Part shown: positions 1-64,000 of the stretch, piece by piece
Layout of the letters: every line of letters starts with the position of its first letter
Position numbering within the stretch: the first letter of the stretch is position 1
Assembly (NCBI GenBank): GCA_009777175.1
Contig: WRMI01000001.1
Coordinates: 108,436-172,435, forward strand
DNA length: 64,000 nucleotides
Reading direction: 5' to 3'
Source of the DNA: Marinilabiliaceae bacterium
GTDB taxonomy: Bacteria > Bacteroidota > Bacteroidia > Bacteroidales > Marinilabiliaceae
Notes under the pieces: model-generated
The model's database searches: none
What the model saw: the letters and a program-made list of their open reading frames with translations, nothing else
Told to the model about the DNA's origin: nothing
Program-made: the position numbers and the translations under genes

Positions 1-28
1 AAATTATATTGAAATTGATAGTGAATTA

Positions 29-2206
29 TTGTGTAGTATAATAATGCCCGTCAATGGACACGATAACATTGAAGCTTGCAAAGGTATTGTTTATGACAAC
101 GGAGGACCAACCAGCAATTATGCAAACAACTCAAATTCAAGACTTACCATACATTCACCGGGGGCAACGCATATTGTTTTAAATATAGTTGAATTTGATA
201 TTGAAGCAGGATGGGGAGGTCAATGTAATTATGATTGGATCGCATTTCATAACGGAAATTCAACGAGCGCTCCCTTAATCAATAACACGCGATATTGTAA
301 TACAACCGGAAATCCGCCTACAATTTCTTCTACGGGTGAATATATTACTATTCATTTTTCTTCTGATTATTTGGTTACAAATGCGGGATATAAAATAATA
401 TTTCAATGCTTTGGAAATTCGCCGGTTGCTGATTTTTCAGTTAATACCGAAGAATCATGCAATGGTTATTTTATTTTCACCGATCTATCAACTAATTATC
501 CTGAATCGTGGGAGTGGGATTTTGGAGACGGTAACACAAGTTATCAAAAGAATCCAACACATCAATATGCCCAAAATGGATTATATACTGTAAGTTTGAC
601 CGCCGCAAATAATATGGGTGAAGACACAATTGAAAAACAAAATTTTTTAATTGTAGATATGCCCGAAGCACCTGAAATTGAAAATATTATAGCATGTATT
701 GACGACTATTTCGATATAGAATTAGATTTAGATGGAACAGCATATTGGTATGAAAACATTGAAAATATTAATCCAATTCATATAGGAAATGTGTGGAATC
801 ATCCCCCAATCGAAGTAAATAAATTATATTACCTACGTGAAGTGTTTGATTCTAAAAATATTATCGATGATAATTGTGCCTCATATTTTACCGAAGTACT
901 TTTAATTCCGCAATCCTGTTTACTTCCTCCTGTTGCACATTTCTCTGTTAATACAGAAGAATCATGTAACGGTTTTATTGTTTTTACAGACGAATCAACC
1001 AATATTCCAATCACTTGGGAATGGAATTTTGGAGACGGAAACACATCTAATCTACAGAATCCAACTCATCAATACTCTCAAAATGGTATATATTCGGTAA
1101 CTTTAACTGTTTCAAATAATGACGGCGAAAACACTATTCAAAAAACAGATTTCATAACTGTAGATATGCCCGAAGCACCTGAAATTGAAAATATTACAGC
1201 CTGCAGCGACAAACATTTCGATATTGAATTAGACTTGGAAGGTACGGCTTATTGGTACACAGATATTAACCTCGATTATGTTGAGCCGTTATATATTGGA
1301 AATAGTATGAATCACCCACCAATTGAGGTTGAAACAATATATTACATCAGAGAAGTTTTCGAAAATGACAAAAATATTATTGGTGAAAACTGTGCCTCTT
1401 ATTATACAGAAGTTGTTTTAATTCCCGAAATATGTTTATTTATTCCAATAGCCGATTTTTCAGTTAATACAGAAGAATCATGCAATGGTTTTATAATATT
1501 TACAGACGAGTCAACCAATGAACCGCTTACTTGGGAGTGGAATTTTGGTGACGGAAACATTAGTGATTTACAGAATCCAACTCATCAATATATTGAGAAT
1601 GGAACATATTCAGTAACTTTAACTGTATCAAACGATGACGGCGAAAACACCATTCAAAAAGAAGATTTTTTAACCATTGAAATGCCTCTTGCGCCTGAAA
1701 ATATGGTTTTGGATGCCTGTAATGATACTTTTTTCGAAATCGAACTTGATTTAGATGGAATTGCTTTTTGGTATGAAAATAAAAATGGAGAAGAACCTAT
1801 TCATATCGGAAACATTTGGAATCACTACCCAATTGAGGAAGAAAAAATTTATTATATCAGAGAAACATTTCCGATGCCCGACAAAAATATTGAAGATTAT
1901 TGTGCATCATACTATTCTGATATAGTTTTAATTCCGCGAAAATGTTTGGAATCAATTGCGCTTAATGAATCTGAAAATATAATAATAACACCAAATCCAT
2001 CAAATGGGATATTTAATATAGATGGACTTAAAAACAATATTGAATATACATACAAAGTAACAGATATTTCAGGAAAAATTATTTCAGACAAACAAAATCT
2101 TGACGCAGGAGTAATTGATATTAGTGAATATCCCGATGGTGTCTATTTCTTGCTTATTAATACAACTCAAAATCTAAAAACATTTAAATTGCTCAAAAGG
2201 AAATAG
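29..2206 (+). CDS. CUB-like and multi-PKD-domain surface protein with T9SS C-terminal sorting domain (N-terminus may extend beyond the window)
   Basis: Three PKD repeats (WEWDFGDGNTS..NPTHQY, WEWNFGDGN x2), CUB-like N-terminus, C-terminal NPSNGIFNI...GVYFLLINT...KLLKRK typical of T9SS type A sorting domains. Confidence 0.85.
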   Translation: MCSIIMPVNGHDNIEACKGIVYDNGGPTSNYANNSNSRLTIHSPGATHIVLNIVEFDIEAGWGGQCNYDWIAFHNGNSTSAPLINNTRYCNTTGNPPTISSTGEYITIHFSSDYLVTNAGYKIIFQCFGNSPVADFSVNTEESCNGYFIFTDLSTNYPESWEWDFGDGNTSYQKNPTHQYAQNGLYTVSLTAANNMGEDTIEKQNFLIVDMPEAPEIENIIACIDDYFDIELDLDGTAYWYENIENINPIHIGNVWNHPPIEVNKLYYLREVFDSKNIIDDNCASYFTEVLLIPQSCLLPPVAHFSVNTEESCNGFIVFTDESTNIPITWEWNFGDGNTSNLQNPTHQYSQNGIYSVTLTVSNNDGENTIQKTDFITVDMPEAPEIENITACSDKHFDIELDLEGTAYWYTDINLDYVEPLYIGNSMNHPPIEVETIYYIREVFENDKNIIGENCASYYTEVVLIPEICLFIPIADFSVNTEESCNGFIIFTDESTNEPLTWEWNFGDGNISDLQNPTHQYIENGTYSVTLTVSNDDGENTIQKEDFLTIEMPLAPENMVLDACNDTFFEIELDLDGIAFWYENKNGEEPIHIGNIWNHYPIEEEKIYYIRETFPMPDKNIEDYCASYYSDIVLIPRKCLESIALNESENIIITPNPSNGIFNIDGLKNNIEYTYKVTDISGKIISDKQNLDAGVIDISEYPDGVYFLLINTTQNLKTFKLLKRK

Positions 2207-2636
2207 TTTTTTATAGTGAATGAGAAAATGAGTGTAGAGGAGCACCTCTTGCGGTCCCCCACTATATAAAAATGAGTAAAAGAATGATTGTTCGCGTTGG
2301 CTTTCAGTGTGTTTCTCGTTGTCGTGTCGCTATCTGCCTATACCTAATACCTAAAAGCGGTTTGGCGCATCGGCTGCAGTAGCCACGCTACAAGAACGCC
2401 TTTTTTGTTAGAAAAACTCTCCATTTTTTCTCTGTTTTGAAAATGCAAATTAACATATCAAATGCGACATCTTTAGCTTAAGGTTTCTTTTTTATTAATG
2501 ATTTGTATTTTAATGTAATAGCGTATCCCAAGCCATGAGTTCTAAATTTTCACCCAACATTTGTTTTTACATTACACTTTACACTTTTTTTGTAATAATA
2601 AAAAAAAACATTACTTTTGCATTTTTAAAAATAGAT

Positions 2637-3056
2637 ATGAGTAGAATAATTGCATTTGATGTTGGTAAAAAAAGAGTTGGAATAGCAGCAACTGACAAAG
2701 AAAAAATTATTGCAAATAGTTTAACGACACTACCAATTGCTGATGTTTTGCCTTTTATTGAAGATTATTTGTCAAAAGAACCTGTCGCACTGTTTGTAAT
2801 TGGATTTGCAAGGCACACAACGGGAGAAGAATCGGAATCAATGAAATATATACGACCGTTTGCAAAAAGCCTGAATAATAAGTTTCCGAGCATTCCTATT
2901 GAATGGGTAGACGAAAGATTCACAAGCAAAATTGCATTTCAAACAATGATAGAGGGAGGAGTGAAAAAAATGAAACGACAAAATAAAGCTTTAATCGACA
3001 AAATTAGCGCTACAATTATTCTGCAATCTTTTTTGGAAAAAACTAGATGTGAGTAG
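2637..3056 (+). CDS. ruvX: Holliday junction resolvase RuvX/YqgF family
   Basis: MSRIIAFDVGKKRVGIAATD...ERFTSKIAFQTMIEGGVKK; start moved from 2535 to the internal ATG at 2637, where family homology begins. Confidence 0.88.
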   Translation: MSRIIAFDVGKKRVGIAATDKEKIIANSLTTLPIADVLPFIEDYLSKEPVALFVIGFARHTTGEESESMKYIRPFAKSLNNKFPSIPIEWVDERFTSKIAFQTMIEGGVKKMKRQNKALIDKISATIILQSFLEKTRCE

Positions 3057-3118
3057 TGAGTAGTGAGTGGTCAGTAGTGAGTAGTCAGTAGTGAGTATTT
3101 AGATATTAGATTTTAGAG
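3049..3118 (+). repeat. Heptanucleotide tract (TAGTGAG and variants), starting at the ruvX stop codon
   Basis: gtgagtagtgagtagtgagtggtcagtagtgagtagtcagtagtgag read directly. Confidence 0.9.
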
Positions 3119-3140
3119 GTGTAGATTTAAACTGAAAACT

Positions 3141-3360
3141 GAAAACTGAAAACTGAAAAAAATATGAGATTTTATTGCGACTTTTGCGTTAAAAGAATTT
3201 AACCACAAAGGAACACAAAGGTTTCACAAAGGAACACAAAGATAGATATTAAATAATTGAAAACTGAAAACTGAAAAAAATATGAGATTTTATTGCGCCT
3301 TTTGCGTTAAAAGAATTTAACCACAAAGGAACACAAAGGTTTCACAAAGGAACACAAAGA
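3141..3360 (+). repeat. Two ~102-bp direct repeats (3141-3242 and 3259-3360) with (ACTGAAA)n and CACAAAGGAACACAAAGG modules
   Basis: Same sequence ...actgaaaaaaatatgagattttattgcg[a/c]cttttgcgttaaaagaatttaaccacaaaggaacacaaaggtttcacaaaggaacacaaag at 118-nt offset, one mismatch noticed. Confidence 0.9.
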
Positions 3361-3457
3361 TTAGAGTTTTAACATTAGATATTAGAGTGTAGATAACAAA
3401 AGGCAACTGAAAACTGAAAACTGACAACTGACAACTGAAAACTAAAAACTGATAACA

Positions 3458-4009
3458 ATGATATATCCTATTTTAGTCTACGGACATCCAATTTTACGAA
3501 AAAAATCGGAAGTAATTGATAAAAATTACCCTAACTTATCGCAACTGATAGAAGATTTGTGGGAAACAATGTACAAAACTGACGGCATCGGATTAGCCGC
3601 ACCTCAAATTGGGTTGTCTATAAGACTCTTTGTAGTTGACGGGGCACTGCTCGTAAAAGATCATCCCGAACTAAAAGGCTTTAAAAAAGTTTTTATTAAT
3701 GCCAAAATAATTGAAGAAGATGGCGAGCGTGTTACACAAGATGAAGGTTGCCTAAGCCTGCCAACTATCAGAGAAGACGTTACAAGACATAAACGTATCA
3801 GAGTTCTTTATATGGATGAAAATTTTGTCCAACACGACGAAGTTTTCAATGACCAAAGAGCAAGAATTATACAGCACGAGTACGACCATTTGGAAGGAAA
3901 ATTTTATATTGATTATCTCTCCCCAATTCGTAAACGACTCATTAGAGGAAAATTAACCTCAATTACACAAGGTAAAGTAAAAGCCGATTACAAAATTAAA
4001 ATTCCTTAA
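3458..4009 (+). CDS. def: Peptide deformylase
   Basis: GIGLAAPQIG, EGCLSLP, QHEYDHLEG motifs. Confidence 0.95.
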   Translation: MIYPILVYGHPILRKKSEVIDKNYPNLSQLIEDLWETMYKTDGIGLAAPQIGLSIRLFVVDGALLVKDHPELKGFKKVFINAKIIEEDGERVTQDEGCLSLPTIREDVTRHKRIRVLYMDENFVQHDEVFNDQRARIIQHEYDHLEGKFYIDYLSPIRKRLIRGKLTSITQGKVKADYKIKIP

Positions 4010-4031
4010 TTATTTTCGTTTTTTATTATTT

Positions 4032-5375
4032 ATGAAATCAGCAAAAATATTGGTAGTCGATGATAATCAGAGTGTTTTGTCTGCATTGGAACTGCTATTG
4101 ATGGAAAAATGTAGGAAAATCAAAACTTTGGTATCACCAAATTTATTGCTAAGTGAACTTTCAGCCGATAAATATGATTTATTACTATTAGATATGAACT
4201 TTACGGCGGGCATAAATAGTGGAAATGAGGGAATTTATTGGTTACAAAGAGTTTTAGAAATCAATCCCGAAATAGGAATAATAATGATAACTGCTTACGG
4301 TGATATCACATTGGCAGTCAAAGCGATAAAGATGGGAGCAATAGATTTTGTATTAAAACCTTGGAACAATGAAAACCTTTTAGAAATAGTTCAATCAGCC
4401 TATCGGTTTTGCAATTCACGAAAAGAAGCAAAGAAAAAAATTGTTGAAAACAAAAATTTTGAAAAATTAATTATCGGCACCTCGGAAGTTTGGAATAAAG
4501 TAATGGAAACAGCCGCAAAAGTCGCAACTACCGACGCAAACATATTAATAACAGGTGAAAATGGTACAGGAAAAGAACTTGTTGCAGAACAAATTCACGA
4601 CTTGTCGTTACGTAGTCAAAACAAGATGGTACGGGTAGATATGGGTTCCATTGTGCCAACGCTTTTCGAAAGCGAACTATTTGGGCATAAAAAAGGCTCT
4701 TTTACAGATGCGCGCAGCGACAGAATCGGAAAAATTGAAGAAGCAACTCGAAGTACTCTTTTTCTCGACGAAATAGGAAATATGCCTGTTTCACTACAAT
4801 CCAAACTGTTATCAGTACTTCAAAGTAGAACTGTAACACGAGTAGGCGAAAATAACCCTATTCCTGTTGATATCCGTTTAATTTGCGCTACAAACTGCAA
4901 TCTTCCCAAAATGGTCGAAACAGGCACTTTCCGAGACGACCTTTATTACCGTATCAATACAATATGCATCGAACTGCCCCCTTTGCGAAACAGAAAAGAA
5001 GATATTCCGATTTTAGCCAACTATTTTCTACAAAAATATTGCGAAAAATATCAAAAAAAAGAATTAAAAATTTCGGACTTTGCCATGCAAAAATTATCAA
5101 ACCATTTTTGGCACGGGAATGTCCGCGAATTACAGAACGCCATTGAAAAGGCGGTTATACTTTGTGTAAATAAAACCATCGATGCCTCCGATTTTATTTT
5201 TCACGCCGGCGCAATTGCATCATCCGAAAATTATAGCGGAACACTCGAAGAGATGGAACGTAAACTGATTTCTGACGCAATGGTTAAACATAAAGGAAAC
5301 CATTCGCTTATGGCTACACAACTCGGAATTTCAAGACAAACATTATACAACAAACTGAAAAAATATGGTCTATAA
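4032..5375 (+). CDS. Sigma-54-dependent two-component response regulator (NtrC/AtoC type)
   Basis: Receiver domain, GENGTGKE Walker A, ESELFGHKKGSFTDA (GAFTGA-like), C-terminal Fis-type HTH. Confidence 0.93.
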   Translation: MKSAKILVVDDNQSVLSALELLLMEKCRKIKTLVSPNLLLSELSADKYDLLLLDMNFTAGINSGNEGIYWLQRVLEINPEIGIIMITAYGDITLAVKAIKMGAIDFVLKPWNNENLLEIVQSAYRFCNSRKEAKKKIVENKNFEKLIIGTSEVWNKVMETAAKVATTDANILITGENGTGKELVAEQIHDLSLRSQNKMVRVDMGSIVPTLFESELFGHKKGSFTDARSDRIGKIEEATRSTLFLDEIGNMPVSLQSKLLSVLQSRTVTRVGENNPIPVDIRLICATNCNLPKMVETGTFRDDLYYRINTICIELPPLRNRKEDIPILANYFLQKYCEKYQKKELKISDFAMQKLSNHFWHGNVRELQNAIEKAVILCVNKTIDASDFIFHAGAIASSENYSGTLEEMERKLISDAMVKHKGNHSLMATQLGISRQTLYNKLKKYGL

Positions 5376-6696
5376 AAATTACAACCGAACTCTTTCAATA
5401 AAAATGTTTTGGACAATTATTGTCGCCTGCGGAATTGGATATGCAATCGGTGGCAGTTTTTGGCTGTTTTTTACGGTTTTGTTAATTATTGAGATTATTT
5501 CTATTTCAAACCTTATTTTTTTCTTAAACCGTACAAACCGACAAATAAATTTTTTTGTAAAAGCCGTTAAAAATGATGATACAACCCTACGTTTTCCAAA
5601 TTCCTCTGGAAATAAGATAATTAACGAACTACATTCAAGCCTAAACGAACTAAACTCAACTTTGCAGGATTTAAAAATTAAAACTCAAATACGCGAAAAA
5701 TATTTCAGTGAAATAATGCAAAACATCGATACAGGAATCATCGTTTTCAATGAAAAAGGTTTTATACTGAACGTCAACCGTTCTTTATTAGAAATGCTTG
5801 GATTACAGGTACTTACACATGTAACACAATTAGATAAAATTGATAAAAACATAAAAAATGAGTTGATGTCTATTTCTAATCACTGTCGTAACTCCCTTAT
5901 TATCAGGCGTAACACCGAGTTAATCACATTAAGCATAGGTTGCACTATCATTGAATTGAAAGATGAAAAAGTAAAACTCGTTACTATCCAAGACATTCGC
6001 AGCGAAATAGAAAGAACAGAACTCGATTCGTGGATGAAACTTATTAAAGTACTTAATCACGAAATAATGAACTCGTTAGCACCTGTAACTTCCATCGCTC
6101 AATCGCTTAAAAATATTTGGGAAAACAACAATAGTGACAATATTTCACCCAACATAACCAAAACCATTGAAGGACTTGACGTTATTGTTGAAAGAGGTGA
6201 TGGATTGATGCGTTTTGTGCAAAATTATCGAATGTTTACGAAAGTACCCGAAATTTGTCCCATTGAGGTTGATATTCAGGCATTTTTTGATAGGGTGAGT
6301 ATTATTGTTTCACCCATGAAATCCGAATATGACGCAACAATAATAATTCATCCGATAAATCCATCTTTCAAAATAAGTATTGACGAGCAAATGATGATTC
6401 AAGTAATTATTAATCTCGTAAAAAATGCATGCGAAGCAGTAAGTGGAAATAGTAATGGTTTGATAGAAGTTTTTTGTCATCGTGATAATAATCAATCAGT
6501 TGAAATTCATGTATGCGACAACGGTGTTGGAATTCCTGACGAAATTATTGATGATATTTTTGTGCCTTTTTTTACTACAAAACAATCAGGAACGGGCATC
6601 GGATTAAGTTATTCGAGGCAAATTTTGAGAGCCCACAACGGCTCTATTAGCGTTAGATCTAAGGAAGGAGAAACAGTTTTTATAGTTAGAATTTAG
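5365..6696 (+). CDS. Sensor histidine kinase, cognate of the upstream regulator
   Basis: PAS-like region, [15 protein letters not shown]-box, NACEA N-box, [21 protein letters not shown]; overlaps the regulator stop by 11 nt. Confidence 0.93.
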
Positions 6697-6704
6697 TTTT
6701 TTTA

Positions 6705-6860
6705 GTGAATAAGTGTAGGGGCGCACCCTTGCGGTCGACCACCTTGTAACAAATGAGTGAATAAGTGTAGGGGCGCACCCTTGCGGTCGACCACCTTGTT
6801 ACAAATGAGTGAATAAGTGTAGGGGCGCACCCTTGCGGTCGACCACCTTGTAACAAATGA
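6705..6860 (+). repeat. Three tandem 52-bp repeats, followed by (gtgaatga)n
   Basis: gtgaataagtgtaggggcgcacccttgcggtcgaccaccttgtaacaaatga at 6705-6756, 6757-6808, 6809-6860; one difference (gttac in copy 2). Confidence 0.95.
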
Positions 6861-7146
6861 GTGAATGAGTGAATGAGTGAATGAGAAAAAAATAAGAATT
6901 CCTCTGACTTACTCCGTAAGGCGATGCATTGAATTTATTGAAATGAGTTATATGTAGATAACCCCGTGTAGGGGCGTACCCTTGCGGTCGACCGTAAGCG
7001 CAATTCGGGGCACCAAACAGATGAGTGATGAGAGAATCCTGTTGGGGATGTAATATTGGTAGAAAAATGAATGAATGTTGTAGGAGCAAACCTGCGTGTT
7101 TGCCCAAAATAAAATAAAATAATAATAACATAATAATAATTTAAAA

Positions 7147-8409
7147 ATGAACATATTAATTTTAGGTTCTGGGGGCAGGGAACATGCTCTCGGATGGAAA
7201 ATCAGGCAAAGTCCGCTGACTAAACATCTCTTTTTTGCACAAGGTAATGCGGGAACTGCCTCTCTGGGTATCAATATCAATGTTGATTATAATGATTTTG
7301 AGGCAGTTAAACAAACAGTTTTAGAAAATAAAATTGACTTAGTGGTCGTAGGACCCGAAGAGCCTTTGGTAAAGGGAATTGTCAACTATTTTTTTAATGA
7401 CAAAGAACTAAACGGGGTTAAAATTATTGGACCATCCAAAAATGGCGCTCAATTAGAGGGTAGTAAGGATTTTGCAAAAAAATTTATGCATCGGCATAAT
7501 ATTCCAACTGCACGCTATTTGTCGATTAAATCACATAATATTGTCGCTGCAATGGATTTTATGAAACAATTGCAACCCCCGTATGTCCTTAAAGCAGACG
7601 GATTAGCAGGCGGAAAAGGAGTCCTTATTATTGACGATTACGCTCAAGCATGTTTAGAATTAAAAAATATGCACGCAGGAAAATTTGGCGACGCAAGCAA
7701 AATTGTGGTTATTGAAGAATTTCTGAAAGGAAGTGAATTGTCTGTGTTTGTGCTTACTGACGGAGAAAATTATCTCATTTTACCCGAAGCAAAAGATTAC
7801 AAACGGATTGGGGAAGGTAATACAGGTCTTAATACGGGCGGAATGGGCGCAATATCTCCCGTACCCGCAGCAGACACTGATTTTATGAAAAAAGTAGAAG
7901 AACAGATTATTAAACCCACTATTAATGGTATAAAATCGGAAAAAATTGGCTACAAAGGGTTTATCTTCTTTGGAATAATGAACGTCAACGGAAATCCATA
8001 TCTCATTGAGTATAACGTCAGAATGGGAGACCCTGAAACGCAAGTGGTTTTGCCGAGACTCAAAAACGACATCGTGGATCTATTTATTGCGCTTCATAAT
8101 AAACAATTACAAGAAAAAACAATAGAAATTTATAATGGTTTTGTTGTAACAATAGTTTTAGTATCAGGCGGCTACCCCGAAAATTATAACAAAGGAATAA
8201 AAATTTTAAATATTGAAAATGTAGACAACAGTATTCTTTTTCATTCGGGGACAGCAATTGAATATGGCAAATTAGTTACCAACGGCGGTCGCGTTTTTGC
8301 AGTTACTTCCTTTGGTGAAACCATAGAATCCGCAAGAGAACAAGCAATTGATAGCGCTAATTTAATCAATTTTGAAGGAAAATATTTCAGAAAAGATATT
8401 GGGAGCTAA
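7147..8409 (+). CDS. purD: Phosphoribosylamine--glycine ligase
   Basis: MNILILGSGGREHALGWKI, KADGLAGGKGV, YNVRMGDPETQ. Confidence 0.96.
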   Translation: MNILILGSGGREHALGWKIRQSPLTKHLFFAQGNAGTASLGININVDYNDFEAVKQTVLENKIDLVVVGPEEPLVKGIVNYFFNDKELNGVKIIGPSKNGAQLEGSKDFAKKFMHRHNIPTARYLSIKSHNIVAAMDFMKQLQPPYVLKADGLAGGKGVLIIDDYAQACLELKNMHAGKFGDASKIVVIEEFLKGSELSVFVLTDGENYLILPEAKDYKRIGEGNTGLNTGGMGAISPVPAADTDFMKKVEEQIIKPTINGIKSEKIGYKGFIFFGIMNVNGNPYLIEYNVRMGDPETQVVLPRLKNDIVDLFIALHNKQLQEKTIEIYNGFVVTIVLVSGGYPENYNKGIKILNIENVDNSILFHSGTAIEYGKLVTNGGRVFAVTSFGETIESAREQAIDSANLINFEGKYFRKDIGS

Positions 8410-8611
8410 TTTTTTGAACTTCTGAATTGCCGAAAGATAGATTGTGGCAATTTCTTAAATATACCTCAATGTACAATTCTATTGCTTCTTTCGCCATTTC
8501 AATGGTTTCATTGAGATTTTTGCCGTATGTAATACATCCTGGCAACGTCGGAACTGTTACCGTAAAACCTCCTTCGGGCTCAATATGCAAATGTATCTTG
8601 TATGTGTACAT
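8387..8611 (-). CDS. HicB-family antitoxin-like protein, apparently orphan
   Basis: EPEGGFTVTVPTLPGCITYGKNLNETIEMAKEAIELYIE matches the HicB fold; no HicA-like ORF adjacent. Confidence 0.75.
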   Translation of the reverse strand: MYTYKIHLHIEPEGGFTVTVPTLPGCITYGKNLNETIEMAKEAIELYIEVYLRNCHNLSFGNSEVQKISSQYLF

Positions 8612-8640
8612 TAAAGTTATTTAGTTATAGTTTCGAGCTG

Positions 8641-8648
8641 CAAAGATA
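8641..8648 (-). promoter_or_regulatory. Bacteroidetes-type -7 box (TATCTTTG) upstream of the HicB-like gene
   Basis: caaagata on + strand, ~30 nt upstream of the minus-strand start. Confidence 0.5.
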
Positions 8649-8905
8649 CGAACAGTTTTTAATAAATAAATATGCACCGTTCCTTCGAAAAAAATCGGTA
8701 GTGAACAAAACTGACTTTTTCAAAAATGGAACAGTTGATAATACGAGGTTTAACACAAGCTAACTGCAAAATGGGTTAAATATCAAGCAAAAATTCAATT
8801 TTTTTTGCCGCTAAATACACGAATTAGCACCAATTCCTTGGTGTTCCTTGGTGTATTTCAATAAATTCAATAACCAAGACCTTTGTCTACTTTGTGGTTA
8901 GATAT

Positions 8906-11200
8906 TCAGAAAATCTTGCGCAAAAATTTAATTAAGAAAAATTCTTTTGTTTTAGTTAGGTTTTTTTCTATCTTTTCCTCTTTATTTGTAGTATCAGATA
9001 TTTCGTCGGTTTCTTTTGCAGGTAAAGGAATATCAGGCTTTGGTGATGAGGAAAAATCCTCTTGAATCACACTTTTTTCTTCCAAATAAGCATTCTTTTC
9101 CTCCAAATTCACACTTTTGTCATTCAAATCGACACTTTTGTCATCCAAATTAACACTTTTGTCATCCAAATAAGCATTTTTGTCATTCAAATTAACGCTT
9201 TTGTCATTTTTATTTTTAACTTTCTTTTTAGTATGTAGTTGTTTAACTTTTGGGAAACAGTTGTAATTAATAGTTCCATTTTCTTTTATGTATGCATATA
9301 ATGCATCAAAAAAAGTGTCACCTTTCAAAGTAGAGTAATCACCAATTATAAATAATTTTTTTCGTGCTCTTGTAATTGCCACATTAATTCTTCTGTAATC
9401 TGCAAGAAATCCAATTATTGAATGGTGATTTGACCTCACAAGGCTTATTGCTATTACATCTCTTTCTTGCCCTTGAAAACCGTCTATTGTTTTTAATGTA
9501 ATCAATTTTTTTGATAGGAACTTAAAAAATGTTTTATCGGCATAAATAATTTGCCTTAATAATTTTACTTGTGCAGAATATGGTGAAATTATTCCAAAGG
9601 AAATTTTTTCTTGAACTATTCGTTCTTCGCCAATTTTTATCATATAATCCGAAACAATTTTCAACATTAGTTTAACTTCTTTTTTATTAAAAATGCTTGT
9701 ACCATCTTTTTCTCTTTCTTCGGTAGATTTATTATTTGATGTATTTATCCATTCTATTGGTATATCGTTGTTTATCAGTGTTTTATTTCGAACATAATCG
9801 GCAGCGATTAATTTGTTATTGTAAAACCATTTTGATGAAAAATTCATAATTTTTTCGTGCATTCTATATTGTTTTGTTAACAATTTTGCACATTCAGGTT
9901 TTCTTTCAATAATTTTTTCAAATAATGTGTGCATAAGCCCGTCTTGTGCGGCTTGATGTGATTTAATGGTTGGTGGCAGTTGTTTATGGTCGCCTGCGAA
10001 AATTACTCGTTTGGCTTTTAATATTGGAACCCAACACGCTGGTTCTAAGGCTTGTGCGGCTTCGTCGATGAAAACTGTTGAAAAAGTAAAATGTTTAAGC
10101 ACTTTAAGCGATGAGCCAATCATTGTCGCAGCTACTACTTGACAGTCTCGAAATATTGATGATTTGATTTGTAGTTCTAATGTGTCGGCATAATATTTGT
10201 ATTGGTACAACTCATTTTTAAGTTTTATACGTTTTAGTGTTCTTTTTTTTGTTTTATTTAATTCCTTTTCTAAGTTTTTAATTTTTTTTCTACTTGAAAG
10301 AAGTTCTATATAGTATGGATGTTCATAATATTGTGTGTCGAAAGTAACTTTCAGTAGTTCGTCTGTAACTTTAGCGGGATTTCCTACTCTGACAACATTT
10401 ATATCACGTTCCATAAGTCGTTCGGCAAGAATATCAACAGCAATATTGTTGTATGCACATATCAAAACTTGTGTTTCGGTTTTCAAAGTTTCTATTATAG
10501 CTTCAACAAGCGTTGTAGTTTTTCCTGTACCTGGCGGTCCGTGTATTACCGCAACGTCAAGTGAAGATAATATATGGCTGACAGCAGTTTGTTGTGATTC
10601 ATTTAACCATTGATTAGTAAATGGTTTGCACTTTACATATCGTGCCTTTTGACTTCCAAGCATAATATCTCTCAAATTTGCCAATCTATCACCATCGGCG
10701 ACACTGATAGCGTTAATTGCATTTTCCATTACAGTGTAAGTATATTGACTAAACGTCAGATGTATGCCAATTCCTACATTGTGCTCCATCCAAAGATGTG
10801 ATTTTTGTGAATAATATGTTACTTCTACTTTATTTTCACGAACCAAACTGATTAATCCGTCTGTAAAATTAATTATATTGCCTTGTTCTGTATCTATTTG
10901 AAAAATTTTTACAGAACTGCCCGGTTGAAAGGAATGTTCATAGTCTATGTCGGCAGAAAAATTAAAAATTACGGTTATTTGTCCCTCTTTTAATTGGTTT
11001 TTCTTGTTGAACGATAAAGGATAAAAACATATTCCCTCTTCTTTGGATTTCTCTATTTTCTGTAAAGAAAATTCTTGAAAACGTTTTGTAAAAAACTCAT
11101 CATCTTCTTTTTTTTCGAGCCATAAAAGATGCTTTAACTTTTCTATCTTTTTCTTTACAATTGTATACATTTCATTGAAATGGAATAATATTTTCTTCAA
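8906..11200 (-). CDS. UvrD/Upf1-like superfamily I helicase (DNA2/NAM7, IGHMBP2-like); likely start at 11170
   Basis: [64 protein letters not shown]; internal ATG at 11170 lies right after the M24 stop (TGAAATG). Confidence 0.88.
9059..9205 (-). repeat. In-frame 21-nt coding repeat, seven 7-aa units in the helicase C-terminus
   Basis: [49 protein letters not shown]. Confidence 0.95.
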
Positions 11201-12344
11201 AAATGGTTAAATTTTCAATGCCCGAATCGGTAACAAGATAACTATTTTCAATACCTACTGCACCTATTTCGGGAATTACAAACTTTGGCTCAAAAGCAAA
11301 GACCATATTTTTTTGCAATATTTCTTTTGAACGTGGTGATAATACGGGCGGCTCATTTATTTGTAAACCAATGCCATGTCCTACAAATTTTGCCTGCTGC
11401 ATTGTACCCATAAAATATGGAGATAAATTCTCTTTTTCAACAATTTTATATGTTTCGTTATATAAGTCAGCACATGAAAAACCCGGTTTTGCAATATTTT
11501 TTAATTCATTGTGTATCAACAAAGAAACATTATGAGCATTTATCGCTTTTTGGTCAATTTTGCCTACTGAAAAAACTCTCGACATATCAGTAATATATGG
11601 TGAAAAATTTCCCGCCATATCAACCATAACAGTCATTCCATCTTTCAGAATTGTTCCATTTGCACCAATTGGCATCGCACTATTTCCTGCGCCTCCAAGC
11701 GCAAAATCGTACGGAGCGGGTGCTGCGGCATTTTCTCCTGCTAATACAGTTCCCATAAAATTATCCATATTACTTCCAAAGGCACGAAAAATACCTATTG
11801 AACCCCGTTGTCGCATTATATACTCGATTTCAATTTGTAAATCTAAATCACTGATACCTTTGCGATAACACTTTTTTATTTCTGAATAGACTTCACAATG
11901 CTTTTTTGCTGAAATTTTTAATTGTTCTATTTCGAATTGTGTTTTAATGGAACGCAACCCACGTAGTAAAGTAGTGGCATTCCCCGTTCTTTTAGGCAGA
12001 AAAACAGAATGTAACCTAATATATTCGCTGTATACTAATTCGTCAGCTTCTAAAAGTAACGTTTCAGGTAGTTTCAATCCTTTGTTTTTTAATAAATTAG
12101 GAATTTGTTCGGGCTTGTAAATATAATCTACATTTTCGCAAACTATTCCTTCAGGTCGTTTGACAAAATAATGTAGTTCACCTTCGGCAGGGACGTATAA
12201 ATAGCCACTGAATATCATACCCGTAAGGTAAAAAATATTTACATTAGAAGAAATGAGGCAGCAATCCATTTCTATTTTTTGCAGTTCGTTCTGCAAACGT
12301 TTCACCCTGATTTTTACTTCTTGTTTTGTTATTGTTTCACCCAT
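11172..12344 (-). CDS. M24 family Xaa-Pro aminopeptidase-like metallopeptidase
   Basis: Creatinase-like N-domain, MVDMAGNFSPYITDMSRVF, FVGHGIGLQINEPP, AFEPKFVIP. Confidence 0.88.
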   Translation of the reverse strand: MGETITKQEVKIRVKRLQNELQKIEMDCCLISSNVNIFYLTGMIFSGYLYVPAEGELHYFVKRPEGIVCENVDYIYKPEQIPNLLKNKGLKLPETLLLEADELVYSEYIRLHSVFLPKRTGNATTLLRGLRSIKTQFEIEQLKISAKKHCEVYSEIKKCYRKGISDLDLQIEIEYIMRQRGSIGIFRAFGSNMDNFMGTVLAGENAAAPAPYDFALGGAGNSAMPIGANGTILKDGMTVMVDMAGNFSPYITDMSRVFSVGKIDQKAINAHNVSLLIHNELKNIAKPGFSCADLYNETYKIVEKENLSPYFMGTMQQAKFVGHGIGLQINEPPVLSPRSKEILQKNMVFAFEPKFVIPEIGAVGIENSYLVTDSGIENLTIFEENIIPFQ

Positions 12345-12701
12345 AATTTTAGAAGATTTGGAATATTGAATTTATTCAGGTATTTCTTTCATCTGAATGC
12401 CTGATATATATTCTTTTACAGTAAAAAAATCTTTGTTTACATTTCATCTAATTTTTTGCAAAAGTAGATATTTTTTTTTAATTTTATGTACGGACAATTA
12501 AAAATAATTAATTACTAATGAAAAATGCATTCGTAAAAAAAATATTTGTTTAGTTTTCTTAAAATCTTATTTTTTGAAAGTTTCCTAAAAAGCATTTCGA
12601 TTCGAATATCTATCATTCCTTATTCCCTTATTCAACTGAAAATAAGTGAATAAGGGATGAGGTTGCTGGTGTTCGATATTCTATTAAAGGGTAAAATTTT
12701 T

Positions 12702-14816
12702 TTACCCAAGCAACTCAACCTTACCGCCAACCTCTGTAAGTACCTGAGTAGCAATAGTTGTGGGTACTTCTGCAAAGTGTGAAAACTCCATTGATGATGT
12801 TGCTCGTCCGGATGAGAATGTTCTTAGGACCGTTACGTAACCAAACATTTCAGATAAAGGAACTTTTGCTTTTAATACTCGTGCGCCCATCTTTGTTTCC
12901 ATTCCTTCGATTTGTCCGCGTCTTTTGTTTAAGTCGCCAACAATGTCTCCGATATAATCTTCGGGTGTAACAACTTCGACTTTCATTATCGGTTCTAAAA
13001 GGATTGGGTTTGCTTTTTGGCATGCGTTTTTGAATGCGTACCGTGCGCAAATTTCGAAAGATAATTGGTCTGAATCCACATCGTGGTATCCGCCATCAAG
13101 GAGTTCTACTTTTAGGTTATCTACTCTGTATCCTGCAAGAACGCCATTTTGCATGGCAGTTTCAAAACCCTTTTGAATAGATGGAATATATGCCGTTGGA
13201 ATATTTCCTCCTTTGACGAGATTAATAAATTGTAATCCAACTACTTCGGGGTCGGCAGGTGATACTTTAACTATTATATCAGCATATTTTCCACGTCCAC
13301 CCGACTGTTTTTTGAAAAGTTCACGTAATTCTACGGTTTTTGTAATTGCCTCTTTATATGTAACTTGTGGACGCCCTTGATTACTTTCTACTTTAAATTC
13401 ACGTTTAAGACGGTCAACAATAATTTCTAAATGCAACTCGCCCATCCCGCTTATAATTGTTTGACCGCTATCTTTGTCTACATCTACCTTAAAAGTAGGA
13501 TCTTCTTCGGCTAATTTTGATAATCCTACTGCTAATTTTTCGATATCATTTTGACTTTTAGGTTCTACGGAAATTCCAATCACAGGCTCTGGGAAATTCA
13601 TGGATTCCAACATTAACGGATGTTTTTCGTCGCAAAGAGTATCTCCTGTTTTAATATCTTTGAAACCCACTGCAGCGCAAATATCTCCCGCATAAAACTC
13701 ATCAAAAGGGAGTTGTTTATTAGATTTCATTTGAAAAAGTCTCGAAATACGTTCTTTTTTTCGTGTTCTTGCGTTCCAAGCATAAGAACCAGCGTTCAGT
13801 TTACCTGAATAGATTCTCATAAACGCTAAACGCCCTACATAAGGGTCGGTGGCAATTTTAAATGCCAATGCCGTAAAAGGCGCATTTTCATCTGCTTCTC
13901 TAACTTCTTCTTTGTCGGTATATGGATTTAGTCCCGTCACACTCGGAACTTCAAGCGGTGATGGTAGAAACCTTATTATGCAATCTAAAAGATGTTGTAT
14001 TCCTTTATTTTTGAAGGATGCTCCACATACCACCGGTACAATTTTCTGGTCGATTGTTGCTTTACGAAGTGCAGATAATAGTTGTTCTTTGGTAATTGAA
14101 TTAGGGTCATCAAAGAATTTTTCCAAAATATCATCGTCATATTCGGCAATGGCTTCGATAAGTTTTGCTTTCCACTCTTCTGCCTCCTCTTTCATATCGT
14201 CAGGTATTTCGGTATAATCAAAACGAGAACCTATTTGGTCGTCTTCATACCATATAATTGCCTTATTATCAATTAAATCGACTATTCCTTTGAATGTTTC
14301 TTCGGCTCCGATTGGCAATGCAAGAGGTATCGGATTTGCACCCAATATATCTTTCATCTGACTAATAACACCGAAAAAATTAGCACCCGGTCGATCCATT
14401 TTATTAACAAATGCAATTCTGGGAACGCTATATTTGTTTGCCTGTCTCCAAACGGTTTCAGATTGCGGTTCAACGCCTCCCACTGAACAAAACAATGCAA
14501 CAGCACCGTCTAAAACTCTAAGCGAACGCTCAACTTCCACAGTGAAATCTACGTGTCCGGGAGTATCTATAATATTGATAATAAATTCTTTATCATCATA
14601 TTTCCAATGGGTTGTAATAGCGGCAGAAGTAATTGTAATGCCTCTTTCTTGTTCTTGTTCCATCCAATCCATTGTAGCGGCACCGTCGTGTACTTCGCCA
14701 ATTTTATGAGTAGTACCTGTATAATAGAGGATGCGTTCGGTAGTTGTAGTTTTACCGGCATCAATATGAGCCATTATACCGATGTTTCTTGTGTTGTATA
14801 ATTCCTGTCGTCCCAT
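12702..14816 (-). CDS. fusA: Elongation factor G
   Basis: [47 protein letters not shown]. Confidence 0.98.
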
Positions 14817-14845
14817 TTTCTAATGTCCCATATCCAAAAACCTCA

Positions 14846-15322
14846 TCAAAACCTGAAATGTGCAAATGCTCTGTTTGCTTCTGCCATTCTGTGCATATCT
14901 TCTTTTTTCTTGAATGCACCGCCTTCCATGTTGTATGCTGCCAAAATTTCGGCGGCTAATTTTTCGGACATCGCTTTTCCGCCTCTTTTACGGGCAAACA
15001 GAATAAGGTTTTTCATACTATATGAAACCTTTCTTTCGGGACGTATCTCGGTAGGAACTTGAAATGTAGCACCTCCTACGCGACGACTCTTTACTTCAAC
15101 TGACGGCGTAATGTTTTCGAGTGCTTTTTTCCAAATTTCTAAAGCGGATTTTCCTTCTTTTTCTGCTTTGTCCTTTATTTTATCTAACGCATCATAAAAG
15201 ATTGTGTATGCGATTGATTTTTTTCCGTCTAACATTAAATTGTTAACGAACTGTGTTACCAATGTATCATTAAACATTGGGTCGGGCATTAATACCCGTT
15301 TCTTTGGTTTCGTTTTCCTCAT
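14846..15322 (-). CDS. rpsG: 30S ribosomal protein S7
   Basis: [19 protein letters not shown]...[16 protein letters not shown]. Confidence 0.98.
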
Positions 15323-15434
15323 CTCTTTTTTGTTTATTAGTTTTTAAATCTATCGGCTGTATTTGTCGCTTCAACAACTATTTTTGTTTACTCAACCATA
15401 ACACAAACCAATGAACAAAAACAAAATTAATTAA

Positions 15435-15818
15435 CTATTTTTTCTTAGCTTTAGGTCGTTTCGTACCATATTTTGACCTTCTTTGTGTTCTTCCATCTAC
15501 CCCGGAAGTGTCTAATGCACCACGTACTAAGTGATAACGAACACCGGGCAGGTCTTTTACTCTTCCACCTCGGACAAGAACTATTGAGTGTTCTTGAAGG
15601 TTGTGACCTTCGCCGGGAATGTATGCGTTCACTTCTTTTGAATTTGTTAAGCGGACGCGAGCAACTTTTCGCATTGCTGAATTAGGTTTTTTAGGAGTGG
15701 TCGTGTAAACACGCACACAAACTCCTCGCCTCTGGGGACAAGAACTTAACGCAGGAGACTTACTTTTGTCTACCAATTGTTTTCGTCCCTTCCTGACTAA
15801 CTGCTGTATTGTTGGCAT
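15435..15818 (-). CDS. rpsL: 30S ribosomal protein S12
   Basis: [13 protein letters not shown]...[31 protein letters not shown]. Confidence 0.98.
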
Positions 15819-15860
15819 ATATATATGTTTGTTACTAATATTTTTCTAAAAAATCGGGTG

Positions 15861-15868
15861 CAAAGATA
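15861..15868 (-). promoter_or_regulatory. Bacteroidetes-type -7 box (TATCTTTG) upstream of rpsL
   Basis: caaagata on + strand ~43 nt upstream of the rpsL start. Confidence 0.55.
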
Positions 15869-16079
15869 GATATTTTTTTTTAAACAAAAATATTTTTTAA
15901 TTTATTTTTGGAAATTTATGTTCAAAAAAGTTGAAAGTACTTTTTTCATGAAAGGATGAGAAATATCAAAAATCACTACTGACCGATAAAAAATAGCACC
16001 TATCTATTTTGTGTAACGTAGAGTTTGAATTAACACTCTTTTTACCTTATTTTTCCTACTAAACAACCTTAATAGATGA

Positions 16080-16165
16080 TGAAATCTCCTACATGTCATG
16101 CTGAACTTGTTTCAACATCCCCTTTGTTTTTAGGGGATTGCGGGTCAAGCCCGCAATGACAGGTC
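16080..16165. repeat. Dispersed-type intergenic palindromic element with two hairpins
   Basis: cccctttgtttttagggg and ttgcgggtcaagcccgcaa read directly. Confidence 0.6.
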
Positions 16166-16290
16166 GGGTTGTTATGTTTTAATCGGTCAGTAGTGATTAA
16201 AAATATTCCATTTTTGTTATTATTTTTTGGTAAATAAAAAATTAATGTTTTACTTTGCAAAAAATTTTTTACACATAATTTTTATATCAA

Positions 16291-17880
16291 ACGAAAAAAA
16301 TAAATTTTATTTCAGTTTTTATGGGCTTGATTCTAATTATCAATGCCCAAGCGCCTGATACATTTTATAATCAGGCAGCATTTAAGAATATGGTAGCCAA
16401 GATTTCTGAAACGGAACAAAACTTGCAACCGATGCTGAGTTTTGCGGAACAACCACGTAAAACATGTTTGGATGGCGAAATAACACACATGTGGCTTTGC
16501 GTCTATCCCGACCGAAAAGTCTATTTTGAAACAACCAACAACAAAGAAGTTTTTTGCATCAGAATAGATTCTACTTTCAATGATGGAACGATACTTTATC
16601 CTTTTTCCGATTTGCATGAATTAAGTTGGGATTGTTTTTCCATTAATTCTGGCTCATGGCTCTCTAAATATATCGTTATCGATGAAGAGGGAAATTCTAC
16701 TTTTATCAATGGAAATAATGAGCCTGTTTTTATTAAAAGCCAAGCAGATTTAAACGAAAATTGGAGTGTATTTGAAAACTATAATTTAAAAGTAGTTGGC
16801 GAGGTCGTTTCAAAAGAATTACAATTTGTTTTGGGAGTGGAAGATTCTGTAAAAACAATATCTTTTTCCGTTTACGACCACAACGATGTGCCTATAAATC
16901 ATGAGTTAAACCAGAAAATAATTGAAGTAAGTCAGCATTTTGGGCTTGTTAAAACAGTAAATTTTTACTATTTCGAACATGCAGCTTTAGATTTGTTTAA
17001 TAGTTTCAGAGATTTTAATTTAATTGGCATCGATGAGCCTCAACTTGGTTTTCAAAACATTAATTTAAGAGAACAATATTATGATTATCAAGAAGATGAT
17101 GAGTTTCATATTTATTACGAAGTTAGCGGTTTTGGTGAAAGTGATATCAGAAAAACTATTAATCGATATCTAACACGAACTGATTACCAAGACAGTATCA
17201 TTTACTTTTATGAAATGAAACAGCAAAGAATTACAAGAAATTATATTGATGGTGAATTAGTTGAAACAACAACCAATACAACAAATACTATAAAACAAAA
17301 GATTAACAAAGGGCTTTTATTTGCAACAGAACCAAATGAACCATATATAGGAGGGGATTGGGAAGTTCAAAAAGTTAAGATTTGGAATAATCAAATACCG
17401 ACAATGCATTATTTTCAAACCGGACTAACAGAAAATGGACCAGATTGTTTTTCAGAAAATATTTGGTATGATAATTGTGGTTTTTCGACTTATTCACCTG
17501 GTTTGGGAGGTCCTTTTTCTGGATGTTGTGAAATTTTTCAAACAAGGCATTGTGATTATTTAGTTTATTACAAAAAAGGCGATACCGAAGTAGGAACCCC
17601 CTTTGATTGGCATCTATCTTTTTCTGATTTCATAGTTGGAGAATCTCTTTTTGTTTATCCAAATCCTACAAAAGAGTATATTACTATAATATCATCAAAT
17701 AACGAAATTTTTGAGAACGCCGTTATTGAAATATATGATTTAAACGGTATTAAACAACAAACAAAATATGATTTAGACGCAGAATCTATTGATGTATCAT
17801 TTCTCAAACAAGGATTTTATACACTTAAACTGATACAGAAAAATAATGATGTATTTTATTTAAAATTTGTAAAAATTTAA
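16291..17880 (+). CDS. Secreted T9SS-sorted protein of unknown function; ORF track starts at ATG 16321 but the signal peptide extends to an ACG at 16291
   Basis: Frame from ACG reads (M/T)KKINFISVFMGLILIINAQA, a complete signal peptide; C-terminal YPNPTKEYITI...GFYTLKLIQKNNDVFYLKFVKI. Confidence 0.7.
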   Translation, partial: TKKINFISVFMGLILIINAQAPDTFYNQAAFKNMVAKISETEQNLQPMLSFAEQPRKTCLDGEITHMWLCVYPDRKVYFETTNNKEVFCIRIDSTFNDGTILYPFSDLHELSWDCFSINSGSWLSKYIVIDEEGNSTFINGNNEPVFIKSQADLNENWSVFENYNLKVVGEVVSKELQFVLGVEDSVKTISFSVYDHNDVPINHELNQKIIEVSQHFGLVKTVNFYYFEHAALDLFNSFRDFNLIGIDEPQLGFQNINLREQYYDYQEDDEFHIYYEVSGFGESDIRKTINRYLTRTDYQDSIIYFYEMKQQRITRNYIDGELVETTTNTTNTIKQKINKGLLFATEPNEPYIGGDWEVQKVKIWNNQIPTMHYFQTGLTENGPDCFSENIWYDNCGFSTYSPGLGGPFSGCCEIFQTRHCDYLVYYKKGDTEVGTPFDWHLSFSDFIVGESLFVYPNPTKEYITIISSNNEIFENAVIEIYDLNGIKQQTKYDLDAESIDVSFLKQGFYTLKLIQKNNDVFYLKFVKI

Positions 17881-17955
17881 AAGTTTAGAATTCCTGACTT
17901 GCGCAACCATCTTTGTCACAAATGATATCGAAAACAAAAAATATTACTTTCTATA

Positions 17956-18765
17956 TCAGCTAAAAGGCGAATCCGGCTCTTTTGCCATTCTTTTATAGGC
18001 GACGCGGCTTACTAAGGATGGAAACCATTTGTTCATAAAGACGGTTAGTTTTCCTTCGAAAAAAGTGAGTATAATTTTCTTTTTTCTTTTTTTGATTGCC
18101 TTAATAATATGATTTGCAACTATTTCGGGTTTCATCATTTTATTTTCGTCGCGAGGTGTTTCTCCTTGTGGTGTTCCGTTTGCGGTAAGTGCCGATTTTC
18201 TGACATTTGATGCCGTAAAACCGGGTGCGGCAACTAAAACGTGAAGTCCTGTTTTCAAATTTTCTGTGCGAAGCGTTTCCAAAAAGCCGTTTATTGCAAA
18301 TTTTGAAGCGACATATCCAACTCTACCCGGTAAACCCACATATCCTACAACAGATGATATTCCCACAACAGACCCTTTGGATGCCAACAAGTAAGGCATT
18401 GCAAATTTTGTGCAATAAACAGTCCCCCAAAAGTTTACGTCAATAACTTTTTTTATTACTTCCAATTCGACATCTTTAAATAATGCCCTCATCGAAAGCC
18501 CTGCATTATTAATTAAAATGTCTATTTTTCCGAATGTTTTTACGGTGGTTCTGATTAATGATAAACAGTCATTTGGGTTGCTAACGTCTGTTTGAATAGC
18601 AATAACTCTATTTCCTTGCAACATAAGATCTTTTGAAATAACGTTCAATGCCTCGATGTTACGCGCTGCCAAAGATAAAATAGCACCTCTACGGGCAAAT
18701 TCTTTTGTTAATGCTAAACCAATGCCCGATGACGCTCCGGTTATTATTACAACTTTGTCTTTCAT
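17956..18765 (-). CDS. Short-chain dehydrogenase/reductase
   Basis: GASSGIGLALTKEFARRGA, NNAGLSM, YVASKFAINGF. Confidence 0.93.
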   Translation of the reverse strand: MKDKVVIITGASSGIGLALTKEFARRGAILSLAARNIEALNVISKDLMLQGNRVIAIQTDVSNPNDCLSLIRTTVKTFGKIDILINNAGLSMRALFKDVELEVIKKVIDVNFWGTVYCTKFAMPYLLASKGSVVGISSVVGYVGLPGRVGYVASKFAINGFLETLRTENLKTGLHVLVAAPGFTASNVRKSALTANGTPQGETPRDENKMMKPEIVANHIIKAIKKRKKKIILTFFEGKLTVFMNKWFPSLVSRVAYKRMAKEPDSPFS

Positions 18766-18780
18766 TTATAATATTTTTTA

Positions 18781-19422
18781 TTATTTTATTATATAATCTT
18801 TTATCAGCCAAACTGATAGCGCGATAATTACGAGAATAATTATCGCAAGACCAGCTATTTTATTAATCCAATACAATCTTCTAAGGTTCACTGCTGCTCT
18901 AAAGAAACCAACAATTGTTGTTAAAATCAGCCACCATCCTGCTGCTCCAATAAAAACGCCAAGAATAAGCAATAATTGTCCAATTATACCAGCATTAGGG
19001 TCTAATGCTCTAAATCCTGCAAAGAATGCCATAAAAATAAAGAGAGCCACAGGGTTGGAAATTGTCCACAAAAAAGTTGTAACATAATCTTGAACCAAGT
19101 TTGTTTTTCCTTTTCGTTGCTTGCGTAACTGCACAGCAGGATTTGAGCGAAAAATTTTAATTCCAAGAACAATAAGTATCACACCACCAAGCAGTTGCAG
19201 CCAGAATATCTGTTTTTCAATAAAAACTACAATGTACGACAAACTGAAACCTGCAATAATTGCATAAAGAGTGTCTGATGTTGCGGCACCTAAACCGGAA
19301 ACAAATCCTGCTAAACGCCCTTTTTGCAAAGTCTTTTGAATACACAGCAATCCTATTGGCCCCAAAGGAATTGAAGCCAATAGTCCGATGCGTATTCCAC
19401 CGTAGATTCCATTCCAATCCAT
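18781..19422 (-). CDS. LysE/RhtB family transporter
   Basis: GIRIGLLASIPLGPIGLLCIQKTLQKGRLAGFVSGLGAATSD and hydrophobic helices. Confidence 0.85.
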   Translation of the reverse strand: MDWNGIYGGIRIGLLASIPLGPIGLLCIQKTLQKGRLAGFVSGLGAATSDTLYAIIAGFSLSYIVVFIEKQIFWLQLLGGVILIVLGIKIFRSNPAVQLRKQRKGKTNLVQDYVTTFLWTISNPVALFIFMAFFAGFRALDPNAGIIGQLLLILGVFIGAAGWWLILTTIVGFFRAAVNLRRLYWINKIAGLAIIILVIIALSVWLIKDYIIK

Positions 19423-19447
19423 GAATCTAATATAATATGAACAAAGG

Positions 19448-20161
19448 TTATTTAGTAATTAAATTAATTTCGTCTAAAAGTTTGTCTCTGTACGACTTAC
19501 CAACAGGAATAAATTTATTGCCCGATTCAGTTTTTATAATAATTGAGTTATCTTCTATTGCTTTTATTTTGCTAATATTGACAATAAAAGAGCGGTGAAC
19601 TCTGAAAAATTTATCAGAGGGCATTTTTTCCTCAATTGCTTTCATTGTAAAATGAATGGTGTATTTTTCTGTTAATGTATTGATAATAACGTAGTTTTCC
19701 ATTGCTTCAATCCACATTATGTCGTCATATTTCATTCGGACTAATGCAGAATTGTTTTTAATGAAAATTTCGGTACTTTTTTTGACCGGTTTTTCTTTTT
19801 TATCAATACGATCCCGTACTCGACTTATTGCTTTAATAAATCTGCCGTATTGTACAGGTTTGTGCAGATAATCAGTAACATCGTATTCGTATGATTCCAA
19901 AGCGTACTTTTCTTGCGAAGAATAGATTATCACTTGCGGAATACTCGTTAATGCTTTCAGAAAATCAATACCCGACATTTCGGGCATTTCAATATCCAAA
20001 AATATTAAATCAATCGGTTCTGATTCGGGTCTACTGAGCATATTAATGGCATCAACTGCATTATAGAAAGTGCCACATAAATTGATTCCTTCAGTGCGCT
20101 CAATAAAACCCTCAATTATTTTAGCCGAAAATTTGTCGTCTTCAACGATGATACAATTCAT
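19448..20161 (-). CDS. LytTR-family response regulator
   Basis: Receiver domain (VEDDKFSAKIIEGF, LDIEMPEMSGIDFL) plus LytTR domain (FFRVHRSFIVNISKIKAIEDNSI). Confidence 0.93.
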   Translation of the reverse strand: MNCIIVEDDKFSAKIIEGFIERTEGINLCGTFYNAVDAINMLSRPESEPIDLIFLDIEMPEMSGIDFLKALTSIPQVIIYSSQEKYALESYEYDVTDYLHKPVQYGRFIKAISRVRDRIDKKEKPVKKSTEIFIKNNSALVRMKYDDIMWIEAMENYVIINTLTEKYTIHFTMKAIEEKMPSDKFFRVHRSFIVNISKIKAIEDNSIIIKTESGNKFIPVGKSYRDKLLDEINLITK

Positions 20162-20172
20162 AACTTTTAATT

Positions 20173-20218
20173 TTTATTTTTGCCTTAATACGTAATTTAT
20201 TTTTGCCTTAATACGTAA
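20173..20218. repeat. Perfect tandem 23-bp direct repeat (2 copies) upstream of the LytTR regulator
   Basis: tttatttttgccttaatacgtaa at 20173-20195 and 20196-20218. Confidence 0.97.
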
Positions 20219-20442
20219 AAAAATTGTTTTTGTTTGAAAAAATATAAAAAATCTTTTTTTTTACTAAAAAAATATCTAATTTTGTTCTTTTATTTCTATT
20301 AATAATTTTTTGTAAATATTTCATTATGAGTATCAAAGGAACACGAACCGAGCAAAATTTATTAAAATCATTTTTTAAAAAAATTTACATATTTTTGTAA
20401 CCTTTAATTTTATTTTAAGTATAAACGAAAAAAATTATTATT

Positions 20443-21228
20443 ATGAAAAGATTTTATTGCATATTAATTGTGTGTTTTGCATGTTATAATATAAAATTAT
20501 ATTCGCAAGACGCTTTAAATCAGGTCGATGACAAAGGTCTGAAGATAGGATATTGGATTAATTATTCCAAAGACGGCAAAACAAAACTTGATGAAGGAAA
20601 TTATATCGCCGATAAAAAAGATGGAATTTGGAAAGCATATTTTGCTGACGGAAAAATTAAACACGAAATCACTTATACAAACGGTGCTGCCAAAGGGTAT
20701 GCCAAAATGTATTATGAAGACGGAAAGTTACGTGAAGAAGGCACCTGGAACGAAAAACATTGGACAGGAGATTATCGTTATTATTTTCCTAACGGGCAAG
20801 TTGCATATATGTGGAACTATAATAACCAAGGAAAAAGAGAAGGCGAGCAGAAATATTTCCATGAAAACGGAAATATTAAATACAAAGGAGGATGGGAAAA
20901 CGGGCAAGTTAAAACCAGCGTAGAAATTTATGACGAGTCCGGTAAATTGGTACAAAATCGAGTCTATGAGAACGGAAAATTTACCGAAAGTGTTTCTTCA
21001 ACTCCACAGACAACTCCCTCTCAAACACCCAAAACTTATTCAACCTTCACAGGAACAGGTTATAATACCGTCTACCGATTAGACGGAAAAGTTGAAAAAA
21101 AGGGTTATTTTGAAAAAGGAATACTCATAAATGGAGAATTTAACGAATACGACGAAAATGGTAATCTCACACAAATAAAAGTGTATGAAAAAGGTCAAGT
21201 AGTTAAAATTAAACCTGTAAGTAATTAA
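20443..21228 (+). CDS. MORN/YwqK-type repeat secreted protein
   Basis: Signal peptide; repeats GYWINYSKDGKTKLDEGNY, GIWKAYFADGKIKHEITYTNG, GEQKYFHENGNIKYKGGWENG. Confidence 0.82.
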   Translation: MKRFYCILIVCFACYNIKLYSQDALNQVDDKGLKIGYWINYSKDGKTKLDEGNYIADKKDGIWKAYFADGKIKHEITYTNGAAKGYAKMYYEDGKLREEGTWNEKHWTGDYRYYFPNGQVAYMWNYNNQGKREGEQKYFHENGNIKYKGGWENGQVKTSVEIYDESGKLVQNRVYENGKFTESVSSTPQTTPSQTPKTYSTFTGTGYNTVYRLDGKVEKKGYFEKGILINGEFNEYDENGNLTQIKVYEKGQVVKIKPVSN

Positions 21229-21239
21229 TAATAAGTGAA

Positions 21240-22631
21240 ATGAATTACGACTTAATTGTAATAGGAAGCGGACCTGGAGGATACGTTTCCGCTATAAGAG
21301 CATCACAACTTGGAATGAAATGCCTCGTTATAGAACGCTCCGAACTTGGCGGAATTTGCCTTAATTGGGGTTGTATACCAACTAAATCTTTGTTAAAAAG
21401 TGCGCAAATATTTGATTATATTAATAATGCAACAGAATACGGAATTAATATCGATGGTCAAATATTGCCCGACTTCGAAGCAATGGTCAGACGTAGCCGA
21501 GAAATTGCCGCTAATATGAACAAAGGTGTTCAATATCTTTTCAAAAAAAATAAAATTGAAGTCGTTGAAGGTACGGGAAAACTTATTGCAGACCGAAAAG
21601 TTGAAGTTACAAAACATGACGGAACAACCGAAATCCATGAAGCGCCTTATATTTTAATTGCAACAGGTGCAAGTAGCCGACAATTACCCAACTTAATGCA
21701 AGATGGAGAAAAAATTATTGGTTACAGAAAAGCACTTACACTTGACAAAAAACCCGAAAATATGATAGTTGTCGGTTCCGGTGCAATAGGTAGCGAATTT
21801 GCCTATTTTTACAATACTATTGGTACAAAAGTCACTCTTGTTGAATATTTAGATAACGTCGTTCCATTAGAAGATGAAGAAGTCTCAAAACAATTAGGAC
21901 GTTCTTTCAAAAAGGCAGGAATTACTGTTATGACGGGAACAGAAGTTGTCTCTGCCGATACATCTGGCGATAAAATAAAAGCCGTTCTTAAAAGCAAAAA
22001 AGGCGAACAATTATTAGAAACTGATATAATTCTCTCCGCCGTAGGCATTACTCCAAACATTGAAAATATTGGATTAAGAAGTTCAGGTGTAGAAATTGAA
22101 AATGGAAAAATTAAAGTTGATAAATATTATAGCACTTCTGTTTCGGGTATTTATGCCATTGGCGATATTGTTGCAGGACAAGCATTAGCGCACGTTGCCT
22201 CTGCCGAAGGTATTGTCTGCGTAGAAAAAATTGCAGGACTCAACCCTCAACCATTAGACTATGGAAATATTCCCGCTTGTACATATACTTCGCCCGAAGT
22301 TGCCTCCGTTGGTATGACCGAAAAAGCCGCAATTGAAAACGGTTACAAACTGAAAATTGGCAAATTTCCTTTTACAGCTTCTGGTAAAGCAACTGCCGCA
22401 GGGCATCGAGACGGTTTTGTAAAACTAATTTTCGACGAAAAAACTGACCTACTTCTCGGTGCGCACCTCATTGGCGCTAATGTTACCGAAATGATTGGCG
22501 AATTAGTTACTGCACGAAAAATGAACGCTACCGCTCAAGATTTAATTTCAGCCGTTCACCCGCACCCTACTATGTCAGAAGCAATTATGGAAGCCGCAGC
22601 AGCTGCAAATAGCGAGGCTATTCATATTTAG
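21240..22631 (+). CDS. lpdA: Dihydrolipoyl dehydrogenase
   Basis: DLIVIGSGPGGYVSAIRASQLG, GGICLNWGCIPTKSLL, HPHPTMSEAIMEAA. Confidence 0.95.
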   Translation: MNYDLIVIGSGPGGYVSAIRASQLGMKCLVIERSELGGICLNWGCIPTKSLLKSAQIFDYINNATEYGINIDGQILPDFEAMVRRSREIAANMNKGVQYLFKKNKIEVVEGTGKLIADRKVEVTKHDGTTEIHEAPYILIATGASSRQLPNLMQDGEKIIGYRKALTLDKKPENMIVVGSGAIGSEFAYFYNTIGTKVTLVEYLDNVVPLEDEEVSKQLGRSFKKAGITVMTGTEVVSADTSGDKIKAVLKSKKGEQLLETDIILSAVGITPNIENIGLRSSGVEIENGKIKVDKYYSTSVSGIYAIGDIVAGQALAHVASAEGIVCVEKIAGLNPQPLDYGNIPACTYTSPEVASVGMTEKAAIENGYKLKIGKFPFTASGKATAAGHRDGFVKLIFDEKTDLLLGAHLIGANVTEMIGELVTARKMNATAQDLISAVHPHPTMSEAIMEAAAAANSEAIHI

Positions 22632-22744
22632 AAAATAAATTTAAATAAAATATTCCTTGCAGCCATATTTTTGTTGGCTATTCTATATAATAATATATTA
22701 TTATTAAAATTTTTCATTTATATTTGCATATAATTTTCAAAACT

Positions 22745-24412
22745 ATGGAACATAAAAAATTAAAATTACCCGTTGGTATTCAACGTTTCGAGAGAATCCG
22801 CAAAGGAGGTTTCATATATGTAGACAAGACTAAATATCTTGTAAAAATGATACGAAGTGGCGATATCTATTTTCTTGCCCGTCCACGGCGCTTTGGAAAG
22901 TCGGTTATTGTATCAACTTTTGAGGCGATTTTTGCAGGTGAAAAGGAGCTTTTTAAGGGATTATATGCCGAAGAGTTTATGAAGGATTTTGAGCCAAGCC
23001 CTATTATTCGGTTGGATATGAGCAAAGTAACGACACATCGAGGAATAGATGAATTAGAGGCTTCTATTTGTCACCAAGTAAAGAAAATAGCAAACAGACT
23101 AAAGATTTCATTATCAGATACTCAATCGTCGGGCGACCTCTTTGATGATTTAATATCAACTTCTGTCGAAAAGTACAATCAACAAGTTGTTATTTTGATA
23201 GATGAATACGATTCGCCTTACGTCGAATTTGTTAATGATACTACTTTAGCAAATAATGTGCGCAATGTTTTGAGAGGATTTTACAAACAACTCAAAGCAA
23301 ACGAAGAATATATACGTTTCATTTTCATCACAGGTATATCCAAGTTTGCAAAGGTCGGCGTTTTTTCATCCCTGAATAATCTCAAAGATATTTCATTGAT
23401 GCCCGAATATTCGGAAATCTGCGGACTAACAGAAGAAGAAATCATTAAATATTTCCCCGACTATCTTGCCGAAACAGCCCAAAAAATTAATTTAAGTAAC
23501 GAAGGTTTAATTGAAAAGATGCGATCGTATTACAATGGATTTTCGTTTGATTATGATGCTATAACTCGACTTTATAATCCGTTTTCTACTTTGGAATTTT
23601 TTGATAATAAGCGGTTTTTAAACTATTGGATAGATACGGGCAAACCTAAAATAATTGCTGACTACTTGAAACACAGGAATTTAACAGTAGAACAATTTCG
23701 GAATTATCCTATTTCCGAAGATTTTGCAAAAAGTCCGGGTGACGTGGACGAAACTCCACCCGAAGGTTTTCTATATCAGGCAGGATACTTAACTTTGCGA
23801 CCCGGCACAACCGATTATCTTTCATTGGATTACCCAAATACAGAAGTGCTAAATTCCATGTCGGCATTAGTATCTCATAATTTTTTACAAGACAAAGACG
23901 AAGATTATACCTATTGCAGAAGCGATTTATTAAAAGCCTTAATGAACGCTAATTATAAGATGGTAGTAACTGTTTTCAACCGTTTGCTTGCTTCTATAGT
24001 TTACGATGATTTTAGAAAAGTGGCAACAAAAAGCGTATCTGATAACGATTATGATATGGATCCTCGCGAGTGGCACTATCGTTCCATTTTATTTGCTTTT
24101 TTGCGAGGCTGCGGCGTGGTCGTTTTTGCCGAAATGCACACAAATTTAGGTCGTTCCGATATTGTGCTTTTGCATAAGGGACACATTTGGGTACTCGAAC
24201 TAAAAGTAGCATACGAAGGATACGATCCCGCAAAGAAAGCCGAAGAAGCATACATACAAATAGTTGAAAAAAATTATGCAAAACCTTATCCTAACGCTCT
24301 TTGTATGGGATTGGCAATTGACGATACCAAACGGATGATAACACATTATACTCTGCCATCTTCAAAAGAAGTAGGTTTTGAAACGAAAAATATAAATCAA
24401 GAAACAGAATAA
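22745..24412 (+). CDS. AAA-ATPase-like / PD-(D/E)XK nuclease family protein (PF09820 + PF08011 type), copy A
   Basis: [31 protein letters not shown]-loop variant, VVILIDEYDSPY Walker B, GRSDIVLLHKGHIWVLELKV nuclease motif. Confidence 0.9.
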   Translation: MEHKKLKLPVGIQRFERIRKGGFIYVDKTKYLVKMIRSGDIYFLARPRRFGKSVIVSTFEAIFAGEKELFKGLYAEEFMKDFEPSPIIRLDMSKVTTHRGIDELEASICHQVKKIANRLKISLSDTQSSGDLFDDLISTSVEKYNQQVVILIDEYDSPYVEFVNDTTLANNVRNVLRGFYKQLKANEEYIRFIFITGISKFAKVGVFSSLNNLKDISLMPEYSEICGLTEEEIIKYFPDYLAETAQKINLSNEGLIEKMRSYYNGFSFDYDAITRLYNPFSTLEFFDNKRFLNYWIDTGKPKIIADYLKHRNLTVEQFRNYPISEDFAKSPGDVDETPPEGFLYQAGYLTLRPGTTDYLSLDYPNTEVLNSMSALVSHNFLQDKDEDYTYCRSDLLKALMNANYKMVVTVFNRLLASIVYDDFRKVATKSVSDNDYDMDPREWHYRSILFAFLRGCGVVVFAEMHTNLGRSDIVLLHKGHIWVLELKVAYEGYDPAKKAEEAYIQIVEKNYAKPYPNALCMGLAIDDTKRMITHYTLPSSKEVGFETKNINQETE

Positions 24413-24656
24413 AAAACCATATTGGCATTCATTATAATATATTAAAAAAATAGTTATGAAATCATAATATTTTCAAATATTCCTTCACAATCTGAGTTTC
24501 TATATAGAATAAATATTTTAAAAAACGTATCTATTTCATTGAAATGGTTATTTGTAATACAAAGCACAAGAGATTTTAAATTATTCGACTTTTTAAAATT
24601 AAAAATTCAGCCCATACATTGCTAATTCTGTTTTCATAAAATAAAATCAACATATT

Positions 24657-25970
24657 ATGCCCGAACAACAAAACATAGAATACAAACAAAGTTGGCACGA
24701 TGATTATCTGAAATGGATATGTGGATTTGCCAACGCACAAGGCGGAAAAATCTATATTGGCAAAGACGATAGCGGAAATGTCGTTGGGATAGAAGATTAC
24801 AAAAGACCAATGGACGAAATTCCCAATAAAATCAAAAATCTAATGGGAATTACTGCCGAAGTCAATCTTTTGCAGGAAAACGAAAAACATTTCATAGAGA
24901 TTATTGTACAAGCATATTCCGTGCCTATTTCCTTGCGTGGCAGATATTATTACCGTAGCGGAAGCGTAAAACAGGAATTGACAGGCACGGCTTTGAACGA
25001 ATTTTTGCTCAAACGGGCAGGGCAAACTTGGGATAATGTTGTTGAGCCGCGAGCCACATTTGTCGATATTGACGAAAAATCTGTAAAAGAATATTTGGTA
25101 ATTTCAAAAGAAAAAGGAAGATTACCCAACTTTGAGGGATTGACCACAGAAGAAATTTTTGACAAACTGCATCTTATCGAAGATGGACAACTCAAACGTG
25201 CCGCCATAATTCTGTTTGGCAAAGATCCTTGTCGTTTTTATCCCAATGTGTTTGTAAAAATCGGACGGTTTGCCAAAGACGATACCGATTTACGTTATCA
25301 AGATGTGGAAGAAGGTAATATCATAGTGCTGTTACGCAACGTTTTAGAACGCTTATACCAAAAATATCTTATCAAAAATATCACATTCGAGGGAATGTAT
25401 CGCATTGAAACACCTGAATATCCAACTATTGCACTTCGAGAAATGATACTTAATTCGATGGTACACCGCAGTTATATGGGTAGTTTTACGCAAATGCGCG
25501 TATATGACGACAAAATAAATCTATGGAACGAGGGCGGATTACCCGAAGGAATTAGTTTGGAAGCGCTGAAACGTTCACACAAGTCAAAGCCACGCAATCT
25601 GCTTATTGCCGATGTTTGTTTCAAAGGTGGACTAATTGATGCTTGGGGACGAGGCACAATCAGTATCATAAATTCCTGCAAAGAGGCAGGTCTGCCTGAA
25701 CCCGAATTGATTGAAGAAGACGGTGGGTTTATGGTAACACTTTTCAAAAATAATCTTACCGAAGATCAATTGAAAAAACTCGGATTGAATGAAAGACAGG
25801 TTGATGCAATTATATTTTACAGGTCTAAAGGCGAAATAACAAACTCTGAATATGTGAAAAAATATAATATTTCCGATAGAACAGCACGGACAGATTTAAC
25901 GGAATTAGTTGATAAGGAGTTGCTTACAAGAGAGGGAGAATACAAGTTGACAACATACCATTTCCGATAA
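24657..25970 (+). CDS. AlbA_2/Schlafen-like ATP-binding transcriptional regulator (RecG-like C-terminal region)
   Basis: EYKQSWHDDYLKWICGFANAQGGKIYIGKDDSGNVVG, AWGRGTISI, C-terminal HTH. Confidence 0.88.
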   Translation: MPEQQNIEYKQSWHDDYLKWICGFANAQGGKIYIGKDDSGNVVGIEDYKRPMDEIPNKIKNLMGITAEVNLLQENEKHFIEIIVQAYSVPISLRGRYYYRSGSVKQELTGTALNEFLLKRAGQTWDNVVEPRATFVDIDEKSVKEYLVISKEKGRLPNFEGLTTEEIFDKLHLIEDGQLKRAAIILFGKDPCRFYPNVFVKIGRFAKDDTDLRYQDVEEGNIIVLLRNVLERLYQKYLIKNITFEGMYRIETPEYPTIALREMILNSMVHRSYMGSFTQMRVYDDKINLWNEGGLPEGISLEALKRSHKSKPRNLLIADVCFKGGLIDAWGRGTISIINSCKEAGLPEPELIEEDGGFMVTLFKNNLTEDQLKKLGLNERQVDAIIFYRSKGEITNSEYVKKYNISDRTARTDLTELVDKELLTREGEYKLTTYHFR

Positions 25971-26013
25971 ATTTCCGATAGACTTCCGATATTTCCGATA
26001 AATTTCCGAATAA
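25961..26013 (+). repeat. Tandem-like TTTCCGATA repeats (5 units) beginning at the stop codon of the AlbA_2 gene
   Basis: tttccgataaatttccgatagacttccgatatttccgataaatttccg. Confidence 0.9.
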
Positions 26014-26120
26014 TACTTTGTTGAAATTGTGAAATGGGAACATATACAACATTAAGAAGACCTGCTAAATGAAATTGCGAATTACATATTGAAAATTATG
26101 AATTACGAATTTAAAATACC

Positions 26121-26225
26121 TATTCACTTATTTACTTATTTACTTATTCACTTACTCACTTATTCACTCATTTACTCATTTACTCATTTACTCATTTACT
26201 CACTCGCTTATTTACTCATTCACTA
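26121..26225 (+). repeat. Octamer-type tract (TTTACTCA/TTCACTTA variants) ending 9 nt before the MFS start codon
   Basis: attcacttatttacttatttacttattcacttactcac...catttactcatttactcattcacta. Confidence 0.92.
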
Positions 26226-26234
26226 AAAAAACAG

Positions 26235-27494
26235 ATGAAAAAAACTAAGAACTTATCCCTATGGAGTTGGATTCCAACTTTATATCTTGCTGAAGGACTT
26301 CCTTACGTGGCTGTTGTTACTATTGCTGGTATAATGTACAAAAAGTTGGGTATTTCCAATTTTGACATCACTTTATATACGGGTTGGCTCTATTTACCGT
26401 GGGTCATAAAACCTTTTTGGAGTCCTTTTGTAGATTTGTATAAAACAAAACGACAATGGATAATAGCCATGCAACTGCTTATAGGAGTTGGATTTGCAGG
26501 AATTGCTTTTACAATACCTGCAACATTTTTCTTTCAGGCAACGCTTGCGTTTTTTTGGCTGCTTTCGTTTTGTTCTGCAACCCACGACATCGCAGCAGAT
26601 GGCTTTTATTTGTTGGCATTAGACAGTAAAAACCAAGCAAAATTTGTAGGAATTAGAAGCACTTTTTATCGACTTGCCACAATTTTAGGTCAAGGTATTT
26701 TGATTATTATCGCCGGGACAATAGAAAAAACAACAGATAACCCCAGATTAGCATGGTCTGTTACCTTTATAGTTTTGGCAATTATTTTTCTATTATTTTC
26801 TTTTTATCACAAAATATTTCTTCCAAAGCCCGATTCAGACTCGCCTGCCGTCAATATTTCTGCAAAAATACTATTAAAGAATTTCGCTAATACTTTTGTT
26901 TCGTTTTTCACAAAACCCGGCATAGTACGTGCCCTCTTTTTTTTATTGACATTTCGTTTTTCAGAATCGCAAACATTAGCAATATTAAAACTTTTTTTAA
27001 TAGACGGTCGTGACAAAGGCGGTTTAGGAATGACCACAAGCGAAGTTGGTTTTACATACGGAACAATCGGAATTATTGCACTGACAATCGGCGGAATTGT
27101 CGGCGGATATGCAGCATCTAAAGGTGGACTAAAAAAATGGATTTGGTTTATGACTTTAAGTTTGCTTTTACCTACGGTTGTTTACGTATATTTGGCATAC
27201 TCACAAACCTGTAATATGCTAATTATCAATATTTCTATTTTTGTTGAACAATTTGGTTATGGCTTTGGGTTTACAGCCTATCTACTTTATATGATGCATT
27301 TTTCAGACGGAAAACAAAAAACATCTCATTACGCTATATGTACGGGTTTTATGGCACTTGGAATGATGCTACCCGGAATGTTTTCGGGATGGCTACAAGA
27401 GTTAATCGGTTATACAAATTTTTTTATTTGGGCAGTGTTATGCGGTATTTTGCCTGCATGCGCAGTTTTGTTGCTTCGACTGCCTGAAAAGTAG
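26235..27494 (+). CDS. MFS transporter, AmpG/PAT-like
   Basis: SWIPTLYLAEGLPYVAVVTIAGIMYKKLGISN, LPWVIKPFWSPFVD, ~12 hydrophobic segments. Confidence 0.85.
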   Translation: MKKTKNLSLWSWIPTLYLAEGLPYVAVVTIAGIMYKKLGISNFDITLYTGWLYLPWVIKPFWSPFVDLYKTKRQWIIAMQLLIGVGFAGIAFTIPATFFFQATLAFFWLLSFCSATHDIAADGFYLLALDSKNQAKFVGIRSTFYRLATILGQGILIIIAGTIEKTTDNPRLAWSVTFIVLAIIFLLFSFYHKIFLPKPDSDSPAVNISAKILLKNFANTFVSFFTKPGIVRALFFLLTFRFSESQTLAILKLFLIDGRDKGGLGMTTSEVGFTYGTIGIIALTIGGIVGGYAASKGGLKKWIWFMTLSLLLPTVVYVYLAYSQTCNMLIINISIFVEQFGYGFGFTAYLLYMMHFSDGKQKTSHYAICTGFMALGMMLPGMFSGWLQELIGYTNFFIWAVLCGILPACAVLLLRLPEK

Positions 27495-27800
27495 ATATTA
27501 GAGTGTAGATATTAGAGTGTAGAGTATAGTTGTTGGAAATGCCCCGAATTGCGCTTACGCTTATTCGGGGTTATCTACATGGCACTCCTTACGGAGTGCT
27601 ACAATGTGGGATGTAGAGAATATGTGGGGTTTGTGTCTCAACTTGCCCTTAGGACTTGAGAATACTATGAGTTTCGGAACAAACCCTGAAAAACATCTCT
27701 TATTAACGACACCAATACCACAAGAAACGGTAGCGCATTCGATATTCAGCAGCACTCGGTAGAGTGCAACGTAGATAACTCCGAGTTAGCGTAAGCGCAA
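27495..27800. repeat. Composite intergenic repeat: TAGATAT/TAGAGTG heptamers plus two '(C)CCGA..GCGTAAGCGCAA.TCGGGG' elements
   Basis: tagatattagagtgtagatattagagtgtag; gccccgaattgcgcttacgcttattcggggttatctaca; gtagataactccgagttagcgtaagcgcaactcgggg. Confidence 0.8.
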
Positions 27801-27873
27801 CTCGGGGGATCTTCAAAAAATGCAACATCTTTAGTTTGTGGTATCATTTACATAATCCTTTGTATTTTAACTA

Positions 27874-28272
27874 AAGAGTATCGAAGTGCGCAAGGAACTC
27901 ACAGACGAGTGGGAACGACGCGGAATATCAAAAGGTCAAGATTATGCCGTCTTGACGGATGTAATTACAAAAGCATGGTCGGGCAAAACTACAAAAGAAT
28001 ACAAGCAATACAAGGATTTGAAAACCGAAAGTTTGCGCGACAATATGACCAATCTTGAACTCGTACTCAACATGCTCGCCGAAGCCACTACAACAGAGAT
28101 TTCTAAAGAAAAGCAACCTGAAACTTTCAGTGAAAGTCGCGAAATTGCCCGACAAGGCGGCGAAGTGGCAGGTAATACACGCAAAGAAATCGAAGCAAAA
28201 ACAGGAAAGAAAATCGTTAGCCCAAAATACGCAAAAACACTCAATAGCAAAAAAACCAAAGAAATAGGTTAG
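27874..28272 (+). pseudogene. 5'-truncated Bro-N/DinD-like gene, C-terminal half only
   Basis: KSIEVRKELTDEWERRGISKGQDYAVLTDVITKAWSGKTTKEYKQYKDL aligns with [49 protein letters not shown] of 41170-42075; in-frame stop immediately upstream. Confidence 0.85.
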
Positions 28273-28319
28273 TTTTCAGTTAATTGAGATAAAGAGTAAA
28301 TAAGTAAATGAGTAAATAA

Positions 28320-28505
28320 GTGAATGAGATAGATGGCATTCCGTTAGGTGATTGTATGTTTCAACTTGTACTAAAATCACTTGAAAGGCAATATACCACC
28401 CAACCAATTTTAGAGCCTGATGACGATTTACGAAAAGCAATAACTATGGAAGAACTGCGCCAAAGTGCTCACAATCACATACACAAACTGTTTGCAAAAA
28501 GATGA
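28320..28505 (+). CDS. Hypothetical short protein (GTG start inside a repeat tract; uncertain)
   Basis: 61-aa ORF with non-repetitive C-terminus; no family recognised. Confidence 0.3.
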   Translation: MNEIDGIPLGDCMFQLVLKSLERQYTTQPILEPDDDLRKAITMEELRQSAHNHIHKLFAKR

Positions 28506-28533
28506 CAATGACAAATAAGGATTGAGACATATA

Positions 28534-28674
28534 GCCGTTCAAAGAAATATTTCACGATATTTTTGTGGTGGTATTAAAGATTATTTACTTTTACTAAGAA
28601 TTATGCAAACATGTAGATTTTCAGAAAAATCTTTTATGGAATTTCTTATTTCTGGAAAAAAGTCTTTGATATAA
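28534..28674 (+). pseudogene. Possible transposase C-terminal remnant (IS66-like, tentative)
   Basis: Frame reads AVQRNISRYFCGGIKDYLLLLRIMQTCRFSEKSFMEFLISGKKSLI*, resembling transposase C-termini from memory only. Confidence 0.35.
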
Positions 28675-28935
28675 GAAAATGTTGTATCTTTGCAAACGGA
28701 TACGTTTTGTGTATCTAAATGCAATTTTGAAACAATTAATATGGATAAAATTTTGAATCATAATTATTTGGAGGCATGGGAATTGGTAAGAAAAAAATTT
28801 TTTAAGATTTGAAATTTAAAATGATAAAACTAAAAAGAGTAAGTAAGCGCTAATAATAAATAAAAAGACCAGTATGCAATGGGCGGTTTAGCGCAAGCGG
28901 TGGTGTAGTCCGCAAAAACGGTAGTTCAAATTTGA

Positions 28936-29034
28936 AACGACAACGAACAACTTTTTGCAACAAAATATAAATTGTATATTCCAAGCGAAGAAGAATTGAT
29001 AAGAGAAATAACACAAATTCGCTCTTTGATGTGA
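28936..29034 (+). pseudogene. Possible C-terminal remnant of a DUF1016/YhcG-type PD-(D/E)XK protein
   Basis: Frame reads NDNEQLFATKYKLYIPSEEELIREITQIRSLM*. Confidence 0.4.
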
Positions 29035-29210
29035 GACTTATAGTTGAAAGTATTAGTAAATCTTTTAAGGGTGTAAATATTTTTTTGGAAAATTTTTTAA
29101 ATAAAAAATAAAAAAAATAAAAAATGTATATTTGCAAAAAAAAGAAAAGTTATTATATTTGCATTTCAAAAACATGAAAATTTGTGATACATAATAAGAA
29201 ATAATATTTT

Positions 29211-29429
29211 ATGAATCAGATAGTTGACAGACAAAATATTCTTAGAGGAATAGATGAATTGGGATATAAAGACAAACTGTTTCTTTTGTCTTATATCGCT
29301 AAAAATTTGCAAAAATCTGGCTTTAAAACTCACCATCAACTTACCGAATTAAAAGGATTAGGAAAAGAAATATGGCAAAAATGCGATGTTGAAAATTATG
29401 TACAAAACGAGCGTGCATCATGGGACTAA
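29211..29429 (+). CDS. PIN-associated antitoxin-like protein
   Basis: 72 aa, C-term LTELKGLGKEIWQKCDVENYVQNERASWD; overlaps the PIN ORF by 10 nt. Confidence 0.65.
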   Translation: MNQIVDRQNILRGIDELGYKDKLFLLSYIAKNLQKSGFKTHHQLTELKGLGKEIWQKCDVENYVQNERASWD

Positions 29430-29848
29430 TCAAATCATTATACCACAAAAAGATTTTTTTAGATACCGCTCCATTAATTTACTATATTGAAGGGAATAAT
29501 AATTATGAGCAAAAACTAAATGAATTGTTTGGAGAAAAAAGCCACTGTAGGTTTGTTACTTCTGTTATTACTCTCGCTGAAGTTTTGGTAATGCCATTAA
29601 GAGAAGGAAAGGAAGAGTTAGCACAACAATACGAAAACATATTAACTCAAGCGCCAAATGTTGAAATCTATGATATTAACATTTAGATTGCTAAAGAAAC
29701 AGCATATCTACGCGCACAATACAAGATCAAAAATCCTGATGCGATACAATTGGCAACGGCAAAATATTGTTTTACGGATTTTTTCCTTACTAATGATTTA
29801 AAATTGAAACATATAGATTCTAAAATCATTACTCTTGATGAATTATAA
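29420..29848 (+). pseudogene. PIN-domain toxin interrupted by one in-frame TAG (29684-29686)
   Basis: IFLDTAPLIYYIEGN...VTSVITLAEVLVMPLREG...IYDINI*IAKETAYLRAQYKIKNPDAIQLATAKYCFTDFFLTNDLKLKHIDSKIITLDEL*: frame continues through the stop with PIN motifs intact. Confidence 0.85.
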
Positions 29849-29981
29849 TCCAATCCAAAGTATTTTTATAGAAACTTGAGTGACTTTTTTAACCCTTTGT
29901 GTGACTTTGTGTTAAAAAAACTTAACGCAAAGGCGCAATGTTGAGAACGCAAGGGTCGCAATGGATTTTGTGGTGTAGTTG

Positions 29982-30287
29982 TTATACTACTTTCCTTTCA
30001 AAATTAGTTTTTCTTATTTGCTTAAACATTGATGAATGAAGAATTTTAGCATTTTCAATATCAAAATCATTCTGCAATCCGAGCCAAAATTTAGCCGAAT
30101 TTCCAAAGAACAAACTTAACCGCATTGCAGTATCAACGGTAATTCGACGTCCTTCATTGATAATTCCTGAAATCCGTCTTTGATGAATGTTTAGTTCTTT
30201 TGCGAGGCGATACTGTGAAATGCCAAAAGGAATAAGAAATTCCTCTTGTAGTACCTCGCCAGGTGTTATATTTTTTAATTTTTCCAT
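29982..30287 (-). CDS. higA: HigA-family antitoxin (XRE HTH)
   Basis: ITPGEVLQEEFLIPFGISQYRLAKELNIHQRRISGIINEGRRITVDTAMRLSLFFG. Confidence 0.92.
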   Translation of the reverse strand: MEKLKNITPGEVLQEEFLIPFGISQYRLAKELNIHQRRISGIINEGRRITVDTAMRLSLFFGNSAKFWLGLQNDFDIENAKILHSSMFKQIRKTNFERKVV

Positions 30288-30304
30288 TTTTTATATAAAA
30301 TAAA

Positions 30305-30586
30305 TTAGTGATAATCAATTATTTCTATTTCAGAACCATTGTTTCCATCCCAACAAAAGACAATACGCCATTGGTCGTTAATGCGGAGGCTATATCTATT
30401 TTTTAAATCACCATGCAGTTTTTCAAATCTGTTTCCGGGAGGAATTCGCAAATCGTTTATATTTTGTGAGTTATTTATCATTCTTAATTTACGCCGCGCT
30501 GTATGCTGAATATCAAAAGGTAATTTAGTGGAAACAATTCCATTCCAAATTTTTTCCACATCCTTGTCTTTAAATGAAATTATCAT
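30305..30586 (-). CDS. higB: HigB-family toxin (RelE-like)
   Basis: IPPGNRFEKLHGDLKNRYSLRINDQWRIVFCW; toxin-first order with higA. Confidence 0.92.
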   Translation of the reverse strand: MIISFKDKDVEKIWNGIVSTKLPFDIQHTARRKLRMINNSQNINDLRIPPGNRFEKLHGDLKNRYSLRINDQWRIVFCWDGNNGSEIEIIDYH

Positions 30587-30657
30587 TTCTTTAAATTATA
30601 AAGCATTAGGTTACTAACCACAAAAGAGTAATGCTTTTTTGTTCCTAAATTTGGGTG

Positions 30658-30665
30658 CAAAGATA
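30658..30665 (-). promoter_or_regulatory. Bacteroidetes-type -7 box (TATCTTTG) upstream of higBA
   Basis: caaagata on + strand, 72 nt upstream of the higB start. Confidence 0.5.
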
Positions 30666-30724
30666 ATGTTTTTTTTTAACTAATTGAAATAAATTTTAAA
30701 ACCAAAAAATAAACTGATTTTCTT

Positions 30725-31040
30725 GCCACTAATTACACTAATAAGCACGAATTTCTTTGTGTTCCTTTGTGGTAAAAAAACTTAACGCAAAGTCGCAAAG
30801 TCGAGAAGGCAAGGGGCGCAAAGTAGGTTATTTCAAAAAAAGCCGCCCCGAAACCGAGGCGACTTTATTATTATTTATTAGCCACTAACTATACTAATTA
30901 GCACGATTTCCTTTGTGTTCCTTTGTGTATTTCGGTAAACTCAATAACAATTTCAGTAAATTCAATAACCTAAACCTTTGTGTTCTTTGTGGTTAGATTT
31001 GTTTTACCACGAAGGAGCACAAAGGTTGTTCACAAAGTCG
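30725..31040. repeat. Composite dispersed repeats (CCACTAATTACACTAATAAGCACGAA..CTTTGTGTTCCTTTGTGG..)
   Basis: Two copies here; related copies at 8810-8905 and, inverted, at 56524-56690. Confidence 0.8.
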
Positions 31041-31048
31041 CACAAAGG

Positions 31049-34000
31049 TTATCGTTTTACGATTTTAATGGTTTCATTTCCAATACGTAGAAAATAGATT
31101 CCATTTTCCAAGTGCGTAATATCGATATCTACTGTTGCACGGTTCACAGTCAAAGGTTCACGGTGAACGAGGCGACCTACAGCATCAAATATCTCAATAC
31201 TGACATCTGAAATCTCACTACTCACTACTGACATCTCACTACTCACTACTGAAAACTCGCCCGTCGTAGGATTTGGATAAACGGTAATTTGCGACATATT
31301 TATCGCATTAATATCTACCACTGTTGTGCCTAATCCTATCATATATGGGTTTGTTGGGTTGCCAAAAATTGCATCGGAGGCGAAGTTTATTGTGCTGTTG
31401 TTGGCGTTATGTTCGGTTTCGGTGGCGTGGTCAAAAACTTTTAGTTTTATGGGTTCGTTGCCGTTGCCGTAAATCATTAGAAACGCTACATATCGGTTCA
31501 GATTTTCTACATATTGCAAAAATGCTGTTCCGCGACATTCGTCTCCGCTGAATGCGCCAATTTCTATTAATTCGCTTGCCAATTCTATATCATCGTGGAC
31601 TACTCTTGCGGTCATGGTCATTGTTGAGGAGTAGTTGGAGATATTTACTTCCCATTTTGAGTCGATGGTTATATTACTTGGGGGAGGAGCCATTGGAGGC
31701 ATTCCTTGCGGCATTGATGTCGGATAAATCAATGTTTGCGAAGTTTCGCTGTTTGAAAAATACATATAACCTTTGCCCGACTGCATAAATGTTAAAGTTC
31801 CCATCCAACCGTTTGAGCCTGAATATACTGCATAACCGTTTTGTCCTTTAATTTGGTCGTCAATATTTGCATCAATTCCTGCTAAAGCGCTATTTACGGG
31901 AAGCGTAATTGAAGGAACATAACCAATCCAATTCCAACCTTGATTAATGGTAATCGGAGTTGTTGCGGGGTTTGCAGGCTGCCCTGTCAGTACCAAAGCG
32001 TGCGCTTGAACATTTTTTACCAAATACATACTTTTTTCGGATATTTCGGCAAGGTTTCCAACCCAGTTTGGTTGTTGTATAAATGCGTCTCGTCCTTTAA
32101 TCAGTTCGCCAGAAGTGAAAAGAGATTGTTTCATTTGATTGATAATAGACGGATTTTCATTTAAAATATTTGTCGAAATCCAATTCCAACCTTGATTAAG
32201 ATTAATAATTTGTTCAGTAATGTCGAGTGCATTGAAAATCACAGGATTGGTAATGTTTCCAATGATTGACGATGGTGCAAAACGAATATCGTTGATAGAT
32301 GTTTCAATTTGCGGATAAATGCGTCCCGTTGAAGCATCCCACAGTTTGAAAATCAATGGTTTATTGTTATGTTGCTGATTTCCATAAATATTCGCAAATG
32401 TAAAATAGGCATTATTAGAACTCATAAATGTTGGCGAGGTAACTCCCACGCACAAATCATCAATAAAAACCGCCAAAATATCGTCAGGATCTTCTTGGAA
32501 CATACCATCAATTTTTATTTGCCCTGTAATATTCATAGAATTTTCAAAATCGTTTGGATTAACGTACCAATTTGGACGTAAACCTGTTACTTTCAGTTGC
32601 ATCGGTAAAATTTCAGTAACTCCGTTGCCGCATTCAAGTTCGATTGCGGTTTCATAATTTCCAATGTTAATACCCTGAAATACAGTGAAAATATGGTCTC
32701 GGTTTTGTAACGGCTGCAAATTTCCTACACTGTTATTAACGCTTAACCAAACAGGCAGATTTTCAATGGAATAACTTGCCATTGTGCCACCTGTATTTAT
32801 AATTCTTGCTGTAAAAGTAACATTTTCACCCTCTTGCATATTAATATTAATTGGGTCGGTGTCCCACAAAAGTGCGTTTCGTCTCACAAAAGCAGTCCAT
32901 TGTTCAGTACCGCTTTTGTTGTTGCGCATATCGCGGATGTCTTTTACGCTGATATTGAGGATTGTACCTTCGACGCGAGTAAAATAATCGGGCGACAGCG
33001 TTAAAACAATCTTATTATTTGATGCAACAAAACTAAATGGCACATTTTCAATGGGGCGCACATCTTTTACGGGTACGGAAACTGATGAAGTTGCCGCTGT
33101 TCCTGTTGCGGTTGTAGTGCCCTCATCTGCCATATTATCATTGCTTTGCATAACAACAATTAACCCGCTTGATTGATGAACGTAAGTTTCAAAAGGATAA
33201 TATGCAAGTAAACCAGATTCATCTCCGTGTAACTTACTGTTTTTGTTTAAGATAATGTTTTCACGGGGGAGTGCGCTGTTCCAAATACGAATTTCATCAA
33301 AATAACCGTTAAAATATTGATTATAAGCATTATTTATACGTTTTGCGCCAAAACAATAAAATGCGCTTGCAAACGAGCCAAGTTGATTTTCTGCAAAAAC
33401 CGCCCTATTTTCACCATTTATATAAACATTTACGCTGCCGTTGCGCCTTACAGACATTGCAAAGTGATGCCATTTGGTATCATTTACATTTTCAGAAATT
33501 AATGTTTGATTTAATGTTCCTTCTGATTTATATAACGCCAATCCACCGTTTTCAGTTGTTGCAATATAACCATTATCTGCGCTAAATAGCGTTGCGTCAT
33601 TTTGAATGACGCTATTTTCACTTCTAAACCAAAATTCGAGCGTAAAATCTCTGTAAAGATCAAGCGGATAGGTAGCAGTTTGAATGTTAAAATAGTTATT
33701 ATCAGTCTGTTTTGCATAACCTGACGGATAAATATACCAATCATTTTGCAACGTTAAATGTCTCGAACGGGCTTTATCTTCGGCAATATTTCCTTCGGCT
33801 TCATCTAATAACCAATAACCGATTAGTCCGTGTTCTCTACCTGATTTTCGGATATTCTTTTCAGCAGAAATATCAGCCATTGTGCGTGTTTTGCCATAAA
33901 AATGCAAGTGTGAAATTGCGCCATTAAATCCATCATTAAAATCAACATTATTACCAACAAAAAGTCTGCCCTGATTTTCTGGAACTAAGGTAAGTTGTTG

Positions 34001-37000
34001 GTTGATAAAGAGGTTGTTATTTAAAACTCCTTCCAATTCATAAACTGAAACACTATTATTTTCACGGTCGTAACTCATTGATATATACTTCCATGTTTCA
34101 TCGTTTGCGATGGTTATTGTTGATGTATATGTTTCATTTCCAATTTTTAGGACACAATTTCCTGCTGCGTTGAAACCGAGTGAAATATATTTTTCGTTAC
34201 TGCCAAAAGAAAACAAAGTACCTGCACTGTTTAACTCACGTTTAAACCATGTTTCAATTGAAAATGAGCCGTTTACGAAAATTGGCATTTCAGTTTTAGA
34301 ATGTTGTGAACTACCTGTAAATGCAAGTCCTACATTAGGTTCGGCGATTTCTTGAGCGTTAAGTATGCCTGAAATTGTGAAATTATTTAACGTAAGCATC
34401 CCTGTTTGAATATCCTCATTAAAAGTAATCGAAATTTCGTCACTTGCGGTCAAAATGCCGTTTGCGGGGGACGGCGCGCCAAGCGGTCTTGGGGGAGACA
34501 TATCTCTGTATCCCATTAGCGCATCTGTTGAATATGAGGAAATTACATTGATTATATTGTTATTTTCATCAATATTAACAGAAGTAACAGTTGCGCGAAG
34601 TTCGTATTGTCCGTCTATTGCAGGAGTTTTCCAAGGATAAACAATAAATGGACGCGTACCAATATCTTCTTTTAAACCTTGCGCATTTTCATATAAATGA
34701 GAAGGATAAAAGGTCATTATGGTGTTCCAGTTTGGCGATGAAATTGGTCTATATTCCAAACGAATATAACCAAAATTTGGGAAATTCACGTCATAATCAG
34801 CAATTGAAACATAAAGCGTGTCGGTGGTGGGATTATCAGTGTTGAGAATCCAATTATTTGACGGCTCTGTAATTGCCACATTGCTAACTCCGGGCACAAA
34901 TTCTACTGAAATATAAGCAGTATCAGCAATTACGGGCAAAAAAACTGTGGGGTCGCTTTGGCACTGCGAACGTAACACAAGAGCAATATTTTGATAACTG
35001 TCAACCGTTCCTTTTCCAACTGTAAGTGTTTTATATAGAGTTTCATACGCATTTACGAGGAAATATCTGCCGTTTCCGATAACACCGCCGTCAATTTTCA
35101 AAATCGCACCAAATGGATTAGTTACCTCATCCACAATAAGTTGAAACCAAACATCTTCTCCTGTTTCTGATTCATTTTCAAGCGCTAACGTAAATATTGC
35201 TTCTCTGTTTGAAGGTACATTTATTACCATCGGTGCGCTGTCGACGCGGATTTTGGGAACTTCAATCTGCATAGTTGCCTCATTTAAAATGTGCATATCA
35301 GGTTCAAAATATTTTGTGCGCAATTCATCTTCATAAGGGCAAGACGTACGTCCGCCGCGGGTTTTGAAAGCAATAGTACCCGATGCAGTCATTCCATAAT
35401 CGACTGTAATCTGGTCGTCATCACCATCTTCTTTAAGAATAAAGCCCGACGTAATGGTGGTTTCTTCAATAATTTCGCCTGTTTCATCTTCTTCGTGAAT
35501 AAATTCAGCATTAACCGAGAGTTCCATTCCTATCCCCATAACATCACCGCCAGTTACCAAACCAATTGTGGGATTAATCATCCAATGAAAAGTAGAAGTA
35601 GTAGTTTTAGATGACGTAACCGTATTTGAATATTGAATTGTAGCGCCACTTCCAAAACTGTAGTTTCCAAGTTGTTGCATTTCAACCTTTTCCTTTTCAT
35701 TTTGAGCAAGCGCATCTATCCAACCATTGATTTGATTATTGAAAAACATCACAGAATCGGTCGTAAATTCACTTATATTATACAAATCAGGAAAATAAAT
35801 TGTATAACTTGGACCGTCATGGAAAAGATCGGGCGTTGATGCCGATGTTCCAAAAATTGGGTCAGTGTTTAGTTTGCCGAAATTAACGTGATTATGCGGT
35901 AAATTAGATAAATATATTGGTTCTTCAATAATTGCCGTATTTACCTCTGTTCCAACAGGTTGCAGTATAATTGCTAAGCCATCACGCCACTTTGGAATCA
36001 TTATTTCTTCAATATCAACATGCGTAAAAGCAAAACGTGTATCAAAAGTTTGCCCAAAAGCGAGTGAAACGGCGGGCGCAATAGAATAATCGCCTTCTGT
36101 TATAAAAGCGTCACCATCCTCGTCAAATTCATTTTCGTAATATTTTAAGATGGTAATTGCATTGGTCAATCCATAAAGAATATTGGTTGAATTTCCAATA
36201 AAAACATCACCATAATGACCAACATAAAGCGGGTCGTCAGATGTTTCAAAACGTTCTGTAAAAGTGTGAGTTGTAGATACTTCGGTAGATGATGTCCATT
36301 TTTCTTCGGTTTTAAGACCTGCGCTAATATCAAGTTTTATTTCACTTTCAGTGATAACACCCGCACCAAGTCCAATAAATGCCTTTATTTTAGGTCCTAA
36401 ACTTGTTGTCAGATTCATTGCTTGAGTCGAGCCATTTACCACAGTATTAATCTTTTTGGAAGTAATTGATGTACCTTCTTCAATAAACGATTGACTAAGA
36501 CTACCGGGCGGGTCGCGCAAAATTGCAGTAATTTCGTCTGGACCTGTGGTCATAAAGTCCGTTCCTGTTGTTCTGTCGCCGAGATGCCACGCCTCAATGG
36601 GTTCTTGTCCCATATCCCAATAATAACTGCGATTTCCGAGAGCCAAAGTAGCAAAAAAGTTGTTGCTGCCCGTTGTTAAATTTGGCGCACCACCAACGAA
36701 AATGTACAACGCTTCACCGTTTTCGTCCATTTCGATTGCATCATCAAGGGACAAAAACCGAATGTCGTTACTGATATGCACCCTTCCGTTAGAAACCGAA
36801 TAACGCACTGTTTCAGGAATATCAGGGTCTGTTACATAATTGGAATATTCTTCGTAAGCATTCATGTAGAAATTATATAACGTTCCTTGATGAAATACAG
36901 GCTTACCAAACAGATAATCAGTAGTTTCGTCCCATAAATCCAAAATTTCAGTTTCACCCGTTAAATCATCTTTGAGTTCGTAAGTTTTATCACCAAAATA

Positions 37001-40000
37001 ATCGACCAACTCGCCATTTACCATTTGCTTAACACTAAAAGTGGGCGTTGCCTGATAATAATATTTCCAATCGGCATGATAAAAAACAGTATCCGACATT
37101 TCAATATATTCCCAATAATCAACCGTACCGGGCAGATTAGTAACATAAATGGAATCTGCCCACGTGCGAATGCTTGTTTTCATAAAAGTTTCGTTAGGAA
37201 CAGGTGTAGAAGTCAAGTCGAGGGTTTCATTATTGTCATAAATTGTGAGTTGCGCACCCGCAGCGGCAGGTACGGTAATATCACGTATAAAATAGCGTTC
37301 AGGATACACAAAAGCAACAAATTCACCCGTTTGCGGACTTACATTGATTGTAATATTATCTTGATTATAGTTTACAGTAGTTTGGTCGTCTTCCAAGCCG
37401 TCTGGTTTTTGCCACTGTCCGTTGTTATGATTGTAAGTTTCTGAATATGGAACAGTTACAAAATTGTATTGAGGAAGCGTAGTTTCTAATTTAATTGTTT
37501 GTGCGCCAATATTATTGATGGATTCACCGAAGCCGAGCGGTTTTTCGTTTTCAGTCATTCCACCAACAATGCGACCAATAAGTTTAATTTTTGTTTGGTC
37601 GTGGAAAACAATATTATTCAAAGGTGCATTATAATTTAGGTCATCTCCGGTTATTTCGTTAATCAAAAATCCGTCATTAGCGAACGTATGTCCCTGTTTT
37701 ACAACACGTACCGAATGAATGCCTATCGGAACGCTAATTGTGAAAGAACCATCTGACGCACTTCTAACAGGCTCGCCATTGGGTCTAACCACAGGGCGCT
37801 CGTCTATTTCAAAGGTACAGTCAGAAACAGGAAATGTACCGCCTTCGTAAATCACCATCCCCGTAAGGGAAAAGGTCGAAATATCAATAAAATCAATATT
37901 ATTGTGCGTATTAGAACTTTGATTGAAATATAACGGACGATTTGTAGGATTAAACTCGTGCACACCAAGCGAAGGCGCAATAGTATATTGACTTCCATCG
38001 CCAAAATATGGAACCGTATTAATTAAATAATGACCGTTCGTGTCTGTAATTCCTTTAATTGCAAGTTGTTCATTGGTAGGCACTTCGGTAGTTGAACGGC
38101 TGTCACTTTCATCACCTTTCATAAGCCCATGATTTTGATTAAAAACACCATTCGTATTACCCGAAATATCGAAAACCTCGTCTGTATCTAATTCATCAAA
38201 ACGATAATAAGCAGATAAACCTACTTCTTTACCCGAAATATACCTATCGTAGTTATTTTTAACCTCTTGCCCAGTCAAAGTTTTTTTCCAAATACGCACT
38301 TCGTCCATATATCCGTTAAAAAATTGGTTTGGATATGCGGGTAAATCGGTTTCACCCATTAAGATACGATTTGAGGGTTGCGGCGCCGCTAATACATCTG
38401 AATATTTTTGAGGAGTAGCCTCTACCAATTCACCGTTGATATATAGTTTCAAATCGGCTATTTCATCCATTGAAGATGGATCTGTAACATTCAAAGTAAC
38501 AGTGATATGCACAAATTCATTGTCCGCTTCAAGCGGAAAAGTTCCATCAGAAAATAGATATAAAATACGCCGACCGTTGTCTGAGCCGCCATTCAAATAA
38601 TATGAAAGAAACACTCTGCTATCGGCAGATGTTTTAGAAATTCCAACATCATAGCGACCAAAGGAACTAAAGAAATATTGATAACCGTTGTATGGCGGCG
38701 TTATTTTTACCCACGCCTGAAAACTGAATTCATTAGGCGATAACATGCCATCTTTGTAAGGCACTTCAACATAACGACTTACGGCAGGATTGAACTGCAA
38801 AGAACGATTTTGCACATCACCATGACCACTAACCAAAATATTTACATTTTCGACCGCAGAACCGTGTTCAGTAGTGGTGCGTCCCGTAATTACGCCATAA
38901 GATTGCGTAAAACCGATTGCCGAAATTGGAGTAGAAAAAGTTTGATTACCAGCGCATAAAACAACAGGTTTCAAGATATAATCATAATAAATTCCCGGCG
39001 AGGCAGTGTGGTCATCAAAACGATAACTATTTTCGGTTGCGGAAGCGGTTATTTCCTGCAAAAACAGTTCAATGGCATCATCCATAAATTTTTCTTTTCG
39101 GTAAACGGAAAATGCCGTAAAATTTGTTGCATCGGGACGATCGACCTTCCACATCAAACTTACCCGATTTGTGTAAAACCCTTTTGAAACCTCAAAAGCA
39201 GCGATTGTTGCTGTAATGATGTCGGGTAAAAGTACGGGTTCGGCATTAGTAAACGAAGATACTGTTGCAGCGCCGTTCTTAATATCAATGGTGTAATTTG
39301 TTGGCGTACAGGTTGGTATCAAATTATCAACATAACTTCGTATGTTATTTGCAATGTTTGTAGCCACAATTCGCTGATTAGCAGCGCCTTTGTTTGCCGT
39401 TAAATCAAAAGTCCAATTTGCATTTACCATTCCAGCACCAAAACTCCACGAAACCGTTTTAGTATTTGGGTCAAAAGAAATTTGATTAATGGTCGCTTCC
39501 TGCGGATTATAATTTATTGAAACTTCTGAATACTGCCCATTTCCTACAACATTTTTCCAATTCAAATTCGCACGCTTAATTCTAAACCAATATTGCCCAT
39601 TGTCCAGATATGTTATCGGACAGTTGATTTCTACTGAATAGTTGGTAGTTGCAGGATTATATGTAACGGGAACGGTAAAATCTTTGCCGTCTGTATCCCA
39701 CGATTCACCTCCTTTTGCCCATTGAAACGAAAAAGCGTCAGTTGGCGAATTTGAATTACCCTGAGCCATTGTCCATTGCAAACGAATTTGTCCATTTTTT
39801 AAATCCTGAACAATTAAATTTGTCGGTTGCGGATAGGGCGTAGTCTTATAGTAATCGCTATAAGTCCAAATCCAACTCTGATTATGCGTCCAAAGGTCAA
39901 TTCTTGTAGAACCAATTCTGTAATTAATTCCATTTGTCAGTTCCGACATGGTCAAAACATTTGTATTGATATTAAATGCGGACTGTGTAACACTGCTTTT

Positions 40001-40771
40001 TTCAATAAAGGCAATATCATTCCCATAAGCTTCTCTTTGCAAATGATAATTCCCTATACCCCATGTACCGTGATTTAATAACGGATTGTAACTGTTTGAT
40101 ACATTAATTGTTACACGTCCATCTGCGTTAAATGTTTGTCCCGTAATCGAGGGTTTTGTTTGCGGATTTCCATTAACATAAGGGTATCGATAGTTATACT
40201 CCTTATTATTAGCCAATTGCCCGAGACTACTGTCGTGAATTCTTGCAAGTACCCTGATTTCAATAATAGCGTTTTGATAATTTGCAATTTTTTGCAATTC
40301 AACCGAAAATTGAACAGTTGCAATGCCTCCATGTGTGTGACCAACTTGAATTTCTTGGTTACTGCTTGTTAATTTTTTCCAAATGTCGCTGAGCTTTGTC
40401 CATCGCGCATACGTTACACATTCAGTAGTAAGTGATTTAGCCCATAACCATGTCCAATTGTTAATGCCCTGACTACCAGTGTAAAATTCAATTAAATTGC
40501 TCCAATCTGTTATCACACCTTGAGCATTCGTTACCCTGTACTGAACAGTACCCAAAGAAATCCACTGATCTGGGTCTGAACCATTATAGTTGTAAACAGG
40601 TACCAAAAAATCGACATTGTCGCCATCAGCGTATGTAAAATACGACCAATGGGCATTATTGTCGGTTACAAAGGGCGGTTTAAGCCCCACTTGCGCCAAT
40701 AAATTTGTTTGACACAATAAAAATACTCCAACGAGGAGTTTCAACTTAAAGATATTATTAAATTTCTTCAT
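31049..40771 (-). CDS. Giant (3240 aa) multi-domain T9SS-sorted surface protein with several LamG-like modules
   Basis: Signal peptide; LamG-like blocks (SFQAWVKI...YMDEVRIW, SIETWFKRE..., TLEFWFRSE...YFDEIRIW), paired NQGWNWI modules, C-terminal VYPNPTTGEFSV...GIYFLRIGNETIKIVKR. Confidence 0.9.
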   Translation of the reverse strand: MKKFNNIFKLKLLVGVFLLCQTNLLAQVGLKPPFVTDNNAHWSYFTYADGDNVDFLVPVYNYNGSDPDQWISLGTVQYRVTNAQGVITDWSNLIEFYTGSQGINNWTWLWAKSLTTECVTYARWTKLSDIWKKLTSSNQEIQVGHTHGGIATVQFSVELQKIANYQNAIIEIRVLARIHDSSLGQLANNKEYNYRYPYVNGNPQTKPSITGQTFNADGRVTINVSNSYNPLLNHGTWGIGNYHLQREAYGNDIAFIEKSSVTQSAFNINTNVLTMSELTNGINYRIGSTRIDLWTHNQSWIWTYSDYYKTTPYPQPTNLIVQDLKNGQIRLQWTMAQGNSNSPTDAFSFQWAKGGESWDTDGKDFTVPVTYNPATTNYSVEINCPITYLDNGQYWFRIKRANLNWKNVVGNGQYSEVSINYNPQEATINQISFDPNTKTVSWSFGAGMVNANWTFDLTANKGAANQRIVATNIANNIRSYVDNLIPTCTPTNYTIDIKNGAATVSSFTNAEPVLLPDIITATIAAFEVSKGFYTNRVSLMWKVDRPDATNFTAFSVYRKEKFMDDAIELFLQEITASATENSYRFDDHTASPGIYYDYILKPVVLCAGNQTFSTPISAIGFTQSYGVITGRTTTEHGSAVENVNILVSGHGDVQNRSLQFNPAVSRYVEVPYKDGMLSPNEFSFQAWVKITPPYNGYQYFFSSFGRYDVGISKTSADSRVFLSYYLNGGSDNGRRILYLFSDGTFPLEADNEFVHITVTLNVTDPSSMDEIADLKLYINGELVEATPQKYSDVLAAPQPSNRILMGETDLPAYPNQFFNGYMDEVRIWKKTLTGQEVKNNYDRYISGKEVGLSAYYRFDELDTDEVFDISGNTNGVFNQNHGLMKGDESDSRSTTEVPTNEQLAIKGITDTNGHYLINTVPYFGDGSQYTIAPSLGVHEFNPTNRPLYFNQSSNTHNNIDFIDISTFSLTGMVIYEGGTFPVSDCTFEIDERPVVRPNGEPVRSASDGSFTISVPIGIHSVRVVKQGHTFANDGFLINEITGDDLNYNAPLNNIVFHDQTKIKLIGRIVGGMTENEKPLGFGESINNIGAQTIKLETTLPQYNFVTVPYSETYNHNNGQWQKPDGLEDDQTTVNYNQDNITINVSPQTGEFVAFVYPERYFIRDITVPAAAGAQLTIYDNNETLDLTSTPVPNETFMKTSIRTWADSIYVTNLPGTVDYWEYIEMSDTVFYHADWKYYYQATPTFSVKQMVNGELVDYFGDKTYELKDDLTGETEILDLWDETTDYLFGKPVFHQGTLYNFYMNAYEEYSNYVTDPDIPETVRYSVSNGRVHISNDIRFLSLDDAIEMDENGEALYIFVGGAPNLTTGSNNFFATLALGNRSYYWDMGQEPIEAWHLGDRTTGTDFMTTGPDEITAILRDPPGSLSQSFIEEGTSITSKKINTVVNGSTQAMNLTTSLGPKIKAFIGLGAGVITESEIKLDISAGLKTEEKWTSSTEVSTTHTFTERFETSDDPLYVGHYGDVFIGNSTNILYGLTNAITILKYYENEFDEDGDAFITEGDYSIAPAVSLAFGQTFDTRFAFTHVDIEEIMIPKWRDGLAIILQPVGTEVNTAIIEEPIYLSNLPHNHVNFGKLNTDPIFGTSASTPDLFHDGPSYTIYFPDLYNISEFTTDSVMFFNNQINGWIDALAQNEKEKVEMQQLGNYSFGSGATIQYSNTVTSSKTTTSTFHWMINPTIGLVTGGDVMGIGMELSVNAEFIHEEDETGEIIEETTITSGFILKEDGDDDQITVDYGMTASGTIAFKTRGGRTSCPYEDELRTKYFEPDMHILNEATMQIEVPKIRVDSAPMVINVPSNREAIFTLALENESETGEDVWFQLIVDEVTNPFGAILKIDGGVIGNGRYFLVNAYETLYKTLTVGKGTVDSYQNIALVLRSQCQSDPTVFLPVIADTAYISVEFVPGVSNVAITEPSNNWILNTDNPTTDTLYVSIADYDVNFPNFGYIRLEYRPISSPNWNTIMTFYPSHLYENAQGLKEDIGTRPFIVYPWKTPAIDGQYELRATVTSVNIDENNNIINVISSYSTDALMGYRDMSPPRPLGAPSPANGILTASDEISITFNEDIQTGMLTLNNFTISGILNAQEIAEPNVGLAFTGSSQHSKTEMPIFVNGSFSIETWFKRELNSAGTLFSFGSNEKYISLGFNAAGNCVLKIGNETYTSTITIANDETWKYISMSYDRENNSVSVYELEGVLNNNLFINQQLTLVPENQGRLFVGNNVDFNDGFNGAISHLHFYGKTRTMADISAEKNIRKSGREHGLIGYWLLDEAEGNIAEDKARSRHLTLQNDWYIYPSGYAKQTDNNYFNIQTATYPLDLYRDFTLEFWFRSENSVIQNDATLFSADNGYIATTENGGLALYKSEGTLNQTLISENVNDTKWHHFAMSVRRNGSVNVYINGENRAVFAENQLGSFASAFYCFGAKRINNAYNQYFNGYFDEIRIWNSALPRENIILNKNSKLHGDESGLLAYYPFETYVHQSSGLIVVMQSNDNMADEGTTTATGTAATSSVSVPVKDVRPIENVPFSFVASNNKIVLTLSPDYFTRVEGTILNISVKDIRDMRNNKSGTEQWTAFVRRNALLWDTDPININMQEGENVTFTARIINTGGTMASYSIENLPVWLSVNNSVGNLQPLQNRDHIFTVFQGINIGNYETAIELECGNGVTEILPMQLKVTGLRPNWYVNPNDFENSMNITGQIKIDGMFQEDPDDILAVFIDDLCVGVTSPTFMSSNNAYFTFANIYGNQQHNNKPLIFKLWDASTGRIYPQIETSINDIRFAPSSIIGNITNPVIFNALDITEQIINLNQGWNWISTNILNENPSIINQMKQSLFTSGELIKGRDAFIQQPNWVGNLAEISEKSMYLVKNVQAHALVLTGQPANPATTPITINQGWNWIGYVPSITLPVNSALAGIDANIDDQIKGQNGYAVYSGSNGWMGTLTFMQSGKGYMYFSNSETSQTLIYPTSMPQGMPPMAPPPSNITIDSKWEVNISNYSSTMTMTARVVHDDIELASELIEIGAFSGDECRGTAFLQYVENLNRYVAFLMIYGNGNEPIKLKVFDHATETEHNANNSTINFASDAIFGNPTNPYMIGLGTTVVDINAINMSQITVYPNPTTGEFSVVSSEMSVVSSEISDVSIEIFDAVGRLVHREPLTVNRATVDIDITHLENGIYFLRIGNETIKIVKR

Positions 40772-40979
40772 AAAAAATTATTTTGACGTAAAATGATTAA
40801 AAAATTTTGCGCAAAAATAGGGCGTGATGTCGAAAAGGATGTAGCAATTTGCAAAATGCTACCAACTTTTTTTTGGGGGGCTGGGGGATACTTTGTCGAG
40901 TAAAAAATAAAATGCAAAGATAATTTATTTTTGTAATCTAAAAAAAATAATTACTTTTGCAAATCAAAAAGATTAGACA

Positions 40980-41135
40980 ATGGAATATAATAGATTAAAT
41001 TTACCCGTTGGTATTCAACGTTTCGAGGAAATTCGCAAAGGAAGTTATGTATATGTAGACAAGACCGAATTTCTTGTTGAAGTGATACGTAAGGGCAAAA
41101 TTTATTTTCTTGCTCGACCTCGTAGGTTTGGAAAA
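40980..41135 (+). pseudogene. AAA-ATPase-like/PD-(D/E)XK gene copy C, truncated at the P-loop-like RPRRFGK motif
   Basis: [52 protein letters not shown] then divergence into the leader of the next gene. Confidence 0.9.
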
Positions 41136-41169
41136 ATATTAATCAAAAACCAGAATAAATTATTTAGTT

Positions 41170-42075
41170 ATGGAAAACAAAATACAGATATTTGATAAAC
41201 AGCATGTTCGTTCTATTTGGGATGAAGAAATGGAAAAATGGTGGTTTTCAATTTTAGATATTATATCCATATTGACCGACCAACCCGACTATAAAAAAGT
41301 CAGAAATTATTGGAAATGGCTGAAAAACAAATTACAAGAAGAAGGCAGTGACATATTTTATATTCAACACAACAACGAGTTGGTTAGCAATACTAACCAA
41401 CTGAAATTACTTGCAGCAGACGGAAAATATTACAAGACAGATGTGGCTGATACTGAACAGATTCTAAGGCTTGTTCAATCCATTCCAAGTAAAAAAGCTG
41501 AACCTTTTAAAATATGGTTAGCAAAAGTAGGCAAAGAGAGGATAGATGAAACTATTGACCCTGAAATATCAATTGACCGTGCAATTATAAATTACAGACG
41601 ATTAGGCTATTCAGAAAATTGGATAAATCAACGAATAAAATCAATAGAGGTTAGAAAGGCGCTCACTGACGAGTGGAACAAAGCAGGAGTAAAAGAAAGT
41701 CAAGAATATGCTTTTTTGACAGATTTAATGACTAAAATATGGAGTGGAATGACTACCAAACAATACAAACAACATAAAAATCTGAAAAAAGAAAATTTAC
41801 GCGACAATATGACTAATTTAGAATTGATTATCAATATGTTGTCAGAAGCAACAACTACAGAACTTTCAGAAAAATACACTCCTCAAAATTTAAATGAAAG
41901 CGCAATAATTGCGCACAAAGGCGCTAATGTTGCTAAAAATGCCCGTTTGGAAATAGAAGATCAAGGCGGAAACGTAATTAGTTCTCAAAACGCAAAACAA
42001 CTTGGGAAACGAAAAGATTTTAAAATGATTTCTGAAAATGATAAAAATGTAAATAATAAAAAACATATAATATGA
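41170..42075 (+). CDS. Bro-N/DinD-like protein (phage antirepressor-type)
   Basis: [40 protein letters not shown]...[22 protein letters not shown]. Confidence 0.85.
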
Positions 42076-44129
42076 GAACCACACTAGTAATTTCACTATT
42101 TTTTACAATTTGTTCTGTATCAGGACAAAAGCAACCGCCGCAAGCTAAACAAATAGAGTATGCCGACACATTGCACGGCGTAGTAATACCTGACCCCTAC
42201 AAATGGATGGAAGATATACATTCAAAAGAGGTGTTAAAATATATTAATGCCGAGAACAAATACACCAAACAGGCTATCAAAAAAACCAATAAACTAAAAG
42301 AGGAATTTTACAAGGAGGTAAGTCAACGAAAAATTACATCCTTTCCTCCGCAGGAAATTTTTGAAAAGCCCGAAGGAGATTATATTTATTATACAAGAAG
42401 TGAAGGAAACAACAGCCTGCATTGTAGAAGAATGCGAGGCATTTCCGATGGCGAAGAGATTCTTTTTAGAGTGAACAAAGATTTTGAACTTTTCTATTAC
42501 AAACCTAGCCCCAATCAACAAAAAATTGCATACACCATATATAACGAGCTTTCAGGTGAAATGATAACATATACAAAAGAACTAAACAAATCGAATGCAA
42601 ACCTAACTGAATATATAAATTCATATTTTTTATCATGGGTTAATGATTCTTTAATTGTTTATGCTCAAGAAGATGATGATTCTGCAATTTGTGGAAAAAT
42701 ATACATACACAAGTTAGATATGCCAATTAGCGAAGATAAGCTACTTTATGAACAATTAGACAAATCTTTTGAAGCTAAATTAAATATTTCAAATTCAAAA
42801 AAATATATTTTTCTTGAATTTTTTAACAATGACGGTTCCGAAGTTCATTTTATAGATGTTGTTGACCCGTATGCATTAAAATTATTTGCCCCGTATAAAA
42901 AAGGAGTTCATTACAGAGTTTACCACGATAAAAATGATACTCTTTTTTATATTTCAACAAATTTAGATGCTCCCAATTTTAAAATCGTAACAACAAGTCT
43001 CAATAATACAGATTGTAAGAATTGGGTTGATTTTCTTCCCGAATCAGATAATATTATACAATGGGTTCATTCTGCTGATGGAAATTGGCTAATATTGTCT
43101 GAATACAGCGAAGGAAGTATGAAACTAACTATCTTGGATAAATTGACAGGCAATCGTACTCCAATTAATTTCGATGAAAAAATATACAATGTTTCTTTTA
43201 TGCATATTGATACTTTGAAAAAATCAATACGTTTCAAATATAATTCTTTCATAACTCCCGATATTTATTATGATTATGATATAGAAAGACAACAACTTAT
43301 TCAATTATTTGAAACTAAGGTAAGTAATTATAATAAATCAGACTATGCAGTTGATTTTGTATATGCTACTGCTCTCGACGGAACTAAAATTCCTGTTACA
43401 ATAATTTACAATATAAATACACCACGTGATGGAACCGCTCCTCTGCAAATGGACGTTTATGGCTCAGCTGGTAACATTGACAATATGCCAATTTTTCGTC
43501 CTACATACCTTACTTTACTTGATAGAGGTTTTTATTGGGTAAAAACAGAAATCAGGGGCACCGGAGGTGCCCATTCGCAGAGGCACAAGGATGGTAGTGG
43601 AATAAACAGCAAAAACAAAGCACACGATATGGCTTCGGTTGCCCAATACCTGATAAATGAAAAATACACAGCACAAAAAAAGATATATACAATGGGTCAC
43701 AGTGGTGCTGGAATTGCACTTGGTACGGTAGCCAATATGTATCCTGAATTATTTGGCGGTATAATATCTATTGTTCCATTATTAGATGTCGTGTTTGTTG
43801 ATAAAAATTTTAATACAGCAGAAAATTTATGGTCTGAAACAGGAAATCCGAAATTAAAAGAGGAATTTAATTACGTGATTGATTATTCTCCATATCAAAA
43901 CGTAAAACAGCAATCTTTCCCTGCTATGTTGTTTGTTACGGGACTAAATGACAGGAATGTTCCTTCATATCAAACTATAAAGATGGTTGCAAAAATAAGA
44001 GCAAACAATACAAATAACGCACCAATTTATTTAAGCGTAGATTTAAAAGGCAACCACTACGTACAGAACTATAAAAAGATTTTATTGCCATCTGTTTTTA
44101 TATTGGCTTTACACTATAATATTTTATAA
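42072..44129 (+). CDS. S9A prolyl oligopeptidase family serine peptidase
   Basis: Signal peptide, PDPYKWMEDIHSKEVLKYINAEN, MGHSGAGIALG nucleophile elbow, terminal His in LKGNHYV. Confidence 0.9.
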   Translation: MRTTLVISLFFTICSVSGQKQPPQAKQIEYADTLHGVVIPDPYKWMEDIHSKEVLKYINAENKYTKQAIKKTNKLKEEFYKEVSQRKITSFPPQEIFEKPEGDYIYYTRSEGNNSLHCRRMRGISDGEEILFRVNKDFELFYYKPSPNQQKIAYTIYNELSGEMITYTKELNKSNANLTEYINSYFLSWVNDSLIVYAQEDDDSAICGKIYIHKLDMPISEDKLLYEQLDKSFEAKLNISNSKKYIFLEFFNNDGSEVHFIDVVDPYALKLFAPYKKGVHYRVYHDKNDTLFYISTNLDAPNFKIVTTSLNNTDCKNWVDFLPESDNIIQWVHSADGNWLILSEYSEGSMKLTILDKLTGNRTPINFDEKIYNVSFMHIDTLKKSIRFKYNSFITPDIYYDYDIERQQLIQLFETKVSNYNKSDYAVDFVYATALDGTKIPVTIIYNINTPRDGTAPLQMDVYGSAGNIDNMPIFRPTYLTLLDRGFYWVKTEIRGTGGAHSQRHKDGSGINSKNKAHDMASVAQYLINEKYTAQKKIYTMGHSGAGIALGTVANMYPELFGGIISIVPLLDVVFVDKNFNTAENLWSETGNPKLKEEFNYVIDYSPYQNVKQQSFPAMLFVTGLNDRNVPSYQTIKMVAKIRANNTNNAPIYLSVDLKGNHYVQNYKKILLPSVFILALHYNIL

Positions 44130-44153
44130 TTTAACGAAATGCAATCTATGACT

Positions 44154-45821
44154 ATGAAACATAAAAAATTAAAATTACCCGTTGGTATTCAGCGGTTTGA
44201 GGAAATCCGTAAAGGAGGTTTCGTATATGTAGACAAGACTAAATATGTTGTCGAAATGATACGTAATGGCAAAATTTATTTTCTTGCCCGACCGAGACGG
44301 TTTGGAAAGTCGGTTATTGTATCAACTTTGGAGGCGATTTTTGCCGGCGAAAAAGAACTTTTTAAAGGTCTGTATGCCGAAGAGTTTATGAAGGATTTTG
44401 AGCCAGGTCCTGTTATTCGGTTAGATATGAGCAAAGTAGAGACAGGTGATGGAATAAGTGGATTAAAAGCCTCAATTTGCCATCAAGTTAGAAAAAAAGC
44501 AAACATACTTAACGTTTCATTATCTGAAACTACATCTCCGGGCGACCTCTTTGATGATTTAATATCAACTGCTTACGAAAAGTACAATCAACAAGTTGTT
44601 ATTTTGATAGATGAATACGATTCGCCTTACGTCGAATTTGTTAATGATACTACTTTTGCAAATGATGTGCGCAATGTTTTGAGAGGATTTTACAAACAAC
44701 TCAAAGCAAACGAAGAATATATACGTTTTATTTTCATCACCGGTATATCCAAGTTTGCAAAGGTCGGCGTTTTTTCTACATTGAATAATCCTGACGATAT
44801 CTCATTGAACCCCGAATATTCAGAAATATGTGGATATACTGAAGATGAAATCGTGCGTTATTTTCCCGATTATATCGAAGAAACATCAAGTAAGATGCAA
44901 ATAACAACAGATGAACTGATAATAAAAATGCGCGGATATTACAATGGTTTTACATTTGATAAAGAGTGTAAATCAAAACTTTACAATTCATTTTCTACTT
45001 TAAAATTTTTTAGAGAAAAGTCTTTTTCTAATTTTTGGATTCATACCGGAAAACCAAAAATTATTGCCGAGTACATGAAAGACAGAAATTTAACCGTAGA
45101 ACAGTTTCGTATGTTACCTGTTTCAGAAGAGTTTGCTGAAAGTCCCGGCGATATAGATGAAACCTCTCCCGAAGGTTTTTTACATCAGGCAGGATACTTG
45201 ACATTGCGACCCGCTACAACCGACTATCTTTCATTGGATTACCCAAATACAGAAGTGCTAAATTCTATGTCGGCATTGGTATCTCAAAATTTTTTGCAAG
45301 ACAAAGACGAAGATTATACTTATTGCAGAGGCGATTTTTTAAAAGCTTTAATGAATGCAAATTATAAGATGGTAGTAACCGTTTTCAACCGTTTGCTTGC
45401 ATCTATTGTTTACGATGATTTTAGAAAAATTGCACAAAAAAGCGTGTCAGATAATGATTATGATATGGATCCTCGTGAGTGGCACTATCGTTCCATTATA
45501 TTTGCTTTTTTGCGTGGCTGCGGCGTGGTCGTTTTTGCCGAAATGCACACAAATTTAGGTCGTTCCGATATTGTGCTTTTGCATAAAGGACATATTTGGG
45601 TACTCGAACTTAAAGTAGCCTACGAAGGATACGATCCCATAAAGAAAGCAGAAGAAGCATACAAACAAATTGTTGAAAAAAATTATGCAAAACCATATCC
45701 TAACGCTCTTTGTATGGGATTGGCAATTGACGATGCCAAACGGATGATAACGCATTATACATTGCCATCTTCAAAAGAAGTAGGGTTTGAAACGAAAAAT
45801 ATAAATCAAGAAACAGAATAA
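44154..45821 (+). CDS. AAA-ATPase-like / PD-(D/E)XK nuclease family protein, copy B
   Basis: Near-identical to 22745-24412 in several blocks; start set at ATG 44154 to match copy A. Confidence 0.9.
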   Translation: MKHKKLKLPVGIQRFEEIRKGGFVYVDKTKYVVEMIRNGKIYFLARPRRFGKSVIVSTLEAIFAGEKELFKGLYAEEFMKDFEPGPVIRLDMSKVETGDGISGLKASICHQVRKKANILNVSLSETTSPGDLFDDLISTAYEKYNQQVVILIDEYDSPYVEFVNDTTFANDVRNVLRGFYKQLKANEEYIRFIFITGISKFAKVGVFSTLNNPDDISLNPEYSEICGYTEDEIVRYFPDYIEETSSKMQITTDELIIKMRGYYNGFTFDKECKSKLYNSFSTLKFFREKSFSNFWIHTGKPKIIAEYMKDRNLTVEQFRMLPVSEEFAESPGDIDETSPEGFLHQAGYLTLRPATTDYLSLDYPNTEVLNSMSALVSQNFLQDKDEDYTYCRGDFLKALMNANYKMVVTVFNRLLASIVYDDFRKIAQKSVSDNDYDMDPREWHYRSIIFAFLRGCGVVVFAEMHTNLGRSDIVLLHKGHIWVLELKVAYEGYDPIKKAEEAYKQIVEKNYAKPYPNALCMGLAIDDAKRMITHYTLPSSKEVGFETKNINQETE

Positions 45822-45852
45822 AAAAAACTTGGTTCCGTCGCGCTTGATAACA

Positions 45853-47145
45853 CTACAATATTTCCCCTATCAAATCATAATCATCACTACCAATGATTTT
45901 TACATCATAAAAAGAGCCAATTTTTAAATTTTTATCTGGTTTTATCAACAATTCGGGATCAACTTCGGGGCTATCGAATTGTGTGCGACCGATATAATAA
46001 TCCTCTTCTTGTCGGTCGATTATTGTTTGATAAATTAAACCGATTTTTTGTTCGTTATGGTCTCGACTGATATTTCTTTGCAATTCCATTATTTGATTTG
46101 CCCGTTCTAACTTAATCTTTTGAGGAACGTTATCTTTCTGGTATTTCCAAGCGTAAGTATCTTCTTCGTGCGAATAAGAAAAAACACCAAGTCTTTCAAA
46201 ACGTACATCTTCAACAAAACGCATTAATTGATTAAAATCATTTTCTGTTTCGTTTGGATAGCCTACAATTAGTGATGTTCTAAGATGAATTTCAGGTACT
46301 TTTTCTCGAATTTTTGTTATTAAATTATAAGTTTGTTCTTTTGTAAAATTTCGTCTCATTGCTTTCAGAATTTTGTCCGAAATATGTTGTAGTGGAATAT
46401 CTAAATATTTACAAACTTTCGGATTTTGAGCCATTTCGTCTAAAATATCGAGCGGAAACGCAGATGGATATGCATAATGTAGCCTGATCCATTTAATTTC
46501 CTCAATTTCAGATAGTTGCTGAACAAGTTTTGTTAATGACTTTTTTCTATAATTGTCGATGCCATAAAATGTCAAATCTTGTGCAATAAATTGTAACTCT
46601 TTTACTCCTTTTGCGGCGAGGCGTTTCGTTTCATCTAAAAGGCTTTCGATGGAGCGAGATTTATGTTTCCCTGTCATCAAAGGAATAGCGCAATATGAAC
46701 AACTTCGGTTACAACCCTCTGAAATTTTTAAATACGCATAATGATTGGGAGTTGTCAGTCGCCGTTCGTTTTGTAAATCTTTGCGATAGGTCAGTTTCAA
46801 ATCTGAAAGAATATCCTTCCAATTAAATTTTCCATAAAATTTATCTACTTCCGGTATTTCTGATTCCAATTGTGTGAAATAACGTTCTGAAAGACATCCC
46901 ATTACAAATAGTTTTTCTATTTTGCCTTTTTTCTTTTCATTTGCAAAATTCAGAATTGTATTTATTGACTCTTCTTTTGCATCGCCAATAAAACCGCACG
47001 TATTAATTACGACAATTTTTCCATTGGGATTTGGCGAATCATGTTCTACTATGAAACCCGCTGCTTCAAATTGTTTTATAAGTAGTTCTGAATCAACTAA
47101 ATTTTTTGAACAACCAAGTGTAATTATATCAATTTTATTTCTCAA
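45853..47145 (-). CDS. rimO: Ribosomal protein S12 methylthiotransferase RimO; likely TTG start at 47145
   Basis: IDIITLGCSKNLVDSELL, SEGCNRSCSYCAIPLMTGKHKSR; the ORF-track ATG (47184) lies inside the nifJ terminator hairpin. Confidence 0.9.
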   Translation of the reverse strand: MRNKIDIITLGCSKNLVDSELLIKQFEAAGFIVEHDSPNPNGKIVVINTCGFIGDAKEESINTILNFANEKKKGKIEKLFVMGCLSERYFTQLESEIPEVDKFYGKFNWKDILSDLKLTYRKDLQNERRLTTPNHYAYLKISEGCNRSCSYCAIPLMTGKHKSRSIESLLDETKRLAAKGVKELQFIAQDLTFYGIDNYRKKSLTKLVQQLSEIEEIKWIRLHYAYPSAFPLDILDEMAQNPKVCKYLDIPLQHISDKILKAMRRNFTKEQTYNLITKIREKVPEIHLRTSLIVGYPNETENDFNQLMRFVEDVRFERLGVFSYSHEEDTYAWKYQKDNVPQKIKLERANQIMELQRNISRDHNEQKIGLIYQTIIDRQEEDYYIGRTQFDSPEVDPELLIKPDKNLKIGSFYDVKIIGSDDYDLIGEIL

Positions 47146-47166
47146 AATAGAAATTATTATATCAAT

Positions 47167-47202
47167 GAAAAGAGAGCGCCTCAAAGAAATTGAGACGCTC
47201 TC
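47167..47202 (-). terminator. Rho-independent terminator of nifJ
   Basis: Minus strand GAGAGCGTCTCAATTTCTTTGAGGCGCTCTC followed by TTTTC. Confidence 0.85.
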
Positions 47203-47227
47203 GGGTATGAACGTACAAATATTTTTT

Positions 47228-50200
47228 TTAGTGTTTTATTTCAGCAAGTCGCTTATAACTATTGTATCTCCATTTAGCATTTTCTTCGTTAGCCTTGAAC
47301 AATTCTTTCGCTTCTTCGGGGAAGGATTGCGTTAACGAAGAGTATCGCACTTCTGATTTAAGGAATTCTTGGAATTTAGTCCAATCGGGTTCTTTGCTAT
47401 CGAGTATAAATGGATTTTCGCCTTTTGCTTCTAATGTTGGATTATATCTCCACAAGTGCCAATAACCGCACTCTACAGCAAGTTTCTGTTGCCTTTGTGT
47501 TTTACCCATTCCGGCTTTTAATCCGTGGTTGATACATGGTGAATAAGCAATAATAATTGATGGTCCGTCATAAGCTTCGGCTTCTTTAATAACTTTAAAC
47601 CAATGCGCTTGATTTGCGCCCATCGCAACTTGTGCAACGTAAACATATCCATAACTTGCGGCTATCATTCCTAAATCTTTTTTTCTGATTTTTTTGCCGG
47701 AAGTTGCGAATTTCGCTACTGCACCCGTTGGTGTTGATTTAGATGATTGACCTCCCGTATTTGAATATACTTCTGTATCCATAACAAGAATATTGATATT
47801 CTCGCCCATTGCTAATACGTGGTCTAAACCTCCGAAACCAATGTCATAAGCCCAACCGTCACCGCCGATAACCCAATGTGATTTTTTGACCATATATTGT
47901 TGTAAATCAGTTAATTGTCTGCAATAACTACAATCACACTTCTCTATCAATGGTATTAATTGTTTGGCAATGCGACTCGTTTCGGTAGTACTGTTATTAT
48001 TTTCAATCCAAAGTTTAAAAAGTTCTTTAATTTGGTCAGAACAGCATGTGCATTTTTCTAATGCTTCGGTCATAATTCGTTGTATCCTATCTCGGAGTTG
48101 TGCAACAGCCAAAACTTTTCCTAAGCCATATTCTGCGTTATCTTCAAATAAGGAGTTTGCCCATGCGGGACCGAAACCACTTCTTTTGTGTTTGCAATAT
48201 GGCGTTGCAGGTGCTGAGCCGCCATAAATTGAAGAACAGCCCGTTGCATTGGAAATAATCATCTGTTCACCAAAAAGTTGCGTAAGTGTTTTAATATAAG
48301 GAGTTTCACCGCAACCTGCACAAGCGCCTGAAAACTCAAACAAAGGCTGTGAAAACTGACTATTCTTAACGTTAGATGTAATGTCAACTAACTCATCTTT
48401 GTAAGAAACATTATTTTCCAAATAGTTCCACCTCTCAATTTCGGCATGATGCTTTTCTAATAATTCCATCTCTAATGCCTTTTGTTTAGCGGGACAAACG
48501 TCTGCGCAATTTCCACACCCGTAGCAATCTAATGCTGCGACTTGAATACGGAACTGTAATCCTGCCAATTCTTTACCGTTGGCTTTAATAGTTTCTGTGC
48601 CAGCAGGTGCTTTTGACAACTCTTCTTCGGTCAACAAAAATGGTCGAATTGCAGCGTGAGGACAAACTAATGAACATTGATTACACTGAATACAATTATT
48701 TGGTATCCATTTAGGAATGTGAACCGCAACTCCTCGTTTTTCGTATGCTGTAGTTCCCGCAGGAAATGTACCATCTTCGTAGCCATCAAAAGCGCTTACG
48801 GGTAGTAAATCGCCTTTTTGAGCATTGATAGGTTCGGCAACATTTTTAATAAAATCGGGTATATCTCTTGTGTCTACTTCTTTTGTGAGGGTTATGTTCG
48901 CCCATTCGGCAGGAATATCTACTTTGATAATATCTGCACCGGCATCAACGGCGGCGTAGTTCATTTTAACTATCGCTTCGCCTTTGCGACCATAAGATTT
49001 TTCTATCGCATGTTTCATCTCGGTTACAGCAAAGTCGTAAGGAATTACTTCAGATATCTTAAAGAACGCTGATTGCAAAATTGTGTTAGTTCTGTTTCCG
49101 AGACCTATTTTATCGGCTACTTCGGTTGCATTTATTATATACATCGAAATATTCTTTTCTGCTAATGTTTTTTTAACGTGTGCTGGCAAACGATCTTTTG
49201 TTTCTTCAACACTCCAAGGTGAATTATAAAGGAACGTTCCGCCGTTTTTAATTCCTTTGAGTGTGTCATAAAGTTCAATGTATTTAGGTACGTGAACTGC
49301 AACAAAATCGGGCGTTCCAACAAGATAAGGTGCCATAATAGGTTTATCGCCAAATCTGAGGTGAGAAGAGGTAAATCCGTTTGATTTTTTGCTATCATAA
49401 GCAAAATATGCCTGACTATACTTTTCAGTATTATCACCAATAATTTTTATTGAATTCTTATTAGCCCCTACTGTTCCGTCTGAACCGAGTCCGTAAAATT
49501 TTGCCTCGTAGGTACCTTTTGGTAAAACATTTATTTCAGGTAAAATAGGTAATGACTTATTTGTTACGTCATCTATAATACTGATAGTGAACCTGTTTTT
49601 GGGTTTTTCTTCTGCTAAATTGTTGAAAACTGACAAAATATGTGCGGGCGTTGTATCTTTTGAAGATAAACCATAGCGTCCACCAATTATTAATGGTTTT
49701 TTTGTATCACAACAACATTTACAATTACTTGTAAAAGCCTCAATGACATCTAAATAGAGTGGGTCTCCGTTTGCGCCGGGCTCTTTTGTCCTGTCAAGTA
49801 CGCAAATTCTCTTAACTGTGTCGGGCAAAACATCACACAAATATTTAACCGAAAAGGGTCGATAAAGATGCACGGTAATCATACCTACTTTTTGACCTTC
49901 GCTGTTCAATTTATCTACAACGGTTTTAATAACTTCGGTAATAGAACCCATTGCAATTACAATGTTTGTAGCATCTTTTGCACCGTAGTATGTGAATGGG
50001 GCATAATTACGACCTGTAATTTTGCTCATTTCGTTCAAATAATTGGCAACAAGGTCAGGAATAGCGTCATAAAATTTATTTTGCGCTTCTCGTGTTTGGA
50101 AGAAAATATCGGGGTTTTGCGCTGTTCCACGAGTAACGGAACGTTCGGGGTTAAGTGCTTTATTCCTAAAATTTTGCAATGCTTCGTAATCGATTAATTT

Positions 50201-50782
50201 TGCAAGTGTTTCTTGACGTGCTGGTTCTACTTTTTGCACTTCGTGGGAAGTCCTAAAACCGTCAAAAAAATGCATGAACGGAATACGTCCTTTAATTGCT
50301 GCTAAGTGAGCAACGGGGGCAATATCCATTATTTCTTGTACCGAACCTGTTGCTAACATTGCAAATCCTGTTTGTCGGGCACTCATTACGTCTGAATGGT
50401 CTCCAAAAATTGATAACGCTTGCGCCGCAATGGTGCGGGCAGATACATGAAAAACACCCGGTAACAATTCGCCGGCAATTTTATACATATTTGGAATCAT
50501 AAGCAATAATCCCTGAGATGCGGTATAAGTTGATGTTAGTGCTCCTGCTTGAAGCGAACCATGTACGGTTCCCGCAGCACCCGCCTCAGACTGCATCTCT
50601 ATGACTCTTACGGTCTCGCCGAAAATGTTTTTCCGACCATGTGCAGACCATTCATCAACATTTTCTGCCATGTTTGATGATGGCGTAATAGGATAAATTG
50701 CCGCTACCTCGCTAAACATATAGGCTACGTGCGCAGCAGCATGATTTCCATCACAAGTTATAAACTCTTTCTTTTTTTCCAT
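47228..50782 (-). CDS. nifJ: Pyruvate:ferredoxin (flavodoxin) oxidoreductase
   Basis: DGNHAAAHVAYMFSEVAAIYPITPSS, two 4Fe-4S motifs (CIQCNQCSLVCPH, CYGCGNCADVCP), GGDGWAYDIGFGGLDHV. Confidence 0.96.
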   Translation of the reverse strand: MEKKKEFITCDGNHAAAHVAYMFSEVAAIYPITPSSNMAENVDEWSAHGRKNIFGETVRVIEMQSEAGAAGTVHGSLQAGALTSTYTASQGLLLMIPNMYKIAGELLPGVFHVSARTIAAQALSIFGDHSDVMSARQTGFAMLATGSVQEIMDIAPVAHLAAIKGRIPFMHFFDGFRTSHEVQKVEPARQETLAKLIDYEALQNFRNKALNPERSVTRGTAQNPDIFFQTREAQNKFYDAIPDLVANYLNEMSKITGRNYAPFTYYGAKDATNIVIAMGSITEVIKTVVDKLNSEGQKVGMITVHLYRPFSVKYLCDVLPDTVKRICVLDRTKEPGANGDPLYLDVIEAFTSNCKCCCDTKKPLIIGGRYGLSSKDTTPAHILSVFNNLAEEKPKNRFTISIIDDVTNKSLPILPEINVLPKGTYEAKFYGLGSDGTVGANKNSIKIIGDNTEKYSQAYFAYDSKKSNGFTSSHLRFGDKPIMAPYLVGTPDFVAVHVPKYIELYDTLKGIKNGGTFLYNSPWSVEETKDRLPAHVKKTLAEKNISMYIINATEVADKIGLGNRTNTILQSAFFKISEVIPYDFAVTEMKHAIEKSYGRKGEAIVKMNYAAVDAGADIIKVDIPAEWANITLTKEVDTRDIPDFIKNVAEPINAQKGDLLPVSAFDGYEDGTFPAGTTAYEKRGVAVHIPKWIPNNCIQCNQCSLVCPHAAIRPFLLTEEELSKAPAGTETIKANGKELAGLQFRIQVAALDCYGCGNCADVCPAKQKALEMELLEKHHAEIERWNYLENNVSYKDELVDITSNVKNSQFSQPLFEFSGACAGCGETPYIKTLTQLFGEQMIISNATGCSSIYGGSAPATPYCKHKRSGFGPAWANSLFEDNAEYGLGKVLAVAQLRDRIQRIMTEALEKCTCCSDQIKELFKLWIENNNSTTETSRIAKQLIPLIEKCDCSYCRQLTDLQQYMVKKSHWVIGGDGWAYDIGFGGLDHVLAMGENINILVMDTEVYSNTGGQSSKSTPTGAVAKFATSGKKIRKKDLGMIAASYGYVYVAQVAMGANQAHWFKVIKEAEAYDGPSIIIAYSPCINHGLKAGMGKTQRQQKLAVECGYWHLWRYNPTLEAKGENPFILDSKEPDWTKFQEFLKSEVRYSSLTQSFPEEAKELFKANEENAKWRYNSYKRLAEIKH

Positions 50783-50890
50783 TTTTTATACTTAAAAATT
50801 TATTAAATGATTTTATTTTCCGTCACAAAATATTGATATTCAGATATTAAAGTAAATAAAATTCGACTAAAATCAATTATTTTGAGGGCG

Positions 50891-50898
50891 CAAAGATA
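50891..50898 (-). promoter_or_regulatory. Bacteroidetes-type -7 box (TATCTTTG) upstream of nifJ
   Basis: caaagata on + strand. Confidence 0.5.
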
Positions 50899-51358
50899 TA
50901 GCTTTTTTATAAAAAAATGTTTTTTTGAATAAAATATTTTCATTTTGGGATTTTTTCTTAATATAATGTCGGACATCGATGCAAACCCACTCAGAACGAC
51001 CGCAGGTGTTGCCTCTACAAAGAATGCCCAATAATCACAAGTTGATATATGTTGATATTTAAAGCTTTGTGTACTTTGTGAAAACACTTTGTGTACTTTG
51101 TGGTAAGCAATATTATTTTTGGGATAGGACATTGCAGTGGTCGCATTCCTTACAGAATGCTGGTTACTTGCCATGCTATTTTTCTAACGAGCGATGCATT
51201 CCTAACAGAATGCAAAAAAGCAAAATCCGTATTAAAATGGATAAAATATAATCCGCGACAATCATTCAAATCCGTTCAATCTGCGTATCCCCAAATAATA
51301 CAAAAAAATTTTTTCTAATAATTTTTATTATAACCATCTATAATTAAAAAAAATCATC

Positions 51359-51366
51359 TACCTTTG
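51359..51366 (+). promoter_or_regulatory. Bacteroidetes-type -7 box (TACCTTTG) upstream of the glycogen fusion gene
   Basis: tacctttgc 60 nt upstream of the start codon. Confidence 0.45.
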
Positions 51367-51426
51367 CAAATTATTTTTTAATCAAAATGGCATAATAATT
51401 GTCTTAATTGACTGAAATTTAACAAC

Positions 51427-54400
51427 ATGTTAAAACCTGATTTTCTTTTTCAAACGAGTTGGGAAGTATGCAATAAAATGGGCGGAATTCACACCGTTCT
51501 GGCTTCTCAATCTGAAACTCTTTACAAATTTTTGAAAGAGCGATTAATATTCATTGGTCCAGATGTTTGGATGGGACCCAAAAATAATCCAGAATTTATC
51601 CCCGATGATACAATTTATTCAGATTTGATAGAAAATATCAAGTCGGAAGGTATCAGAGTAAGGATAGGTAGGTGGAATGTACCGGGCAAACCCGTTGCTA
51701 TTCTCATAGATTTTAGCCCTTTTTTAGCTCAAAAGAACGAAATTTTGTCATATTATTGGGAAAAATATCTTGTAGACAGTATTTCTGGGCATTGGGACTA
51801 TATTGAGTCTGTGATTTTTGGATATGCCGCAGGAGTAGTTATTGAAAAATTCTGCAAATATTATCTCGATATAAATGATAGAGTAATTGCGCATTTTCAC
51901 GAGTGGCAAACAGGAAGTGGAGCATTGTATCTTAACGACAAACTTCCCCAAGTGGGAACAGCATTTACTACGCATGCAACTGTTGTGGGACGTTCTTTGG
52001 CAGGAAACAGAATTCCTATTTATGACAATCTTTCAACATTTAACGGTGATGTCAAAGCACGTGAACTAAACGTAACAGCAAAACATTCCTTAGAAAAAAC
52101 TACCGCAAATCAGGTCGATAGTTTTACAACCGTTTCAGAAATAACAGCAAGAGAATGTAAACAGTTGTTAGACAAAAAAGTGGACGTTGTTACTCCAAAT
52201 GGTTTCGAAAATAGTTTCGTTCCCAAAGGAGATGATTATATAAACAAACGGAAATTAGCCCGACAAAAACTGCGCGAAGTTGCATCAGCACTTTTAGGAC
52301 ACGCAATTGACGAAAATATTATGATGATTGCCACAAGCGGACGGTACGAATATCGGAACAAAGGAGTAGATATTTATCTCGAAGCATTGAAAATTGTAAA
52401 CGAACTGCAAAATTCTCCTAAAAAAATATTGGCATTTGCATTAATACCCGCAAATACTAACGGGGCAAGAAAAGACCTGAAATCAAAACTTGCAGGCGAA
52501 ATAGACGAAACATTCCTGCCATTCCCTTTTTTAACCCACGGTTTGAACGCTATTGAACACGATGCAATTATAAATAAAGTCCAAGAAATTCATTTAAGCA
52601 ACGAATCAGACGAAACTGTAAATTTCATTTTCATACCTTGCTATTTGAACGGCGACGACGGCATCTTTGACATGCCTTATTATGATCTTTTGATGGGAAT
52701 GGATCTTACAATATTTCCATCTTATTACGAGCCTTGGGGTTATACTCCTCTCGAAAGCATCGCCTTTGGAATACCCACAATTACAACTACTTTAACAGGA
52801 TTTGGAGTTTGGGCGTTGCAATTTTCCAAAAACATAAAAGAAGGCGTTGAAATTGTGAACAGGAACGATATAAATGAAAACGAAGTAGCACTAAAAATCG
52901 CTAATACAATCATTGAGTTTGCTAACAAAACACCCGACGAAACATTAAAAATAAAAGAAAATTGTTTAAATCTTGCCGCTCAATTAGAATGGAAATTAAT
53001 AATAAATAATTACTATATTGCTTATAATAATGCGTTAACAGAAGTTAGAAAACGAAGAAATAAATTTACTATGTATCAAAAAGAAACAAAAACCAAAACA
53101 ATGTTTGATAAATACATTTCACCTACATGGAAGAAATTGATTATCAAATCGAAATTGCCCGACAGGTTAGAAGTTCTTCACGAACTATCTCGAAACCTTT
53201 GGTGGACATGGAACTATGAAGCTTTAGAGATTTTCGAACAAATTGACGAAAAATTATGGGAAACCGTCAAAAGAAATCCTATCCAATTATTAGAAAAAGT
53301 CTCTTATAACAGGCTTAACGATTTATCGAAAGATGCAAATTTTTTGAAAAATTTAGATTCATTATATGCAAAATTTAGGGCATATATGGAAAAACCAATG
53401 GATGTAACTCCCTCAATCGCTTATTTCAGCATGGAGTATGGAGTGAATGACGTTCTGAAAATATTTTCGGGCGGACTCGGAATTTTAGCAGGAGACTACC
53501 TTAAAGAAGCAAGCGACAAAGGTGTCAATATCACAGCAATAGGGCTTCTTTATAGGTATGGTTATTTTACTCAAACACTTACATTAGATGGAAATCAAAA
53601 TGCTAAGTATGAAATGCAGGAATTTTCAAAATTACCCGTCGAAGAGATGCGAAATGAGGCAGGTGAGCAAGTTCACATAAAAATCGACTTGCCCGGACGC
53701 GAAGTAAACGTTGCAGTGTGGAAAGCACAAATTGGACGAATTACACTCTATTTGCTTGATACAGATATCCCTTTAAATTCGCAACACGACAGAGAAATCA
53801 CTCACATGCTCTACGGCGGTGATTGGGAAAACAGGCTTAAACAAGAAATTTTGCTCGGAATTGGAGGTGTCAGACTTTTAAAACAACTCGGCATTGAACC
53901 CGACTTATACCATTGCAACGAAGGACACGCCGCTTTGCTTAACCTTGAACGGTTACTTTATCTCGTAGAAGATAGGTTTACTTTCCCCGAAGCATTAGAA
54001 ATTGTTAAAGCATCATCTTTATTTACAACTCATACTCCCGTTCCTGCGGGACACGACTTGTTCGAAGAAGGTCTGTTTCGTGCTTATTTCAGAAATATTA
54101 ACGAAAAATTGCACATTAGCTGGGACGAATTTATGGAACTTGGTAGAGAAGGAAATCATGAAAATGAAAAATTTTCAATGAGCATATTCGCCGCTAAAAC
54201 TGCATATCAGACTAACTGCGTCAGTTGGTTACACGGTGAAGTTACTAAAAAAATGTTTAGCGGACTATGGAAAGGATATTTCCCCGAAGAACTCCCAATT
54301 GGATACGTAACAAACGGTGTTCATTACGGAACGTGGACAGCATCCGAATTTAGAAAACTTTATGAAAAAGAGTTCGGTAGCAACTTTATTGACGACGTTT

Positions 54401-55647
54401 CTGATAAAACGAAATGGGAAAAAATTTATAAAGTTTCTGACGAAGCAATTTGGAATATTAGGAAACAACTTAAGAAAAAATTGATCAATAATATCAAATT
54501 CAGATTGCAAAAAAGTATGATTGAGCAGCATTACGATCCATCTCATATTGTGAACGTTATGGAAACTATTCGTGAGGATGCCCTTACTATTGGTTTTGCA
54601 CGTAGGTTTGCCACTTATAAGCGCGCTCATCTTTTGTTTCGCGATATAGAACGCTTAAAGACAATTGTGAACAACCCTGAAAAACCCGTTCAATTTATTT
54701 ATGCCGGAAAAGCGCACCCCGCCGACGGAATGGGACAAGATTTAATCAAAAGAATTGTCGATATATCAAAACGACCCGAATTTGTTGGAAAAATCATATT
54801 TTTAGAAAATTATGATATGGAATTGGCGAGACGGTTAGTCAGTGGCGTTGACGTTTGGCTTAATACACCAACACGACCCTTAGAAGCATCGGGTACAAGC
54901 GGACAAAAAGCCGAACTTAACGGTGTCTTAAATCTTAGCGTTTTAGACGGATGGTGGTACGAAGGTTACAAAGAAGACGCTGGATGGGCTATTACGGACA
55001 AACAATCTTTTGAAAACCCCGAATTCCAAGACGAACTTGACGCTAATACTATTTATCGTATCATCGAAGACAAAGTTATTCCATTCTATTTTGATACCGA
55101 CCACAAAGGAATTTCATCGGGATGGGTGAAATATATAAAAAATTCTATTGCTCAAATTGCACCCGAATATACTACAAGAAGGATGATAAACGACTATATT
55201 AGTAAGTTTTATACTCCAATGTACACTCATTCGGAAAAATTGAAGGCAGATGACTTTAATCTAATTCGAGAACTTGCCGATTGGAAAAGATTAGTACTCA
55301 ACGGATGGGACTATATTGAAGTTTTGGAAGTTCAAGTCCCCGATATTGGTAAGCACGAAGTTGGAATAGGTGAATTTTACGTGGTTGACGTAAAACTTGA
55401 CCTGAAAAAACTTGCATCATTAGATTTTGGTTTAGAGATGGTTATCGCCGAAGCATCCGACGACGACTTTCCTAAAATATTACAAACAGTGCAGTTTACA
55501 ATTACCAATAAAGAAGGTTCGATAGTTGATTATCATTTAAGTAACGAGTTAAATTATCCGGGCGTATTCAAATTTGGATTAAGATTATATCCCAAAAATG
55601 ATTTGTTAGCGTTTAGGCAAGATTTTAGTTTGGTACGATGGGTGTGA
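51427..55647 (+). CDS. Fusion of GYS-type (GT3-like) glycogen synthase and DUF3417 alpha-glucan phosphorylase
   Basis: N-term FQTSWEVCNKMGGIHTVL...FPSYYEPWGYTPLESIAFGIPT; C-term RNLWWTWNYEALEIFEQID...IAYFSMEYGVNDVLKIFSGGLGILAGDYLKEASD...TPTRPLEASGTSGQKAELNG. Confidence 0.93.
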   Translation: MLKPDFLFQTSWEVCNKMGGIHTVLASQSETLYKFLKERLIFIGPDVWMGPKNNPEFIPDDTIYSDLIENIKSEGIRVRIGRWNVPGKPVAILIDFSPFLAQKNEILSYYWEKYLVDSISGHWDYIESVIFGYAAGVVIEKFCKYYLDINDRVIAHFHEWQTGSGALYLNDKLPQVGTAFTTHATVVGRSLAGNRIPIYDNLSTFNGDVKARELNVTAKHSLEKTTANQVDSFTTVSEITARECKQLLDKKVDVVTPNGFENSFVPKGDDYINKRKLARQKLREVASALLGHAIDENIMMIATSGRYEYRNKGVDIYLEALKIVNELQNSPKKILAFALIPANTNGARKDLKSKLAGEIDETFLPFPFLTHGLNAIEHDAIINKVQEIHLSNESDETVNFIFIPCYLNGDDGIFDMPYYDLLMGMDLTIFPSYYEPWGYTPLESIAFGIPTITTTLTGFGVWALQFSKNIKEGVEIVNRNDINENEVALKIANTIIEFANKTPDETLKIKENCLNLAAQLEWKLIINNYYIAYNNALTEVRKRRNKFTMYQKETKTKTMFDKYISPTWKKLIIKSKLPDRLEVLHELSRNLWWTWNYEALEIFEQIDEKLWETVKRNPIQLLEKVSYNRLNDLSKDANFLKNLDSLYAKFRAYMEKPMDVTPSIAYFSMEYGVNDVLKIFSGGLGILAGDYLKEASDKGVNITAIGLLYRYGYFTQTLTLDGNQNAKYEMQEFSKLPVEEMRNEAGEQVHIKIDLPGREVNVAVWKAQIGRITLYLLDTDIPLNSQHDREITHMLYGGDWENRLKQEILLGIGGVRLLKQLGIEPDLYHCNEGHAALLNLERLLYLVEDRFTFPEALEIVKASSLFTTHTPVPAGHDLFEEGLFRAYFRNINEKLHISWDEFMELGREGNHENEKFSMSIFAAKTAYQTNCVSWLHGEVTKKMFSGLWKGYFPEELPIGYVTNGVHYGTWTASEFRKLYEKEFGSNFIDDVSDKTKWEKIYKVSDEAIWNIRKQLKKKLINNIKFRLQKSMIEQHYDPSHIVNVMETIREDALTIGFARRFATYKRAHLLFRDIERLKTIVNNPEKPVQFIYAGKAHPADGMGQDLIKRIVDISKRPEFVGKIIFLENYDMELARRLVSGVDVWLNTPTRPLEASGTSGQKAELNGVLNLSVLDGWWYEGYKEDAGWAITDKQSFENPEFQDELDANTIYRIIEDKVIPFYFDTDHKGISSGWVKYIKNSIAQIAPEYTTRRMINDYISKFYTPMYTHSEKLKADDFNLIRELADWKRLVLNGWDYIEVLEVQVPDIGKHEVGIGEFYVVDVKLDLKKLASLDFGLEMVIAEASDDDFPKILQTVQFTITNKEGSIVDYHLSNELNYPGVFKFGLRLYPKNDLLAFRQDFSLVRWV

Positions 55648-55712
55648 AAAATAGGTAGAACTATATAAGCCGTATTATTGTTAATTTGGAAAGATAATCT
55701 ATTTTTGCAGTT

Positions 55713-56375
55713 ATGAAAATAAAAAAAATGATAGCACCATCTTTGTTGTCGGGTGATTTTTTAAATTTGCACAAAGATATTGAAATGGTTAATAATAGTG
55801 ATGCCGATTGGTTTCATCTTGATATAATGGACGGAGTTTTTGTTCCGAATATTTCCTTCGGAATTCCAATTGTAGAAGCAATTAAGCAAATTGCAACAAA
55901 GCCATTAGACGTACATTTGATGATTGTTCAACCCGAAAAATATATCAAATCGTTCCGCAACGCAGGCGCAGATATTATTAACGTACATTACGAAGCATGT
56001 ACTCATTTGCATCGCACAATAGAAGAAATTCATGCCACCGGTGCCAAAGCGGCTGTAACAATTAATCCGCACACATCTGTAAATCTTTTGGAGGATATTG
56101 TTTCCATGGTAGATATGGTTTTGGTAATGTCGGTTAATCCAGGTTTTGGAGGTCAATCTTTTATTGAAAATTCATTTAAAAAAATTGAACGCCTCAAAGA
56201 GATTATTTTAAGAAAAAACAGTCCATCGCTTATTGAAGTAGATGGTGGCATCAATTCCTCAAACGCACCGTTATTATTCAAATCGGGTGCTGATATACTT
56301 GTTTCAGGGAATTTTATTTTTAAATCTGCTGATCCGATTCAAACAATAAGAGAATTGAAATTTTGTAGAGGTTAA
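55713..56375 (+). CDS. rpe: Ribulose-phosphate 3-epimerase
   Basis: IAPSLLSGDFLNL, FHLDIMDGVFVPNISFG, VNPGFGGQSF, EVDGGI. Confidence 0.96.
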   Translation: MKIKKMIAPSLLSGDFLNLHKDIEMVNNSDADWFHLDIMDGVFVPNISFGIPIVEAIKQIATKPLDVHLMIVQPEKYIKSFRNAGADIINVHYEACTHLHRTIEEIHATGAKAAVTINPHTSVNLLEDIVSMVDMVLVMSVNPGFGGQSFIENSFKKIERLKEIILRKNSPSLIEVDGGINSSNAPLLFKSGADILVSGNFIFKSADPIQTIRELKFCRG

Positions 56376-56704
56376 AAGATATCTGAAATATAAAACTATT
56401 AAGGGAACCTTCAAAAATAAGGGTTAAGAAAAATGAACGAATATTTTTTATATAAATCCTAAAATGATGTCAGTGAAATTCTAAGTACAAAAAAAATTAT
56501 AAGATTGGGCACTCTGAAAAGCTCTATTACTTTACCACAAGGGTCACAAAGGTTTTGGTTATTGAATTTATTGAAATTGTTATTGAGTTTACCGAAATAC
56601 ACAAAGGACACAAAGCAATAAATATCAACATATATCAACTTGTGCTCGTTGTGCATTCTTTGTGTACTTTGTGTTAGAAAACCTTTTTCGGAGTGGACTC
56701 AAGA

Positions 56705-57697
56705 TTATTTTTTGTTCTTTTTATAATCTTCTACTAAGCCGTTAGTGAGCCAATTAGCAAGAGCTTGTCTGTTAGATTCTAAAACGAAACGCTTTTGGTC
56801 TCTTTCGTTACGAATATTTCCGAGTTCTACAAAAATTGCGACGGGATTAGTGTTTTTTAACATATAAAGATTTCTAATTGTGGCAGTTCCTGAAAAACCA
56901 CGACCTGGCTGATGTTTTTTATAACTTTTTTCAAAAGTATTGAGAAGAGTTTCGGCAGTTTCCTTCCCTTTTTTGCTATTTTCGTGATAATAAAAGAAAA
57001 CATCTAACTGTTTTTTAACACTTCGGCTATCAAGATGAATTTCAATACATCGCTGATATGTAGATTTTTCCTTTTTATAGAGTTCATTAATGACATCGCA
57101 TCTTTGCTTTAGTCGCTTGTTTTGGTCTAACGGGATTGGCTCACCCATAACCGTTTCATCTTTACTTGGTCTCAAATAAGTTTCAGAACGAATTCCATCA
57201 TTGGGATCTTGTACTATAATGTGAACAGTTGCGCCCTTTTGCATCAAATTTTTTGCTAAACGCAAAATAATATCGTAAGCATACTCATCTTCATATAGTT
57301 TCAATTTTCCGTGGTCGCCAATTGCGCCTGGGTCGGGACCGCCGTGTCCGCTGACTAAATAAAAAACAGCACCTTTTAAGTCGTTGTCTGTTAAGGTAAG
57401 TTCTTGGTGTTCTTTTCCAAAAATAGGAACAATCCATTTTTTTGTAGATGAAGGCAAAGTATATGTTTTGTGTAGCAACAACCCACCGTCAGCACCAAAT
57501 TTCCCTTTGTTTAATTCTTTAAATTCTTCAATATGTTCAGTTGAAAGATTATGCCTTTTTAAAAATGACAAAATACCATCACCGGGAGAAGGTTTTGCTT
57601 TTATTAATTCAGATTGGGATTGAGCCGCAATATTTAAGCACGAGATGAAAAAAAATATGATAGAAAAAAATTTTATCAAAAATGCTTTTTTATTCAT
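56705..57697 (-). CDS. N-acetylmuramoyl-L-alanine amidase (AmiC-like)
   Basis: VSGHGGPDPGAIG, EDEYAYDIILRLAKNL, IEIHLDSRS, VAIFVELGNIRN. Confidence 0.85.
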   Translation of the reverse strand: MNKKAFLIKFFSIIFFFISCLNIAAQSQSELIKAKPSPGDGILSFLKRHNLSTEHIEEFKELNKGKFGADGGLLLHKTYTLPSSTKKWIVPIFGKEHQELTLTDNDLKGAVFYLVSGHGGPDPGAIGDHGKLKLYEDEYAYDIILRLAKNLMQKGATVHIIVQDPNDGIRSETYLRPSKDETVMGEPIPLDQNKRLKQRCDVINELYKKEKSTYQRCIEIHLDSRSVKKQLDVFFYYHENSKKGKETAETLLNTFEKSYKKHQPGRGFSGTATIRNLYMLKNTNPVAIFVELGNIRNERDQKRFVLESNRQALANWLTNGLVEDYKKNKK

Positions 57698-57806
57698 TTT
57701 TAAATGCTTATGTATTAAAATTCCTTAAATATAATGCAAAAATAGTAAATTTCAAATAAAAAAACAAAAATTTATCAAATTATTTTTTTTTCTCAAAAAA
57801 AGAAAA

Positions 57807-57814
57807 TATCTTTG
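57807..57814 (+). promoter_or_regulatory. Bacteroidetes-type -7 box (TATCTTTG) upstream of the MCP
   Basis: tatctttgtgc 55 nt upstream of the start. Confidence 0.5.
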
Positions 57815-57868
57815 TGCAAATTTTTTATTAATTAATTTATTTAAGAAAAACGTAGAATATTTACCATT

Positions 57869-59380
57869 ATGAAAAAAACAACCAACCAATTGACAATGGT
57901 GGTAACGATCAATTCAATATCAGTTGCCTTTATAATTTTGACAATTATTTCATTTATGCGGGTAATGTATTTGACCGATAAATGTAATAAGGCTGGTGCC
58001 GACCGTTTTGAGCTGACTTATAATGCCAACAGGTTTATGGACGGTTCTGCCTACCTTACCAACGAAGTACGCGCTTTTGCGGCTACAGGAAATATCATTC
58101 ATTATAATAATTATTGGAACGAGATAAATGTCGCCAAAAATCGCGATATTGGCGTTGCGAGGATGAAAGAAATAGGTATTACCAAAGAAGAGGAGGCGAA
58201 AATAGATGCAATGGCAGCCTTGTCCAATAATCTTGTCCCACTCGAAAGTGACGCAATGGATAAAACTAAGGAAGGACTTTTTGATGAAGCCATTGAAGAC
58301 GTTTACGGTGAAGCATATCGTAAATGGATTGGCGAAATTTTGTCCACTAAAAACGAATTCCTTACTATGCTTGATGCACGAGCAGTACACGTGGTAGACG
58401 ATTTAACAACGAGAAGCCACAGAATGCAGATCGTAACTCTTGTCTTTATTGTATTTATCGTTATATTACAGTTAATTAACGTCTATTCGGTATTGGTCAA
58501 AACCATTTATCCAATTAAAGAACTTCAAAAAGAGATGGAAGAAGTGGCAAAAGGAAATTTATCATCTGAATTAAGTTTAACACCTGATACATCAGAAATA
58601 GGTAGGTTAACCAATTCTGTAATAGAAATAAAGAACAATTTAGCTACCTATATTGGAGATATATCCGTTAAACTTAAACATATTGCAGACGGAAATCTCG
58701 ATATTGACCTCGATATTGATTATATAGGTGATTTTGAACCAATTCAATTGTCATTAATAAAAATTCTTGATTCTTTAAATAATGCCTTTTCACAAATACA
58801 GAATTCAACGAATCAAGTATCCTCTGGTTCGAGTCAAGTTGCTGTTGGCGCACAGGTATTAGCACGAGGGGCATCCGAACAGGCGGCATCAGTAGAAAAA
58901 TTGTCAAGTTCGGTTGCATCAGTTGCAGAACGAACGGAATCGAGTGCAAACCTTGCCCAAGAAGCTGTCATTCATTCCAATTCAATACGCAAGGTAATAG
59001 GAGTAATTGCAGAAATTGCGTCTCAAACCAATATCATTGCCCTCAACGCTTCAGTTGAGGCTGCCCGAGCAGGAAAACACGGAAGTGCCTTCGTTGTTGT
59101 AGCAAAAGAAGTCCGAAATTTAGCCCAAAAAACCGCAAAGAGCCTCGAAGATATTAAAAAAGGATTAGACGAAAGCGCAAGACTTATTAATGAGATAGCA
59201 AATGCCGCAAAAGAACAGTCAATGAGCATTAACAATATCAACACCGATATTGGACAAGTGTCGACAATTGTTCAGCAAAATAGCGCAACATCAGAAGAAA
59301 GCGCATCAGCATCCGAAGAAATGAGCGCTCAAGCAGAAATGTTACAAGCACTCGTTTCTCATTTTAAACTTAAAGAATGA
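57869..59380 (+). CDS. Methyl-accepting chemotaxis protein (two TM, periplasmic sensor, HAMP, shortened signalling hairpin)
   Basis: [43 protein letters not shown] hairpin tip; [26 protein letters not shown]. Confidence 0.93.
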
Positions 59381-59467
59381 GTTCTCTTTGGGCATCAGAT
59401 AGGCGGATTTTTTATTATTTTTGTAATTAGTGATTAAAAATTTTCAACTATATTTGAAAAAAAATCT

Positions 59468-61225
59468 ATGAGAAACACTTTTGTATCTTTCATTATATTA
59501 ACATTTTTGCTTGTTTTGCCAGTAGCATCTCAACAAAAAACAACGGACTTTCAAATCGACAGCATTCTCGCTATATTACCGCAGTTGCCCGACACTTCAA
59601 AAATAGAAGCAATGCATAAACTTATAGACCTGACTACAAACTTGCCGTCAGAGAGTTATTATATAAGGATGTTACGCGAAGAAGCGCGAAAACAAAAGGA
59701 TACCAGAAATGAAACTTTTGCCTTACTACGACTTACACAATATTATTACGCGCTTGATACCGACAGTGTCATTATCATTGGAGAAGAAACCAAAAATTTC
59801 GCCCGGTTACATAAACATTATGATTATATGTTTGCAGTAATTTCTACTATCCAAAGGCTTAACATACGTGATGGACAAGTAATAACAGCTCTGCGTTTGA
59901 CCGAAGAAGCAATTATTGAAGCAAAAGAGTTGTATGAAATGATCCCAATTGTTGCACTGTTGAATACGATGGCAATGATTTATTACTCAATAGAACAATA
60001 TGATGAGGCAATGAAATACTGGAAGGAAAGTATCGAGTGGGGAAAAAAAAGAAGAGAGCAAAGTGCGGCAAATATTATAGATAATTACAAATCGTTAGCG
60101 TCCATGAGCATATATTTGGACAAACCGTATGATGCTCTACAATATGCTGATAGTTTGCAAGTTGAAATTGAACACATGAATATTATCTTTCCGATGCGTA
60201 ATACCCAACTTGATATTTTTTATTGTATGTATCACCGAGCAATAGCATACGCTAAGATTAATCAGCCAGAACAGTCGTTTCAGGAAATATGTACTGGGGA
60301 AACCATGTATGAAACACAGTGGAAGGAAAGCAATACAGTATATGGAATATTGTTAGATGACATGTATGGCGCTTATTACCTTTCTACGCGAAACTACGAC
60401 AAATCATTGGAACGTTATAATCGTTTACTTAATTATTATGAAAAAACGAACAGCGAAGTTGGCATTCATTTCACGAAAAAGGAAATTGCCAACGTATACG
60501 CTGAAAAGGGCGACTATAAGGCAGCCAATGAATTGAACCTGCAAATAATGCAAAGAAAAGAAGAACTTAACAAAGAACGGTTTTACGCACAACTAAACGA
60601 AATGCGCACTATTTTTCATTTGGATAGAGCCGAATTCGAAACCCAGCGTAAACAAGTGGAAATAGAACGGCAAAAACTTGTAAATAGAACATTAGCAGGC
60701 TCTTGTTTTGGCTTGGCGCTTGTAGTGGCAATATTAGTATGGAGCCGCAGAAGAATTGCACAAAGAAATCGTGAATTAGTACGCAAATTACAAGAATGGG
60801 CACAAATTCAACCCGAAAAACTTTTAGTCCAAACTTCTGATACAGAACAAAATATCAATGAAAACGAAGAAGTAATTGATGCGATGATAACCGAAGAAGA
60901 TTGGCACTTATTTGAAAATTTTCAAAAAATTATTCAACAAGAATACAAAGATGACTCTACTTCACTTGAGAAAATAGCCGATAAAATGAATGTGAACAAA
61001 AACTATCTGTCGCGTGCTGTTAATCAATGTTCACTAAAAAATTTCAGTACAAATATTAACGAATTCAGAATTAAAGAGGCAATAAAATTAATGTCTACAA
61101 AACCAAAACTTTACTCATTTGAAGGACTCGCCTTTGAAGTAGGTTTCAAAGATAGAAAAACATTTTATACATCATTCAAAAAAAATACGGGATTGACACC
61201 TTCACAATTTAGAAATAGCTTATAA
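59468..61225 (+). CDS. TPR-repeat, single-TM, AraC-type HTH regulator
   Basis: Signal peptide, TPR-like helices, TM LAGSCFGLALVVAILVW, C-terminal AraC HTH (FEGLAFEVGFKDRKTFYTSFKKNTGLTPSQFR). Confidence 0.88.
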   Translation: MRNTFVSFIILTFLLVLPVASQQKTTDFQIDSILAILPQLPDTSKIEAMHKLIDLTTNLPSESYYIRMLREEARKQKDTRNETFALLRLTQYYYALDTDSVIIIGEETKNFARLHKHYDYMFAVISTIQRLNIRDGQVITALRLTEEAIIEAKELYEMIPIVALLNTMAMIYYSIEQYDEAMKYWKESIEWGKKRREQSAANIIDNYKSLASMSIYLDKPYDALQYADSLQVEIEHMNIIFPMRNTQLDIFYCMYHRAIAYAKINQPEQSFQEICTGETMYETQWKESNTVYGILLDDMYGAYYLSTRNYDKSLERYNRLLNYYEKTNSEVGIHFTKKEIANVYAEKGDYKAANELNLQIMQRKEELNKERFYAQLNEMRTIFHLDRAEFETQRKQVEIERQKLVNRTLAGSCFGLALVVAILVWSRRRIAQRNRELVRKLQEWAQIQPEKLLVQTSDTEQNINENEEVIDAMITEEDWHLFENFQKIIQQEYKDDSTSLEKIADKMNVNKNYLSRAVNQCSLKNFSTNINEFRIKEAIKLMSTKPKLYSFEGLAFEVGFKDRKTFYTSFKKNTGLTPSQFRNSL

Positions 61226-61472
61226 TAAGGAAGTATTTTTGAGAAGCACTCATAACTTTCTCAACATGAATTTTATCTGCATTGTTTGATTTTGCGATAA
61301 TTATATAATCAATCTATTTCAAAGAGAATTTTTCTTTGAATTGTGTTAATGTAGTAAGTGTGAAAGTTTTATTTTTAAGTGGTTTTCTAAACTAGAAAAC
61401 GATTTTCTTTTCAATTGTTTCTATTTTTCGCGATAAGATTTTATTTCAATTTTTTTTCATAATAAAAATAAT

Positions 61473-61480
61473 TATCTTTG
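61473..61480 (+). promoter_or_regulatory. Bacteroidetes-type -7 box (TATCTTTG) upstream of AAA/PDDEXK copy D
   Basis: attatctttgccgcgc 47 nt upstream of the start. Confidence 0.5.
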
Positions 61481-61526
61481 CCGCGCAAATTAAAAAGCTG
61501 CAATAGATAAAAAAAGAGTAAAAATT

Positions 61527-63191
61527 ATGAAAAAGCAAATATTAACCGGCGAAGAGTCCTTTGAAAAGATTATCGAAGGCAATTATTTTTACATCGATAA
61601 AACCTTATTTATCAAAGAATTGTTTGAAAACAAAGGTACCGTTACTCTGGTAACCCGCCCTAGACGTTTTGGAAAAACTCTCAATATGAGTATGTTGAAA
61701 CATTTTTTTGACATAAATAAAGATAGCAAATCTTTGTTTAATGGTCTTAAAATAATGGAACACAAAGATATAATTGAAAAACATCTAAACAAACATCCTA
61801 CAGTTTTTCTTACGTTAAAAACTGTAGAATTTTCTACACATGAAAAATCTATAGAGAAGATAAAGTCCATTGTTTCTTTCATTTGTAGACAAAATCGTTA
61901 CTTATTCGAAAGTGACAGGCTTGATGAACAACAAAAGAAAGGTTTTTATAAGTATTATTCAAAAGAGGCGACTGAGGTAGAACTCCAAGACGCGTTATTG
62001 TTTTTGACAGAGTGCCTATACACCTATCACAAAAAACGTGTTATCGTTTTGCTAGACGAATACGATTCTCCCATTGACGGTTCCGTCAGAAAAGGATATT
62101 ATTCTGAAATGATAGATTTTATGAGAGGATTTTTGGGTAATGTTTTCAAAACTAATGATTTTTTGGAATTTGGCGTATTAACCGGAGTACAAAGAATATC
62201 AAAAGAAAGTTTAATTAGCAGTTTTAATAATCCTTTTGTCTGTGGAATTATGGATAAAGAATTCACTACTTCTTTCGGTTTTACAGAAGAAGAAGTAATA
62301 AAAACTTGCGCAGATTATGAAATAAGTGAAAAATATGATGAAATCAAACAATGGTATGATGGCTATAGATTTGGGGGGCAGGATATGTATAATCCTTGGA
62401 GTATTGTCAGGTATTTAAAATCGCTTGAACGTGACAATTATTGGGTAAACACTGGCTCCTTGAATATTTTGCAAGATGTATTTTCCAAAGGTGACGATGA
62501 TTTAAGAAATGATTTTGCAGGTTTGCTTACAGGCGCACCTATTACAATGTATTTAGAAGATGGAATTACTTACCCGATAAATTACGTAAATTCTAATATT
62601 TTTTGGACAATGTTATTAAATGCCGGATACTTAAAGCCCTGTAACGGTGCCAAAACTGAAAAATTTAATGCAGAATTAGTGAACATGGAAGTCAAAAATA
62701 TTTTTTCACGTTATGCTACTGAGTGGTTTAGTCGTCAAAAAACCACAATATCGAAAACAATACGGGATTTTCTTGATTGTTTGGTAAATGGAGATAAAGA
62801 TGGCGTTACCGACTCCCTCAACAACGAACTGCTCAACAACCCAAGTTGTTTTGATTTTAAAGAAGAAAACAGTTATCACATGTTTATTTACGGGATGTTG
62901 CTTACACTTTCAGATGATTATGCTATTTATTCAAATTCCGAATCAGGAAAAGGACGCTCAGATAGCCTGCTCAAACCTTTTGACAAAGAAAAACCTGCAA
63001 TAGTTGTTGAATTTAAACACACTAATGATGCCAAAAAAGATTTAAAGCAAGAAGCACAAAAAGGTCTGAAACAAATAGAAGAAAAGGCTTATATTCATAA
63101 TTTGAAAAAAGAAGGATATAAGCAAATATACAAATATGGCATTGCATTTCATAAGAAAAATTGTGAAGTGGCGATGGAAATTAGTGGTTAG
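61527..63191 (+). CDS. AAA-ATPase-like / PD-(D/E)XK nuclease family protein, divergent copy D
   Basis: GEESFEKIIEGNYFYIDKTLFIKELFENKGTVTLVTRPRRFGKTLNMSML, VIVLLDEYDSPI, GRSDSLLKPFDKEKPAIVVEFKH. Confidence 0.9.
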   Translation: MKKQILTGEESFEKIIEGNYFYIDKTLFIKELFENKGTVTLVTRPRRFGKTLNMSMLKHFFDINKDSKSLFNGLKIMEHKDIIEKHLNKHPTVFLTLKTVEFSTHEKSIEKIKSIVSFICRQNRYLFESDRLDEQQKKGFYKYYSKEATEVELQDALLFLTECLYTYHKKRVIVLLDEYDSPIDGSVRKGYYSEMIDFMRGFLGNVFKTNDFLEFGVLTGVQRISKESLISSFNNPFVCGIMDKEFTTSFGFTEEEVIKTCADYEISEKYDEIKQWYDGYRFGGQDMYNPWSIVRYLKSLERDNYWVNTGSLNILQDVFSKGDDDLRNDFAGLLTGAPITMYLEDGITYPINYVNSNIFWTMLLNAGYLKPCNGAKTEKFNAELVNMEVKNIFSRYATEWFSRQKTTISKTIRDFLDCLVNGDKDGVTDSLNNELLNNPSCFDFKEENSYHMFIYGMLLTLSDDYAIYSNSESGKGRSDSLLKPFDKEKPAIVVEFKHTNDAKKDLKQEAQKGLKQIEEKAYIHNLKKEGYKQIYKYGIAFHKKNCEVAMEISG

Positions 63192-63257
63192 TGATTAGTG
63201 GTTAGTGATTAGTGGTTAGTGATTAGTGGTTAGTGGTTAGTGGTTAGTGATTAGTGG
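63183..63257 (+). repeat. Heptanucleotide tract (TTAGTGG/TTAGTGA), begins in the last codons of copy D
   Basis: ttagtggttagtgattagtggttagtgattagtggttagtggttagtggttagtgattagtgg. Confidence 0.93.
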
Positions 63258-63401
63258 TTTATGAAAAGTGGATAAAAAATAAAAATGAAAAATTCGTGAA
63301 AATTCGTGTAATTAGTGGCTAAAAAAAGTGGTTAGTGGTTAGTTGATGGCAGGCACTCTCTAATCAAGAATTCCTTTTCCGTTTAAAATATCATCTCAAC
63401 C

Positions 63402-63647
63402 TCAAACCGCTGCATAATGTGCTTTAAGAATTGGTGCATAAAGTCTGAATGCTTTATCCATAACTGACTTCTGCACTTCACCATTTCTATACAGAGCCCC
63501 CTTCTCAAACTGCATCATATCCACTTCTTGAAGTAACTTTTGTTTTTTTTGGGGGTCGGTTTCATTTTTATATTCCCTACACTTCAACGCCCACAAAGTA
63601 GATACAACATCAAGGGCGACATCTAAATCATACGCATTTTCAAACAT
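63402..63647 (-). CDS. Hypothetical protein (81 aa)
   Basis: Coding-like composition, minus-strand TAATTTTG promoter-like box just upstream; family not recognised. Confidence 0.5.
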   Translation of the reverse strand: MFENAYDLDVALDVVSTLWALKCREYKNETDPQKKQKLLQEVDMMQFEKGALYRNGEVQKSVMDKAFRLYAPILKAHYAAV

Positions 63648-63798
63648 ATTTTTATTTTCTAAAAAATTTAAGGGCGCAAAATTAGATGAAATTTTGGGAA
63701 TTTCAAGCGTGTATAATGAAAAAAAATTTTTTACAGAGGAAAGATACTAATATATTTCCAAAAAGTGCTCTTTTTTCATTTTTTCCTCCCTTTTTTAT

Positions 63799-63806
63799 TA
63801 TCTTTG
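63799..63806 (+). promoter_or_regulatory. Bacteroidetes-type -7 box (TATCTTTG) upstream of the terminal hairpin
   Basis: ttattatctttgcatt. Confidence 0.45.
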
Positions 63807-63923
63807 CATTTTATTTAAAAATCGTTCTACAATTAAATAATTTATGAAGTTAGAAACGTAAAATTTTATATAACAGATATTTGAGCTTTTTACTCTTATT
63901 CTAAATTCTCGAAATCTAGTAAA

Positions 63924-63997
63924 TTTCATCCGATGAATAAGGGTACGAAAGTTTACACTCATAGAGTGTGAACTGTTCGTGCTTATATCGGATGAAA
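63924..63997 (+). other. Long imperfect inverted repeat / ~74-nt hairpin at the window end, possibly a structured RNA
   Basis: tttcatccgatgaataagggtacgaaagtttacactc ATA gagtgtgaactgttcgtgcttatatcggatgaaa. Confidence 0.85.
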
Positions 63998-64000
63998 GGG

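Follow-up and report, generated by a model that had tools for sequence, protein, structure and literature searches.

Background

REP elements are very common, and the ways in which they spread and change are poorly understood. REPs located inside palindromes have been described as GTAG-15 of A. variabilis, GTAG-23 of T. roseum and CGTC-1 of H. neapolitanus (Di Nocera et al. 2013, PMC3733652). That survey detected no empty target palindromes in A. variabilis or H. neapolitanus, and CGTC repeats were listed there for Bacteroidetes but GTAG repeats were not (PMC3733652). IS elements with REPs as their insertion sites are also known (PMC1525189). The substrates of TnpA-REP enzymes are GTAG hairpins in single-stranded form (PMC8266576), and RAYT subclass 2.4, for which a motif table and an in-frame REP have been given, has been described for Cyanobacteria and Bacteroidetes (PMC6006769).

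Here we analyze a locus in which a REP-type hairpin (element B) lies in the tip of the second hairpin of another dispersed repeat (element A). The locus is in the window, by which we mean the whole 64,000-nucleotide stretch that was analyzed, on contig C1 of a 3.09-Mb metagenome-assembled genome (MAG; 112 contigs, 82% complete). As in the described GTAG-tagged REPs (PMC3733652), the GTAG of B immediately precedes a GC-rich imperfect hairpin on the 5' side, and B is present in hundreds of copies, singly or in tandem clusters. The present case differs in that the host belongs to Bacteroidales, that the host palindrome A itself bears GTAG, and that filled host palindromes occur alongside about as many empty ones, a comparison made within one genome, an incomplete MAG. 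REPINs (PMC3116915) are likewise built of GTAG REP units, whereas B occurs mostly as direct tandem or single copies rather than as inverted doublets. The present repeats also resemble bacterial interspersed mosaic elements and the E. coli REPs that have alternative loops, in that they are mosaics of short palindromes between genes in which different loop types coexist; the long loop here is, however, a different REP family that has a GTAG tag of its own.

Structure of the window site

The site occupies the gap between a histidine-kinase-like gene (end 6696) and purD (start 7147), whose predicted protein has its nearest records, at about 56-63% identity, in Bacteroidales and other Bacteroidota, so that the host probably belongs to the order Bacteroidales. 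An Rfam search of window positions 6400-7400 gave no match. The features of the site, together with two short A copies elsewhere in the window, are as follows.

6704-6871, plus strand: 52-bp tandem array of 3.2 units, with one B copy per unit
6715-6740, 6767-6792 and 6819-6844, plus strand: B copies of the array, all GGGGCGCACCC (read directly)
6911-6948, plus strand: first hairpin of A (hairpin 1), ACTCCGTAAGG...AGT, immediately upstream of GTAG (read directly)
6922-6945, plus strand: apex cassette of hairpin 1, CGATGCATTGAATTTATTGAAATG, which elsewhere also occupies the tip of hairpin C
6953-6966, plus strand: left arm of hairpin A, TGTAGATAACCCCG, with GTAG at 6954-6957; the identical arm is found in short copies (read directly)
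6967-6993, plus strand: apex cassette B, 27-bp TGTAGGGGCGTACCCTTGCGGTCGACC, a GTAG tag with an imperfect REP-type hairpin (read directly)
6994-7010, plus strand: right arm of hairpin A, GTAAGCGCAATTCGGGG, in which AATT has no left partner in the window copy (read directly)
7080-7105, plus strand: another hairpin with a GTAG tag, GTAGGAGCAAACCTGCGTGTTTGCCC, built like B (read directly)
27541-27579, minus strand: intact short A copy (read directly)
27771-27807, plus strand: second short A copy, with the stem variant CCGAGTTAGCGTAAGCGCAACTCGG (read directly)

The earlier note had described one dispersed repeat nested inside another at 6955-7015. The two families and their nesting are as quoted there, since the three parts (A-left, B and A-right) can be read in order, although they span 6953-7010; the intact A copy that it cited at 27541-27579 on the minus strand is also present. 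Its view of the bracketed segment as a discrete unit agrees with the absence from the composite of the CCTTGTAATAAATGAG tail that usually follows B. A precise swap at the palindrome apex, however, finds no support, as the junctions differ among copies and 7 bp of A are missing here.

A 21-bp tandem repeat is located at window positions 9065-9208 inside a long minus-strand ORF (8906-11200); this ORF looks like a helicase, and the repeat encodes a heptad-like tail.

Elements B and A

Element B is a GTAG REP-type hairpin with the sequence GTAGGGGCG[C/T]ACCCTTGCGGTCG[A/C/T]CC, and its consensus folds into a GTAG-tagged stem-loop. GTAG immediately precedes the GGGCG.ACC-CTTGC-GGTCGCCC stem, within the 0-2 nt 5' that characterize GTAG REPs, and the copy number is high, as is also expected of GTAG REPs (about 202 copies in the host genome at no more than 3 mismatches, against 0 in the control); the copies in the window are intergenic. 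Stand-alone B is found almost always after GAGT or AAGT within TGAGTGAATGAG tracts, often in tandem and with a CCTTGTAATAAATGAG-like tail behind it, and its arrangement in single copies or direct tandem arrays is not that of a REPIN, an inverted REP pair with a short spacer. TGAGTGAATGAG-type octamer tracts, where B usually resides, abound in the spaces between genes (window 26117-26224 and many other loci). At window positions 2234-2262, a degenerate B-like hairpin (GTGTAGAGGAGCACCTCTTGCGGTCCCCC) is followed by a TGAGTAAAAGA tract.

Element A is a dispersed intergenic palindrome with two hairpins flanking GTAGATAAC. Its copies have in common hairpin 1 (for example GCACTCGGTACGAGTGC or AACTCCGTAAGGAGTT), a linker ACGTAGATAAC and hairpin 2 (CCCCGAATAAGCGTAAGCGCAATTCGGGG); hairpin 1, in several stem variants, is found upstream of nearly all copies. 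Two flank contexts were distinguished, namely (i) CCCCAC...CACGCAGCAGCACTCGG and (ii) AAATTCCTCTGACTAACTCCGTAAGG in TGAGTGAATGAG-type tracts, and the copies in context (ii) are nearly all short. We did not file A as a canonical REP, because four bases (ATAA) separate its GTAG from the CCCCG stem, more than the 0-2 nt of that class. One A copy (L018, minus strand, 1512) has a second hairpin that continues into another dispersed repeat (CCCCGAATCGATTTTGCGCAATTCAG), which suggests a join at a short shared sequence.

As single-stranded DNA, hairpin 2 of A folds well (z = -5.7), and the fold of the composite is just slightly better than those of its shuffles (z -1.25). The stem of the short form is 8 bp long and contains pairs that covary (A on the left and T on the right in 19 copies, G and C in 10, a mismatch in 3). 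Folds of the composite leave AATT of the right arm unpaired, as a vestige of this 8-bp stem; since this remnant comes from a stem whose pairs covary in the short copies, the short form is probably ancestral.

Composite and short copies

A search of the host genome with a strict A-left...A-right pattern gave 45 matches, 25 composite and 20 short. The reversed-pattern control gave no match, and chance can hardly account for the pattern. A wider set comprised 86 copies (48 composite and 38 short), a set in which composites are over-represented because some loci were found via a composite query, and which includes a few degenerate copies. A unique insertion was rejected on the basis of the 25 composites in the exact-pattern search: the window copy is one member of a repeat family with exchangeable tips, not a one-off insertion. 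The earlier note had pointed out that the short version would be a deletion if all copies carried the longer form; in fact, short and composite tips coexist at many loci.

Composites carry just the GTAG and hairpin part of B. Their left junctions vary (CCCCGT, CCCG, CCCGT, CCCTGT, CCCA and others), and their right junctions are of two types under a simple rule, GTAAGCG as in the window in 16 copies and AATAAGCG, AAAAAGCG or TAAAAGCG in 32; both AATT and AACT are seen in their right arms. At another locus (L134, minus strand, 4454), further tip content was observed in the form of a CATTGAATTTATTGAAATG cassette joined straight to the A right arm (GAAATG|CAAGCGCAACTCGGGG).

Neither A nor the composite was found in 118 relatives, exact matches to them were absent from the genome contig collection, and plasmids had none. 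The sister species has B-like sequences only, as single copies with 28-bp matches.

Tip state and flanking sequences

Tip state and flanks are largely unlinked. Among copies in context (i), tip state was not predicted by flank similarity (p 0.51 upstream, 0.32 downstream). On the upstream-flank tree of 67 copies at least 19 changes of tip state are required (bootstrap 17-20), five of them forced by starred branches, and the shuffled mean of 22.6 is near this number; the tree of all 86 copies requires at least 21 changes, four of them forced, with a shuffled mean of 28.4. These numbers are rough, because the flanks span only about 70 columns and could themselves recombine, and the tip state is somewhat clustered in the 86-copy set, in part because of tandem near-copies. 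The window copy groups with 11 short copies in a starred clade of the 67-copy tree (95/100) and with 9 in a starred clade of the 86-copy tree (97/100), and it is the sole composite in each. Two copies on contig C7, separated by just 240 bp, differ in their tips although their upstream flanks are almost identical.

Source of the window tip

The B of the window copy and the three B copies of the adjacent array are one base apart (GGGGCGTACCC versus GGGGCGCACCC): at the C/T site of the consensus, the window copy has T and all three array copies have C. The 52-bp tandem array is therefore probably not the source of the window B. The T type also prevails among the B sequences of composites (25/29), whereas stand-alone B is mostly of the C type (62/74). 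The nearest match to the window tip is a composite on contig C59 (L128:5597), which matches both the tip and the right arm, barring one C in the left arm. This closer match, together with the C/T difference, disfavors a local origin from the array, and the idea that the neighboring tandem unit had freshly jumped into the palindrome is not borne out. Judged from these sequences, an economical reading is that the window tip was transferred from another composite, and for the window copy gene conversion between A copies is no worse an explanation than transposition.

Origin of the composite tips

The reading that we prefer, with a probability of roughly 0.65, is that a GTAG REP became lodged in the tip of palindrome A, after which short-patch gene conversion spread the tip state. 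At some point in the past, a hairpin of B would have been placed into the tip of the second hairpin of A, most likely in a single-stranded DNA event, either an insertion of the RAYT type or a template switch at a stalled hairpin. Several independent insertions of B into A are also conceivable, in view of the heterogeneous junctions and of the two right arms, AATT and AACT, of composites. The tip state would then have been exchanged among A copies through their common arms, and the window copy would be a short A that was given its B tip by another composite and not by the adjoining array.

Alternatively, every composite, the window copy included, could be a separate insertion, with a RAYT or a similar single-strand transposase repeatedly placing B hairpins into the A tip exposed on the lagging strand. 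The heterogeneous junctions and the occurrence of both right-arm alleles in composites would fit such recurrent targeting, as would the resemblance of the tail-less B to a GTAG and hairpin unit, the RAYT-like gene of the host genome (see below) and the REPs inside palindromes of other species (PMC3733652). We nevertheless consider recurrent insertion unlikely: the B sequences of composites are mostly of one subtype and not a sample of stand-alone B, the window tip is almost identical to that of another composite, and the inverted doublet, regarded as the unit that moves (PMC3116915), is lacking in B.

A composite ancestor from which the short copies arose by repeated deletion of B appears still more doubtful, although short copies do not outnumber composites and the flank tree contains many changes of state. 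Deletion would have to recreate the full 8-bp stem of the short copies with its compensatory A-T/G-C changes, the composite retains the unpaired vestige of that stem, and the copies in context (ii) are nearly all short. Collapsed or chimeric joins between abundant repeats, conceivable in an incomplete MAG of 112 contigs, are very improbable given at least 33 composites in distinct flanks, many of them deep inside contigs, and a reversed-pattern control without a match.

A RAYT-like gene in the host genome

The host genome contains one full-length RAYT-like gene, on contig C58 (177 aa), and a truncated second copy just downstream, with a GTAGAGGCGCACCTACATGTGCCC hairpin between the two (L145:12868-13613). 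The gene matches Pfam Y1_Tnp above the cut-off, and the closest NCBIfam model to its protein is REP_Tyr_transpos (E 5e-18; 65.3 bits, under the cut-off of 80); there was no match to the protein in PDB. It has the motifs NHIH, WQ and YIINNP, and a GTAG REP (GTAGGGGCGGGTTTCAAACCCGCCCC) lies in frame between HUH and Y, in agreement with the features of subclass 2.4 (NH[IFV]H, WQ, YIxNNP and an in-frame REP between HUH and Y; PMC6006769). The G-C pairs at the base of the B stem are a further likeness to the TnpA-REP system of this subclass; on the other hand, the REPs inside and just downstream of the gene are related to B but not identical to it. Matches to the RAYT family were found in 48 of the 61 relatives searched; near the RAYT genes of relatives A was not seen, but other GTAG hairpins were. 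As judged by its motifs, the C58 gene is a possible candidate for the machinery.

Other hairpins with tip cassettes

Two further hairpins, hairpin 1 of A and the sister element hairpin C, have removable tip cassettes of 24-25 bp, and one cassette is common to both. In hairpin C (GCATTCCGTTAGG^AATGCATCGCTTGGTAGAAA), the position of the caret is empty in 28 copies, filled with CGATGCATTGAATTTATTGAAATG in a few and with CGATGCWTTGAGCTTGTCGAAAWG or a near variant in four. Hairpin 1 of A is empty in 36 of 43 scored copies, and the other seven, including the window copy, have CGATGCATTGAATTTATTGAAATG at the equivalent place. Therefore, several hairpin tips hold removable cassettes in the host genome. 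The earlier note had expected several different cassettes at the same position of a modular mobile element; this was seen in the sister element, hairpin C, with its empty, CGATGCATTGAATTTATTGAAATG and CGATGCWTTGAGCTTGTCGAAAWG tips. The hairpin C pattern occurs in two of 395 genomes of the class, the host genome and one with a chance-like match.

We tentatively raise the possibility, although we consider it unlikely, that the tips of intergenic hairpins in this lineage serve generally as docking sites at which discrete, exchangeable cassettes of 24-30 bp are gained and lost, with at least three families involved (A hairpins 1 and 2, and C). If this is the case, a mechanism of tip-targeted single-strand insertion or template switching that has not yet been described would be needed, because one cassette is common to two families with little other homology.

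Significance

REPs in palindromes are already known; what is new here is that filled and empty hosts are present in similar numbers and that tip and flank are nearly independent. Dozens of filled and empty copies of one host hairpin form a natural data set for comparing transposition with gene conversion, and the genome adds a case from Bacteroidales in which GTAG-type REPs are found together with a candidate RAYT gene. The coexisting tip states point to hairpin tips as sites of exchange.
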